Part shown: positions 1 to 64,000 of the stretch, in pieces | Layout of the letters: each line of letters starts with the position of its first letter | Position numbering within the stretch: the first letter of the stretch is position 1 | Origin: Ectothiorhodospiraceae bacterium 2226 | GTDB lineage: Bacteria; Pseudomonadota; Gammaproteobacteria; GCA-013348725 | NCBI GenBank assembly: GCA_013348725.1 | Contig: CP054689.1 | Coordinates: 1,476,501 to 1,540,500, forward strand | Length of the DNA: 64,000 bases | Reading direction: 5' to 3' | The notes under the pieces: model-generated | Told to the model about the DNA's origin: nothing | Database searches by the model: none | Seen by the model: only the letters and a program-made list of their open reading frames with translations | Position numbers and translations under genes: made by a program

Positions 1-788
1 AAGAGATCCCGGAACGAGGCCAGTGCGAGCGGCCTGTCCATGGGCGCGTCACCTGCCCATGGCACCGCGGCTGGCGGCATGGATGCCTCCGGAGGCGTAC
101 CCGGATGCCACGTCCGCGTCAGGCCTAGCGGCTCGTAAATGAGTGTGGCGAACACCTCATGGAGTGGTTGCCGCGTCACCGTCTCGATCACTGCAATGAG
201 AAGTTGAAAATTGGTGTCAGAGTACCGGACCGTGTGGCGACGACCGTCGAGCGGCCGGGGGGCGAAGTGCGCGCCCCGCGTCACGCGGACCATCTCAAGA
301 ATATCGGATATATCCCAGCTCCGGTCCCCCTGCTCTACGACCAGATCCAGTAGTGCCTTCTTCCCCTTCGGCGCTTCGGAAAGGTACTCGGGAAGCCCGG
401 AGGCATGGCCCATGAGGTGGCGCAATGTGAGCTCCGCCGTCCTGTCCACGCCTCGGCGCCGATGAAGACCCGACACCAGGCGGGCAGGCAGATGATCCGT
501 TAGCGGATCGTCGATGGATAGCTGCCCTCGCTCCTGGAGGCGCAGCACCGCCGCACCGATATAGAGCTTGGTGACGCTCGCTAGGCAGTAGGGCGTTTCC
601 GGCGTCATCGGGGTTCCGGTTGGATCGGCGACACCGGCAGCACCGACCCAACAGTAAGAGCGGTCGCGCGGCTCGACCCCAACAATGACGTGCCGGATAT
701 CCCGAAGATCCGCCAGCTCTTGGACGGTACGTTCGAGCAGATCCTTAACGCCTGACGGGACAGCCCCTTGGTGAACTGAAAGAACCAT
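1..788 (-). pseudogene. Frameshifted serine hydrolase (beta-lactamase / class C PBP family), 3' end off the window
   Basis: Read from an ATG at 788 leftward, the first about 100 codons show the family's SxxK nucleophile motif (S-V-T-K, in PYCLASVTKLYIGAA) followed by a D-D-P-L-T-D stretch. At a run of three C/G near 482-484 the homology leaves this frame and resumes in another with LRHLMGHASGLPEYL and later the YSDTNF form of the YxN motif, then stays open to base 1. One missing base restores a single reading frame. Such proteins are usually esterases, peptidases or beta-lactamase-like enzymes. Either the gene is broken or this is a homopolymer sequencing error. The C-terminus is outside the window. 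Confidence 0.7.
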
Positions 789-1103
789 CTTCTATCTATT
801 GCCGAGGTTCGAGAGGATTGGGGGCTTCGGGTTGCCGGACTATGTCGGTTCGATCAAGGGGCTAAAGCCCGCCGCCTGATAGGCCCGCGCCCAGAGAGGT
901 CGCCCCCGATGTCTGCGGGTCGCGTAGGAAAGGGTAGCGCCGCCGTCTCCCTTGATCCACCTAATGGAGAATGCCTGCACACGTTGGCGCCGCGAGTTCT
1001 GGACGGAGTCGGAGCCAGTGTTCGGGCTCGTGCCGCCACCGGACCCATGCCGACTGCTGCTATACACTGGAAAGCAACGGAAGGAAGCGCGGGAGGGTCC
1101 AAC
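789..1103. other. Intergenic stretch between diverging genes
   Basis: About 315 bases between the divergent hydrolase remnant and the TetR gene. Several overlapping open frames exist on both strands but none has a convincing start, ribosome site or recognisable motif. A TATACA hexamer at 1061-1066 could be a -10 element for the TetR gene, but no good -35 was found. Confidence 0.4.
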
Positions 1104-1775
1104 ATGGCGCGCAAAGCCGATCTGCGGGAGAAGATAGTCGACGCGGCCGTGGCACTGGCGGAGGCGCGTTCCTGGGAAGAGGTGCGACTCTTCGAAGTCG
1201 CGGAGACGCTAGGGGTCGACCTCAACGAGGTGCGCCGACACTTCCGCGAGAAGGAAGACCTGATCGACGCCTGGTTCGATCGTGCCGACGAGGCGGTACT
1301 CGCGGCCAGCGCCGCGCCGGCGTTCAAGGCGCTCCCCGCGCGGGTGCGGCTGCACCGGTTGATCATGGCGTGGCTGGAGGCCTTGGCGGGCCACCGGCGG
1401 GTGACACGCCAGATGATCTATGGGCGCCTGGAGCCCGGGCATGTGCACATGCAGGTACGTGGTCTACTACGCGTGAGCCGCACCGTGCAGTGGATCCGCG
1501 AAGGTGCGCGGCGTGACGCGGCGTTTTTGACCCGCGCGCTGGAGGAGACCGTACTGACCAGCATCTACCTCGCGACGTTCTTCCGCTGGCTGCACGACGA
1601 CTCCACCGACGCGGCCGCCACGCGGCGGCTGCTGGACCGGTTGCTGCGCGGCGCCGAGTGGCTGCCGCCCTTCATGTTCGTGCCGGAGCAAACCGTGCGC
1701 GCCGTCGACGCCGCGCCCGCCGCGGCTGCGGATGCGGGCCGCCCGGCAACCGCGCCCGCCACCCCCAAATCCTGA
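1104..1775 (+). CDS. TetR-family transcriptional regulator
   Basis: A 223-residue protein. The N-terminal 60 residues have the TetR helix-turn-helix pattern: an amphipathic first helix (LREKIVDAAVALAEA), a V-A-E-T-L-G-V turn, and a recognition helix ending in RRHFREKEDLIDAWFD, where TetR proteins usually read YYHFxxKexLl. The rest is helical, as in ligand-binding TetR domains, with a low-complexity Ala/Pro tail. The start at 1104 is chosen over upstream starts because GGGAGGG lies 6-12 bases before it and the HTH begins immediately. The next gene begins 15 bases after its stop, so the two are probably co-transcribed. Ligand and targets are unknown. A COQ9-like helical protein is a less likely alternative. 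Confidence 0.75.
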   Translation: MARKADLREKIVDAAVALAEARSWEEVRLFEVAETLGVDLNEVRRHFREKEDLIDAWFDRADEAVLAASAAPAFKALPARVRLHRLIMAWLEALAGHRRVTRQMIYGRLEPGHVHMQVRGLLRVSRTVQWIREGARRDAAFLTRALEETVLTSIYLATFFRWLHDDSTDAAATRRLLDRLLRGAEWLPPFMFVPEQTVRAVDAAPAAAADAGRPATAPATPKS

Positions 1776-1790
1776 CCCGCACCGCCGTTC

Positions 1791-2843
1791 GTGGACACCC
1801 TCACCCATGCACTGAGCGGTGCCCTGCTGGCACGTGCCGCCACCCCCGCGCGCCCCGCGCCGGGCACGCCCGGCGTGAGCGGCCGCATGGCGGCCGGCTT
1901 CGTCGGCGGCGCCTTCCCCGACATCGACGTGGTCACGCGCGCGGTCGACACCCTCTGGTACCTGAGCGAGGTGCACCAGCGCGCGACGCATTCGCTGGTG
2001 CTGCTGCCCCTGTGGGCCGTCGCCGTGGCCTGGCTGTTCGGCCGCGCGTCGGGTTTGCGCTGGCGAGGCTACTTCGTACCGGCGGCGCTCGGCATCGGCA
2101 TTCACATTGCGGGGGATCTGATCACGGCCTACGGCACCATGGTGCTGTACCCGCTCTCCAGCTGGCGCCCGGCGCTGTCCTGGACCTATGTGGTGGATCC
2201 CTACTTCACGGTCATCCTCCTCGCCGGACTGCTCGCCGCCTGGCGCTGGCCGACGCACGCCCAAACGGCCGCCGTCGCCGCCTTGGCGGCGCTCGTCACC
2301 TACGTGGGCATGCTGGGGCTCCTACATCAGCGGGCGGTGGGCATGGCCGAGGCGTATGCCGCGGCCATGGAGCTGCCGGCGGAGCGCGGCCGCGCGCTGC
2401 CCCAGCCATTCTCGCCCGCTCACTGGATGTTGGTGGTGAGCGATGGCGCGGCGCACCACACGGCCTGGGCGCGTCTGCTGCCAGGACGCAGCCTGGCCGA
2501 ACGCCTGCCCCTGCCGCCGCCCTTTCAGCGCATGCCCGCCCATTACAGCCATGCGCCCGAATGGCAACGCCATCCGCGCTTTGGCCGCACCCCGGATGAG
2601 ATCGAGGTGGCCACGGAAGCGTGGCGGCAGGACGAGTTCCGGTACTTTCGTCGCTTCGCGCGTCTTCCGGCGCTCCACGACGTGGATGCCGATGGTGATG
2701 ACGCGCGACAGTGCGCTTGGTTCAAAGACCTGCGCTTCAGCCTGCCGGCGCTACCCCCATCCTTCGTGTTCGGCATGTGCCGCGATACCACCGACGGCAC
2801 ATGGCAACGGAAGCGCCGTCGCGGCGCGATGTGGTTTGATTGA
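1791..2843 (+). CDS. Membrane-bound metal-dependent hydrolase (YdjM/DUF457 family)
   Basis: A 350-residue protein with a GTG start. The N-terminus carries the family pattern: T-H-A-L-S-G in the first ten residues, then G-x-x-F-P-D-I-D and R-x-x-T-H-S, His and Asp residues that in this family are thought to bind metal. Several hydrophobic segments between about residues 70 and 190 predict an inner-membrane protein. The last about 150 residues are soluble and Trp/Arg rich. This family is often called LexA-regulated membrane hydrolase; its substrate is not established. It follows the TetR gene by 15 bases, so that regulator may control it. Confidence 0.75.
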   Translation: MDTLTHALSGALLARAATPARPAPGTPGVSGRMAAGFVGGAFPDIDVVTRAVDTLWYLSEVHQRATHSLVLLPLWAVAVAWLFGRASGLRWRGYFVPAALGIGIHIAGDLITAYGTMVLYPLSSWRPALSWTYVVDPYFTVILLAGLLAAWRWPTHAQTAAVAALAALVTYVGMLGLLHQRAVGMAEAYAAAMELPAERGRALPQPFSPAHWMLVVSDGAAHHTAWARLLPGRSLAERLPLPPPFQRMPAHYSHAPEWQRHPRFGRTPDEIEVATEAWRQDEFRYFRRFARLPALHDVDADGDDARQCAWFKDLRFSLPALPPSFVFGMCRDTTDGTWQRKRRRGAMWFD

Positions 2844-2928
2844 GATGCTCGGGAGCGGACCAGTTTTCCGGGTGAGGCGCACCAGCCAGTCGGCAATGGT
2901 CGCGTTCTCTGTCGCCAGCACCGTGTCC

Positions 2929-2966
2929 GTTAAACGGGGGGAGGTTCATAGCGTCTCCCGTTATGT
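2929..2966 (-). other. Possible degenerate attC site ending the cassette array
   Basis: On the minus strand ACATAAC and GTTTAAC bracket a small stem made by AACGGGAG and CTCCC...GTT, just after the stop codon of the last cassette gene. Placement fits an attC recombination site, but the match to the RYYYAAC/GTTRRRY core consensus is imperfect. It could instead be a weak terminator. Confidence 0.35.
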
Positions 2967-2971
2967 GTTCA

Positions 2972-3355
2972 CTATCCACATTCCTTGCTCATGAGTCGCT
3001 CAAGTGTTGCACGGCTGATCTGGAATTCGAAATGCAATGGCTCATGAGAACCGACTACGAAGTATTTGACTTCGGCACCGTAGCTCTCGGCGGGGTCAGA
3101 GAGATGGTGATCCACAAGCTTGTTGACGATATTGATCAGACGCTTCGATGCCAAATCCTCCTTACTAGCCATCCTCTCAGTCTGGCTATCGGCTTTGTCA
3201 AAGAACCACTCATAGACTCCGCATCTATCCGCTTTAATATCGATATCAGGCACCCCGCCAAGCCACTCCGGAACGCCGCTTTCCCCGCCGTGAGCAGATA
3301 GAGCGCAGGCTACGCCAATAAGCCCAAGAACCTTTCTCCAAAAGTGCGGACACAC
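2972..3355 (-). CDS. Cassette gene: hypothetical secreted or membrane-anchored protein
   Basis: No family recognised. The proposed GTG start at 3355 has AAGGAG six bases upstream and gives 127 residues. It begins with a positively charged segment and a hydrophobic stretch (VLGLIGVACALSA) that looks like a signal peptide or signal anchor; G-V-A-C is a poor lipobox. The remaining about 100 residues are soluble and mixed-charge with two cysteines. Base composition is visibly less GC-rich than neighbouring core genes. The attC-like sequence at 3378-3419 lies just upstream and another possible one just downstream, so this is read as the last cassette of the array. Confidence 0.55.
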   Translation of the reverse strand: MCPHFWRKVLGLIGVACALSAHGGESGVPEWLGGVPDIDIKADRCGVYEWFFDKADSQTERMASKEDLASKRLINIVNKLVDHHLSDPAESYGAEVKYFVVGSHEPLHFEFQISRATLERLMSKECG

Positions 3356-3377
3356 AACACTCTCCTTAGTCTTCGAT

Positions 3378-3419
3378 ACATAACCGTTACCCAAGCGAGC
3401 TTGGGGGGCCATGTTAGAT
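3378..3419 (-). other. Short attC-like recombination site
   Basis: On the minus strand the site opens with ATCTAAC, a perfect RYYYAAC core, has a central CCCAAGC/GCTTGGG stem, and closes with GTTATGT, one base off GTTRRRY. The stop codon of the upstream cassette gene (3414-3416) lies inside the opening core, a common arrangement in gene cassettes. It is shorter (42 bp) than the two clear sites at 3887 and 4252. Confidence 0.5.
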
Positions 3420-3881
3420 TCTTGCGACATACAAACCGAACCCCAAGCTGAGAAGTGCGAAAACGCCAAAGCCTATCCATTCGTAGGCAGACTTTGCTGG
3501 TTTAACAGCAGGCTGGTTGATTCGAGGATCCGATCCTGCGTATGCCACCTCAATCATGTGACCCCTTTGCGCCGCGACATAGTCGGATTCGGGCACTCGC
3601 GCCCACATTTCTGATAAAAGCCACTGGCCAGTGTATGAGTAGCTTTGACCCGATCCAGGTGGAGAAAAGCGATAGCGCACTTGGTACGGATAATCTACGC
3701 CCGTGCAGCCCCGGCCCGTGCAAGGATGAAAACGTGCAGACGTTACTTCCGCATGGATGACTACTCTATCGTGACCCATTAGCCACCAGCTATATGCTTC
3801 AAAGCCCGCGAGCCACGAGAACACTGCTCCGTTAACAGCGAAGAGGGTGAATAGCGCCAATTTAGCGACAGCAGGGTTCAC
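3414..3881 (-). CDS. Cassette gene: DUF3592-like membrane protein
   Basis: 155 residues from a GTG at 3881, chosen because upstream starts would lie inside the attC site at 3887-3964. There is a hydrophobic segment near residues 6-25 and a second near the C-terminus (WIGFGVFALLSLGFGLYV). Between them is a beta-rich extracytoplasmic domain with two cysteines in FHPCTGRGCTG and a Y-x-V-x-Y-x-F pattern typical of DUF3592-type proteins. Function is unknown; small two-helix membrane proteins are common in integron cassettes. GC content is below that of the surrounding core genes. The family call is by pattern only. Confidence 0.6.
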   Translation of the reverse strand: MNPAVAKLALFTLFAVNGAVFSWLAGFEAYSWWLMGHDRVVIHAEVTSARFHPCTGRGCTGVDYPYQVRYRFSPPGSGQSYSYTGQWLLSEMWARVPESDYVAAQRGHMIEVAYAGSDPRINQPAVKPAKSAYEWIGFGVFALLSLGFGLYVARI

Positions 3882-3886
3882 AGCTA

Positions 3887-3964
3887 TTCTAACGCTCCGC
3901 TTGAGCCGCCGCTTTCCCTGCAGCGCAGCGGAAGGGGAAGCCGTCGGACTCAAAGCGGTTACTC
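3887..3964 (-). other. attC recombination site of a gene cassette
   Basis: This 78-bp imperfect inverted repeat has ends TTCTAAC and GTTACTC as read on the plus strand. The inner boxes GCTTGAGCC and GGACTCAAAGC face each other across a GC-rich stem (CTGCAGCGCAG centre). The TAAC core, the short spacer, the CTTGAG/CTCAAG box and the long hairpin are the usual parts of an attC (59-base element). The stop codon of the gene at 3959-4237 overlaps one core. Together with 4252-4328 it is the strongest evidence for the array. Confidence 0.75.
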
Positions 3965-4237
3965 GCCATCCGTGGTCTTTCCACTAATCCGCGCACTGTA
4001 GCGCCACACATGATCAAGTAGGCCCATCTCCCGAGCCGCCTCATTTGCTTTCTTCCAGAACCCTTCTGGAGCGCCGCTTTCGAGCGCCACGCCTTCAAGC
4101 TCGGCGAGCGCCAACTCCAAGTCGTTGTGTTCGAGATATTCGGCGAAGTACAGCAGAAAATCGTCAGACACAGCCAACATGCTTCTCGCTTCCAGCAGGT
4201 GTCCAGTCGTTCTTTCCCACGACGCTTGCAGCGACAT
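3959..4237 (-). CDS. Cassette gene: small acidic helical protein, possibly immunity-type
   Basis: 92 residues, ATG at 4237 preceded by GAGGGGAACGG. It is acidic and almost entirely helical, with an EYLEHNDLELALAELEG stretch that resembles small immunity proteins of the MafI type. That resemblance is from pattern memory and is weak. There is no signal peptide or membrane segment. attC-like sites lie immediately on each side, so the unit 3965-4258 has the form of a complete one-gene cassette. Confidence 0.6.
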   Translation of the reverse strand: MSLQASWERTTGHLLEARSMLAVSDDFLLYFAEYLEHNDLELALAELEGVALESGAPEGFWKKANEAAREMGLLDHVWRYSARISGKTTDGE

Positions 4238-4251
4238 CCGTTCCCCTCACT

Positions 4252-4328
4252 GACTAACGTTCTGCTTGAGGCGCCGAGAAAAGCGCGCAGCGCTTTACGA
4301 GGTCGCTCTCAAAGCAGTTGTTAGGAGC
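4252..4328 (-). other. attC recombination site of a gene cassette
   Basis: This 77-bp imperfect inverted repeat reads GACTAAC at one end and GTTAGGA at the other on the plus strand. Its inner boxes TGCTTGAGGC and CTCTCAAAGCA pair across a stem with an AAAGCGCGCAGCGCTTT centre. The CTTGAG/CTCAAG boxes match those of the site at 3887-3964 while the stem between them differs, as expected for attC sites. It lies between the stop of the gene at 4334-4681 and the start of the gene at 3959-4237. Confidence 0.75.
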
Positions 4329-4333
4329 GTTCC

Positions 4334-4681
4334 TCACCATGCGGGCGGCCATCCGAAAACAAAGATTGACATAAAGAACGAGCACACCCCAACAACGCCG
4401 AAAAAATATGAATATATGACCGGTTTCCGATGTGCTTCACAGAACTCGACCTCTTCTGATTCCTCTCGCTTCACGTATTCACGTTCTTTCAGGTATTTGA
4501 TCGTTTCCCATGCGCCGATCAGGTTGGAATCGGTTGCCAGCGACCGATAGCCGCTGTGCTCCCATAAGTCAGGGTAATTCTTCAGCCCCTTTAAGAATCG
4601 CCACGAATACCAACTCTCCACTAGGAGTCCGGCGATGAACACAAATGTGGCAATCGCGGTTGGATGCAAGATAATTTCCAA
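4334..4681 (-). CDS. Cassette gene: small two-helix membrane protein
   Basis: 115 residues from a TTG at 4681. A hydrophobic helix covers about residues 7-24 and a second covers about 92-110, with a charged cytoplasmic-type middle section (KYLKEREYVKREESEEVE). The layout, with N- and C-terminal helices around a soluble core containing a D-L-W-x-H segment, is loosely like UspB, but identity is uncertain. The likely Shine-Dalgarno, AGGAG, is part of the cassette junction core GTTAGGAG just upstream. This is the first cassette in the direction of reading. Confidence 0.55.
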   Translation of the reverse strand: MEIILHPTAIATFVFIAGLLVESWYSWRFLKGLKNYPDLWEHSGYRSLATDSNLIGAWETIKYLKEREYVKREESEEVEFCEAHRKPVIYSYFFGVVGVCSFFMSIFVFGWPPAW

Positions 4682-4690
4682 CGTGTCAGC

Positions 4691-4744
4691 TCCTAACAGT
4701 ACTAGACGGAAAGAATCCGTGGTTAAACACGGAAACTTTCCGCC
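4691..4744 (-). other. Upstream boundary of the cassette array: core site plus hairpin
   Basis: On the minus strand GTTAGGA (4697-4691) stands before the first cassette gene. A 40-bp imperfect hairpin lies just upstream (4705-4744; arms about 17 bases with three mismatches, loop TTTAAC). The CTTGAG boxes of a normal attC are absent, so this may be an attI remnant or an unrelated terminator. No integrase gene is seen between here and glmS. Confidence 0.3.
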
Positions 4745-4952
4745 TATCGCGCATCGCCGGGCAGGAGACGAGCCTCTTCTTCCGTTGAATGAATGGCTAA
4801 CGGCGTGCCCGCGTTCTTGGGCTTGCGTGATATACGGATACTGGCCGCCATATTGGAGATAAGCGGCGAAGCGGAACGGGGCGGTGGGCGCTTGAATGCC
4901 ATCTGGAGTCCTTCTTTGGGACCTATTGGGGCATCTTCCCGCGTGAGGGGCG

Positions 4953-5296
4953 CTAGTTCAAGCTTTGCCGTAAGGCGGGTGAACGCGGACCGCAGCGCGC
5001 GCTACCGCCTATGCGCCAACGCCGCGGGTTACGGCTGGCGTGCATGACGGCAACTACAACTACGGCCTCTCGCTCGAGTCGATAGTAGATGCCGAAGGGG
5101 AACTTGTGGATCAAGGCACGTCGCGTGTTGCGGTACAGGGCGGGATACAGCGAGGGCGTTCGGCAAGCTTCGCCAGCGCCTGCGAGACTTCGTCCAGGAA
5201 CTGCTGGCCGAGACCGCTTCGCTGGTGCTCGTACCACCTGGCGGCTTCCTCGATGTCTCGCTCGGCCTCGGGCCGAAGGCGGACATCCTGCGTCAC
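4953..5296 (-). pseudogene. Frameshifted ParE/RelE-type toxin
   Basis: From a GTG at 5296 the first 48 codons read as the N-terminus of a ParE-like toxin (LRPEAERDIEEAARWYE, then FLDEV and LAKLAERP). The homology continues one frame away as SLYPALYRNTRRALIHKFP, then a Y-Y-R-L strand and the terminal M-H-A-S-R-N-P-R-R-W motif. The break is at a three-base C/G run at 5154-5156; one extra base there would restore about 114 residues. Such toxins act on DNA gyrase or ribosome-bound mRNA. As sequenced the toxin is truncated. The start overlaps the antitoxin stop by four bases. Confidence 0.75.
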
Positions 5297-5502
5297 AGGC
5301 GCTTGCGGATTCTCGCGAGCACGTCCGCTGCCGGACGTCCCGGGTCGCGGTCAGTCTCGAAGGCGTCGAGACGCCGGTCCAGCTCGGCTCGCTGCTCGTC
5401 GGTCAGCGGCAGTGCGGACTGATCGGCGGCGATGCTGTCCCAAAGCTCCTCGACGAGGCGAATGCGCTGCTCAACGCTCAGATCGCGCAGGGTATGGTTC
5501 AT
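5293..5502 (-). CDS. Antitoxin of an addiction module
   Basis: 69 residues. The pattern LSVEQRIRLVEELWDSIA followed by P-L-T-D-E-Q-R-A-E-L-D-R-R-L and a D-P-G segment matches the short 'putative addiction module component' antitoxins that precede ParE/RelE toxins. Its stop overlaps the toxin start (GTGA), the usual translational coupling. With the toxin broken it would be an orphan antitoxin unless the frameshift is an artefact. It lies between the cassette array and glmS. Confidence 0.8.
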   Translation of the reverse strand: MNHTLRDLSVEQRIRLVEELWDSIAADQSALPLTDEQRAELDRRLDAFETDRDPGRPAADVLARIRKRL

Positions 5503-5592
5503 AGCGTACCTCCGTATCTGGACCTAAGGTGACGCGACGGACGCCCAATGGGAACAGGCACGCCGTCCGCCCCGCGTGGTCAGCGGAACTAC

Positions 5593-7422
5593 CTACTCCA
5601 CCGTCACCGACTTGGCGAGATTCCGCGGCTGATCCACGTCCGTCCCCTTGATCACCGCGGCGTGGTAAGCGAGGAGCTGCAGGGGCACGGTGTGGACGAT
5701 GGGTGAGACGACCTGATCGGTGGGCGCGATGTTGTAGACCTGCACGCCGGGACCGGCCTGCATCTCGGCGCCTGCGTCGGCGAACACGATGAGCTCGCCG
5801 CCGCGGGCGCGGACCTCTTGCAGGTTGGCCTTCAGCTTTTCGAGCAGCTCGTCGTTGGGGGCGACGGCGATCACGGGCATGGCGTCGTCGACGAGAGCCA
5901 ATGGGCCGTGCTTGAGTTCCCCGGCGGGGTACGCCTCGGCGTGGATGTAGGAAATCTCTTTCAGCTTGAGCGCGCCCTCTAGCGCGACGGGGTAGTGCGC
6001 GCCGCGGCCGAGGAACAGGGCATGCTGTTTGTCGGCGAACTGCACGGCGAGCTCGCGGATGGCGTCGTCCATCTTCAGCACGTCTTCGATCATGCCGGGC
6101 AGGCGCTTGAGTTGATCGACGATGCGCGCCTCTTGCGCGTCCTCCAGGCGGTGGCGGCGGCCGAGCACGAGCACCAGCAGCAGCAGCGCCGTGAGTTGGG
6201 TGGTGAAGGCCTTGGTGGAGGCGACGCCGATCTCGGGGCCGGCGCGGGTCATGAGCACCAGGTCGGACTCGCGCACCAGCGCGCTCTCGGGCACGTTGCA
6301 GATGGCGAGGGTGTGCTGAAAGCCAAGACCCTTGGCGGCGCGCAGCGCGGCCAGCGTGTCGGCGGTCTCGCCCGATTGGGAGATGGTGACCAGCAGCGAG
6401 TTGCGGCGCACCACCGGGTTGCGGTAGCGAAACTCGCTCGCGACCTCGACGGCGCAGGGGATGCCGGCCAGGGACTCGATCCAGTAGCGGGCGATCATGC
6501 CGGCGTGGTAGCTGGTGCCGCAGGCGACGATGTGCACGTGCTCGACGGTGTCGAAGATCTCACCGGCGTTCTGGCCGAAGCTTTGCTCCAGGACGTGCGA
6601 ATCGCTGAGGCGCGCCTCCAGCGTCTCGGCCACGGCGCGCGCCTGCTCGTGGATCTCCTTCTGCATGTAGTGGCGGTACTCGCCCCGCTCCACCGCGTCG
6701 GCGGAGAGTTCGGACTCGCGCACCGGGCGCTGTACCTCGTGGCCGTCCAGGTCGTAAATGACCAAGCCGTCCTTGCTGAGGTCGGCGATATCACCGTCTT
6801 CCAAAAAGATGAAACGCTGCGTGACGGGCAGCAGCGCCGCGACGTCCGAGGCGATGAAGTGCTCACCGATGCCGACGCCGATCACCAGCGGGCTGCCGCG
6901 CCGCGCGGCGATCAGGCGCCCGGGCTCGTTCTTGCTCACCACGCCGAGCGCGTAGGCCCCGCGCAGCTCGGCCACCGTGCGGCGCACGGCTTCGAGGAGA
7001 TCCGCGCCGCGCTCGGTTTCGTCGTAGATGGCATGCACCACGACTTCGGTGTCGGTCTCGGAGGTGAAGGCGTGGCCGTTGCGGCGCTGCACCTCGCCGA
7101 GCGCTTCGTAGTTTTCGATGATGCCGTTGTGCACCACGGCGATGGTGTGGCGGCACACGTGCGGATGGGCGTTGTTCTGGGTGGGCTTGCCGTGCGTGGC
7201 CCAGCGCGTGTGCGCGATGCCGGTGCGCGCACTGAGCCGCTCCTCGCGCACCGCCTCGGCAAGCGCGGCGACCTTGCCCGGCGCGCGCACGCGCTCGACG
7301 CAACCGTCGCGCAGCACGGCCACGCCCGCCGAGTCATAGCCCCGATACTCGAGGCGACGCAGCCCTTCCAACAGAATCGGCACCACGTCGCGCTCGGCCA
7401 CGGCTCCCACGATTCCGCACAT
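5593..7422 (-). CDS. glmS: Glutamine-fructose-6-phosphate aminotransferase (isomerizing)
   Basis: Makes glucosamine-6-phosphate from fructose-6-phosphate and glutamine, the first step to UDP-GlcNAc for peptidoglycan and LPS. 609 residues, the normal length. The N-terminal glutaminase begins MCGIVGAV with the catalytic Cys2 and contains RWATHG. Two SIS sugar-isomerase domains follow (T-I-S-Q-S-G-E-T-A-D-T and G-R-G-A-H-Y-P-V-A-L-E-G). The C-terminus D-Q-P-R-N-L-A-K-S-V-T-V-E is the family's closing motif. It starts five bases after glmU ends, so the pair is an operon in pathway order glmU-glmS as transcribed. Confidence 0.97.
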   Translation of the reverse strand: MCGIVGAVAERDVVPILLEGLRRLEYRGYDSAGVAVLRDGCVERVRAPGKVAALAEAVREERLSARTGIAHTRWATHGKPTQNNAHPHVCRHTIAVVHNGIIENYEALGEVQRRNGHAFTSETDTEVVVHAIYDETERGADLLEAVRRTVAELRGAYALGVVSKNEPGRLIAARRGSPLVIGVGIGEHFIASDVAALLPVTQRFIFLEDGDIADLSKDGLVIYDLDGHEVQRPVRESELSADAVERGEYRHYMQKEIHEQARAVAETLEARLSDSHVLEQSFGQNAGEIFDTVEHVHIVACGTSYHAGMIARYWIESLAGIPCAVEVASEFRYRNPVVRRNSLLVTISQSGETADTLAALRAAKGLGFQHTLAICNVPESALVRESDLVLMTRAGPEIGVASTKAFTTQLTALLLLVLVLGRRHRLEDAQEARIVDQLKRLPGMIEDVLKMDDAIRELAVQFADKQHALFLGRGAHYPVALEGALKLKEISYIHAEAYPAGELKHGPLALVDDAMPVIAVAPNDELLEKLKANLQEVRARGGELIVFADAGAEMQAGPGVQVYNIAPTDQVVSPIVHTVPLQLLAYHAAVIKGTDVDQPRNLAKSVTVE

Positions 7423-7426
7423 ACCT

Positions 7427-8812
7427 TTATCTCTCCTCGCTCGGCTTGGGCGCCTTCACCGGGCGCTGCCAGCCTTTGACGGTTCTCTGCGGCGACCGAC
7501 TCAGGGTGAGCTCGTCCGCCGGGGTGTCGCGCGTGATGGTGCTGCCCGCGCCGATGGTGGCACCCGGGCCCACGGTCACCGGGGCGACCAGCTGCGTGTC
7601 GGAGCCGATGAAGGCGCCGTCGCCGATCACGGTACGGTGCTTGTTGGCGCCGTCGTAATTGCAGGTGATGGTGCCGGCGCCGATGTTCACGCCCGCGCCC
7701 ACGTGGGCGTCGCCGACATAGCTGAGGTGATTGATCTTACTGCCCTCGCCCACCTCGCTCGCCTTCACTTCGACGAAGTTGCCGACGTGCACCGCGGCGG
7801 CGAGGCGCGCGCCGGGGCGCAGGCGCGCGAACGGGCCGATGCGCGCGCCGGCGCCGACCTCGGCGCCGTCGAGCACGCTGTGCGCGGCGATCTGCGCGCC
7901 GTCGGCGATGGTGACGTCCTTGAGCACGCAGTGCGCGCCGACGCTCACTCCGCTGCCGAGCACCACCCGCCCTTCGATGATCACGTTCACGTCGATGGTC
8001 ACGTCCTGCCCGGCCTCGAGCGTGCCGCGCAGGTCGAAACGCGCCGGGTCGCGCAGGGTCACGCCCGCGCGCATCAGCCGCTCGGCCGCACGGCGCTGGT
8101 ACACGCGCTCGAGGTGCGCGAGCTGGCTGCGATCGTTGACGCCGAGGATCTCGTCGATGCTGTCGGGCTGCGCGCTCGCGACCTCCACTCCTTCCGTGGC
8201 GGCCAGGCCCACCACGTCGGTGAGGTAGTACTCGCCCTGCGCGTTGCTGTTGTCCACGCGCGCGAGCCAGTCGCCGAGGCGCGCCGCGTCGGCCGCCAGG
8301 ATGCCGGTGTTGACCTCGCGGATGGCGAGCTGTTCGGGGCCGGCGTCTTTCTGCTCGACGATGCCGTGCACGCGGCCGTCCGCATCGCGCTGGATACGGC
8401 CGTAGCCGGTGGGGTCTTTGAGTGTAGCGGTCATCAGCGCGAGCGCGCCCTCGGCGGCCAGCAGGCGGCGCAGCGTGTCCACCTCGACCAGCGGCACGTC
8501 GCCGTAGAGCACCAGCACGCGGTGCTCACGCGGAATGGCGGGCAGGGCCTGCGCCACCGCGTGGCCGGTGCCGTGCTGCTCGGCCTGCAGCACCCAGTGC
8601 ACGTCGTCGCGGGTAGCAAAGTGCGCGCGCACGGCCTCGGCGCCGTGGCCGTGCACCACGTAGATCGCGGCGGGTTGGAGTGCGGCGGCGGTGTCGAGTA
8701 CGTGCGCGAGCAGCGGCCGGTCGGCCAGCGTGTGCAGCACCTTCGGCACGCGCGAGCGCATGCGCGTGCCCTGGCCGGCAGCCAATACAACCACGGAAAG
8801 CGCGGAGGCCAT
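7427..8812 (-). CDS. glmU: Bifunctional UDP-N-acetylglucosamine pyrophosphorylase / glucosamine-1-phosphate acetyltransferase
   Basis: Acetylates glucosamine-1-phosphate and transfers UMP to give UDP-GlcNAc in the cytoplasm. 461 residues. The N-terminal uridyltransferase has LAAGQGTRM at residues 10-18 and an L-Y-G-D-V-P-L nucleotide site. The C-terminal half is a left-handed beta helix of hexapeptide repeats with [10 protein letters not shown] and G-T-I-T-C-N-Y-D-G, the acetyltransferase signatures. It lies just upstream of glmS and downstream of the ATP synthase operon, an arrangement common in gammaproteobacteria. Confidence 0.97.
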
Positions 8813-8842
8813 GTAGCGAATCTCTCCCTCACGAAACGGCGG

Positions 8843-9088
8843 TCAATGCGCCGGCGATAGCTTCACCGACGCCACCCGCAGGCGGTACACCAAGGGGCGC
8901 ACGGCCAGGGGGCGGTTGCCGTCCAGCGTAATCTGATTGTCTTCGCGCACGGTGACGACCAGTGTGAGCTGGTCGCCCCGCTCGTTCTCGAAACGCGCCT
9001 CGGCACCGACGCTGCGGTGGCAGAGGGCCCGGTTGCGCAGGCTTCCTCGCGATACGTCCGAGGGGCTCGTGCGGCGCGCCTGAGGCAC
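8843..9088 (-). CDS. Small hypothetical ORF or gene remnant between atpC and glmU
   Basis: No family recognised. The last about 50 residues look like genuine beta-strand-rich protein (ARFENERGDQLTLVVTVRED, then a Y-R-L-R-V-A-S-V end). The N-terminal part is low complexity and the frame stays open upstream without a good start; the GTG at 9088 is arbitrary. A neighbouring frame over 9090-9200 also looks partly protein-like, which suggests a decayed gene. It lies after the atp terminator, on the same strand. Confidence 0.35.
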   Translation of the reverse strand: MPQARRTSPSDVSRGSLRNRALCHRSVGAEARFENERGDQLTLVVTVREDNQITLDGNRPLAVRPLVYRLRVASVKLSPAH

Positions 9089-9276
9089 GTTGGCCTGCCC
9101 TTCGCGGGCGGCGTCAGCTTGAGCACATGGAGCGCCGGTTTCGTTCGTAGAATATAGCTCACGCGTATGTTCACCCGCTCGAGCATGCGTCCCGATTCGT
9201 CCTCGTGCACTAGGCGAGCCCCGCGTGCACGCCGGCGCGGTTCCGCGCTAGCGCTGGCGTTTCCCCCGCAACGAAG

Positions 9277-9300
9277 AAAGGGCAGCCTACGCTGCCCTTT
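9277..9300 (-). terminator. Intrinsic terminator of the ATP synthase operon
   Basis: A perfect 10-bp stem, AAAGGGCAGC paired with GCTGCCCTTT around a CTAC loop, 28 bases after the atpC stop. On the minus strand it is followed by TTTCTTCG. The symmetric A/T ends mean it could stop transcription from either side. Confidence 0.8.
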
Positions 9301-9328
9301 CCGATTACGCCTGTTACTGCACCGCCGG

Positions 9329-9766
9329 TCAACTACGTCCGTGCTGGCCCATCTTCTTACGCAGCCGCTGGATGGTCTGCAGCTGGGCGATGGCCTCGGC
9401 GAGCTCCGCCTGCGCGGCCGCGTAGTCGACATCCGCCTTGCGGTCCTTGAGCGCCTGCTCGGCCCGCTGCTTGGCTTCGATCGCCGCGGCCTCGTCGACG
9501 TCCTTGGCCCGCAGCGCCGTGTCGGCCAGCACCGTCACGGTGTGCGGCTGCACCTCGAGCATGCCGCCGGAGACGTAGTAGAACTCCTCCTGGCCGCCCG
9601 GGGTGATGACACGCACCTCACCCGGCTTGAGCTGGGTGAGCAGCTGGCTGTGGCGCGGCAGGATACCGACCTCGCCCATCAGGGCGGGGGCGTACACCGC
9701 CTCCGCCGTGCCTGAGAAGATCTCCGCCTCGGCGCTCACGATGTCCACGTGCATGGTCATGGCCAT
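9329..9766 (-). CDS. atpC: ATP synthase F1 epsilon subunit
   Basis: 145 residues. The N-terminal beta sandwich ([23 protein letters not shown]) and C-terminal helical hairpin ([20 protein letters not shown]) are those of epsilon, which sits on the central stalk and brakes ATP hydrolysis. It is the last gene of the operon, 26 bases after atpD, and is followed by a strong hairpin. The start could be either of two close ATGs (MAM or MTM). Confidence 0.95.
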
Positions 9767-9792
9767 AACTTAACTCCTTCCGCCGCAGCGGC

Positions 9793-12082
<2,290 letters not shown>

Positions 12083-12094
12083 CGCTCGGCTCCC

Positions 12095-13636
12095 TTACCA
12101 GGTGTGGCTGGCTTTGAACTTCTCGATCGCTGCCTTCAATTCGGCCGCGATGTCGTCGTTGTAGTCACCGCTCTGGTTGATCTTGTCCAGCAGCGCGACG
12201 TGCTCGGCCTTCATGTACGACTGCAGCGCCTGCTCGAAGTCCACGACCTTCTTGACCTCGATGTCATCCAGGAAGCCCTGGTTGGCCGCGAACAGCGACA
12301 CCGCCATCTGCGCGACGCTCAGCGGCTGGTACTGCTGCTGCTTCATGAGCTCGGTCACGCGCTGGCCGCGCTGGATCTGACGCCGGGTGGCCTCGTCCAG
12401 GTCGGACGCGAACTGCGCAAAGGCCTGCAACTCGCGGTACTGCGCGAGGTCCAGACGCACGCCGCCGCCCAGCTTCTTGATGATCTTCGTCTGCGCCGCA
12501 CCACCGACGCGCGATACCGACAGACCGGCGTTGATGGCCGGGCGGATACCGGCGTTGAACAGGTCGGTCTCCAGGAAGATCTGACCGTCGGTGATCGAGA
12601 TCACGTTGGTCGGCACGAACGCGGACACGTCGCCGGCCTGCGTCTCGATGATCGGCAGCGCCGTCAGCGAGCCGGTCTTGCCGGTGACCTTGCCGCCGGT
12701 CAGCTTGGCGACCTCATCGGCGTTGATGCGCGCGGCGCGCTCCAGCAGACGGGAGTGCAGGTAGAACACGTCACCGGGGTAGGCTTCGCGGCCCGGCGGA
12801 CGACGCAGCAGCAGCGACACCTGGCGGTAGGCCCAGGCCTGCTTGGTGAGGTCGTCGTACACGATCAGGGCGTCTTCGCCCTTGTCGCGGAAGTACTCGC
12901 CCATCGCGCAACCGGCGTAGGGGGCGATGTACTGCATGGCGGCCGAGTCGGACGCGGTCGCGGCCACGATGATGGTGTGCTCCATCGCGCCGTTCTCTTC
13001 CAGCTTGCGCACCACGTTGGCGATGGAGGAGGCCTTCTGGCCGACCGCCACGTAGATGCACTTAACGCCGGTGCCCTTCTGATTGATGATCGCGTCCACC
13101 GCCACCGCCGTCTTACCGGTCTGGCGGTCGCCGATGATCAGCTCACGCTGACCGCGGCCGATCGGCACCATCGCGTCCACCGCCTTGAGGCCGGTCTGCA
13201 TGGGCTGGTCGACCGACTGACGGGCGATAACGCCCGGGGCGATCTTTTCGATAGGCGAGGTCTGGGCCGCCGTGATCGGGCCCTTGCCGTCGATGGGCAG
13301 ACCGAGCGCGTCGACGACGCGACCCAGCATCTCTTCGCCCACCGGCACTTCCAGAATACGGCCGGTGCACTTGACGCTGTCGCCCTCGGCGATGTGCTCG
13401 TAAGGACCCAGCACCACCGCGCCGACCGAATCACGCTCGAGGTTGAGCGCGAGGCCGAAGGTGTTGCCGGGGAACTCGATCATCTCACCGTACATCACGT
13501 CGGCGACGCCGTGGATGCGCACGATGCCGTCGGTGATGGAGACCACCGTGCCTTCGTTACGCGCCTCGGTCACCGCCTCGAATTTCTCGATGCGTTGCTT
13601 GATGAGATCGCTGATTTCCGCTGGATTCAGTTGCAT
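12095..13636 (-). CDS. atpA: ATP synthase F1 alpha subunit
   Basis: 513 residues, the normal length. It is the non-catalytic nucleotide-binding subunit alternating with beta in the F1 head. It starts [20 protein letters not shown] and carries G-D-R-Q-T-G-K-T-A (Walker A), V-Y-D-D-L-T-K-Q-A and [13 protein letters not shown]. It lies between atpH and atpG, 25 bases after atpH. Confidence 0.98.
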
Positions 13637-13661
13637 GGTTGCAATCCTCTTGCCGACGCCG

Positions 13662-14198
13662 CTATCGGAGCAGCGCAGTGGCGAGTTTATTCAGATGGCC
13701 GCGCGCCGAGCCGTCGATCACCAGATCGCCCGCGCGAATGATGGCGCCCCCGAGCAGTGCCTCGTCGGTGCGGCAGCGCAGCGCGACCTTGCGGCCCAGG
13801 CGCTTGGCCAACGCGTCGGCGATGATCGCCTGCTGTGCGTCCGAGACCGGAAGGGCCGAAACCACCTCCGCCTCGACCGTGCCCTCGGCGTCCGCGCGTA
13901 GCATCTCGAACAGCGCCGCGATGTCCGGCAGCAGTTCGAGGCGCCCGTTGGCGGCCAAAGTCCGGATGAGGTTCCGGCCCTGCTCGTCGAGATTGTCGCC
14001 GCACACGTCCAGGATGATCTGCACCAGATCCTCGCGGCTCACGTGCGGGCTCTTGATGAGCGCGGCCATTTGCGCGTCGGCGGCCACCTGCGCCGCCCAC
14101 TGCAACATCTCGGACCAACGCGCGAGCGCATTATGCTCGCGCGCCACCTCGAACGCGGCCTGCGCGTAGGGGCGGGCTATCGTGGTTGATTCGGCCAT
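13662..14198 (-). CDS. atpH: ATP synthase F1 delta subunit
   Basis: 178 residues. Delta caps F1 and holds the peripheral stalk. The start [17 protein letters not shown], the helical N-terminal domain and the C-terminal [17 protein letters not shown] motif (usual form GGxxIrxGdxviDgS) identify it. It lies 12 bases after atpF in operon order. Confidence 0.96.
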
Positions 14199-14210
14199 GG
14201 TCGGAGCCCC

Positions 14211-14681
14211 TTAGAGTTGAGCCGCCAGGTCCTTGAGCAGCGTTTCGTGGGTCTTCTGATCCACTTCACGCTTCAAGACCCGACCGGCACCGGCCACCGC
14301 CAGATTCACCACCTGACCGCGCAGCTGCTCGCGCGCCTGATTGGCTTGCTGCTCGATCTCCGCCTTGGCGGCGGTGATCAGCCGCTGACCTTCGTCGCGG
14401 GCAGTCGTCTTCGACTCTTCGACGATCTCATTGGCGCGGCGCTGGGCCTGGGCAATGATCTCGGCGGCCTGGTTTTTGGCGTCCTGCAGGATTTCCTTGG
14501 CGCGCTTCTCCGCCAATTCCTGCTCGTGGCGACCCCGCTCGGCCTGTGCCAGCCCGTCCGCAATACGCTTCTTGCGGTCTTCGAGCATCGTGGTGAGCGG
14601 GCCCCACAGAAAACGCTTCATGAACCAGATCAGCAGCACGAAGCTGAAGATCTGGGCGAAAAGCGTAGCTGTAATGTTCAT
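14211..14681 (-). CDS. atpF: ATP synthase Fo b subunit
   Basis: 156 residues, matching the E. coli length. One N-terminal transmembrane helix ([19 protein letters not shown]) with the conserved W-G-P segment, then a long Ala/Glu/Arg-rich coiled coil that dimerises as the peripheral stalk. It lies between atpE and atpH. Confidence 0.97.
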
Positions 14682-14729
14682 TGGAGCACTCCTTTATCGC
14701 GGTACCGCGTGGGCGGGGCGTTTCCCCTG

Positions 14730-15014
14730 TTACTGCCCCAGCGCGGCGGCGACGGCTCCGGCGAACGGGTTGGCGAACACGAACCACATGGCCATACCGA
14801 GCACGATCATCGGGAAGGCTTCCATCAGGCCGCCGGTGAACAGCATCTGACCCATGAGCTGCGGACGCATTTCCGGCTGACGGGCGATACCCTCGATGTA
14901 CTTCGAGCAGATCAGGCCCCAGCCCAGCGCGGAACCCAGACCGGCCGCGGCCAGAATGATGCCGACGCCGATCGCGGTGAAGCTGTACACGCTGGCAATG
15001 ATTTCAGGATTCAT
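14730..15014 (-). CDS. atpE: ATP synthase Fo c subunit
   Basis: 94 residues, somewhat longer than the about 79 of E. coli. Two transmembrane helices joined by the polar loop A-R-Q-P-E. The ion-binding carboxylate is Glu65 in LMEAFPMI. It is followed by Ala, and there is no Gln on helix 1 at the facing position, so the site looks proton-type rather than sodium-type (inference from the motif). It forms the membrane rotor ring and follows atpB. Confidence 0.96.
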   Translation of the reverse strand: MNPEIIASVYSFTAIGVGIILAAAGLGSALGWGLICSKYIEGIARQPEMRPQLMGQMLFTGGLMEAFPMIVLGMAMWFVFANPFAGAVAAALGQ

Positions 15015-15079
15015 CGAGGTCTTCTCCTAAAGTTGATGACGCACAAGTTGTAAAGAACAAACCCAAAAAAGGAATTCGG

Positions 15080-15898
<819 letters not shown>

Positions 15899-16294
15899 TT
15901 ATTTGGGTGGGGTCCAACTCGTATCCACCCGATTGAACATGTATCCGATTTGCGCGGCGGCAAAGGCGGCGATGATCGCCAGGGGGTCCAGCCGCAGGAG
16001 CCCCATACCAATTGCCAACAGCACCAGGGTCGCGATGAAGCGCATCGCGGCACCCATATAAATCTCGACCTCGCCCACGCGCGGGTTCTGGCCCGCCAGG
16101 GCACCGGCGCGCAGAATGCGCCAGCCGGCGATCAGGCTGCCCACCAGCGCGATGCCGCCGCCATAGAGGGCGGCCAGCGCGGAGGCGGCGCCCACCATCG
16201 CCAAATAGGCGCCGGCGACGGCGAGTGTCAGCAGTAGTTGCACGCCCAGCAAGCGGTGCAGCGCCCCGCGCAGGACAGTGGCGGCATGACTCAT
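15899..16294 (-). CDS. atpI: ATP synthase accessory protein I
   Basis: 131 residues from the ATG at 16294; a longer frame exists upstream but has no hydrophobic or family features. Four predicted membrane helices and a G-x-x-x-A-L-Y-G-G-G-I-A-L-V-G-S segment match AtpI, which helps c-ring assembly. It is the first gene of the atp operon, about 160 bases downstream of the promoter at 16457-16485. Confidence 0.88.
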   Translation of the reverse strand: MSHAATVLRGALHRLLGVQLLLTLAVAGAYLAMVGAASALAALYGGGIALVGSLIAGWRILRAGALAGQNPRVGEVEIYMGAAMRFIATLVLLAIGMGLLRLDPLAIIAAFAAAQIGYMFNRVDTSWTPPK

Positions 16295-16456
16295 GGCGTC
16301 TGCGTCTTGGTGGTTAGCCACTCTGGGCGAGTGAGGCGGCGCGAGCGGGATCGAGCGAGCGCCGGATTGGTTTGGCTGGGCCGCGATGCGGCGTCCGCCC
16401 CTCAGCGAATCGAGCCCGATCGAGGCGCGTTCGCGCACGACCTCTCAGGGCCGCGC

Positions 16457-16485
16457 AGTATAGAGAACGCTGTGGCAGCGGTCAA
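16457..16485 (-). promoter_or_regulatory. Sigma70-type promoter of the atp operon
   Basis: On the minus strand TTGACC (-35) and TATACT (-10) are separated by exactly 17 bases, each one base from consensus. It sits between parB and atpI and points at atpI, leaving a leader of about 155 bases. Confidence 0.8.
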
Positions 16486-16526
16486 TGATGGGCCGATAAA
16501 GAGAATTGTTTGTGGGCGGTCTACGG

Positions 16527-17405
16527 CTATTTGATATGGTCAAGAATTCCGTCCAGCTCTTCCAAGCTATTGTACTGGATCACCACCTTGCCGCGTCCCT
16601 TCGGACCGTGCTGGAACACCACCTTCGCCCCCAAGCGCTCGGACAGCTGTTCCTGCAGCCGGCGGATGTCCGGGTCGACCCGCGGCGCCATGGGCTTGTT
16701 GGCGCCGTCCGGGTTCTGCGCGAGCTGACGCACCAGGGCCTCGGTCTGGCGCACCGACAGCTTGCGCTCCACCGCCATGCGGGCGGCACGGCTCTGCAGC
16801 TCGCCCGACAGCGCGAGCAGCGCGCGCGCGTGCCCCATCTCCAGCTCGCCCTGCTCGACGCGCGTCTGGACGTCCTCGTTCAGGGTGAGCAGGCGCAGCA
16901 GGTTGCTGACCGCCACCCGCGAGCGGCCCACCGCGTCGGCCGCGATCTGGTGGGTCATCTCGAACTCGTCCACCAGGCGCTGCAGGGCGCGCGCCTCCTC
17001 CATCGCGTTCAGACCCTCGCGCTGGATGTTCTCGATGAGCGCCATGGCGATCGCCACGCGATCGGGGACGTCGCGCACCACGGCGGGGATCTCGTGCAGG
17101 CCGGCCATCTGCGCGGCGCGCCAACGGCGCTCGCCGGCGATGATCTCGTAGCGGCCGGGGCGCTCGGGCAGCGGGCGCACCACGATGGGCTGGACCACGC
17201 CCTGGGCGCGGATCGAGGCGGCCAGTTCCTCCAGCGCCTCGGTGCGCATGTCCAGGCGCGGCTGGTACTTGCCGCGCTGGATCAGGTCGACGCCGAGGTG
17301 GCGCAGGTCGCCGTCCTCGCGCGCGCGATCCTCGGCGCGGGTGGGCGCGCTGCCGCCGAGCAGGGTTTCCAGACCGCGGCCCAGACCGCGCTTTTTCACC
17401 GCCAT
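16527..17405 (-). CDS. parB: Chromosome-partitioning protein ParB
   Basis: 292 residues from the ATG at 17405; the longer upstream frame overlaps parA and lacks homology. It begins KKRGLGRGLETLLGG, the family start. The CTP-binding motif G-E-R-R-W-R lies at residues 91-96, followed by ALIENIQREGLNAMEEA and the helix-turn-helix that reads parS (Q-I-A-A-D-A-V-G-R-S-R-V-A-V-S-N). ParB loads on parS and slides as a clamp. Two candidate parS sites lie 18 kb away in recF. Confidence 0.97.
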   Translation of the reverse strand: MAVKKRGLGRGLETLLGGSAPTRAEDRAREDGDLRHLGVDLIQRGKYQPRLDMRTEALEELAASIRAQGVVQPIVVRPLPERPGRYEIIAGERRWRAAQMAGLHEIPAVVRDVPDRVAIAMALIENIQREGLNAMEEARALQRLVDEFEMTHQIAADAVGRSRVAVSNLLRLLTLNEDVQTRVEQGELEMGHARALLALSGELQSRAARMAVERKLSVRQTEALVRQLAQNPDGANKPMAPRVDPDIRRLQEQLSERLGAKVVFQHGPKGRGKVVIQYNSLEELDGILDHIK

Positions 17406-17523
17406 GTTGGTTACCTTTGTCCCTGTTGTCGCAGACGGCGGGCATCCCCGCCGGAACCGGGCCGCCGAACGCGGCGCCGCACATGTGCCGTCAGGCGGGC
17501 GGCCGCGACGCCGGCCCGGCGTC

Positions 17524-18309
17524 TCACGCCTCGGCCGGCGCGGCGATGCCCGCCCGCGCCAGCATCTCGTCGGCCAGCGCCTGGTAGGCCTGCGCGCCAC
17601 GCGAGGTGTTGTCGTAATAAAGCGCCGGCAGGCCGTAACTCGGCGCCTCGGCCAAGCGTACGTTGCGCGGCACGATGGTCTCGTAGACGCGGTTCCCGAA
17701 ATGCGTCTCGAGCTGGCGGGAGACGTCGGTGGCCAGATTGTTGCGCGCATCGTGCATGGTGCGCAACACGCCCTCGACGGTGAGTTCGGGGTTGGCGGCA
17801 CGCGCGATGCGCTCGATGGTGTCGAGCAATGCGGACAGGCCTTCCAGCGCGTAATACTCGCACTGCATGGGGATCAGCACCGAGTCGGCGGCCACCAGGG
17901 CATTGACCGTCAGCATATTGAGCGACGGCGGGCAGTCGATGAGGACGTAGTCGTAGTTGTCGCGCAGCGGCGTCAGCGCCTCGCGCAGGCGCCGCTCGCG
18001 GCCCTCCAGGGCGATCAACTCGACCTCGGCGGCGGTCAGGTCGCCGCCGGTGGGCAGCAGGTGATAGCCCGACTGCTCGATGTTGACCACCGCCTCGGCG
18101 GCGGGCGCGTGGCCGAGCAGCACGTCGTAGGCCGAGGGATCGCATTCGTGTTTATCGACCCCGCTGCCCATGGTGGCGTTGCCCTGCGGATCGAGGTCGA
18201 CCAGCAGCACGCGTTGGGCGCGTGCGCCAAGCGAGGCCGCCAGGTTGGTGCAGGTGGTGGTCTTGCCCACCCCGCCCTTCTGATTCGCCACCGCAATGAT
18301 GCGTCCCAT
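17524..18309 (-). CDS. parA: Chromosome-partitioning ATPase ParA (Soj)
   Basis: 261 residues. The deviant Walker A K-G-G-V-G-K-T-T is at residues 11-18, with D-L-D-P-Q-G-N-A-T and L-I-D-C-P-P-S-L further on, as in chromosomal ParA. It binds DNA non-specifically as an ATP dimer and moves ParB-parS complexes. It is the third gene of the mnmG-rsmG-parA-parB series, with gaps of about 160 bases before it and 118 after. Confidence 0.97.
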   Translation of the reverse strand: MGRIIAVANQKGGVGKTTTCTNLAASLGARAQRVLLVDLDPQGNATMGSGVDKHECDPSAYDVLLGHAPAAEAVVNIEQSGYHLLPTGGDLTAAEVELIALEGRERRLREALTPLRDNYDYVLIDCPPSLNMLTVNALVAADSVLIPMQCEYYALEGLSALLDTIERIARAANPELTVEGVLRTMHDARNNLATDVSRQLETHFGNRVYETIVPRNVRLAEAPSYGLPALYYDNTSRGAQAYQALADEMLARAGIAAPAEA

Positions 18310-18469
18310 CTACCCCCCTCCCGGTCGGCGCGACGCCGCCCGTTGTCGAAATCGTCGACGGCCCGCGCCGCCTTCGGTGTGTCGTGCCGTAGCTATGGAA
18401 GCGTGGAATGATCCGACGCCTTCTTTAGCGGCATACTGGTCTGCGAGATCCAGGCTGGATATGCAGACC

Positions 18470-19120
18470 TTAAGCCGTGGGGTCCGCCGCCGTCACCTCG
18501 ACCACATAGCGCTGCGCATCCAGCCCGGGCACCGTGAGCGCGCGCACCCCGCGCAATCGATAACCGGCGGGCAGACCTTCCGCCTCGGCGTGCGCCGCCG
18601 CGCCCTTCATGGCCAAGAACGTGCCGCCCGTGCGACACAAATGCCCCGCCACCGCGAGCGCCCGCGGCAGCTCGGCGAAGGCGCGCGTCACCACCGTGTC
18701 GAACGGCGCGTCCGGCACATAGTCTTCCACACGCGCCTGCACCACCTCCACCTGCGTGAGTCCAAGCTGCGCCGCCGCCTGCGTCACGAAGCGGGTCTTC
18801 TTACCGTTGCTGTCGAGCAGGGTGTAGCGATGATCGGGGGCGGCGATGGCAAGCGGGATGCCCGGCAACCCCGCCCCGGTGCCCACGTCGACGATGCGCG
18901 GTCCGCGCAGGTAAGGCAAGACCGCGAGGCTGTCCAGCAGGTGACGGGTGACCATCTCCAGCGGATCGCGCACCGCGGTGAGGTTGTAGGTGCGGTTCCA
19001 GCGCGCAAGCAGGGCCACGTAGTCGAGCAGCTTGGCCTGGGCGTCGGCATCCACGGCGAGCCCCAGGGCCTGCAACCCGTGCGCGAGGCGCGCCGCCTGC
19101 TCAGGCGCTGCGGGCGGCAC
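18470..19120 (-). CDS. rsmG: 16S rRNA (guanine-527 N7) methyltransferase
   Basis: 216 residues. It methylates G527 of 16S rRNA using S-adenosylmethionine. The family start [12 protein letters not shown] and the SAM-binding [14 protein letters not shown] are present. It overlaps the end of mnmG by 20 bases, so the two are translationally linked. Confidence 0.96.
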
Positions 19121-20990
19121 GCGTCTGCTTCTTGAGGTGCACCAGCAGCAGCGACACCGCCGCCGGGGTCACCCCCGGCACCCGCGCCGCCTGACCGAGG
19201 GTGGCCGGGCGCTGGTGCGCCAGCTTCTCGCGCACCTCGGCGGACAGGCCGCGCACCGCGGCGTAATCGAGGTCCGCCGGCAGGGCGAGGTCGTCGTGGC
19301 GGCGCTGGCGGGCGATCTCGTCGTGCTGGCGCTCGATGTAGCCCGCGTACTTGGCCTGGATCTCGATCTGCTCGGCCACCTGGGGGTCGGTCACCGCCGG
19401 CCCGACCCCGGGGAGGGCGGTCAACTCGGCATAGCGGACATTGGGGCGGCGCAGCAGCTCGGCGGCACGCTGTTCGCGCGCCAGCGGCGCCCCCAGCAGA
19501 CGCGCGGCCTGGTCCGCCGCGGCATCGGAGGGCCGCAGCCAGATGTCGTGCAATCGCGCCTGTTCGCGCTCGATGGCGTCGCGTTTAGCGCAGAACGCGC
19601 TCCATCGCGCGTCGTCCACCAAGCCCAGTTCGCGCCCGATGGCGGTCAGGCGCAGGTCGGCATTGTCCTCGCGCAGCAGCAGGCGGTACTCGGCGCGGCT
19701 GGTGAACATGCGGTAGGGCTCGCTGGTACCGCGCGTGATGAGGTCGTCGACCAGCACGCCGATATAGGCCTGGTCGCGGCGCGGCCACCAGGGCGCCTCA
19801 TCCGCCGCCACGCGCGCGGCGTTCAGCCCGGCGAGCAGCCCCTGCGCGGCGGCCTCCTCGTAGCCGGTGGTGCCGTTGATCTGCCCGGCGAAGAACAGGC
19901 CGGCGAGGGCGCGGGTCTCCAGCGTCGGCTGCAGATCGCGCGGATCGAAGTAGTCGTACTCGATGGCGTAGCCGGGCCGGGTGATATGGGCGCGCTCGAA
20001 GCCGGGGATGGAGCGCACCAGGGCGTGCTGCACGTCGAAGGGCAGCGAGGTCGAGATGCCGTTGGGGTAGACCTCGTGGGTGTCCAGCCCCTCGGGCTCG
20101 ACGAAGATCTGGTGGGCGTCCTTGTGCGCGAAGCGCACCACCTTGTCCTCGATGGAGGGGCAGTAGCGCGGCCCCACGCCCTCGATCACGCCGCTGTACA
20201 TCGGCGAGCGGTCCAGGCCGCCGCGGATGATCTCGTGCGTGTCGGGGTTGGTGTAGGTGATATGGCAGGCCACCTGCGGCGGGTGCTCGGCGGCACTGCC
20301 TAGAAAGGAGAACACCGGCATGGGCTCGTCCCCGGGCTGCGCCTCGAGGCAGCTGTAGTCGATGCTGCGCCCGTCCAGGCGCGGCGGGGTGCCGGTCTTC
20401 AAGCGCGCGACGCGCAGCGGCAACTCGCGCAGGCGCGCGGCGAGGGCATTGGCGGGCGGATCCCCCGCGCGCCCGCCGGAATAATTGGACTCGCCGATGT
20501 GGATACGCCCGCCGAGAAAGGTGCCGACGGTGAGCACCACCGCGCGGGCGTGGAAGGCGAGCCCCATCTGAGTCACCACGCCCACCACGCGCTCGCCCTC
20601 CACCACCAGGTCGCTCACCGTCTGCTGGAACAGGCGCAGATTGGTCTGATGCTCGAGCGCCGCGCGCACCGCCTGGCGGTACAGCACGCGGTCGGCCTGG
20701 GCGCGCGTGGCGCGCACTGCGGGGCCCTTGCTCGCGTTCAGGATGCGGAACTGGATGCCGGCGCGGTCAGTGGCGTGCGCCATCAGCCCGCCGAGCGCGT
20801 CGATCTCCTTGACCAGGTGCCCTTTGCCGATCCCGCCGATGGCCGGATTGCAGCTCATCTGGCCCAGGGTTTCGATCGCCTGGGTAAGCAGCAGGGTGCG
20901 CCGACCCATGCGCGCCGCGGCCAAGGCGGCCTCGGTGCCGGCATGGCCACCCCCGACTACAATGACATCGAAGTCGTCTGCGTACTGCAC
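19101..20990 (-). CDS. mnmG: tRNA uridine-5-carboxymethylaminomethyl modification enzyme, FAD subunit
   Basis: 629 residues from a GTG at 20990, the same length as E. coli MnmG (GidA); upstream codons are Gly/Pro low complexity. The FAD-binding G-G-G-H-A-G is at residues 13-18, with the family pattern [15 protein letters not shown] nearby. With MnmE (28071-29429) it installs cmnm5U or nm5U at the wobble uridine of certain tRNAs. First gene of the mnmG-rsmG-parAB group, divergent from the MoxR operon. Confidence 0.97.
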
Positions 20991-21181
20991 CTTCACTCCC
21001 GCGAATCGCGGCCGATATGCCCTGGATGCGGGCACTTGCGGCATCCCGCCGCGGCCGGGTGGGCCCGGCCCGCCCGCCTGACCGGCTTGCGCCGCCGCTG
21101 AGCCGGGCATGCGAAAACAAAAATTGTACGACTGCGGGGCGCTGGCTGGCCAGCGGCACCGCCCAGGGGAGCGGAAATCGA

Positions 21182-22089
<908 letters not shown>

Positions 22090-22090
<1 letters not shown>

Positions 22091-23013
22091 TGGCGCGCCA
22101 TCCCGAAGGCGGCATCGTCGTCACCCATCGCAGCAAGCCCCCGGCCGGTACCCGCGCCGCGCGCCTGTATGCGCTGCCGACCCGCGCCGGGGCGCTGTTC
22201 ACCGCGCTCGCGCTGGCGACCCTGATCGGCGCGGTCAACTACGACAACAACCTCGGTTATATGCTCGCCTTCCTCCTGGTCGGCATGGGCTTGGTTTCCC
22301 TGGTGCACGCCTACCGCAATCTGTCGGGCCTGCAGGTGGGCGAGGCCAGCGCCCTGCCGGTGTTCGCGGGCGAGCACGCACGCTTTTCCCTGCCGCTCGA
22401 CAACCGCGGCGGCCGCGCCCGCTACGGCGTGGAGGTGCGCGCGCACCGCGCCTCCGCGCCCATCGCGGTGGATGTGCCGGCCGACGGCATGGTGTGGGTG
22501 CAACTGGACGTGCCGGCGCCCGAGCGCGGACGGCTCGCGCCCGGTCGCATCACCCTGGCGACGCGCTTTCCGCTCGGCATCTGGCGCTGCCTGGTGCGGC
22601 TGCGCCCGCTCGGCTCGGGCGTGGTCTACCCCAAGCCCGCGGCACAGGCGGCGCCGGCCGCCGATAGCGGCGGTCGGCCACGCCTCGGCGGCGACGACTT
22701 CCAGGGCTTTCGCGCCTACCGCCCGGGGGATCCGCTGCGTGCGGTGCACTGGAAGGGCTTGGCGGCCGGGCGGGGCCTGCTCACGCGCGAGGCCGTGGAG
22801 CCCGAGGCGCAGGTGTTGTGGCTGGAACTCGAACGCGAGCCGGCGGACCTGGAGGCACGCCTGTCCGAACTGACCGCGGCGGTGCTGGCCGCACATCGCG
22901 CGGGTCGGCCGTTCGGCCTGCGCCTGCCGGACCAGTGCATCGAGCCGGGCGCGGGGGATGATCACCGCGCCCGCTGTCTGCGGGCGTTGGCGCTGTACGG
23001 ACGCGACGAATGA
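22090..23013 (+). CDS. DUF58-domain membrane protein
   Basis: 307 residues. Two transmembrane helices (about residues 35-75) are followed by a beta domain and the DUF58 signature G-G-D-D-F-Q-G-F-R-A-Y-R-P-G-D then A-V-H-W-K-G-L-A. The DUF58 domain is the presumed partner of MoxR; its biochemical role is not known. It overlaps the genes on both sides, so the three form one operon. Confidence 0.93.
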
Positions 23014-24971
23014 ACGGCGCTCGGCGCGGGGAACCGCCGGTTCGCGCCGACGCCCCGCTGGTGCTCGTGGCGCTGGCGGTGGTGTTGGTCCCGCACGCGG
23101 TCCACATCCCGCTGTGGCTGAGCGCCGGCGCGCTCGTGTTGTTCCTGTGGCGGGTGGCGATCAGCCGCGGGCGGGCGAAGGTGCCGCCGCGCTGGCTGCG
23201 GTTGACCCTGACCGCGGCGGCGGTGCTCGCCGTGCTGATGAGCTACGACACCTTGTTCGGCAAGGCCGCGGGCACCGCCTTGCTGGTTGCGATGATCAGC
23301 CTCAAGCTGCTGGAACTGGAGGGGCGGCGCGACGCGCTGGTGGCCCTCCTGCTCGGCTACTTCCTGCTTGCCGCGCTATACCTGCACACCCAGTCCTTTC
23401 TTATTTCGCTGTATACCATCCCGGCGGTGGTCGCGCTTACCGCAGCGGTGATCGGGCTGCATCATCACAGCGACGGTGGGCCGGCCACGCGCCAGCAGGT
23501 GCGCCTGGCCGGCTCTCTGGCGCTGCAGGCGGTGCCCATCATGGTGGTGCTGTTCGTGCTGTTTCCCCGCCCACCGCAACCCTTGATGGGCCTGGGCGGG
23601 GAGGGGGCGTTGACGGGGCTGTCCGACACCATGAGCCCCGGCGACATCAGCCGGCTGTACGAGTCGCAGGCCGTGGTGTTTCGTGCCGAGTTTGCGGGCC
23701 CGCCGCCGCCCGAAGAGGAGCGCTACTTCCGCGCGTTGGTGCTGGGGGGAACGGACGGGCGCCAGTGGCACCGCCTGCCGGTGCAGCAGGCGGAGGCGCC
23801 GCCACTGGAGCCGGCGGGCGAGGCGCTGCACTACGAGCTCGTGCTCGAACCCCACAGCGGGCGCTGGCTCCCGGCGCTGGAGATGGCGGCATCCGTGCCC
23901 GCGGGCGCGCGCATGTCCTCCAGCCACGAGCTGCTGGCCGAAGAGCCGCTGCGCCGGCGCACCGCGCTGAGCCTCACCGCCTGGCCGCGTTGGCAGGGAC
24001 AAGAACTGAGCGCCGGTGAGCGTGCGCTGTATCTGCAGCTCCCCGGCTGGGCGCATCCGCGCGCCCAGGCGCTGGCCGACGCGTGGCGCGCGCAGCACGC
24101 CGACGACAGCGCGCGCGTGCGGGCGGCGCTGGAATGGTTCCGGGAGCAGCCCTTCTTCTACACCCACGTACCGCCGCTGTTGCCCAACGATCCGGTGGAC
24201 GAGTTCCTGTTCGAGACCCAGAGCGGCTTCTGCGAGCACTATGCCGGCGCCTTCGTGGCCTTGATGCGCGCCGCCGGCGTGCCGGCGCGGGTGGTTACCG
24301 GCTACCTCGGCGGCGAATACAACCCAGTGGGGGATTATCTGGTCGTGCGCCAATCGCATGCCCACGCCTGGGCCGAGGTGTGGCTGGACGGACGCGGTTG
24401 GACCCGCGTGGATCCTACCCACGCGGTTGCACCCGAGCGGGTGGACACGAGTTCGCGACGCTCGGCGCTGCTCAGCGACGCTGGCGTGCTGGAGCAGGCG
24501 CCGGGCTGGCTCGGCGCGGCGCTGCGTCAGGCGCGCCATGCCCGCGATACGGTGAATCACCGCTGGAACCGCTGGGTGCTGGGCTACACCGCCCAGCGTC
24601 AGGCGCGCGTACTGGACGCGCTCGGGCTCGACGGGCTCAGTCGACGCGCCATGGCGGGGGTGATCGGCGGCATCGTGGTGGTACTGCTGCTCGGCGTTGC
24701 GCTGTGGCTGGCGGTGCGCGAGCCGCCGGTGGGGGATCCGGCCAGCCGGCTGTATGGCCGCTTCACGCGCAAACTGGCGCGCCGGGGCCTTGTGCGGGCC
24801 CCGGGCGAAGCCCCGCTCACCTACGCCCAACGCGTGGGCGCGGCGCGGCCGGATCTCGCGCGCCACACGATGTTGATCACGCGGTTGTACTGCAAGCTGC
24901 GCTACACCCCGCGCCCCCCGCGCAACGGGCTCTTGCGCCTGGCGCACCACGTCACCCGCTTTCGTGCCTGA
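23010..24971 (+). CDS. TgpA-type membrane transglutaminase-like protein
   Basis: 653 residues. The N-terminus has about six membrane helices, then a periplasmic DUF3488 region and a transglutaminase-like domain. The probable catalytic triad is Cys408 (QSGFCEHYAGAF), His452 (SHAHAWAEVW) and Asp468 (RVDPTHAV), followed by a last membrane helix near 550-570 and a C-terminal DUF4129-like tail. In Pseudomonas TgpA is essential, but its substrate is unclear. It overlaps the DUF58 gene by four bases. Confidence 0.93.
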   Translation: MNGARRGEPPVRADAPLVLVALAVVLVPHAVHIPLWLSAGALVLFLWRVAISRGRAKVPPRWLRLTLTAAAVLAVLMSYDTLFGKAAGTALLVAMISLKLLELEGRRDALVALLLGYFLLAALYLHTQSFLISLYTIPAVVALTAAVIGLHHHSDGGPATRQQVRLAGSLALQAVPIMVVLFVLFPRPPQPLMGLGGEGALTGLSDTMSPGDISRLYESQAVVFRAEFAGPPPPEEERYFRALVLGGTDGRQWHRLPVQQAEAPPLEPAGEALHYELVLEPHSGRWLPALEMAASVPAGARMSSSHELLAEEPLRRRTALSLTAWPRWQGQELSAGERALYLQLPGWAHPRAQALADAWRAQHADDSARVRAALEWFREQPFFYTHVPPLLPNDPVDEFLFETQSGFCEHYAGAFVALMRAAGVPARVVTGYLGGEYNPVGDYLVVRQSHAHAWAEVWLDGRGWTRVDPTHAVAPERVDTSSRRSALLSDAGVLEQAPGWLGAALRQARHARDTVNHRWNRWVLGYTAQRQARVLDALGLDGLSRRAMAGVIGGIVVVLLLGVALWLAVREPPVGDPASRLYGRFTRKLARRGLVRAPGEAPLTYAQRVGAARPDLARHTMLITRLYCKLRYTPRPPRNGLLRLAHHVTRFRA

Positions 24972-25080
24972 GGCTCTGCTAGGCTTCGCTTGAGGAAGGG
25001 GCGCCCAGCCCGTATTTCACCACGATCGCCCTACTTCCCGGCTACAAGCGGTTTCAGCAGGCGGTTAGAAGGAGGCCAAC

Positions 25081-25494
25081 ATGCTCGCACGGACGCCGGC
25101 ATACATCGTCGCGGCGCTGCTTGGCGCGGCGAGCCTCGCGGCTTGCGGGCTAGGCGGCCGGGCCTACGACCCGCCCCCGGAGGATGCCGCGGCGGTGGTG
25201 AACATGACGCACGGTTTCGGTTTCGATCCGGAGGAGGTGGTGGTACCGCGCGGTGCCACGGTCGAGTGGCGCAACCGCTCGTTTTTCACCCATACCGTGA
25301 CCGCGGACCCCGCGCGGGTAAAGGACCCCGTCCATGCGCAATTGCCTGCCGGGGCCGAGCCGTTTCACTCCGGGCGGCTGCGGGCGGGCAGTGTTTTCCG
25401 ACACACCTTCGAGGTCCCCGGCACGTACGAGTACGTGTGCCTCCCCCACGAGGGGCGTGGCATGCGCGGACGGGTGCGGGTGCTCGAGGAGTGA
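25081..25494 (+). CDS. Lipid-anchored cupredoxin (plastocyanin/azurin-like)
   Basis: 137 residues with a signal peptide and lipobox L-A-A-C (Cys22), so probably an outer- or inner-membrane lipoprotein facing the periplasm. The cupredoxin fold is indicated by GFGFDPEEVVVPRGATVEW, and the type 1 copper ligands are predicted as His71 (FFTHT), Cys120, His123 and Met128 (YVCLPHEGRGM). Likely an electron carrier or copper binder. AGAAGGAGG lies just upstream of the ATG. No operon partner. Confidence 0.88.
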   Translation: MLARTPAYIVAALLGAASLAACGLGGRAYDPPPEDAAAVVNMTHGFGFDPEEVVVPRGATVEWRNRSFFTHTVTADPARVKDPVHAQLPAGAEPFHSGRLRAGSVFRHTFEVPGTYEYVCLPHEGRGMRGRVRVLEE

Positions 25495-25548
25495 GACGGC
25501 AGCGGGAAGTGCGCCGAGGGGCAAGTGGTTTTGGGGGAACGAAAGGGA

Positions 25549-25585
25549 TGCGCCGGTCAGCGACAGGCTGTCGAGGACCGGCGCA
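25549..25585. terminator. 37-bp interrupted palindrome between convergent genes
   Basis: The arms TGCGCCGGTC and GACCGGCGCA pair perfectly. Inside, CGACAG and CTGTCG pair around a single G, and only an AG/AG mismatch separates the two stems. Its place between the convergent cupredoxin and entericidin genes suggests a shared terminator, although no T tract follows on either side. Confidence 0.6.
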
Positions 25586-25593
25586 CAGACCTC

Positions 25594-25746
25594 TTACTGC
25601 ATCCTTTCACGGCCTTCCTGAGCGCCTTCCTGCACGGCCTCGCCGCCGCGCTCGACGTCCTCGCCCGCGCCTTCCATGGTGTTGCAGCCTGCGATGCCGC
25701 CCACCATACCCAGCACCATAAGTACCGCCAGCAGTCGCTTGATCAT
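25594..25746 (-). CDS. Entericidin-type small lipoprotein
   Basis: 50 residues: MIKRLLAVLMVLGMVGGIAG then Cys21, a clear lipoprotein signal (lipobox I-A-G-C), followed by a short acidic helical tail (EGAGEDVERGGEAVQEG). This is the shape of EcnA/EcnB-family lipoproteins, which sit in the cell envelope; a bacteriolytic role was proposed for EcnB in E. coli. Upstream, AGGAG precedes the ATG. Confidence 0.85.
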   Translation of the reverse strand: MIKRLLAVLMVLGMVGGIAGCNTMEGAGEDVERGGEAVQEGAQEGRERMQ

Positions 25747-25800
25747 GAGTCCTCTCCTTGTGAGTTGCTTCCTAATAAGCTCTTGGGAAGATGTCGCGCA

Positions 25801-25959
25801 TCAAATGCGTCCGGCGAGCAACAGGACGATCACGAGGACTAGCAGTACACCGAGAATCCCGCTGGGGCCGTAGCCCCATGCCCTGCTGTGCGGCCAAGCC
25901 GGTATGGCGCCCAACAACAGCAGGATCAACACCAGCAACAGTATGGTTCCCAGGTCCAC
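25801..25959 (-). CDS. DUF3309 small hydrophobic protein
   Basis: 52 residues from a GTG at 25959. Two hydrophobic helices (TILLLVLILLLLGAIP and ILGVLLVLVIVLLLAG) flank the conserved turn W-P-H-S-R-A-W-G-Y-G-P-S-G, the hallmark of DUF3309. Predicted to be a membrane hairpin of unknown function. It lies 55 bases upstream of the entericidin gene on the same strand. Confidence 0.85.
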   Translation of the reverse strand: MDLGTILLLVLILLLLGAIPAWPHSRAWGYGPSGILGVLLVLVIVLLLAGRI

Positions 25960-26072
25960 ACGGCCTCCGTTCCGAGCGGAGCATCTACCTGCTAAGAAGC
26001 GTAGCCGAAAATCTCGCGCTGTCAGCGCGTTGGGAATCGCCCCAATGTAGGGGAACGGCGACAGCGCGGGGC

Positions 26073-27554
26073 TCAGGACGAGCAGCTCACCTGGAGATTT
26101 TGCGCCCAATCGGGCGCCGGCGCGTCGTAATGGGCCGCCTCGGGCTGCTCGTCGTAGGGCCGGGCCAAGACCCGCATCAAGTTGTCGATTTCACGGTAAT
26201 CGCCCCGCTCGGCCTGCTCGATGGCGCGTTGCGCGAGGTAGTTGCGCAGCACATAGCGCGGGTTGGCCGCCCGCATGGCGACGCCCCGCGCGGCGTCGTT
26301 GCGCGCCGCGGCCCTCAGGCGTGCCCGCCAGTCGGCGACCCAGCGGTCGAGCGCTTCGCGGTCGATGAACTGATCGCGCAGCGCAGGCGGTACCGGCCCC
26401 TCACACGCTACGCCCGCCAAGGCACGGAACACGCGCGTGTAATCGGCGCGGCTGGCGCGCATGAGCTGGAGCAGGGTCTCGCGCAAGGCGGTGACGGCCG
26501 GGTCGGCGCCGTGCTCGCTGTCGAAACCGAGCTTGCGCGCCATCAGCGCCCCGTAGTGCGCCTGGTATTGGGGGTCGAAGGCATCGAGCGCGGCCTTCGC
26601 CGCATCGAACTCCATCAGCGGCAGCATCGCCTGGGCCAGGCAACTGAGGTTGAACAGGGCGATCTGCGGCTGGCGCTCGAAGGCGTAGCGGCCGTGATGA
26701 TCGGAGTGGTTGCAGATGTAGCCCGGGTCGTAGACCTCCATGAACCCGAACGGGCCGTAGTCGAGCGTCAGCCCCAGGATGGACATGTTGTCGGTGTTCA
26801 TCACGCCGTGCGCAAAACCCACCGCCTGCCACTGGGCGATGAGGCGGGCGGTACGCCCGACCACGGTCTCGAACAAGCGCTGGTAACGCGCGGGATCGCC
26901 GGGCTCGATCTCAGGGTAGTGGTGCGCGAGCACGAAGTCGGCGAGGGTACGGGTGTGGTCGTGCTGCTCGCGGTAATAGAACACCTCGAACGAGCCGAAA
27001 CGCACGTGCGTGGGCGCGAGGCGGGTCACCATGGCGCCGGTTTCGACGCGCTCGCGCACCACGGGTTCGTCCGCGCCGATCAGGCACAGGGCGCGGGTGG
27101 TGGGAATGCCCAGTGCGTGCATGGCCTCGCTGCACAGGTACTCGCGAATGCTCGAGCGCAGCACCGCCCGCCCGTCGCCGCCGCGGGAGTAGGGGGTGGG
27201 GCCGCTGCCCTTGAGCTGGATCTCCCACCGCTCGCCGGCCTCGTTGCGCACCTCGCCGAGCAGCAGGGCGCGGCCGTCGCCGAGTTGCGGGACGTACACC
27301 CCGAACTGGTGGCCGGCGTAGAGCGCGGCGCGCGGTGCCATCCCCGGCAAGGCCTGCGCGCCGCTGAACACCGTCGGAAGCTGCGGGTCGGCCGCCACGG
27401 CGGGGTCCAGGTCGAGCAGCGCGGCAGCGGCGGGGTTGAAATGCAGCACCCGGGGCGGCGCCGTAAACGGCGTCGGCGCGACGGGCGTTGAAAAGGGTTC
27501 GCCGAGCGCGGCGTAGGCGTTGGTGTAGCGCAGTGAGGCCAAATGGGGTGACAT
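26073..27554 (-). CDS. selO: Protein adenylyltransferase SelO (YdiU)
   Basis: 493 residues from the ATG at 27554; the frame upstream has no homology. This pseudokinase family transfers AMP to hydroxyl groups of proteins in redox stress. Family motifs visible are A-G-H-Q-F-G-V-Y-V-P-Q-L-G-D-G-R-A, E-I-Q-L-K-G-S-G-P-T-P-Y-S-R and H-G-V-M-N-T-D-N-M-S-I-L-G. The C-terminus ends S-C-S-S, with cysteine where some eukaryotic members have selenocysteine. Single gene, divergent from the DUF4242 gene. Confidence 0.95.
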   Translation of the reverse strand: MSPHLASLRYTNAYAALGEPFSTPVAPTPFTAPPRVLHFNPAAAALLDLDPAVAADPQLPTVFSGAQALPGMAPRAALYAGHQFGVYVPQLGDGRALLLGEVRNEAGERWEIQLKGSGPTPYSRGGDGRAVLRSSIREYLCSEAMHALGIPTTRALCLIGADEPVVRERVETGAMVTRLAPTHVRFGSFEVFYYREQHDHTRTLADFVLAHHYPEIEPGDPARYQRLFETVVGRTARLIAQWQAVGFAHGVMNTDNMSILGLTLDYGPFGFMEVYDPGYICNHSDHHGRYAFERQPQIALFNLSCLAQAMLPLMEFDAAKAALDAFDPQYQAHYGALMARKLGFDSEHGADPAVTALRETLLQLMRASRADYTRVFRALAGVACEGPVPPALRDQFIDREALDRWVADWRARLRAAARNDAARGVAMRAANPRYVLRNYLAQRAIEQAERGDYREIDNLMRVLARPYDEQPEAAHYDAPAPDWAQNLQVSCSS

Positions 27555-27746
27555 GGCGATCCGTACATGGCGGCGGCGGCGGGCAGTGTCGTCCACGCCA
27601 AGCGGCGATGACGAGCGCCCTGGGCCCGAGAAAACTAAGCTTATCGGAAAAGCCGGCGCCGCGTCTCTCACTGCCGCGGGCGCTTAGGTCACCCGGAATT
27701 GGGTCGGGATCCGATCACGCGGTAGCAGCAGGAGGAGGGAGCCGAT

Positions 27747-27998
27747 ATGCCGTACTACATGGACATTCACCGTGGGGTGGCGGGGCTAACCCCGGAGGCG
27801 GTGGCGGCGGCGCATGCGCGCGACGTGGAGGTGCAGGCGAAGCACGGCGTGCAGTATCTGAAGTACTGGTATGACGCAGACTCCGGGACGGTGTTTTGTC
27901 TGTCGGAGGCACCGAGCCGCGAGGCCGCCGAGGCGGTGCATAAGGAATCGCATGGCCTGGTGGCGCAGGAGATCTTCGAGGTGAAGGAGGGGCACTGA
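27747..27998 (+). CDS. DUF4242 (nickel-binding SCO4226-like) protein
   Basis: 83 residues, ferredoxin-like fold expected. The start YYMDIHRGVAGLTPEAVA, then K-Y-L-K-Y-W-Y-D-A-D-S-G-T-V-F-C-L-like strands and a final E-S-H-G motif, fit DUF4242. One actinobacterial member binds nickel; whether this one does is unknown. AGGAGGAGGGAG is a strong ribosome site 6 bases before the ATG. It converges on mnmE. Confidence 0.85.
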   Translation: MPYYMDIHRGVAGLTPEAVAAAHARDVEVQAKHGVQYLKYWYDADSGTVFCLSEAPSREAAEAVHKESHGLVAQEIFEVKEGH

Positions 27999-28070
27999 AG
28001 GCGCGCCAAGCCCCGCTTGTGCAAGCGTAGAAGGCGCGCGATGCCCCACGACGGCGCGCGGCGGCGGCAC

Positions 28071-29429
28071 CTACTTGCCGATACAAAAGCGGCCGAAGAT
28101 CTCCCCAAGCAGTTCGTCGCTGGTGTAGAGGCCGGTGATGCATTGCAGGGCAAGCTGGGCGAGGCGCAGGTTTTCGGCCACCAGTTCCACGCCCGCGCCC
28201 TCGTCTAACGAGCGCCGCGCCACGCCGATGTGCGCACTCGCCGCGGTCAGCGCCGAGAGGTGGCGCCGCCGGGCCATGAACGCCCCGTCGCCGGCGCCTG
28301 CATCGATGCCGGCGGCCTGCTTGAGCGCCGCACGCAGCAAGTCGATGCCCGCCCCCGTGCGCGCCGAGAGCCACACCTCGGTGCCGAGTTCGCCTCGGCC
28401 GGTGCGCGGCGACCGGCCGCTCAAGTCGATCTTGTTGTACACCACCGTCAGCGGCGGGCGCTCGGGCACCAGGTCGAGCAAGGCCTGCTCGGGCGCGCCG
28501 GCGCCCAGGCTGTCGTCGACCACCAGCACCATATGATCGGCGTGGGCGACCTCGGCCTGCGCGCGCCGTACTCCTTCCTGCTCGACGGCATCGTGGGTGA
28601 CCCGTAGGCCGGCCGTGTCGAGGATGCGCAGCGGAATGCCATCGAGGTGGATGTGCTCGCGCAGCACGTCGCGCGTGGTGCCGGGCACGTCGGTGACGAT
28701 CGCGGCGTCGAAGCCGGCGAGGGCGTTCAGCAAGCTGGATTTGCCGGCGTTCGGGCGGCCGGCGATGACCACCGTGAGGCCCTCGCGCAGCAGCGAGCCG
28801 ACGCGCGCCGCGCCTTGCACCGCGTCGAGCTGCGCGGCGAGGGCCGTCAGCCGCTCGGCGACCTGTCCCTCGGCGAGGATGTCCACCTCCTCATCGGGGA
28901 AGTCGATGGCCGCCTCGAGGTAGGCGCGCAGTTCGATCAAGGCGTCGACCAGGGCCTGAATGCGCGCCGAGAACTCCCCCTGCAAGGAACGCTGCGCGCC
29001 GCGCGCGGCCTGCTCGGTGGCGCTGTCGATGAGGTCGGCCACCGCCTCGGCCTGGGCGAGGTCCAGGCGCCCATTCAGGAACGCGCGCTCGGTGAACTCT
29101 CCCGGGCGCGCGAGGCGCGCGCCGAGGTCCACGCAGCGCGCGACGATGAGATCCAGCACCACGGGCGCGCCGTGGCCCTGCAGTTCGACCACCGCTTCGC
29201 CGGTGTAGGAATGGGGGGCGGGGAAGTACAGCACGAGACCGTCGTCGAGCACCGCGCCGGCGGCATCGCGAAATGCGCGGTGGGCCGCATACCGCGGCCG
29301 GGGCAGCTCACCCACGAGGCTGGCGGCGATGGCCGCCGCGGCTGGACCGGATAAGCGCACGATGCCCACGCCCCCGCGGCCGGGGGGCGTGGCGATCGCG
29401 ACGATGGTGTCAGTGCCGGCCGGGTCCAT
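28071..29429 (-). CDS. mnmE: tRNA modification GTPase MnmE
   Basis: 452 residues from the ATG at 29429; the extension upstream runs into yidC. N-terminal folate-binding domain ([15 protein letters not shown]), helical domain, then an inserted G domain with G-R-P-N-A-G-K-S-S at residues 224-232, and the terminal F-C-I-G-K whose cysteine is conserved. It works with MnmG at the tRNA wobble uridine. It lies 11 bases after yidC. Confidence 0.97.
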
Positions 29430-29440
29430 GGCCGTTCGGC

Positions 29441-31081
29441 TTATGCCTTGACCACGTGCCGCGTGACGTACCACTGCTGCGCGATAGAGATTGTGTTGTT
29501 GACCACCCAGTACAGCACCAGGCCCGCCGGGAAGAAGGCGAAAAAGACGGTGAACACGATGGGCAGGATCATCAACACCTTGGCCTGGATCGGGTCGAGC
29601 GGCGCCGGGTTCAGCTTCTGCTGCACCAGCATGGTCAGCCCCATCAGGATGGGCAGCACGTAGAACGGATCGCGCGCCGAGAGGTCGTTGATCCACAGGA
29701 CGAAGTCGGCCTGGCGCAACTCCACGCTCTCGAGCAGCACCCAGTACAGCGCGATGAACACCGGGATCTGGATCAGGATCGGCAGGCAGCCCGCCAGCGG
29801 ATTGATCTTCTCCGTCTTGTACAGGTCCATCATGGCCTGGTTGAGCTTCTGGCGGTCGTCGCCGAAGCGCTCCTTGAGGGCCAACAGGCGCGGATGCACC
29901 CGACGCATCTTGGCCATGGAGCGGTAGCTGATGGCGGAGGGCTTGTAGAACAGCAGCTTGATCATCACCGTCAGGATGACGATGGCCCAGCCCCAGTTAC
30001 CCACCAGGTTGTAGATCTTCTCCAGCAGCCAGAACAGCGGATTGGACAGCAGGGTGAGAAAGCCGTAGTCCACCGTCAGCTCGAGGTGCGGCGCGGCCTC
30101 GCGCAGCTGATCCTGCAGCTTGGGGCCGACGAACAGCTCGGAGTGGAAGTTGTGTTCCCCGCCCGGCTCGACCACCGCCTCGGGGCTCACCATGCCGATC
30201 ACATAGCGCGCCCCGTTCAGGGTGCGGGTGTAGAAGTGGTTGCGCTGCTCCTGCTCGGGGATCCAGGCGCCCAGGAAGTAGTGCTGGATCATCGCGGTCC
30301 AGCCGCCCTGGGTGGTCAGGCTGAGGTCGTCGCGCATGTCGGAGAAGCTGATCTTCTCGTAACGGCGCTCGGCGGTGGAGATCACCCCGCCCGAGTAGGT
30401 GTAGATGAACCAGGGCGTATCCTCGCCCACCTGCTCGGTACGCTGCAGCTGGCGATAGAAGTGCCCGCGCCAGGGCTCGGCGCCGGCGTTCTCGACGCGC
30501 ACGTCCACGTCCACCAGATAGCTGCCGCGGCGGAAGGTGTAGGTCTTGGTGACCGCCACGCCGTCGCCCTCCCAGCGCAGGGGCACCTGCAGGGTGTCGG
30601 CGCCTTGCGCGAGCGTGTACTGGCTTTGCTCCGCCTGGAACTGGGCGTAGTGGTCCGGCGCGGTTACGCCCTCGGCGCCGGGCAGCAACCCGTTCTGGGC
30701 GACGAACAGCCAGTATCCGGTGTCGTTCATCAGACGGTACGGGTTGTCCGGCTCGCGCGGCGACACCGGATACTCCAGCAGCAACACCTCGCGGATATCG
30801 CCACCCACCGTGTCGATGGTGAGGTCGTACACGTCGGTCCGCACGCGGACGCGCTCGGCGCGCGGCAGCGCCCCGCGCGCGGCGACGGTGGGCACGGTGT
30901 CCTGATCGGGAGCCGCCTCGGCGCGCGGCCGCTCGGGCACATCGCCGGCGGCGGGCGGACCGGCCTCTTCGGTGGGCACGGGCTGCGGCGCGGTGGCGCG
31001 CTGCTCGTCGTACCAGGCCTGCCAAATCAGCAGCAGGATGAAGGTGAGCGCGATGAACAGCAGGACACGTTGGATATCCAT
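29441..31081 (-). CDS. yidC: Membrane protein insertase YidC
   Basis: 546 residues from the ATG at 31081. An N-terminal signal-anchor helix ([19 protein letters not shown]) is followed by a large periplasmic domain of about 300 residues, typical of Gram-negative YidC, and five C-terminal helices with the conserved G-N-W-G-W-A-I and [16 protein letters not shown] motifs. It inserts membrane proteins, including ATP synthase c and a subunits. The start overlaps the yidD stop. Confidence 0.97.
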
Positions 31082-31302
31082 CAGTGTTTCTTCTCCGGCA
31101 CCGGGTCGTAACCCGCGCCTCCCCAGGGGTGACACCGGCCCAGGCGCCGCACGGTCAGCCACAGGCCGCGCAAGGCGCCGTGCTCGCGCAAAGCCTGCTC
31201 GGCATAACAGGAACAGGTGGGATGAAAGCGGCAGGTCTGCGGCAGAAACGGGCTGATCGCGTAGCGATAGCCCCACACCAGCCAGATCAGGATCTTTTGC
31301 AT
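31081..31302 (-). CDS. yidD: Membrane protein insertion efficiency factor YidD
   Basis: 73 residues with the family pattern [23 protein letters not shown] and [14 protein letters not shown]. It assists YidC insertion. It overlaps rnpA by 16 bases and its stop overlaps the yidC start, the standard rnpA-yidD-yidC arrangement. Confidence 0.96.
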
Positions 31303-31652
31303 CGTTCCGCTACGTCCGCCCAGAGCCGCGCGAACGCGGCGCGCAAGAGGGAGTTGTCGGCCTGCTCCGCCGAGGCCCGCGCGCTGACCACCACGTCCCA
31401 GCCGACCAGTTCGGCCTGGTGATGGCGAAAGCTCTCGCGCGCCAAGCGCTTGATTCGATTGCGGGCGACCGCGTGTTTGAGCTGGCGTTTGGAAACCGCC
31501 AGGCCGAGGCGGGCGCGGTCGAGCCCGTTGGGGCGCGCCAGCACGGTGAGGCCATCGCGCGAGCGCCGACAGGGCGCTTCGAAAACCCGCCGATACTCCG
31601 CGGGGTTAAGTAAGCGCCGGCACCGGCCGAAGCCAGCGCCACCCGTGGGCAT
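31287..31652 (-). CDS. rnpA: Ribonuclease P protein component
   Basis: 121 residues from an ATG at 31652; an upstream in-frame GTG four codons earlier is an alternative. It holds the RNase P RNA for tRNA 5' maturation. The conserved basic motif [13 protein letters not shown] and the beta strand R-L-G-L-A-V-S-K are present. It is 17 bases from rpmH, with which it is co-transcribed. Confidence 0.95.
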
Positions 31653-31669
31653 GCCCCGTGTTACTGCGA

Positions 31670-31804
31670 TCAGGCGCTGAGGCGGGCGCGGCCCTTGGCG
31701 CGACGCGCCTTGAGGACCAGTCGGCCGCCGCGGGTCTTCATCCGCGCACGGAAGCCGTGGACACGCTTGCGCTTGAGGACGCTGGGCTGGAAAGTTCTTT
31801 TCAT
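31670..31804 (-). CDS. rpmH: 50S ribosomal protein L34
   Basis: 44 residues: [20 protein letters not shown] and the [15 protein letters not shown] motif of L34, lysine/arginine rich. It heads the leftward rpmH-rnpA-yidD-yidC-mnmE operon and marks the left edge of the origin region. Confidence 0.98.
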
Positions 31805-31876
31805 GGCTGAAGTTCCACTTGAGCTTGGGGATACGGCCACGCACCCGTCGAGCAGGCGTGCCGTCAAAAGTGCGTA

Positions 31877-31906
31877 AAAGTACTTGCTCAGGGCCTGCCC
31901 TGTCAA
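31877..31906 (-). promoter_or_regulatory. Probable promoter of the rpmH operon
   Basis: On the minus strand a perfect TTGACA -35 box (31906-31901) is followed after 18 bases by TACTTT, a modest -10. The start point would be about 70 bases upstream of rpmH. Confidence 0.6.
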
Positions 31907-31927
31907 CCGAAAGCGGGCGAACGGGGA

Positions 31928-31956
31928 TGTGGATAACTCGCGCGCACGGGTATAGA
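31928..31956 (+). promoter_or_regulatory. DnaA box and possible dnaA promoter
   Basis: TGTGGATAA at 31928-31936 is a perfect DnaA box (inverse of TTATCCACA). Seventeen bases after its first six comes TATAGA (31951-31956), a plausible -10 for dnaA, so the box would overlap the -35 position. That would let DnaA repress its own gene, as in E. coli; this is inference. The rest of 31805-32038 shows no other perfect box and no strongly AT-rich tract. Confidence 0.55.
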
Positions 31957-32038
31957 CTGATCGCCCTGCCGCGCCTCGGGCGCGCACCGGTCGCCGCGGG
32001 CGATCAACACTGGTTCACCTGCACGGCGAGGACGCGTT

Positions 32039-33439
32039 TTGGGCACAGTCTGGCAGCAGTGTCTGCGGCGCCTAGAAGACGAACTTCCGGCGCAACAGTT
32101 CAACACCTGGATCCGGCCCCTGCAGGTGGTGGAGGAACGCGAGCAGCTGCGCTTGCTGGCCCCCAATCAATTCGTGCTGGACTGGGTGAGTCAGCGCTTT
32201 CTGCAGCAGATCTGCGAGTTCGTGGGCCAGTACTGCGACGGGCAAGCACCGAAGGTGCGCCTCGAGATCGGCAGTGCCCCGGTCAGCGCGCGCCCCAGCA
32301 CCTCCCGCCCCAGCACCTCCCGCCCCAGTGCCTCGCCAAGCGCTCAGCACAGTGCCGCCCGCGCGCCGGCCGCCAACGGTCGCGCGCGCGCGGAGCCCGC
32401 GGAGTGTCATCCCGCCCAACGCGGCAACGCCCTGAACCCGCAAGCCACGTTCGACAACTTCGTGGAGGGCAAGTCCAACCAGCTCGCGCGGGCGGCGGCC
32501 ATGCAGGTGGCCGAGAATCCAGGCGGCGCGTACAACCCGCTGTTCATCTACGGCGGGGTGGGCCTCGGCAAGACCCACCTGATGCTCGCGGTCGGTAACC
32601 TCATGCTGCAGCACAAACCGGGCGCCAACGTGCTGTATCTGCATTCGGAGCGCTTCGTCGCGGACATGGTGAAGGCGCTGCAGCACAATGCCATCAACGA
32701 ATTCAAGCGCCGCTATCGCAGCGTGGACGCGCTGCTGATCGACGACATTCAGTTCTTCGCCGGCAAGGAGCGCTCCCAGGAGGAGTTTTTCCACACCTTC
32801 AACGCACTGCTCGAAGGCCAGCAGCAGGTGATCCTGACGTGCGATCGCTTCCCCAAGGAGGTCAACGGGCTGGAAGAACGGCTCAAGTCGCGCTTCGGCT
32901 GGGGCCTCACCGTGGCGATCGATCCGCCCGAGCTTGAGACGCGCGTGGCGATCTTGAAGAGTAAGGCCGCCCACACGGGGGTGGTGCTGCCGGACGAGGT
33001 GGCGTTTTTCGTCGCCAAGCGCATCCGCTCCAACGTGCGCGAGCTGGAGGGGGCGCTGCGCCGCGTGGTCGCGAATGCGAACTTCACCGGCCGCCCGATC
33101 ACGGTCGACTTCGCCAAGGAGGCGCTGCGCGATCTGCTGGCGCTACAGGACAAGTTGGTCACCATCGAGAACATCCAGAAGACGGTCGCGGAGTATTACA
33201 AGCTGCGCGTGAGCGACCTCTTGTCGCAACGGCGTAGCCGCTCCATTGCCCGCCCGCGGCAGGTGGCGATGTCCTTGGCGAAGGAACTGACCAACCACAG
33301 CCTGCCCGAGATCGGCAATGCCTTCGGGCGCGATCACACCACCGTGATGCATGCCTGCAAGAAGGTGGAGGAATTACGCCGCTCCGATGCCCGCATGGCG
33401 GAGGATCTGTCCAACCTGTTGAGGACCCTGACGACATGA
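32039..33439 (+). CDS. dnaA: Chromosomal replication initiator DnaA
   Basis: 466 residues from a TTG at 32039, chosen because [14 protein letters not shown] is the family N-terminus and no ATG or GTG fits. Domain I is residues 1-75, then a Ser/Pro/Ala-rich linker. The AAA+ domain has G-G-V-G-L-G-K-T-H at 172-180 and [11 protein letters not shown], and the C-terminal DNA-binding domain has [10 protein letters not shown]. It opens oriC and is autoregulated in relatives. It is followed by a 212-base origin-like gap and dnaN. Confidence 0.98.
32291..32335 (+). repeat. Three 15-bp tandem repeats in the dnaA linker
   Basis: CGCCCCAGCACCTCC occurs twice exactly and a third time with three changes. 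It encodes R-P-S-T-S repeated in domain II, the flexible linker, which tolerates length variation. Confidence 0.85.
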
Positions 33440-33651
33440 TGTGGGCAGCCTGTGGATAAAATTGAGCCGCGCCAAAACGCCAGTTCGGCGCACAGTTTAT
33501 CCACAGGTGCTACGGGACTTGTGCACGGGGTTTAGATGATGGGTAATAGATTGATATACAAGGGATTAAATAGGTTATCCCGGGCAGGACGGCCCAGTAA
33601 TAATCACAAGCGGCTTTATATATAAACCGACTAATTAAAACGGGTGTGCAC
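33440..33651. other. Candidate replication origin (oriC) between dnaA and dnaN
   Basis: Two perfect DnaA boxes face each other, TGTGGATAA at 33451-33459 and TTATCCACA at 33497-33505, with a weaker TTATCCCGG at 33575. They are followed by a markedly AT-rich stretch (33535-33645, including GGCTTTATATATAAACCG) that could be the unwinding element. Most genes run away from this point on both sides. The rpmH-dnaA gap has only one perfect box, so this gap is the better candidate, though the origin may be bipartite. The same region also carries the dnaN promoter. Confidence 0.65.
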
Positions 33652-34752
33652 ATGAAGTTGACCATACAACGAGAAGCCCTACTCAAGCCTCTGCAGGTCG
33701 TCACGGGCGTGGTGGAGCGGCGCCAGACGTTGCCTATCCTCTCGAACGTGCTGATGCGGGTGACGGAGAGTGAGCTGGCCCTGACCGGTACGGACCTCGA
33801 AGTGGAAATCATCACGCGCACACCGCTCGAGGGCGCCAACGGGGGCGAGACCACGCTCGCGGCACGCAAGTTCGTCGACATCTGTCGCGCGCTGCCCGAG
33901 GGGGCGGAGGTCGAGATCAACGTCGAGGGCGATCGCGCGTTGATTCGTTCGGGGCGCAGCCGCTATACGCTTACCACCTTGCCGGCGCAGGAGTTCCCGT
34001 CGCTGGACGAACTCAAGATGCCGACGCGCATTGTGCTACCGCAGCGCGAGCTGAAGTCGCTCATTGAGAAAACGCACTTCTCCATGGCACAGCAAGACGT
34101 GCGCTATTACCTGAACGGGCTATTGCTGGAGTTCAGTCGAGAGCGGCTGCGGGCGGTCGCCACGGACGGTCATCGCTTGGCCCTCGCGGACGCGGCGCTT
34201 TCGGTGGACGTGGCCGAGCCGCGGCAGATCATCGTTCCCCGCAAGGGCGTGTTGGAGTTGGTGCGGTTGCTGGGCGATACCGACGAGCCGGCGCAGTTGG
34301 AGCTCGCCAGCAATCATCTGCGGGTGACGGTGGGGCCGATCACCTTTACCTCGAAGCTGGTGGACGGGCGCTTCCCCGACTACAACCGCGTGGTGCCCCA
34401 AGGCGGCGACAAGATCGTGCTGGGCGACCGCAGCACGCTGATCGCGGGCTTGGGGCGGGCCTCGGTCTTGTCGAACGAGAAGTTCCGCGGCGTGCGCCTG
34501 CAATTGGGGAACGACGCCTTGCGGGCGCTGGTGCACAACCCCGAACAAGAAGAGGCCGAGGACGAGATGCCGGTGAGCTACGACGGCGAAGGCTTTGAGG
34601 TAGGGTTTAACGTGCAATACTTGCTCGATGCCTTGGCCGCGGTGCGTAGCGATCAGGTCCGCTTGGTGATGTCCGACGCCAACAGCAGTTGTTTGATCCA
34701 AGGCGACGGTGACGAAAGCAGCAAGTACGTCATCATGCCGATGCGCCTGTAG
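33652..34752 (+). CDS. dnaN: DNA polymerase III beta subunit (sliding clamp)
   Basis: 366 residues, the E. coli length, from the ATG at 33652 rather than the GTG two codons earlier. It begins MKLTIQREALLKPLQVVTGV, contains L-P-I-L-S-N-V-L and the second-domain A-T-D-G-H-R-L-A, and ends Y-V-I-M-P-M-R-L, the protein-binding pocket end. It forms the ring clamp for replication. It lies 38 bases before recF. Confidence 0.98.
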   Translation: MKLTIQREALLKPLQVVTGVVERRQTLPILSNVLMRVTESELALTGTDLEVEIITRTPLEGANGGETTLAARKFVDICRALPEGAEVEINVEGDRALIRSGRSRYTLTTLPAQEFPSLDELKMPTRIVLPQRELKSLIEKTHFSMAQQDVRYYLNGLLLEFSRERLRAVATDGHRLALADAALSVDVAEPRQIIVPRKGVLELVRLLGDTDEPAQLELASNHLRVTVGPITFTSKLVDGRFPDYNRVVPQGGDKIVLGDRSTLIAGLGRASVLSNEKFRGVRLQLGNDALRALVHNPEQEEAEDEMPVSYDGEGFEVGFNVQYLLDALAAVRSDQVRLVMSDANSSCLIQGDGDESSKYVIMPMRL

Positions 34753-34790
34753 GCGCGGATCGCCTTCCCTCCTCTGCTCGGGGCGCGCGC

Positions 34791-38304
<3,514 letters not shown>

Positions 38305-38333
38305 TCAGATCAACTAATTGATATATAAAATAA

Positions 38334-38357
38334 AACGGGCGGCCTAGGCCGCCCGTT
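38334..38357. terminator. Bidirectional terminator between gyrB and fbp
   Basis: A 24-base perfect palindrome: AACGGGCGGCC and its complement around TA. It lies between convergent gyrB and fbp, with an A-rich tract on the gyrB side and a short T-rich tract after it. Confidence 0.85.
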
Positions 38358-38385
38358 CCGTTTCTGCCCGCCGCCGCGGGGCGAA

Positions 38386-39393
38386 TCAGTCTTCGCGGTG
38401 GTAGCCAACCACGCGCTCGACCTCGTTCTTGGAACCCAGGATCACCGGCACGCGCTGGTGCAGGCCCTTCGGCTGCATGTCCATGATGCGCTCACGCCCG
38501 GTGCTGCTGGCGCCGCCGGCCTGCTCCACGATGAACGACATCGGGTTGGCCTCGTACATCAGGCGCAGCTTGCCCTCCTTGGAGGGATCCTTGGTGTCCT
38601 TGGGGTACATGAAGATGCCGCCGCGGGTCAGGATGCGGTGCACCTCGGCCACCATGGAGGCCACCCAACGCATGTTGAAGTCCTTGCCGCGCGGACCGGT
38701 CTTGCCCGCCAGGCACTCCTCGACGTAGCGCTGCACCGGCGCCTCCCAGAAGCGCTGGTTGGACATGTTGATGGCGAACTCCGCCGTGTCCTCCGGGATC
38801 TGCATGTTGGGGTGGGTGAGCACGAACTCGCCGATATTCTGATCGAGGGTGAAGCCGTTCACGCCGCTGCCGGTGGTCAGCACCATCATGGTGGCCGGCC
38901 CGTACAGCGCGTAGCCGCCGCACACCTGCTTGGTGCCGGGCTGCAGGAAGTCCTCGGCGCTGGGGTTCTCCACGCCGTCCGGGCAGCGCAGGATGGAGAA
39001 GATGGTGCCCACCGACACGTTCAGGTCGATATTGGAGGACCCGTCCAGGGGATCGAACACCAGGAGGTATTTGCCCTTGGGATACTTGCCGGGGATCGAG
39101 TAGATGTCCTCCATCTCCTCCGACGCCATGGCGGCGGTGTGGCCGGCCCACTCGTTGGACTTCAGAAACACCTCGTTGGACAGCACGTCGAGCTTTTTCT
39201 GGGTCTCGCCCTGGACGTTCTCACTCTCGGCGCTACCCAGCACACCCATCAGATCGCCGTGGTTCACGTAGCTGGAGATGACCTTGCAGGCGGTGACGAT
39301 GTCGTTGAGCAGCGCGGTAAAGTCGCCCGAGGCGCCCTTGACCCGCCGCTGCTCCTCCATGATGAACTGCGTAATGCTCTTGCCGTTGTGCAT
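38386..39393 (-). CDS. fbp: Fructose-1,6-bisphosphatase class 1
   Basis: 335 residues. It hydrolyses fructose-1,6-bisphosphate for gluconeogenesis or the Calvin cycle. Metal-binding motif [18 protein letters not shown], active site G-G-I-F-M-Y-P-K-D and the C-terminal E-Q-A-G-G identify class I. It starts [10 protein letters not shown], as in proteobacterial enzymes. Single gene, convergent with gyrB. Confidence 0.96.
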
Positions 39394-39535
39394 AGTGTCC
39401 TCGAGCTTGGTAAGGAAATCGGTGCCGCGCGCCTACGGCTGCGCAGGCTGAATAAACATATCACTATATCATGATTGACTAAGCCAGCCGCCCGGCGGGC
39501 TGCGCGGACTTGGGGGATGTGAACGGGTCAGCGGG

Positions 39536-40288
39536 TCAGAACTTGGCGAGCTCCGCCTCGGGCGCGGAGGCGCCGCCGCCGTCGGCCAGCACCGCCATGG
39601 TGTCCTCGATCCATGCCTCGGCGGCCGCGTTGACCTCCTGGGCGCTGCGCCCCGCCGTGGGGATCGGCGGGCCGATGCGCAGCTCGATGGTCCCCGGGCG
39701 TTTACGAAAGCCGTTTCGCGGCCAGAATTCGCCGGCATTGTGGGCCACCGGCACCACCGGGACCCCGCTGCGCGCCGCGAGCATGGCCCCGCCGATGCCG
39801 TAACGCCCGCGCGTCCCCGGTGCCACCCGCGTGCCCTCGGGAAACACCACCACCCAGATGCCCTGCTCGAGCCGCCGCCGCCCGCGCTCGATGATCTGGG
39901 CGAGGGCGCGCCGCCCGGCGCTGCGGTCGATGGCGATCGGGCGCAACAGCGCCAGACCCCAACCGAATACCGGGATCCACAACAGCGAACGCTTGAGCAC
40001 CCAGGTCTGAGGTGGCAGCAAGAAGGGCAAGGCGATGGTCTCCCAGGCCGATTGATGCTTGGCCAGCACCACGGCGGGCTCCTGCGGTAAGTGTTCCATG
40101 CCCTGTACGCGGAAATTGACGCCGCACGTCACGCGCAACCACCACAGCGTGAAACGGCCCCAATTGGTGAGATAGCGGTAGCGCAGGCGATAGGGCAGGA
40201 CGGCCGTGAGCAGCCCGGAGGTGCCGATCACCACCGCCATGAGGCTGATGCCCGCCATGAAGGCGAGCCCGCGCAACCAGGCGCTCAC
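39536..40288 (-). CDS. plsC: 1-acyl-sn-glycerol-3-phosphate acyltransferase
   Basis: 250 residues from a GTG at 40288 that overlaps the gmhB stop (GTGA). It acylates lysophosphatidate in phospholipid synthesis at the inner membrane. N-terminal hydrophobic helix, catalytic motif A-K-H-Q-S-A-W-E-T (the HX4D/E form), and the acyl-acceptor motif F-P-E-G-T-R. The symbol is by family; several paralogues are common. Confidence 0.9.
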   Translation of the reverse strand: MSAWLRGLAFMAGISLMAVVIGTSGLLTAVLPYRLRYRYLTNWGRFTLWWLRVTCGVNFRVQGMEHLPQEPAVVLAKHQSAWETIALPFLLPPQTWVLKRSLLWIPVFGWGLALLRPIAIDRSAGRRALAQIIERGRRRLEQGIWVVVFPEGTRVAPGTRGRYGIGGAMLAARSGVPVVPVAHNAGEFWPRNGFRKRPGTIELRIGPPIPTAGRSAQEVNAAAEAWIEDTMAVLADGGGASAPEAELAKF

Positions 40289-40833
40289 GCCGCGCTTGCC
40301 AGCAGCGCGTCGACCGCGGCGGCGAGGTCGTCGTAGACCGCCACCGCGGGGTCCACGCCGGCGGCCAGGGTGCGGGTGCCCTTGCCGGTGCGCACCAGGA
40401 TGGGCTGGGCGCCCACCGCGCGTGCGGCCTCCAGATCCCGGGCCGAATCCCCGATGGCGGGGACCCCCGTGAGCGGCATGCGTAACCGCGCCCCCACCTC
40501 CTCCAGCAGCCCGGGGCGCGGTTTGCGGCAGCGGCAGCCGGCGTGCGGGCCGTGCGGACAATACAGCAGCGCATCGATGCCCCCGCCGTGCTGGGCCAGC
40601 AGGCGGATGAGCTTCTGGTGCATGGCGTGCAGGTCGTCCAGGCTGAACAGCCCGCGCGCCAAGCCGGACTGGTTGGTGCACACCGCGATGCGGTAGCCGG
40701 CGCGGCGCAGCCGCGCCATGGCCTCCAGGCTGCCGGGCAAGGGCACGAACTCGTCCGCGCTCTTGATGTAGGCGTCGGAGTCGTAATTGATCACGCCGTC
40801 GCGGTCGAGGATGATCAGCCGCTGAGCTTCCAT
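40285..40833 (-). CDS. gmhB: D-glycero-beta-D-manno-heptose 1,7-bisphosphate 7-phosphatase
   Basis: 182 residues, HAD family. Nucleophile and acid are Asp10 and Asp12 in I-I-L-D-R-D-G-V-I-N-Y-D-S. The zinc-binding loop C-P-H-G-P-H-A-G-C-R-C-R-K-P is typical of GmhB. It makes heptose-1-phosphate for the LPS inner core, evidence for an LPS-bearing outer membrane. It overlaps both neighbours by one to four bases. Confidence 0.95.
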   Translation of the reverse strand: MEAQRLIILDRDGVINYDSDAYIKSADEFVPLPGSLEAMARLRRAGYRIAVCTNQSGLARGLFSLDDLHAMHQKLIRLLAQHGGGIDALLYCPHGPHAGCRCRKPRPGLLEEVGARLRMPLTGVPAIGDSARDLEAARAVGAQPILVRTGKGTRTLAAGVDPAVAVYDDLAAAVDALLASAA

Positions 40834-41171
40834 CAGGCGTCCCGGAACTCCGAGACCCGAATGCGCCCGTTGATCATGCGCGACTCGCGCGTGGCGAGCT
40901 TGTCCATCTTGCGCCAGAAGGCCTCGTCCAACTTGAAGCCGGCCGAGATGGCGGTGCCGAGCACCAGTATGAACAAGTCGGCCACTTCCTCCGCGAGTGC
41001 CTCGGGCGCCTTGCCCTTGGTCACGCAGGCGGCGATCTCGCCGAGCTCCTCCGCCATGAGGGCGACGCGGTAGGTCATGTCCTCGCCCCCGGTGTTTTTG
41101 AAGTCGTGCTTGTCGTGAAAGGCCTGCACCGCGGCCATCATGGCGCTGAAGCTGTCGTCGCGTTCGGCCAT
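40833..41171 (-). CDS. MazG-like nucleotide pyrophosphohydrolase
   Basis: 112 residues from the ATG at 41171; longer reading through glyS is not supported. The all-alpha NTP-PPase motif E-E-L-G-E-I-A-A-C-V-T-K-G-K then E-E-V-A-D-L-F-I-L-V is the MazG EExxE...ExxD metal site. It probably hydrolyses non-canonical or excess nucleotide triphosphates. It sits between glyS (12 bases) and gmhB (overlap). Confidence 0.87.
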   Translation of the reverse strand: MAERDDSFSAMMAAVQAFHDKHDFKNTGGEDMTYRVALMAEELGEIAACVTKGKAPEALAEEVADLFILVLGTAISAGFKLDEAFWRKMDKLATRESRMINGRIRVSEFRDA

Positions 41172-41182
41172 CGTGGGTCTCC

Positions 41183-43255
41183 TCAGCTTTGCAGGCGCGC
41201 GATGTCGGCCACGCGCAGGAACAGGCCCTGCAGGCGCGCGAGCAGCGCCAGGCGGTTGCGCTTCAAGTCCGCGTCCTCGGCCATCACCATCACCTGGTCG
41301 AAGAAGGTGTCCACCGGCGCGCGCAGCCCGGCCAAGGCGCGCAGCGCGGCCTCGTAATCGCGTGCCGCCAGCCGCGGCTCGACCTCGGCGGCCATGCGCT
41401 CCACCGCGTCGGCGAGGGCGCGTTCGGCCGGCTCCACCAGGCGCGCGGCGTCCAGCTGCTCGGGCCGTTCGCCTGCTTGGCGCAGGATGTTGGCGCAGCG
41501 CTTGTTGGCTGCCGCCAGCGCTTCGGCCTCCGGCAAGGCGCGGAACGCCGTGACGGCGCGCACGCGCGCGTCGAAGTCCGCCGGCTGCGCCGGGCGCAAG
41601 GCGTGCACGGCGTCGAACACGTCCGCGGTGACGCCCGCCTCGGCGTAGTAACCGCGCAGCCGCTCCAGCATGAAGTCGTACACCGCCTCGACCGGCGCGC
41701 GCTCCAGCGCGTCGCCGAAGGCCGCCACCGCCGCGTCCAACAGCGCGGGCACGTCCAGCGCCGCGAGGCGTTGTTCGATGGCGATGCGCAGCACGCCGAG
41801 CGCGGCGCGGCGCAGCGCGTAGGGGTCCTTGTCGCCGGTGGGCGCCTCGCCGACCCCGAAGATGCCGACCAGGCTGTCGAGCTTGTCGGCGATGCTCACC
41901 GCCTGGCCGACCGGATCCTGGGGCAGCGCATCGCCCGCGTAGCGCGGCATGTACTGCTCGTCGAGCGCCTGGGCCACGCCCTCGGGCTCGCCCGCGGCCA
42001 TCGCGTAATAACGCCCCATGATGCCCTGCAGCTCGGGGAACTCGCCGACCATGTGGGTCAGCAGGTCGCACTTGGACAACAGCCCGGCCCGCTCGGCCTC
42101 GGCCGGTTCGGCGCCGATCTGCTCCGCGACCCGCCGCGCCAGCGCGGCGACGCGCGTGCTCTTGTCGTACAGGGAACCGAGGCGCTTGTGGAACACCACG
42201 GCCTTGAGCGGCTCGAGCTGCGCCTCCAGCGGCTGCGCGCGGTCCTGCGCCCAGAAGAACGCGGCGTCCGCCAGGCGCGGGCGGATCACGCGCTCGTTGC
42301 CGTGGCGCACCGCGTCGGGCTGCCGACTCTCGATGTTGGCCACCGCGATGAAGTGCGGCAGCAGCCGGCCCGCGCCGTCCACCACATGGAAATACTTCTG
42401 GTGCCCGCGCATCGACGAGACCAGCGCCTCGGCCGGGACCTCGAGGAAGCGCTTATCGAAGCTGCCCGCGAGCGCGACCGGCCACTCGACCATGCCGGTG
42501 ACCTCGTCGAGCAGGTCCTCACCGATCACCGCCTCCCCGCCCAACGACTGCGCCGCGGCCAACACTTGGCGGCGCACACGCTCGCGCCGTTCGGCAAAGC
42601 TCGCCACCACCCGCCCGCGCTCCTCCAGCACCGCGGCGTAGTCGCCGGGGCGCGCGAGTTCGATCGGCTCGGGGGCGTGAAAACGGTGGCCGCGCGTGGT
42701 GCGTCCGGCAGGCAGGCCGAGCACCTCGGCGTCCAGCACCTCATCGCCGAACAGCAGCACCAGCCAATGGGCAGGCCGCACGAACTCGGCGGTGGAGCTG
42801 CCCCAGCGCATGCGCTTGGGAATCGGCAGCGCGGCGAGCGCCTCGCCAACCAGCGCCGGCACCAACTCGCCCGCCGCCTTGCCGGGCTCCACGCCACGGT
42901 ACACCAGCCAAGCGCCCTGCTCGTTCTCCAGCCGCTCCAGGGCCTCCACCGCCACCCCGCAGGAGCCGGCGAAGCCCTGCGCGGCGCGGGTGGGCTTGCC
43001 CTCGGCGTCGAAGGCGGCCCGCAGCGCCGGGCCGCGCCGTTCGAAGGGGCGGTCGGGCTGCAGGGTCTCCAGCCCCGCGATCAGGACCGCCAGTCGGCGC
43101 GGGGTCTCGTAGTGGGTCAGCGCCTCGAAGCCGAGTTGGGCGCGCTCGAGCCCGTCGCGCAGGCCCTGCGCGAAGGCCTCGCCGAGGCGTTTGAGCGCCT
43201 TGGGGGGCAGCTCCTCGGTACCGAGTTCGATCAACAGGTCGCGGGGCGCGCTCAT
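41183..43255 (-). CDS. glyS: Glycyl-tRNA synthetase beta subunit
   Basis: 690 residues from the ATG at 43255 (E. coli 689). Start [13 protein letters not shown], then R-G-P-A-L-R-A-A-F, and the C-terminal anticodon-binding helical domain ending A-R-L-Q-S. It forms the alpha2beta2 enzyme with GlyQ, which it overlaps by four bases. Confidence 0.97.
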
Positions 43256-44196
43256 GCCGTGGCCTCCCCTTGCGCGAGCATCGGAAAGCCGAGCGCCTCC
43301 CGGCGCGCGTAATAGGCCTCGGCCACGGCGCGCGCCAAGGCGCGCACGCGGCCGATGTAGCGCGCGCGCTCCGTGACGGAGATGGCGCGGCGCGCGTCCA
43401 GCAGGTTGAAGGTATGGGAGGCCTTGAGCACCATCTCGTAAGCGGGCAACGGCAGCCCGGCGGCGATCAGGTCCTGGCTGGCCCGCTCGCAGCTGTCGAA
43501 CCACGCGAACATGGTCTGCGTGTCGGCGTGCTCGAAGTTGTAGGCGGACATCTCGACCTCGTTCTGATGGAACACGTCGCGGTAGGTGATGCGCCCCAAC
43601 GGGCCATCGGCCCACACCAGGTCGAACAGGCTCTCCACGCCCTGCAGGTACATCGCGATGCGTTCCAAGCCGTAGGTGATCTCGCCGGTGACCGGCCGGC
43701 AATCGAGCCCGCCCACCTGCTGGAAGTAGGTGAACTGGGTCACCTCCATGCCGTTCAACCACACCTCCCAACCGAGGCCCCAGGCGCCCAGGGTGGGCGA
43801 TTCCCAGTCGTCCTCAACGAAGCGGATGTCGTGCACCAGCGGGTCGATGCCGAGTGCGCGCAGCGAGCCGAGGTAGAGCTCCTGGATGTCGTCCGGCGAC
43901 GGTTTGATCACCACCTGAAACTGGTAATAATGTTGAAGACGGTTGGGATTCTCCCCGTAGCGCCCATCGGTGGGGCGCCGCGAGGGCTGAACGTAGGCCG
44001 CCGCCCAGGGCTCGGGGCCGATGGCGCGCAAAAAGGTGGCAGGGTGGAAGGTGCCCGCACCGACCTCCATGTCGTACGGCTGCAGCAATACGCAGCCACG
44101 CGCCGCCCAATAGTTCTGCAGCGCAAGGATGAGGTCTTGGAAGGTGCGCGGGGCGCCGCCCTCAAGTCCTGCCGCGGATTGCCGATTTTCAGTCAA
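43252..44196 (-). CDS. glyQ: Glycyl-tRNA synthetase alpha subunit
   Basis: 314 residues. Class II catalytic subunit: [29 protein letters not shown] and [14 protein letters not shown] are diagnostic. First gene of the leftward glyQ-glyS-mazG-gmhB-plsC chain, divergent from the gene at 44401. Confidence 0.98.
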
Positions 44197-44400
44197 GAAG
44201 TAGCCCTTTCGTGCCCGGTCGTGGAGGTCGAGAAAAGGCAGGCATTATAGCCTTGGCGGCCACGGCTGATAAGGCGGCGGTCTGCGCGCCGGAAGAAGTT
44301 GATGTTGAGGTGGCTCCGTGCCGCGCCGGTCGGAGTCGGGGTGACATGCCACCGGCGTGTGCCGGGAAGCCGCGCCGGTGGCCTGCCGTGGAGGGCATCG

Positions 44401-44973
44401 ATGAGCGATTTGGTTCTGGGTCCGAACTCCACCGCCCAGTGGCACACACTGGTGCGCGACGCCGAACAGGCGGCCGGCTGCGCCTTGGCCGAAGAGCTGG
44501 AAAGCTACCTCGTTTTCCTGCTCATGCGCTTTGTCGCCAAGCCGGAGATGGCGCACAGCGTGCTCGCGCTCGAATACCTCGCCGGCCAGGCAAGCGGCGG
44601 CGGGCTGCGCCACGAGCGCCTGCGCGATGTGGGCGACAAGTGCCTGCTCTACTCCGGGCTGTTCCCACAGCGCGCGCGGCGCCGACGTGTGCGCCTCAGC
44701 TACTACGTGGACCTCGGTCGCGGCGCCTACCACGCCCTTGCCCAGAACACCGCCCATCAGCACGCCGACACCTACGAGGCCTTGGCCGAGGGTTTCGTCA
44801 ACCTCATGGACGTGCTGCAGATCATGCGTCGGCTGCGCGGCGGCGAGGCCCCGCTCGACCCGATCGCCGCGCTCGAACTGCTGCGCGACACCGGCAGTGC
44901 CGGCGCCCGGCGCATGCTGCGCGAGGTCACCGACGCGGAGCCCTTCGAGGCGCCGAGCGACGCGCGCCATTAA
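44401..44973 (+). CDS. Conserved-looking hypothetical protein
   Basis: 190 residues from the ATG at 44401; the frame upstream is open but unlike protein. It is soluble and mostly helical, with E-E-L-E-S-Y-L-V-F-L-L-M-R-F, then K-C-L-L-Y-S-G-L-F-P-Q-R-A and Y-Y-V-D-L-G-R-G-A-Y. I recognise no named family, though the composition and codon use are those of a real core gene. It diverges from glyQ and runs toward the thiolase operon 135 bases away; a role with either is not shown. Confidence 0.75.
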   Translation: MSDLVLGPNSTAQWHTLVRDAEQAAGCALAEELESYLVFLLMRFVAKPEMAHSVLALEYLAGQASGGGLRHERLRDVGDKCLLYSGLFPQRARRRRVRLSYYVDLGRGAYHALAQNTAHQHADTYEALAEGFVNLMDVLQIMRRLRGGEAPLDPIAALELLRDTGSAGARRMLREVTDAEPFEAPSDARH

Positions 44974-45107
44974 GGTCGGCCGGGTCCGTCGGGCGCCCCG
45001 ACCTTCGGTTTACCGCCGCTACCGGCGCTACGCCCCTTCCGGTAAGATAATCTGTTCGATGACCGCGAATCGCCGCCGCCGGCGGCCTCACCGATCAGGG
45101 CAGTGCC

Positions 45108-46151
45108 ATGGACAAGCAGCGCAAGGCCGTCGCCCTCATCTCCGGCGGGCTCGACTCGATGCTCGCCGCGCGCGTGATGCTCGAGCAGGGCATACACGTC
45201 GAGGGCATTAACTTCTTCACCGGATTCTGCGTCGAGGGCCACACCCACGCGATTCGCAAGCGCGACCGCGAGCGTCCCAAGCGCAACAACGCACTGTGGA
45301 GCGCCGAGCAACTCGGCATCAAGCTGCACATCGTCGACATCTCCGAACCCTATAAGGACGTCGTGCTCAATCCCAAGCACGGCTACGGCGCCAACCTGAA
45401 TCCCTGCCTGGACTGCAAGGGCTTCATGGTGAGCAAGGCCGTGGCGTGGATGGAGGAGAACGGCTTCGATTTCATCATCACCGGCGAGGTGATCGGCCAG
45501 CGGCCCAAGAGCCAGCGCCGCGACACCATGCCGGTGGTAGCGCGCGAGTCCGGTGCGGGCGAGCGCCTGCTGCGTCCGTTGTGCGCCAAGCTGTTGCCGC
45601 CCACGCTGCCCGAGCGGGAGGGCTGGGTGGACCGCGAGCGCCTGTACGACTTCAACGGCCGCTCGCGCAAGCCGCAGATGGCGCTGGCCGCGCAGTTCGG
45701 CATCGAGGAGTACGCGCAGCCGGCGGGCGGCTGCTGCTTTCTGACCGACGAGGCCTACTCGCACAAGCTCGCCGACCTGTGGCGTGCGCGCGGTAAGCGC
45801 GACTACGAAGTGGACGACATCATGCTGCTCAAGGTCGGCCGCCACCTGCGCCCGCGCCCGCACTTCAAGCTCATCATCGGGCGCGAAGAGGGCGAGAACA
45901 ACTTCCTCGAGGGCTACCGCAAGCAATTCACCCACCTGCGCCCGGTCAGCCACAGCGGCCCGTTGGTGCTGCTGGACGGCGTGGCCAACGATGCCGACCT
46001 GGAGCTCGCGGCGCGGGTAACGGCCCGCTACAGCCAGGGACGCAGCGCCGCGGCGGTGCGCGTGGCGGTCACCCGCGACACCGGCGAGGAGCGCGAGTTC
46101 GAGGTGCCGCCGTTCGCCGCCGACGCCATTCCGCAGGAGTGGCACGTGTGA
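45108..46151 (+). CDS. PP-loop thiolase-like ATPase (MnmA/ThiI-related)
   Basis: 347 residues. The PP-loop S-G-G-L-D-S at residues 12-17 adenylates a substrate, usually before sulfur transfer. Cysteines at 100 and 103 (NPCLDCKGF), 159 and the pair 209-210 (PAGGCCFL) could carry sulfur or bind a metal. T-G-E-V-I-G-Q-R-P-K-S-Q (125-136) is the second conserved loop. Such proteins are often annotated as tRNA 2-thiouridylase or methyltransferase, but this one is not MnmA itself. Its stop overlaps the start of a TusA-like gene, so sulfur delivery is the likely role; the thiolated target is unknown. Confidence 0.8.
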   Translation: MDKQRKAVALISGGLDSMLAARVMLEQGIHVEGINFFTGFCVEGHTHAIRKRDRERPKRNNALWSAEQLGIKLHIVDISEPYKDVVLNPKHGYGANLNPCLDCKGFMVSKAVAWMEENGFDFIITGEVIGQRPKSQRRDTMPVVARESGAGERLLRPLCAKLLPPTLPEREGWVDRERLYDFNGRSRKPQMALAAQFGIEEYAQPAGGCCFLTDEAYSHKLADLWRARGKRDYEVDDIMLLKVGRHLRPRPHFKLIIGREEGENNFLEGYRKQFTHLRPVSHSGPLVLLDGVANDADLELAARVTARYSQGRSAAAVRVAVTRDTGEEREFEVPPFAADAIPQEWHV

Positions 46152-46372
46152 GCCACGTGGTGCTCGATGCCCGTCGTCTGCTCTGTCCGATGCCCGTGAT
46201 TCGGGTGCAGGACAAGATCAAGGAACTCGCGCCGGGTGATACGCTCGAGGTGGTTTGCACCGACCCCGGCGCGGCCAGCGACGTGCCCGCTTGGTGCCGC
46301 GTGCACGGCCACCAGGTGCTCGACATCGCCGAGCGCGACCGCGAACTGATCATCACCCTCAAGGTCTGCTGA
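46148..46372 (+). CDS. TusA-family sulfur carrier protein
   Basis: 74 residues from a GTG at 46148 that overlaps the previous stop; another GTG lies three codons upstream. The TusA signature is D-A-R-R-L-L-C-P-M-P-V-I-R, where the Cys-Pro cysteine carries persulfide. A later D-P-G-A-A-S-D-V-P-A-W segment is also conserved. It is encoded between the PP-loop ATPase and the CDF exporter with overlapping ends, so it probably supplies sulfur to the ATPase. Confidence 0.9.
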   Translation: MSHVVLDARRLLCPMPVIRVQDKIKELAPGDTLEVVCTDPGAASDVPAWCRVHGHQVLDIAERDRELIITLKVC

Positions 46373-47556
46373 TGGACGCCGAGCCCCGTTCCGCGACGGT
46401 CACGCCCACGGGCGCGGCGCACGCGGGCGGGGCCCGCTATGCCGCCGCGCGGCGCGTCACCGTGGTCGGCGGCGCGGTCAATTTGCTGCTCGCGGCGGCC
46501 AAGATCGTGTTCGGTGTCATCGGCAACTCGGCGGCGCTGGTCGCCGACGGCGTGCACTCCCTGTCGGACCTCATCAGTGACGCGATGGTCCTGCTGGCCG
46601 CCAAGCACGGCAGCCGCGCCGCCGACGCGGAGCACCCCTACGGGCACGCCCGCATCGAGACCGCCATGACGGTGGGCGTCGGCCTGCTGCTGATCGCGGT
46701 GGCGCTGGGCATCATGTGGGACGCCGCCCGGCGCTTGCTCGACCCCGCCTTGCTGTTGCATCCCGGCCTGCTCGCGTTGGCCGTGGCGGTACTCTCGGTG
46801 CTCGCCAAGGAGGCACTCTACCACTACACCGTGCGCGTCGCCCGGCGCATCCGCTCCAACCTGCTGCGCGCCAACGCTTGGCATCACCGTACCGACGCCA
46901 TCTCCTCGGTGATCGTGGTGCTCGGCGTGCTCGGCGTGATGATCGGCTACCCATGGCTGGACGCCGTGGCGGCGGTGGCGGTGGGGCTGATGATCATCAA
47001 GATCGGCTGGCACCTCGCCTGGCACAGCCTGCGCGAGTTGGTCGATACCGGTCTCGACGCCGCACGCCTGGACGAGATTCGGCAGGTGATGTTGGATACC
47101 CCGGGCGTGCGCGCGCTGCACCAGTTGCGCACGCGGCGCATGGGCGCCGAGGCGCTGGTCGACGTGCACGTGTTGGTGGACGGGCGGGTGAGCGTCTCCG
47201 AGGGTCATCAGATCGGCGAGACCGTCCGCGCGCGGGTGATTGACGCGATGGAGGAGGTCAGTGACGTGACGGTGCACGTCGACCCCGAGGACGATGCCAG
47301 CGCCGCCCCGTGCCTCGACCTGCCCGAGCGCGATGCGGTGCGCGCGGCCTTGCATGCGGCCTGGGCCGACGTGCCTGAGGCGCGCACCGCGCGCCGCCTT
47401 GTGCTGCACTATCTGGATGGGCGCGTGCACGTGGAGGTTATCCTGCCGCTGGACGCCACGCGCGACGCCGCGCACGCCGAGCGCATCGCCGAGGCGCTGC
47501 GCGAGCGCGCGGCGCGGCTGCCCTACGTGGGACCCGTGGAGGTGATGTTCAGCTAG
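46372..47556 (+). CDS. Cation diffusion facilitator (CDF) metal exporter
   Basis: 394 residues. Six transmembrane helices with metal-site motifs A-L-V-A-D-G-V-H-S-L-S-D (helix 2) and A-N-A-W-H-H-R-T-D-A-I-S-S (helix 5), and H-P-Y-G-H-A-R-I-E-T. The cytosolic C-terminal domain is long, with an extra about 75-residue tail. Likely exports Zn, Fe, Mn or a similar divalent cation. It starts one base into the TusA stop, so it belongs to the same operon; the functional link is open. Confidence 0.92.
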   Translation: MDAEPRSATVTPTGAAHAGGARYAAARRVTVVGGAVNLLLAAAKIVFGVIGNSAALVADGVHSLSDLISDAMVLLAAKHGSRAADAEHPYGHARIETAMTVGVGLLLIAVALGIMWDAARRLLDPALLLHPGLLALAVAVLSVLAKEALYHYTVRVARRIRSNLLRANAWHHRTDAISSVIVVLGVLGVMIGYPWLDAVAAVAVGLMIIKIGWHLAWHSLRELVDTGLDAARLDEIRQVMLDTPGVRALHQLRTRRMGAEALVDVHVLVDGRVSVSEGHQIGETVRARVIDAMEEVSDVTVHVDPEDDASAAPCLDLPERDAVRAALHAAWADVPEARTARRLVLHYLDGRVHVEVILPLDATRDAAHAERIAEALRERAARLPYVGPVEVMFS

Positions 47557-47588
47557 GCGCACCGCCGCAGTGCCCGCCCCACGCCGCA

Positions 47589-47605
47589 CGCACTACATCG
47601 GGGCG
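47589..47605 (+). promoter_or_regulatory. Weaker NtrC-type binding site upstream of glnA
   Basis: CGCACTACATCGGGGCG resembles the NtrC palindrome TGCACY-N5-RGTGCA with two or three changes. It lies 30 bases from the next site, three helical turns, like the paired enhancer sites of E. coli glnA. Confidence 0.55.
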
Positions 47606-47618
47606 CGCGGGCGCCACA

Positions 47619-47635
47619 TGCACCACATTGGTGCG
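47619..47635 (+). promoter_or_regulatory. Strong NtrC-type binding site upstream of glnA
   Basis: TGCACCACATTGGTGCG matches the NtrC consensus TGCACC-N5-GGTGCA at all but the last base. It is about 53 bases before the sigma54 promoter, an enhancer-like distance. Confidence 0.85.
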
Positions 47636-47687
47636 TGGGCGGCGGCAGCGGCCCGCTCGGGCGCCCCAGGATTAAGCGCTTAGACGC

Positions 47688-47703
47688 TGGCACGGAACCT
47701 GCT
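47688..47703 (+). promoter_or_regulatory. Sigma54 promoter of glnA
   Basis: TGGCACGGAACCTGCT matches TGGCACRNNNNTTGCW with one change, keeping the essential GG (-24) and GC (-12). The leader to the glnA ATG is about 65 bases. GAGG precedes the start. Confidence 0.88.
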
Positions 47704-47777
47704 ACGTCTCGGCGCAAGGTGCCGCCACCCGCGGCACGCTACACACCGATCGATATACGCCAGTTGGAGGCGAAGCC

Positions 47778-49184
47778 ATGTCTCAGGATGTTTTGAAGCT
47801 GATCGAAGAGAAGGGCGTGAAGTTCGTGGATTTCCGCTTCACGGACACGCGCGGCAAGGAGCAGCACGTCACCGTGCCGGCCAGCACCGTCGACGCCGAC
47901 GTGTTTACCGACGGCAAGATGTTCGACGGCTCCTCGATTTCGGGCTGGAAGGGCATTCAGGAGTCCGACATGATCCTGATGCCGGACGCCGAGACGGCAA
48001 TCATGGACCCGTTCTTCGACGAGCCCACGCTCAACATCCGCTGCGACATCATCGAGCCCAGCACCATGCAGGGCTACGACCGTGACCCGCGCTCGCTGGC
48101 GCGCCGCGCCGAGGCCTACCTGAAGAGCACCGGCCTGGCCGACACCGCCTACTTCGGCCCCGAGAACGAGTTCTTCATCCTGGACGACGTGCGCTGGGGC
48201 GCCGACCTGTCCGGCTCGTTCGTGAAGATCGACTCCGAAGAGGCCTCCTGGAACTCCGAGAAGGTCTTCCAGGACGGCAACATGGGCCACCGCCCGACGG
48301 TCAAGGGCGGCTACTTCCCGGTGCCGCCGGTCGACTCCCTGCACGACATCCGCGCCGCCATGTGCCTGGCGCTGGAGGAGATGGGGATGAAGGTCGAGGT
48401 GCACCACCACGAGGTGGCCACCGCCGGCCAGTGCGAGATCGGCGTGGGCTTCAACACCCTGACCAAGAAGGCCGACGAGGTCCAGATCCTCAAGTACGTG
48501 ATCCAGAACGTGGCGCACGCCTACGGCAAGAGCGCGACCTTCATGCCCAAGCCGCTGGTGGGCGACAACGGCAGCGGTATGCACGTGCACATGTCGCTGG
48601 CCAAAGAGGGCCAGAACCTGTTCAGCGGCAACAAGTACGGCGGCCTGTCCGACACCGCGTTGTACTACATCGGCGGCGTGATCAAGCACGCCCGCGCCCT
48701 GAACGCGCTGACCAACGCCTCCACCAACAGCTACAAGCGCCTGGTGCCGGGCTTCGAGGCGCCGGTGATGCTGGCCTACTCGGCGCGCAACCGCTCCGCC
48801 TCGATCCGCATCCCGTACATCACCAACCCGAAGGCGCGCCGCATCGAGGTGCGTTTCCCGGACTCCACCGCCAACCCCTACCTGTCCTTCGCCGCGCTGA
48901 TGATGGCCGGCCTGGACGGTATCCAGAACAAGATCCACCCCGGCGAGGCGATGGACAAGGACCTCTACGACCTGCCCAAGGAAGAGGCCAAGGAGATCCC
49001 GACCGTGTGCCACGCGCTGGATCAGGCCCTCGAGGCGCTGGACCGCGACCGCGAGTTCCTCACCCAGGGCGGCGTGTTCAGCAACGACATGATCGACGCC
49101 TACATCGCCCTCAAGATGGCCGACGTCACGCGCCTGCGCATGACCACCCATCCGGTCGAATTCGACATGTACTACAGCCTGTAA
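47778..49184 (+). CDS. glnA: Glutamine synthetase type I
   Basis: 468 residues. It condenses ammonia and glutamate using ATP. Visible are [10 protein letters not shown] near the start, the metal site [15 protein letters not shown] and the adenylylation loop K-D-L-Y-D-L-P with Tyr397, the residue modified by GlnE in E. coli. So it is a GSI-beta enzyme controlled by adenylylation and, from its promoter, by NtrC and sigma54. A strong terminator follows. Confidence 0.98.
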
Positions 49185-49204
49185 GGACGTCGACGCAGCC
49201 GTGC

Positions 49205-49232
49205 AAGCGCCCCTTCGGGGGCGCTTTTTTTT
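49205..49232 (+). terminator. Intrinsic terminator of glnA
   Basis: AAGCGCCCC and GGGGCGCTT form a perfect stem with a TTCG loop, followed by a run of eight T. Confidence 0.95.
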
Positions 49233-49384
49233 GATCTCGGCTGATCAAAGAAGCCTAAAGAACACCATGCTGGATTCATCATACCGCAGCGAGAAACGTG
49301 GTCCTCGCGATGCTGCGTGACGAACGGCTCGAAGCCGTCGGTTACGACGGCGTCCATGGTGCGTTCCGAGGGTATCGTTTATCG

Positions 49385-49645
49385 ACGGCGCGGTGCCAGT
49401 GGACAACCGGGCTGCAGGCGTTGAAGGGCTCGTCGCTCCCGCTGGACCTCTAACCTGGATCATGCAGCGCTTGCACTGCATCGAAGGGCGAATCGGTCAT
49501 CCTGCACTGGGCCTCGCTGCGCGAGCAGTTCGCGCAGGAGTACAAGGGCGCACCGAAGACGTAACTCAACCGCGAGTTTCTGCCTTCGCGCGGGCGTTTT
49601 GGAGAGTTTGCAAGCCCCCCGCCAGCGGTTCTTTCCGACAGCCGA
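49385..49645 (+). pseudogene. Decayed fragment of a plasmid RepA-type replication initiator
   Basis: Pieces of one protein appear in successive frames: V-P-V-D-N-R-A (from 49393), LQALKGSSLPLDL (49412), TWIMQRLHCIEG (49453), ESVILHWASLREQFAQEYKG (49490, stop at 49562), then N-R-E-F-L-P and a P-P-P-A-V-L end. Joined, they match the RepA_C pattern of broad-host-range plasmid initiators: VPVD-R-L-LK-S-LALD-Y-W, W-L-QFG-Y and F-F-P with a terminal SPP. At least four frame changes or stops make it non-functional. It implies past integration of plasmid DNA between glnA and glnL. Family assignment is from memory of the pattern. Confidence 0.55.
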
Positions 49646-49679
49646 GCAAGGAATCAATCCTGCCTACCTGCTCGGCGGG

Positions 49680-50167
49680 AGCGGCCAGGTTGTTCGCGCA
49701 TTTGCTCCGATTGCCCGACGAACGCAAGTCATCGCTCGGCGTGATGCACAAGGACGTGCATGCCGGCATCCTCGAGCCTCATATGGAGCGTTATGAGGCC
49801 TGCACCGACGCGGTCGAGGTGACGGGGTCGTGGCTGAAGGCGCGCTCGCGGACCGGAGCTGTACTTCATTCCCGTGGAAAGCATCAGACGGTCCACGGAT
49901 GCGTTGCTGCAACGCGAGCTTGGGATGGACGGGTCGATCTTTGATGGCCCGATTGTCCGAGACATCCCCCCGCTGCGCGGGGACGCTGCGGTGCAGTTCA
50001 CAGGCACCGTGTACAAGCGGATGCCGAGTGTATTCGAGCGTTACCTCGGCGGATCGCGGGAGGCGTTGTTTTACGGGGTGCGGTTCGATGGCAAGCGCGC
50101 GCTGCTGAGTGTGGGCGCGTTCGTTGAACCGCCGGTGGAGATCTGCAGCGCCGTCCGTCAGTCATAG
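49680..50167 (+). pseudogene. Unidentified decayed ORF next to the RepA fragment
   Basis: From about 49680 to 49850 one frame reads protein-like (VMHKDVHAGILEPHMERYEA, then VTGSWLKARSRTG). The sense then passes to another frame with ELYFIPVESIRRSTDALLQR and ends at 50167 with F-V-E-P-P-V-E-I-C-S. The change near 49850 looks like a frameshift. I do not recognise the family. It probably belongs to the same foreign insertion as the RepA remnant. Confidence 0.35.
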
Positions 50168-50368
50168 GTGGGCGTTGGGGAGCTGCTTCGCGTGGAACTC
50201 CGCAGCGAGCGGGAGTGAGCCGTACATGTTGGTGCTGGTCTCGAGCGCCTGCGCGGCGGCCGAGGCTCAACCAGAGATTCCTTCATGCCCTCTACGGTAT
50301 GGCGTCCCTGTCCAGCGTGCGCCGATTCGTCCTCCCTTGGTGCGCGGCGCGCCCGGCGCGCCGAAGCG

Positions 50369-50385
50369 CGCACTATTTTGGTGCA
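50369..50385 (+). promoter_or_regulatory. NtrC-type site upstream of glnL
   Basis: CGCACTATTTTGGTGCA matches TGCACY-N5-RGTGCA with a single change at the first base. It lies 115 bases before glnL. In E. coli an NtrC site at the glnL promoter lets NtrC limit its own operon; the same is likely here. No sigma54 promoter was found near it. Confidence 0.75.
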
Positions 50386-50499
50386 TCCGTGCCCGCGCGC
50401 GCGGTATGCTGTGGGCTCGGTGGCCACGCTAACTGCCCGCTGCGGCAGCGGTCGCGCACCATCGCGGGGCTTTGGACCACTTCTTGCTACAGCGGGACT

Positions 50500-51599
50500 A
50501 TGGACGAGATGCAGGAACCGCAGCGCCGCGCGTTGGACCACATGCACACCGCCGTGTTGTTGGTGGACGCGGCGTTGCGCCTGCGCTACCTGAACCCCGC
50601 GGCCGAGATCCTGCTCGCCGCCAGCCGGCGGCGCGTGACGGGCACCAGCTTCGCCGAACTACTCCCGGACGCCGAGTTTGCCGAGAGCCTGCGCGGGGCG
50701 CTGGCCTCCGGCCACCCGTTCACCGTGCGCGAGCGCGTGCTCCACATTCCCGCCGGCCAGCGCATGACCGTGGACCTTACCGTAACGCCGCTGCGGGAAG
50801 TGGGCGCGGGCGACGAACTGCTCATCGAGCTGACCCAGGTCGATCGCCAGCTGCGCATCTCGCGCGAGGAGCAGCTGCTCGCGCAGCAGTCGGCCACCCG
50901 CGCGCTGGTGCGCGGGCTCGCGCACGAGGTGAAAAACCCGCTCGGCGGCCTGCGCGGCGCCGCCCAGCTCTTGGAACGGGTGCTGCCGGCCGAGGACCTG
51001 AAGGAATACACCCAGGTCATCATCCGCGAGGCCGATCGCCTGCAGGCGCTCGTCGACCGCATGCTCGGGCCCAACAGCCTGCCGAGAAAGTGCGCGCTCA
51101 ACATCCACGAGGTGTTGGAGCACGTGCGCAGCCTGGTGGCGGCCGAGGTGCCGCGCGGCGTCGCCATCGGGCGCGATTACGACCCCAGCATTCCCGAGCT
51201 CTACGGCGACCGCGACCTGCTGGTGCAGGCGGTCCTGAACATCGTGCGCAACGCCGCGCAGGCGGTGGAAGGCGAGGGGCATATCACGCTACGCACGCGC
51301 ACGCTGCGCCAGTACACCATCGGCCACGTGCGCCACAAGCTGGTGGTGCGCGTGGACATCATCGACGACGGCCCGGGTATCCCGGCCGACATGCAGGAGA
51401 GCATCTTCTTTCCCATGGTCACCTCGCGCGCCGAAGGCACCGGCCTCGGCCTGCCGATCGCCCAGTCCCTGATCGGGCAACACGGCGGGCTGGTCGAGTG
51501 CCGCAGCCGGCCGGGGCAGACGGTGTTCACCCTGCTGTTGCCGTTAAAGCCGGACCAGGGCGTCGATACCCGAACCGATACACAGCCAGGAGGGCCGGC

Positions 51600-51603
<4 letters not shown>
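50500..51603 (+). CDS. glnL: Nitrogen sensor histidine kinase NtrB
   Basis: 367 residues from the ATG at 50500; upstream codons are low-complexity. PAS domain in the first about 120 residues, then the kinase: phospho-acceptor His142 in G-L-A-H-E-V-K-N-P-L-G-G, N box V-L-N-I-V-R-N-A-A-Q-A, D-D-G-P-G-I-P and G-T-G-L-G-L-P. It phosphorylates GlnG when nitrogen is short and PII is uridylylated. It overlaps glnG by four bases (ATGA). Confidence 0.96.
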
Positions 51604-53015
<1,412 letters not shown>

Positions 53016-53318
53016 CCGGGCCTCAGCGCGCGCCGTTCACGCTGCACTACATGCGCGCCCCGCCCATGCCGTGATGGTGGCGGGCGTGGTCCTGAGAAAG
53101 GCGCACGCGAGTCTGCGCACAGACTATGGACGGCTGGACCTGGTCACATGCCGCGCGGGAAGCGCGGTCAAGTGGCCGCCACGCCCCAAAAGTTAAAACG
53201 CACGTTGTACGGGATTCAACCAAGTGACGGGCCTTGGCGGCCCCACGCGCAAGCCCCCCCCAGGGGGTGTGTTGGGAGGATGAGCCCTGACGACCGCCTC
53301 CGCGTACGCAGTCGCCCT
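53016..53318. other. Intergenic gap between convergent glnG and mshQ
   Basis: 303 bases without a supported gene. There are short GC-rich self-complementary patches (for example GGGCCTTGGCGGCCC near 53229-53243) but no clear stem with a T tract. A TGCACTACATGCGCG sequence near 53042 recalls half an NtrC site and is probably chance. Confidence 0.4.
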
Positions 53319-56150
53319 TCAATAACGCTCCTGCATGTACAACCGCTTCGGATTGCCGCCGAAAATGCCGAAGCTCGCCCGTCCCTTTGGATTCTCGGCA
53401 CTCCCGCTACCGACCCAGTCGAACTTGAGCCAAGGTGCGCCGGCGTTGTCGAGATCCACAACGAGATCCACGCTGCCGTAGGCGTGTGGCGCTGCAAGTT
53501 CAATCGCACCTTCTCCATTGACCAATGCGATTCCGTCAATGGTGATGCTGCTGAGGTCTTCCTGGTAGGCTTCGTCCTTGACCGCGCCGAGGACGATGTC
53601 CGTGCACTGATCGTCTTGTTCGATCAGCCAGGTCGCGAGACCGCCGCCCAGATCCCGCCAACTCTCGATGCGCAGTGGCACGGGCAGGCCGAGTTGATCG
53701 GTGCCGTGCGCGTTGGCAACGCGCAGGCGTGCGCTGCGCACCTCGGTTTTGTCTTCGAGACCGGTTGCTGAGCTGATTCCGTCCGCGTCGACGGCGCGTA
53801 ACGTTAGGTCGTAGGGGAGGGTCTCCACGTCGTCGAAGGTGTACGTCACACCGGCGCCGGTGCCGGTGTCCCTGATGACGGAGGCGGTACCGTTTGCGAA
53901 TATGCTGGCCGCGAGCACATGGCCGCTGAGTCCTGTTTCGGCATCGTTTGCTGCATCCACGAGACGAACCTCCTGGGCGTAACCCAACGCGCCGTCGTAG
54001 TTCCTGGTCAGCCCCCCGCCGTGGCGCTGGGCATTAACGACTACCTCGCCGAGCGCCTGACCGCTGTAGGTCATGCCGGGGCTGTTGCTGCACCCGTGAT
54101 CCATTACCAACACGTCGAAGTAGCCCGGAGTAAAGCGCGCCGCCGGTACGAGATCAACCGAATTCATCGGCACATCCAAGTAATCCGGCGGCACGACACG
54201 CAGGATGTGTCGACCCACCTCCGACACGGCCTGATCGACCACGGTCGCCTGGCCACCCTCGACAGCGAAGGCAGTCACCGCCAGCGACCCCGGCTCACCA
54301 CCCGCGGGCTCGGCTAGCACGTGTTCGATCTGGATGTCGTCGAGCGCGAAACTCGGTGTGTGCAAGCCGGGCGAGATGCTTCCATCTGCGCATTGGGCGC
54401 GCACGTGCATGTCGAAGGGATACCCGGCCGCGTGCCGCCGATCAGGCGGGCTGGGCAAGCCGGCCGCGGTCATCGCGCCACCCCCGCCACTCGCATGCGC
54501 CTCGATGACCAGTTCGGGCACCGCCACGAAGGTACCGGCACCCTCCATCAGCAATTCGTCGTCGGCGAATCGTGTGTGCAGCGCAATGCGTCCGGCATCG
54601 GCATAGCTGAAGCTAAACGTCGCCTCGGCCGCTTCGTCGAACTCCAACTCGACGGGTGTGCCGGGCGAGACGCCACCGAGTTCGATCGGCGGGCTCTCCG
54701 TGTGAACATGCACGCCCCGTAGGCCGTCCGCCGGATCGCTGTACGTGTACCAAAAGCCGAGACTGGCCGTGCGTGACGCAAAACCGCCGTCGCCGATGCA
54801 GCGTTCCGGATTGCTGGGATCGGCCCGCACCGCACGGATGATTCCCTCGCCGACCGAGCACGCCGCGATGTTGGGAAGCTCGAGCGCAAAGCCCGCCTCA
54901 TGCACGGTGAACTGGCAGCCGCTCCCGGAAACGCATTGGCTCGCGGAGGCCGCGCCGGCGGCGCTCGCGCCCAAGGTGAGCACGCCGGGCGTCGGATGCC
55001 GGAGTGCGAGCAGGGCGCTGCCTGCGCTGACGGTGACGGTGGCGTCAGGCCATGCCTGTGGCGGGCTGAGGCTGACCTCCGTCGGATCGGTATGTAGCTT
55101 GGTACAGTCCGCGTTGGCGCACAACCTGACCACCACTGGCGTCGTTTGGCACGTTAAGCCGCTGCCGGGATGCTCCAGGCGAACGTGGTCGAGCGCGGGC
55201 ATTCCCGTGAAGTCCACATTGACGACATCCGCGTCTACGGGGCCGGGTACGAGATGGCTGTCTGGATCGAAGGTGTAACCTTGTAGCGCCGGGGTAACGG
55301 CGATGCTAGATGAGCCGTGCGTCACGCCGTCGAACAAAAAAACGCCTCCGGCATCGGTCGACACTTCCTGCGTATGACCGCCCTCGGCAGTAACCAGCAC
55401 GTTAGCGAGCGGCTCGCCATTGGCGTTGGTGACCGTTCCCGAGATCGTGTAGGTGGTGATCACGTAGCTGAGCCTCACCTCGCCGCGCGCGCCGCTGCCG
55501 CCGCTGCCACCGTCCCCACTGCCGCCGCCCCCGCCACCCGGCGCCGCGCCGTCGGCGCCATTCGCTCCCGATGCGCCGCCCGCGCCGCCCGCACCCTCGC
55601 CGCTGCCGCCGCTGCCGGGAACGTTCGCCGAACCGTCGCCACCGACCGAGCAGTTGAGGGGCGAACCGCCCCCGCCGCCGCCGGCGCGCATGTTTCCCCC
55701 GCCCTGCTGCCCCGTGCCACCACTGCACCCATTCGCAGTAACAGCGCCAAATGCCCCGCTGCCCCCTACGCCTGCGGCGGTGGAGTTGTCCGCCCCCCCC
55801 TGACCGCCCGGGGCGATCACGGGCGCGGCACCTCCGTCAGGGCCGAATTGCGACGTTCCCGCCGCCGCGCCGGCACCCCCACCGGCACCCACGATGATGC
55901 TATAGATGTCGCCGGCGACCACGGGCACCGTCGCCGCCGCATAAGCACCACCGCCACCGCCGCCGCCGCCATGGTTCCCGTTTGTGCCGCCGCCGCCACC
56001 GCCACCCCATACCTCCACGGTAACTTCGGTGACGCCCTCAGGGACGGTCCACGGCCCGCTGACGGTGAAGATCTCGGTTGTCTCGGCGCCGGCGACAAGC
56101 GGCGCGCCGAGCCATAACAGCGCGATCAACAGCGCGAGCCTAAGGTGCAT
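53319..56150 (-). CDS. mshQ: MshQ-like secreted protein with glycine-rich domain (putative pilus adhesin)
   Basis: 943 residues. Signal peptide (LALLIALLWLGAPLVAGA). Residues about 25-230 include long Gly/Ala/Ser tracts within a W-x-V-P-E-G-V-T-E-V-T-V-E-V-W-G-G-G framework, a glycine-rich domain seen in adhesin-like proteins. Then a carboxypeptidase-regulatory-like Ig fold (S-G-T-V-T-N-A-N-G-E-P-L-A-N-V-L-V). The C-terminal half has the MshQ/DUF6701 pattern (R-L-R-V-A-N-A-H-G, D-D-Q-C-T, and F-G-I-F-G-G-N-P-K-R-L-Y near the end). Last gene of the msh operon, overlapping mshP by 11 bases. Probably exposed at the pilus tip or cell surface. Confidence 0.82.
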   Translation of the reverse strand: MHLRLALLIALLWLGAPLVAGAETTEIFTVSGPWTVPEGVTEVTVEVWGGGGGGGTNGNHGGGGGGGGAYAAATVPVVAGDIYSIIVGAGGGAGAAAGTSQFGPDGGAAPVIAPGGQGGADNSTAAGVGGSGAFGAVTANGCSGGTGQQGGGNMRAGGGGGGSPLNCSVGGDGSANVPGSGGSGEGAGGAGGASGANGADGAAPGGGGGGSGDGGSGGSGARGEVRLSYVITTYTISGTVTNANGEPLANVLVTAEGGHTQEVSTDAGGVFLFDGVTHGSSSIAVTPALQGYTFDPDSHLVPGPVDADVVNVDFTGMPALDHVRLEHPGSGLTCQTTPVVVRLCANADCTKLHTDPTEVSLSPPQAWPDATVTVSAGSALLALRHPTPGVLTLGASAAGAASASQCVSGSGCQFTVHEAGFALELPNIAACSVGEGIIRAVRADPSNPERCIGDGGFASRTASLGFWYTYSDPADGLRGVHVHTESPPIELGGVSPGTPVELEFDEAAEATFSFSYADAGRIALHTRFADDELLMEGAGTFVAVPELVIEAHASGGGGAMTAAGLPSPPDRRHAAGYPFDMHVRAQCADGSISPGLHTPSFALDDIQIEHVLAEPAGGEPGSLAVTAFAVEGGQATVVDQAVSEVGRHILRVVPPDYLDVPMNSVDLVPAARFTPGYFDVLVMDHGCSNSPGMTYSGQALGEVVVNAQRHGGGLTRNYDGALGYAQEVRLVDAANDAETGLSGHVLAASIFANGTASVIRDTGTGAGVTYTFDDVETLPYDLTLRAVDADGISSATGLEDKTEVRSARLRVANAHGTDQLGLPVPLRIESWRDLGGGLATWLIEQDDQCTDIVLGAVKDEAYQEDLSSITIDGIALVNGEGAIELAAPHAYGSVDLVVDLDNAGAPWLKFDWVGSGSAENPKGRASFGIFGGNPKRLYMQERY

Positions 56151-56538
56151 CGGTCACCACCACGCTGATACTGCGGGAGACATAAGCGGCGTCGCCGGGA
56201 ACCCCGGAGGTGGCGACCGCGCCGATCGTGTAGATGTTGAACGTGTTGTTCGCCTCCGTGTGCGGGCTGCTTTCGCAGGAGACGGTGACCGCAAAACCCG
56301 CCACCCCCCCGTGCATGAGCGACAGCGCGCTGCTGGCGGCGCAGCTGCCCCCGACCAGCGCTTGGTAGGTGCCCCATTCGATGCCCGCGTGGGCGGCGGT
56401 GTAGGCCTGCGCCCCCTTCACGCCCAGCAGCGTGGTGTAGTGCTGGGTGCTGGAAAGCGTGACCATGTACGCGCCGAGCCCGGTCAGCACGACGACCAGG
56501 AAAAGAACGGAGACCAGCGCGAAGCCGTGATGCCTCAT
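56140..56538 (-). CDS. mshP: MSHA minor pilus protein MshP
   Basis: 132 residues. N-terminal hydrophobic helix (GFALVSVLFLVVVLTGLGAY) of PilX/MshP type without the usual Glu5. The soluble part has H-A-G-I-E-W-G and two cysteines. Probably a minor pseudopilin priming assembly. It overlaps mshO by four bases. Confidence 0.8.
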   Translation of the reverse strand: MRHHGFALVSVLFLVVVLTGLGAYMVTLSSTQHYTTLLGVKGAQAYTAAHAGIEWGTYQALVGGSCAASSALSLMHGGVAGFAVTVSCESSPHTEANNTFNIYTIGAVATSGVPGDAAYVSRSISVVVTDAP

Positions 56539-57383
56539 GGCGCGTTGTCCACGTGCATCTGATGCAACAGCGTGATGGTCTCGCCGGCGTCGGTGAGGGT
56601 GATGCGTGCGGTCACAAGCCCAGAGCGTGTCGCCGTGCCCGGCGAATAGCTGAATGCGCAGCCGCCCACGTTCTCGGTCACCAATGCGCCGGGAGGCGGT
56701 GAATCGGGCGGCAGATAACCGACGTGGCGGCGCATCTCCCCATCGCCGCAGCTGTAACGCACCGCGGTGTCAACCAGAAAGATACGCCGGTAGGGAGACT
56801 GCAGCGCGAACTGGTGACCGGGCGCGAGCGTGACGGCCTGTTCGCCGGGTACATCGTCGGCCTCTATGTTGATGATCGTTCCGGGTGGAGTGACAACCGC
56901 ATCGCCGGTCCAGGCATCGGCGCCGGGAATGCCCAGGTTGTAAACCACCAGCCGATAGTTGTCCGCGCTCGCGATCGTCGGAAAGGGACCTTGGATATTA
57001 AACGCGGTATCCGCCTGGTTGAACTGCAGACGCTTGTCGGCGGACGCCGCACCGGGCCCCGGGCTCGAGCGATAGCGCCCACCGGCCAGGGTATTGAGCA
57101 TTTCCAAGGTGTCGTCGCCCGTGATCCGCACGCTGTTCGGGACCGCGCGCCGTACGTCGCGCGCCATGCGCCGCAGCGCCATCTCCGCCGCGTCGACCAA
57201 TTCCGCGCGCCGATGTTGCGCCTCCCATGCCTCAACCGGTCCGCGGATGAACACCGAGACCCCGGCGGCGATGATGCCGGCGATCACGATGACGATCACC
57301 AGTTCGACGAGTGTGAAGCCGCGCGGCGTGGTCGCGCGGCCGCCCTTGCGCAGGCGCGGCGCCGAAAGCGTGCCCCTGCTCAT
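56535..57383 (-). CDS. mshO: MSHA minor pilin MshO
   Basis: 282 residues. The prepilin site [16 protein letters not shown] is about 22 residues in, unusually far, after a basic leader. Then E-A-W-E-A-Q-H-R-R-A-E-L-V-D-A-A-E and R-R-M-A-R-D-V-R-R-A-V-P-N-S, typical of PilW/MshO-type large minor pilins. Two cysteine pairs may form disulfides. It overlaps both neighbours by four bases. Confidence 0.85.
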   Translation of the reverse strand: MSRGTLSAPRLRKGGRATTPRGFTLVELVIVIVIAGIIAAGVSVFIRGPVEAWEAQHRRAELVDAAEMALRRMARDVRRAVPNSVRITGDDTLEMLNTLAGGRYRSSPGPGAASADKRLQFNQADTAFNIQGPFPTIASADNYRLVVYNLGIPGADAWTGDAVVTPPGTIINIEADDVPGEQAVTLAPGHQFALQSPYRRIFLVDTAVRYSCGDGEMRRHVGYLPPDSPPPGALVTENVGGCAFSYSPGTATRSGLVTARITLTDAGETITLLHQMHVDNAP

Positions 57384-57832
57384 TCGTAGTTCGTCCGGTA
57401 GCCGGTCAATTGCACGGAGTGCCCGCTAGTGTGGCTGACCTTCACGTCGATGCGCGCGACATCACTGCCCGGGATGCCCCCCAAACCCTCCGACGGATCT
57501 GCGGTGACCTCCACTCGCACGTTGTATCCTGCCAGACCGAGCGCGTTGCCGAACTGGTCGGTCGGTGGTTCGTCCAGTCCGTCGTAGTCGAAGATGTCGT
57601 CGAAGTTCGCGCGCACCCCAGTTTCGGGTCCGACCGTGAAAGGGCGAAGCAGCACCTCCTCCATATACGCCTCGGCGATGGCGCCGGCCTGCTGCTGAAT
57701 CATGGGATCGGCGCTGCGCGCCACGGTGGTGGTGAAGACCAGCAGTACGCCGGAGACGGCGACGCCCATCACGACGATGGCGATGATCAGCTCGACGAGG
57801 GTAAGGCCTCGCTGAAGGCGGGGCGCGCTCAT
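57380..57832 (-). CDS. mshD: MSHA minor pilin MshD
   Basis: 150 residues. Prepilin site [16 protein letters not shown] after a short leader, then [12 protein letters not shown] as in PilV/MshD. The C-terminal part is a beta domain with no cysteine. It overlaps mshC and mshO by four bases each. Confidence 0.85.
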
Positions 57833-58257
57833 TTGGTCTGCACGTAGCCGGTGGCGCCGATGACGTTGAAGCTGCGGCTGCCGACGGTCACCGCCACGTC
57901 GCCGCCCGCCGCGCCCAGCGCATCGAAGGTGATGTTCGCGGCGCTGAGCGCAACGCCGCTGGGGGCGCTGCCCGCAAACGTGCCGGCGCGCGCGGGGTGC
58001 GGCACCGGCCCCGAGCAGTCCGAGGCGAGGCTATAGCCGCCGGCGCCGATGTTGACGTGGACGTCGCAGCCGCTCGCGACTGCGAGCTTCTGTGCGTAGC
58101 GCGTGGCCGCCACCAGTTCGTCGTAGAAACCGCGCGCTTCGAACGCGGTCCTGTCGAAGAACCTCGGCATGGCCACCACTGCCAAGATCCCCAAGATGAC
58201 GAGGACCGTGATCAGCTCGACGAGCGTGAAGCCGCGTTGTGGACGTCGGTCTTGCAT
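57829..58257 (-). CDS. mshC: MSHA minor pilin MshC
   Basis: 142 residues from the ATG at 58257, chosen because it gives a short leader before the prepilin site [16 protein letters not shown]; an earlier start at 58314 is possible. GspH-like: [24 protein letters not shown]. Two cysteines. It follows the ligase gene by 77 bases. Confidence 0.85.
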
Positions 58258-58334
58258 CTGTGCCCTGATTACCACCTGAACTTCCGAGTCATCGAACTCG
58301 GAAAGATCGAGCATCCGTGCAGCGGACCTGCGCC

Positions 58335-60212
58335 TCAGTCGGCGGGTATACGCTCTAGTGCCTGGTCATCCCCTAGCCGCTGCGCGAGTGCGCGGGTGAC
58401 GTCCAGATATTCCTTGCGTGTGTGGCGAGGATACCAGAAGTGCCTGGCGGCCATGAGAACCTGCAGTGCGCCTTCCGGATCGCCTCGTGCCTCCAGCCGT
58501 TCGGCCAACAGAAGGCGCCCGGAAAGCGTCCGGGGATCGCGCGCCAGGGCAGCGCGCAAGTGCTGCTCGGCAGCCAGTTCAGGCTCCGACACCAGCCCCA
58601 GGCGTCCGCCGGCGAGCGCCAACTGCGCGTTCAGCTCGTACCCCCAAGGGCGATAGGGGTTCAAGCGCAGCGCCGCTTCGGTGTCGGCGACGACAAAGCG
58701 GTAGGCGTCGGGAGCCATAGGATTGTCCGCCGCATCGTCGGGCGCGAGGACGCTGCGGTAAAGGATTTGCCCCCGATGTAGACGCAAGGCGTCTGCGCCC
58801 GGCCACCAGGCAATGGCTTGCGTGGCCGCGCCGAACGCTGCTGAGTAGTCTCCCGCGCGCTCGGCCTCGGACGCGCTCATGTGGTAGCGAAAGCCTACGG
58901 CGGTCGTTACTGCATGCGCGGTCAGCAACAGCCCCAGGCCTGCGGCGACTAGCGCGCCAATGCGCGTCGCGCTGCGGATGGGTTGCAGCGTGACGCCGCG
59001 TGCCGCGGGCGCGACGAGCCCGAGCGCGAGGCCGGACAGTAAGAGTATGACCGCGATGGAAAAGTTAAAGGTAAACAGCGCGTGGACCGCCACCCCGATC
59101 ACGCCCGCTATCAGCCACGCGCTGCCGGACGGCGCGGGCGTCTCTTTCTGCCGGAAGACCGTCCCGAGGGCCAGCGCGAGCACGCCCATGAACAGCAAGG
59201 CGGCCGGAATGCCTCCGGCGTAGGCGAACGCGAGCACGTCGTTGTGTGCGTGGAAGCCCGCGCTCGCGTCCAGTGGATCCCGATGCGGGGGCCACAGCAT
59301 GAACAGGGTACCCGGCCCATGGCCGAGCCATGGGCTCTCCGCAATCAGCGGAAGGAGACTTTGCCAGATGACGAACCGGGAAGCGCCCGCCAGCTCCGGT
59401 TCGCCCAAGGTGGCGATGCGGGCAAACATGAAGCCACTCGTGGTGGCGCTGGCGAGCAGGAAACCGAGCACCGCGCCGCCCAGGAACCCTAACAGGACCG
59501 GGGAGCGGCGGTAGGCGGGCCGCAGCAGCGCAAGGACGATCAGGCCCGCCAAGGCGCCCAGTATGGCGCCGCGACTTCCGACCAGGCCCAGCACCCAGAA
59601 CACAGGCGCCGCCGCGGCGCCTGCCAAGGCCGCCAGTACAAGCGGGCGTGGCCGCAGCCGTGCTTCGAAACAATGCAGCGCGGCGCCCCAGAACATGCTG
59701 GTAAGAAACAGGAACGCGACGAAGTTGTTGCGGTTGAGGAACGGTCCGCTCGGCAGTGGATCCCCAAGAAAAAACGCGCGCACCGCGAGCAGTGCAAACA
59801 CGCTGCCGGTGGCGCCGACCACCAGAAAAAGTAAGGTGGTGAGGCCGGCGTGAGGCGCGAGCGCGCGCGCGAGCGCATAGCCCAAGAACAGCAAGCCCAG
59901 CCTCAGCATCTCGGCGCCGCTCACCAGGGGTATGGGCGAGGCCAGCGCGGCCATCACCAGCCACCCGCCGAACAGCAGCATGAGGACATCGAGCGCGGTG
60001 GGCGGGGTCCACCGGGTATGCCGCCCGCGCAGGTGTGCTGCGATCAAAGCAGTTACTACCAGCACGAACGCCGCCGCCAGGACGTCATGCCGTTGTCCCG
60101 TGTGGAAGACGGCAAACCAGATGCCGATCGTCAGCAGCAGTAGCGCGGCGGCGGAGGCGACCGTGGTCCGGAACGAAGGCGGGGGAAGGCTGGTGTCAGA
60201 CGAAGATGGCAC
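58335..60212 (-). CDS. Wzy/PglL-type O-antigen or pilin glycan ligase with TPR-like tail
   Basis: 625 residues. About 11 membrane helices up to residue about 450, with Wzy_C-type motifs [20 protein letters not shown] and the periplasmic loop [15 protein letters not shown]. The last about 150 residues are helical repeats (TPR-like; [15 protein letters not shown]). This family transfers lipid-linked glycan to LPS (WaaL) or to pilins (PglL/TfpO). Lying between the major pilin mshA and mshC, on the same strand and after the mshA hairpin, it is likely a pilin-directed ligase; that is inference. Confidence 0.78.
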
Positions 60213-60240
60213 GACGACGCGCCGAACAAGGGGAGCAAAG

Positions 60241-60268
60241 CAAGGCGCCCACCGAAGTGGGCGCCTTG
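60241..60268 (-). terminator. Hairpin after mshA (terminator or attenuator)
   Basis: A perfect 12-bp stem with arms CAAGGCGCCCAC and GTGGGCGCCTTG and a UUCG loop on the minus strand, 12 bases after the mshA stop. The T tract is weak (CTTTGCTC), so it may stop most transcripts and let some read into the downstream ligase and minor-pilin genes, giving more pilin than assembly proteins. Confidence 0.75.
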
Positions 60269-60280
60269 CAGAGCGGCGCT

Positions 60281-60652
60281 TTAGCTAACACCGTGGCCGA
60301 TGAAGGTGGCCTGGTGACCGGTGCCGGTACGGTTGACAGTGCACTCCTTGGATTCGCCCGCAGCGAGAGCTTCCGGATCGATGTCATACTTGGCCGGATC
60401 CCAACCCTCGACAAGCGCGGAAATTTCGTCGCAGTCGCCGATACTTGTGCCCTTCGCGCTGTCGAGTTTGTTCTGCGCGAAGTTGAGGGCCGAGCCGGCC
60501 CCGAGAGCCCCGGCGGTCGCCTTCACGGCGGCAACTTCGGCCTCGTCCGACAGGTCGATGAACTTCGGAATCGCCACCGCGGCCAGGATGCCGAGGATGA
60601 CGATGACCATGATGAGTTCGATGAGGGTGAAGCCCGATTGCTGTTTCTTCAT
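60281..60652 (-). CDS. mshA: MSHA-type major pilin
   Basis: 123 residues. Type IV pilin with leader MKKQQSG and cleavage before F-T-L-I-E-L-I-M-V-I-V-I-L-G-I-L-A-A-V-A-I-P-K-F; Glu5 is present. The globular part is short, with a cysteine pair (G-D-C-D-E and K-E-C-T-V) for the C-terminal disulfide loop. The start is fixed by the leader. It has a promoter about 130 bases upstream and a terminator-like hairpin right after it. Confidence 0.93.
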   Translation of the reverse strand: MKKQQSGFTLIELIMVIVILGILAAVAIPKFIDLSDEAEVAAVKATAGALGAGSALNFAQNKLDSAKGTSIGDCDEISALVEGWDPAKYDIDPEALAAGESKECTVNRTGTGHQATFIGHGVS

Positions 60653-60671
60653 TGTTGGAACCCCAGGTGAG

Positions 60672-60687
60672 GCGGGCGCGCCCGCCT
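60672..60687. other. GC palindrome in the mshA leader
   Basis: GGCGGGCGCGCCCGCC, a perfect 16-base palindrome, 20 bases upstream of the mshA ATG. On the plus strand it is followed by TTTTCGTT and so resembles a terminator pointing rightward. In mshA mRNA it would be a 5' hairpin near the ribosome site. Confidence 0.55.
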
Positions 60688-60782
60688 TTTCGTTATTCGC
60701 CGCCGGTGCGCCGGCCTTGGCACCGCGATGCCTCGTGCATGCGCCCGGTGGATCGTTGTCCCGCCTTTGCGGTTACGGACGA

Positions 60783-60811
60783 CTTATACCCAGTTTTCGC
60801 AAGTGGGACAA
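60783..60811 (-). promoter_or_regulatory. Sigma70-type promoter for mshA
   Basis: Minus strand TTGTCC, 17 bases, TATAAG. Each box has four or five matches to consensus and the spacing is ideal. It points at mshA with a leader of about 125 bases. No sigma54 element was found here. Confidence 0.7.
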
Positions 60812-60943
60812 GCGTAACGGACCCAAAAAAGCAAGGAAACGCCGCACGTTTCTAGTTGGGGAAATTGCGCCCTTGCCAGCGCCACTCGCTCGACGCGAAG
60901 CGCCCGAAAGGTCCGGCATTGATGCGTCAGCACCTCGGCGCAC

Positions 60944-61558
60944 CTACGGGCCGGCGGTGCCGGCAACCGCGATCAGCAGCCCGATCAGAATGAGCGCCGC
61001 CCCGGTCGCGCGCGGGTGACGCTCGACCCAACGCGTCGGGCCGTCGCGCGGGCGGTTGAGCGCGGCGAGCGCCGCGTCGGTGTTGATCCAGCGGTCGGCC
61101 ACCGCCTCCAACGGCCGCAGCAGGCTGGGCCGCAAGTAGAGCAGCGGGCCGAGCAGCAGCGCGAGGCCCGCCGCGAGCGCAACGAGCACCAGCAGGACCT
61201 GGGCGCTGAGGGCGGCGAGCAGCGGCGAGAGGCCGAAGGCGGCGGCGATGGCGTCGTCCCAGCCGGCGGTGCGTTGGACGAGCAGGGTGTACAGCAGTAC
61301 CGCCCCGGCCAGTACGAGCAGCGCGCCCACCGCGCGGTGGTGACGATAGAAGAAACGGCCGGAATGGCGCCGGCGGTTGAGCTGCTCGGCCAGGCGGTCG
61401 GCGGACACCCACACGCTCAGCCGACGATCCAGGCGTAGCGCGGCGGCGGGGGCGAGCGCGAGCCACACGCCCAGCGCGGCCGACAACGCGCCGATGGCGA
61501 GCGCGAGTGCGCCCCAGTGGGCGAGCAGCCAATGTCCGAGGGTGGCGCCGAATTGCAC
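60944..61558 (-). CDS. Hypothetical membrane protein in the msh locus
   Basis: 204 residues with about four transmembrane helices (LALAIGALSAALGVWLALAP, AVGALLVLAGAVLLYTLLV, VLLVLVALAAGLALLLGPLL and a C-terminal one). Between them are charged stretches such as F-Y-R-H-H-R-A and D-R-W-I-N-T-D-A-A-L. No family recognised. It lies where mshB is found in Vibrio, but it has no prepilin motif and is not MshB. The mshA promoter lies downstream of it, so it may be transcribed separately. Confidence 0.65.
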   Translation of the reverse strand: MQFGATLGHWLLAHWGALALAIGALSAALGVWLALAPAAALRLDRRLSVWVSADRLAEQLNRRRHSGRFFYRHHRAVGALLVLAGAVLLYTLLVQRTAGWDDAIAAAFGLSPLLAALSAQVLLVLVALAAGLALLLGPLLYLRPSLLRPLEAVADRWINTDAALAALNRPRDGPTRWVERHPRATGAALILIGLLIAVAGTAGP

Positions 61559-61605
61559 GGTGTCGCTCCAGCTAAGCGGCGAATGATCGCCTCGTTCGTA
61601 CGCTC

Positions 61606-61698
61606 GTAGGGCGCATTAAGCGCAGCGCAATGCGCCGGCGGCGGGTGGGTGTCCGTACCGCCCCCTGGCGCAATGCGATGGCGCCTACTGCGCCCTAC
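61606..61698. repeat. Intergenic inverted-repeat element, copy 1
   Basis: 93 bases with perfect 10-bp ends GTAGGGCGCA and TGCGCCCTAC and internal inverted GCGCAATGCGCC motifs. It is alike to the copy at 61837-61928 over both arms. The form is that of a small non-coding MITE/REP-like element. No open frame. Confidence 0.8.
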
Positions 61699-61836
61699 GG
61701 TGTCTGTGCGCTTCTCCCTCCCGCTAGCGGGCGCGGCCGGTGGATGTGGGGCTCACCGCGGGCGCTGTTACCGCCTGCGGCGGCCCCCTCATCCCTCCTC
61801 CGCTTTGCGAGGGAGGGGCGAATAATCGTCACGCTC

Positions 61837-61928
61837 GTAGGGCGCATTAAGCGGCAGCGCAATGCGCCATGGGCGCGTGGCATACCCACCGGCTGCTGGC
61901 GCAATGCGCTGCGCTTATTGCGCCCTAC
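61837..61928. repeat. Intergenic inverted-repeat element, copy 2
   Basis: 92 bases, same ends and arms as copy 1 (GTAGGGCGCATTAAGCG at the left, GCGCTTATTGCGCCCTAC at the right), in the same orientation, with a different middle. It ends just 8 bases before the mshF stop codon on the other side. Confidence 0.8.
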
Positions 61929-61936
61929 GGGCCGAG

Positions 61937-62479
61937 TTAGAGGTTCCAGCGGTAGGCGTCCAGCGTGCGCAGACGCACGCCGTGCACGCCCTCGCCGTCC
62001 GCCACTTCCACCCGCAGGCGCACGCGCGCGGGCCCTTCGGCCTCGCTTTCGAAATAGTGCGCATGGCGCACGCGGTAGACGAGTTCGCGGCGGTCGCCGT
62101 CGAAATACCACAGGCCGCCGTCCACCGCCGCGGGATCGGCGTCGTGCAGCGTGCCCAAGTGGCGCCGCGGCGGCGCGCCCGGCTCGGCGGGCCCCAGCAA
62201 GGGGTGGCGCGGCCCGGTCTGCATGAGTTGCATCGGGTCGGAGCCGGCCAAGGCCGGGATGCGCGCGATGTCGCCCTGGGCATGGGCGACCAGGGCCTCG
62301 ACCAACAGCGCGGTGCGCAGATTGTTGATGGTGACCTGCAGGGCGACCTCCTCGGCCTGGGCACCCAGGGCATCTAGGCGCTGGTGGCCGCCGTACACCA
62401 ACGCCCCGAACACCATCGCCACCAGGGCGAGTTCCAGGCGGGTGAGTTGGCGCCGGGCGAGGTCGGTGAGCAGAGGCAT
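61937..62479 (-). CDS. mshF: MSHA biogenesis protein MshF-like
   Basis: 180 residues. One N-terminal hydrophobic helix (LTRLELALVAMVFGALVYGG) without a prepilin cleavage site, and a periplasmic domain ending in L-R-T-L-D-A-Y-R-W-N-L. Such proteins stand in the mshF position after mshG. The name rests mostly on location and architecture. Seven bases after mshG. Confidence 0.7.
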   Translation of the reverse strand: MPLLTDLARRQLTRLELALVAMVFGALVYGGHQRLDALGAQAEEVALQVTINNLRTALLVEALVAHAQGDIARIPALAGSDPMQLMQTGPRHPLLGPAEPGAPPRRHLGTLHDADPAAVDGGLWYFDGDRRELVYRVRHAHYFESEAEGPARVRLRVEVADGEGVHGVRLRTLDAYRWNL

Positions 62480-62486
62480 GCGGTGC

Positions 62487-63713
62487 CTAGCGCCGGACCG
62501 CGGTGGCCATGTCCCACATGGGCATGAACACGCCGAGCGCGAGGATCAGCACCAGCGCGCCGACGGCGAGCAGCAGCACCGGCTCGATGTTGGCGGCGAG
62601 GCTCTTGAGGTCGTAGTCGACCTCGCGCTCGTAGGCGGCGCCGACCTCGTCCATCATCTCGTCCACGGCGCCGGTCTCCTCGCCCACCGCGATCATCTGC
62701 AGCACCAGGGGGGTGAACATGGCGGTCGCGGTGGCGGTGCGCGACAGGCTCTCGCCGCGCTCGATGCCGTTGCGCATCTGCAGGATGCGCTCCTCGACGA
62801 AGGCGTTGTCGACCGCGCGCGCCACCACGGTGAGGCCCTGGATCAGCGGCACGCCCGAGCGCTGCGTCATGGCGAAGGTGCGCGCGAAGCGCGCCAGCGT
62901 GGCGCGCAGGATGATGGGGCCGATGAGTGGCAGGCGCAGCTTGAGGCGGTCCCAGCGGTAGCGCCCGGCCTCGGTGCGCACGTACTGACGCACGGCGAGG
63001 TAGCCCGCTACGCCCGCGGCGATGAGGTACGGCCAGGCGACGACGAAGAAGTTGGAGGTGGCGAGCAGCGCGCGGGTGGCCAGCGGCAGATCGGTGCCGC
63101 CGCGCTCGAAGATACCGGCGAAGGCGGGGATCACCAGCACGTTGATGACCCCGATGGCGACCGCCAGCGCGATCAGCACGATGGTCGGATAGCGCAGCGC
63201 CGACTTGATGCGCTCGCGCGTGTCCTTCTCCTGCTCGAGGTAGCGGGCGATCTGCGCAAAGGCGTCGTCCAGGCGCCCGCTCTGCTCGCCCACGCGCACC
63301 AGGCTGACGTACAGCGGGGTGAAGATCGCTTCGTGGCGCGCGAGCGCCACGGCGAGTTCGCGGCCGGCCTCCAGGTCGTCGAGCACCTGCTGCAGCGCGC
63401 GCGCGAGCACGGCGTTGCGGCTCGACTCGATGAGCCCGCGCAGCGCGCGCGTGAGCGGCACGCCGGCGCGGGTGAGGGTGTGCAGTTGGCGGCTGAGCAG
63501 GATCAGCTCGCCCAGGTCGGGCGGCTGTTCCTGCAGGCGGCGGTTGAGGGCGGCGAACACGTTGCGGTCGTCGCCGTGTGCCTCGCGGATATCGATCGGG
63601 GTGATGCTGCTGTTCATCAGCAGGTCGGCCACCGCATCGGCCGACGCGGCCTCCATGCGCCCTTCGATGGCCGCGCCGCGCAGGTCGCGCCCCTTGTAGC
63701 GGAACTGCGGCAT
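62487..63713 (-). CDS. mshG: MSHA platform protein MshG (GspF/PilC family)
   Basis: 408 residues. Two GspF-type repeats: L-S-R-Q-L-H-T-L-T-R-A-G-V-P-L and F-A-M-T-Q-R-S-G-V-P-L-I-Q-G-L, with three membrane helices and the family ending F-M-P-M-W-D-M. It is the inner-membrane platform contacted by the assembly ATPase. Its start overlaps the mshE stop (ATGA). Confidence 0.93.
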   Translation of the reverse strand: MPQFRYKGRDLRGAAIEGRMEAASADAVADLLMNSSITPIDIREAHGDDRNVFAALNRRLQEQPPDLGELILLSRQLHTLTRAGVPLTRALRGLIESSRNAVLARALQQVLDDLEAGRELAVALARHEAIFTPLYVSLVRVGEQSGRLDDAFAQIARYLEQEKDTRERIKSALRYPTIVLIALAVAIGVINVLVIPAFAGIFERGGTDLPLATRALLATSNFFVVAWPYLIAAGVAGYLAVRQYVRTEAGRYRWDRLKLRLPLIGPIILRATLARFARTFAMTQRSGVPLIQGLTVVARAVDNAFVEERILQMRNGIERGESLSRTATATAMFTPLVLQMIAVGEETGAVDEMMDEVGAAYEREVDYDLKSLAANIEPVLLLAVGALVLILALGVFMPMWDMATAVRR

Positions 63714-64000
63714 CAGGCGCCGGCCTCGCCGGCCGCGCGGCCCTGCGGCGGCGCCTCGGCCGGCGCGCCGTCCGTCACCTCGAGATCGATCTCACCGGCG
63801 ATGCGCAGTACCTCATCCAGACTGGTGACGCCGTTCAACGCCAGCTCCAGCGCGGTATCGGCCAGGGTCTGGAAGCCCTCCTGCGCGTGCGCCGCAGCGC
63901 CGAAGGCGACCGTGTCGCCGGTGCGCAGCGCATCGGCCAGGGCACGGTCGATCTCCAGCAGTTCGAACACGCCGACGCGGCCGCGGTAGCCGGTGTTGTT
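63713..64000 (-). CDS. mshE: C-terminal part of the pilus assembly ATPase MshE (partial)
   Basis: The frame is open to the window edge; 95 codons are seen. N-N-T-G-Y-R-G-R-V-G-V-F-E-L-L is the GspE/PilB motif after the zinc-binding loop, followed by the conserved G-F-Q-T-L-A-D-T-A-L region and a short low-complexity tail. The ATPase core, Walker boxes and start lie beyond 64000. Confidence 0.9.
   Translation of the reverse strand, partial: NNTGYRGRVGVFELLEIDRALADALRTGDTVAFGAAAHAQEGFQTLADTALELALNGVTSLDEVLRIAGEIDLEVTDGAPAEAPPQGRAAGEAGA

Follow-up and report, generated by a model that had tools for sequence, protein, structure and literature searches.

CALINs, which comprise at least two attC sites with no integron integrase nearby, are frequent, the IntegronFinder 2.0 survey having counted 2,961 of them, and it has been proposed that they are degraded integrons (PMC9024848). 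Gene cassettes can also be inserted outside integrons altogether, at attG sites, described as having divergent sequences and structures (PMC12901181, citing Loot et al. 2024). Also described are delta-attI-type gene cassettes, in which attI sites lie within unusual cassettes of mobile integrons (PMC12901181).

The locus described here resembles each of these systems in part. It lies in a closed genome consisting of a single contig (C1) of 2,956,257 bases, within a stretch of 64,000 nucleotides (C1:1476501-1540500) that was analyzed as a whole and is hereafter called the window; positions refer to the window unless marked C1. Like a CALIN, the locus has two scoring attC sites, short open reading frames in the same direction and no intI either nearby or in the genome. 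Unlike a CALIN, it is headed by an attI-type hairpin, a feature outside the CALIN definition (PMC9024848) and one drawn here from a family whose other members adjoin intI. With sedentary chromosomal integrons it shares the succession of a putative attI and attC cassettes, a low GC content, unassigned genes and the occurrence of homologous attI-type sites beside intI in other genomes; however, it has no intI, carries four cassettes only and its attC sites are not all alike. As with insertion at attG, cassettes have settled in a place without integrase, but the site is conserved and also found beside intI, in contrast to attG sites, which are described as divergent (PMC12901181). Finally, delta-attI-type cassettes likewise place attI-derived sequence away from its intI, except that there it is described as forming part of cassettes (PMC12901181), whereas here it heads an array. 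Taken together, the data make it very probable that the segment is a chromosomal integron platform, made of a putative attI and four cassettes, that has no integrase and whose far end was cut by an IS3-family element.

The cassette array and its attC sites

The array is located downstream of glmS, whose stop codon is at position 5593. This position, directly downstream of the gene, is the usual attTn7 site; no Tn7 end could be recognized by eye near the array. A toxin-antitoxin pair on the minus strand (4953-5502) separates glmS from the attI module. Its antitoxin (PF09720/TIGR02574) is intact at 5293-5502, while the ParE-like toxin appears frameshifted, with the frame change falling after about 5111-5150. 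Inspection of the sequence placed all four cassette genes on the minus strand, with repeats between them. The cassettes have a GC content of 0.50-0.58 against 0.675 in the window, in agreement with the first-pass annotation, which had described four lower-GC genes separated by attC-like inverted repeats between positions 2929 and 4744. These coordinates proved right.

Of the four repeats, those at 3887-3964 and 4252-4328 had been singled out as the clearest, and covariance scoring had been suggested as a check, background scores being the ground for giving up the idea. Scoring was done with two models built in this analysis, in place of IntegronFinder's model. The first, R1, was built from 18 attC of other integrons, which themselves score 33-52 bits; the second, R2, from nine attC of other genomes, each with three extrahelical bases. 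R1 detects one site in the window, at 4252-4326 on the minus strand (32.7 bits, E 3.6e-5), corresponding to the attC of cassette 1 (site B, about 4252-4328). In the whole genome, site B alone stands above chance (E 1.7e-3), the next match reaching 16.6 bits (E 7). The attC of cassette 2 (site A, 3887-3964, minus strand) obtains just 7.6 bits from R1, which underscored it because of the three extrahelical bases and of a deletion of 3 nt in the spacer between R'' and L''. R2 remedied this: in the whole genome, site B scores 52.9 bits (E 1.5e-8) and site A 37.7 bits (E 6.5e-5), the latter score partly reflecting homology, since three of the nine training sequences are relatives of site A. Across the 2.96 Mb of the genome, R2 yielded no further attC up to an E of 10, and Rfam had no match for the sites.

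Site A is 83% identical over 71 nt (E 4e-10) to an attC on a Methylobacter plasmid, situated in an unannotated stretch between two genes, and near-identical to attC sites in an integron of a Thauera MAG and in another gammaproteobacterium. In the Thauera locus, an open reading frame at 445-1443 was read as IntI. In both A and B, R and L boxes are present and the extrahelical bases fall on the L'' arm, beside the gene, as in the control sites. Sites A and B are genuine attC, two sites far above background where the first-pass annotation had expected them. Two simpler approaches were less informative. An inverted-repeat score was useless in DNA of 67% GC and was replaced by strict TAAC/GTTA cores together with the covariance models; a contig pattern scan for attC returned mostly chance matches, along with three true relatives of site A.

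The two shorter repeats, also claimed as attC, are weak as such. Site C (3378-3419, minus strand), at the end of cassette 3, scores 8.8 bits with R1, and site D (2929-2966, minus strand), at the end of cassette 4, gives no full-site match; both are thus at background level (8.8 bits or less), and neither has R and L boxes with extrahelical L'' bases. In site D the R'' box, ACATAAC, is intact and R' is uncertain. As cassette borders, the two sites fared better. Upon integration of a circular cassette, the TTRRRY part of its attC ends up at the 5' border of the cassette. As a result, R'' is expected to be complementary to the R' at the 5' end of its own cassette and not to the R' adjoining it. 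In the array, each comparison involves three bases outside the core, 12 in all; of these, 10 match when R'' and R' come from one cassette and 2 when they come from one junction (p = 3.8e-5). The rule is mostly seen in control arrays too. Because their boxes obey it, C and D look like real cassette borders whose sites are short or decayed.

So delimited, all on the minus strand, cassette 1 spans 439 bp (4258-4696), with G|TT borders and a match of 9 bases between border and R''. Cassettes 2 (365 bp, 3893-4257) and 3 (509 bp, 3384-3892) each follow the junction rule at 6 of 7 bases and cassette 4 (449 bp, 2935-3383) at 7 of 7. Cassette 1 encodes a membrane-like protein of 115 aa (4681-4334) and cassette 2 a protein of 92 aa (4237-3959); cassettes 3 and 4 encode, respectively, another membrane-like protein (GTG start at 3881, stop at 3414) and a probable secreted protein or lipoprotein (GTG start at 3355, stop at 2972). 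The reported overlap of stop codons with the attC cores applies to the genes ending at 3959 and 3414 and not to the other two. None of the four genes reached a curated cut-off in Pfam, NCBIfam or PADLOC, leaving them without assignment as initially described, and searches for three of the proteins on plasmids and for two of them in 274 genomes produced nothing useful. At the distal end of the array lies the remnant of an ISAs22-like transposase gene of the IS3 family (2871-2921, minus strand; 78% identity over 51 nt, E 5e-8), which in tblastn matches IS3 transposases. The far end of the array is cut by an IS3-family element.

PF00589 identifies two genes in the genome, xerC and xerD, assigned by eye from their neighborhoods (dapF and a gene for a DUF484-like protein upstream of the former, a gene for a DsbC-like protein downstream of the latter). 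No IntI is encoded in the genome, the best match to TIGR02249 reaching 82 bits against a cut-off of 265, and tblastn with IntI proteins found no intI remnant in the interval 2701-5650. The initial statement that the segment has no tyrosine recombinase was thus borne out, and the search of the genome for intI and additional attC sites, proposed at the same time, found neither. The intI gene of a complete integron being missing and the genome being without IntI, the array is an orphan. Both initial descriptions, that of clustered attC sites without an integrase and that of what remains of a chromosomal integron, are apt, with two attC (by our own model R2) and no integron integrase in the segment or in the genome.

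An attI-type hairpin at the head of the array

A feature that the first-pass annotation overlooked is found at the array head (4691-4749, minus strand). It consists of a hairpin, with arms within 4703-4746, and of the core CTG|TTAGGA (4697-4691). The 44-bp palindrome (fold z-score of -5.2) stops 5 bp ahead of the border of the first cassette. R3, a covariance model of the palindrome derived from four sites, two of them from this genome, scores the feature at 75.9 bits. The second site of this genome was found with positions 4685-5600 as query (match at C1:2481296, 84% over 49 nt); it occupies C1:2481292-2481351 on the minus strand (L077, 7293-7352) and has the core CTG|TTGGCT. With no attC match in the 16-kb stretch examined, this copy is apparently an empty platform. 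The two copies also have in common an upstream part of the module, decayed in the window (4750-4871, minus strand), where 47 nt from -121 to -75 relative to the hairpin start are 78.7% identical (E 3e-7).

A pattern search identified two further copies in G054, a genome related to this one only at the class level, and all four copies abut a GTT core. On contig 36 of G054, one gene and then an attC come after the core GTTAGATGCA, and the R'' of this attC, TGCATCTAAC, is the exact reverse complement of the core, indicating that the palindrome borders a cassette there as well. On contig 20 (L075, 163-1922), the hairpin module heads a unit of three genes (240, 146 and 197 aa), one of them DUF488-like by eye, with no clear attC behind.

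In wider searches, R3 had matches at E up to 0.1 in 37 of the 369 gammaproteobacterial genomes and, at E up to 0.001, in 13 of 398 from the phylum, every one of the 13 belonging to the same class. Many of the matches have no detectable attC in the stretch examined. Eight lie 228-263 bp from the start of an IntI that is encoded on the other strand and directed away from the cassettes; in a ninth intI-linked case (G533) the distance is 172 bp. This spacing to a divergent intI is that of attI and is the reason for which we call the hairpin an attI. On the same grounds, an initial reading of the palindrome as a REP-like repeat or attG neighbor was dropped. In the window, a site of this family directly abuts cassette 1, its identity as attI coming from the position of its relatives. 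Furthermore, agreement between the hairpin core and the R'' of the first attC downstream extends to at least 8 bases in 35% of the sites (3.8% after swapping of cores between sites) and to at least 9 bases in 24% (0.6% after swapping).

Covariation was assessed in 22 hairpin sequences, the window copy being left out. In this set, 82.8% of the stem cells pair and 16 of the 18 pairs have changed on both sides. Double changes amount to 64 cells, compared to 23.6 +- 3.6 after shuffling and 17-22 after sliding, an excess somewhat inflated by the fact that the sequences were collected with a model favoring pairing. The intI spacing and the core test are independent of this mode of collection. These properties suggest that the hairpin site is a recombining attI.

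Alternatively, the hairpin could lie outside the recombination site and form the 5' leader of the first-cassette transcript, with a role in regulation or mRNA stability, being carried along with a promoter adjoining attI. A promoter-like pair of hexamers near -68 in all five copies of two genomes (G121 and G236) implies that the hairpin could be transcribed, and covariation suits RNA as well as single-stranded DNA. However, no such pair is seen in most other copies or in the window, where a simple consensus scan of 4650-5600, made for the Pc promoter that precedes the first cassette in a complete integron, gave no match to a sigma-70-like promoter; moreover, the distance from hairpin to crossover is nearly constant whatever gene comes next. 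A leader function, which would be compatible with the core being attI, appears to us somewhat unlikely.

Integrase-less copies of the hairpin

Several genomes harbor more than one copy of the hairpin: five in G051, three in G032 and two each in G119 and G154. In G236, one copy is accompanied by intI and two are not, both of the latter carrying cassettes. Similarly, G121, assembled in one contig, has one copy with intI and another, about 580 kb away, without intI and with cassettes. Within genomes, the shared part often extends from between -115 and -240 up to the core. Sequences resembling a LexA box (CTGT-n8-ACAG or near) were seen by eye at several of the intI-side copies, with none seen in their satellites. 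Several copies (L124-L126 in G236, L118-L119 in G154) have another palindrome some 85-160 bp ahead of the hairpin, with which it shares the motif GATAGNCGGC.

The most uniform set is that of G734 (one contig of 4.6 Mb), in which five copies (L156-L160) are 84-98% identical. Their common 170-300 bp end near position 58-60, that is, at the G|TT crossover, and different sequence follows. One of these copies has an IntI match at 1.5 kb and a second has a weaker match at 3.9 kb. The presence of five such similar copies in one closed genome, like the additional palindrome seen near -125 to -160 in some copies, could mean that the hairpin module is a MITE-like non-autonomous element carrying attI and that the window copy arrived by transposition. 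Arguing against this idea, the left ends of the homology vary (about -115 to -240) and on the right the module just ends at the cassette crossover. We consider such an origin unlikely.

Origin of the array

The attI position of the hairpin family, its covarying stem and its core bordering cassettes are the reasons for which we regard the segment as an integron platform without integrase. In the scenario that we propose, at least four cassettes would have been captured in succession at an attI-type site by attC x attI recombination. The loading would have been the work of an integron integrase that this genome has ceased to encode, or never encoded, either a resident IntI that was lost or one acting in trans; an IS3-family element would then have cut the far end, and the array would now be frozen. 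The family to which the site belongs is recognizable by a covarying 18-bp hairpin just 5' of a CTG|TT core, its members standing beside a divergent intI or alone, as integrase-less satellite platforms, many with cassettes of their own. Given the attI-type hairpin, an integron that lost its integrase, or a satellite platform, is favored over loosely clustered attC sites. Two histories fit the data, one in which intI was lost from this locus and one in which the locus was always the satellite of an integron since lost; the second hairpin copy in the genome makes the latter reasonable.

The segment might, on the other hand, never have been an integron platform, if a passing IntI put the cassettes at an ordinary attG beside a palindromic repeat. 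Insertions at attG have been described (PMC12901181), the genome has no IntI, and the second hairpin copy is without adjacent cassette-like sequence. An attG should nonetheless be unrelated to attI, and here the site belongs to a family found beside intI, the same hairpin recurring at a fixed distance from that gene in several families, and cassette borders falling on its core at a rate far above that obtained when cores were swapped. All this renders an attG origin quite improbable. That the array reflects chance inverted repeats between unrelated small genes deserves almost no credence: sites C and D taken alone are at background, but sites A and B refute the idea by their genome-wide E values, as do the homology of site A to attC in other bacteria and the junction rule.

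More tentatively, the integron platform of the window may represent a large gammaproteobacterial class of integrons with a folded-hairpin attI, copies of which spread as satellites loaded in trans by one IntI, the window copy being an outpost orphaned when the integrase was lost. CALINs are an established category. In the literature searched, we encountered no family of structured attI sites accompanied by integrase-less satellites, and no attI with a hairpin, palindrome or inverted repeat; this search, from which subscription papers were largely absent, is no proof of novelty.

We know of no signature common to attI sites outside the mobile classes, a circumstance that makes array heads hard to find by computer. 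A covarying hairpin would supply such a signature and separate integrase-less attI arrays from loose attC clusters. It also raises the question of whether attI, like attC, acts as a folded single strand. With its putative attI and cassettes in a closed genome without integrase, the window offers a clean orphan case. Should satellites be served in trans, several expression platforms of a chromosome could be supplied by a single integrase and, if this is true, many CALINs would be working outposts rather than debris.
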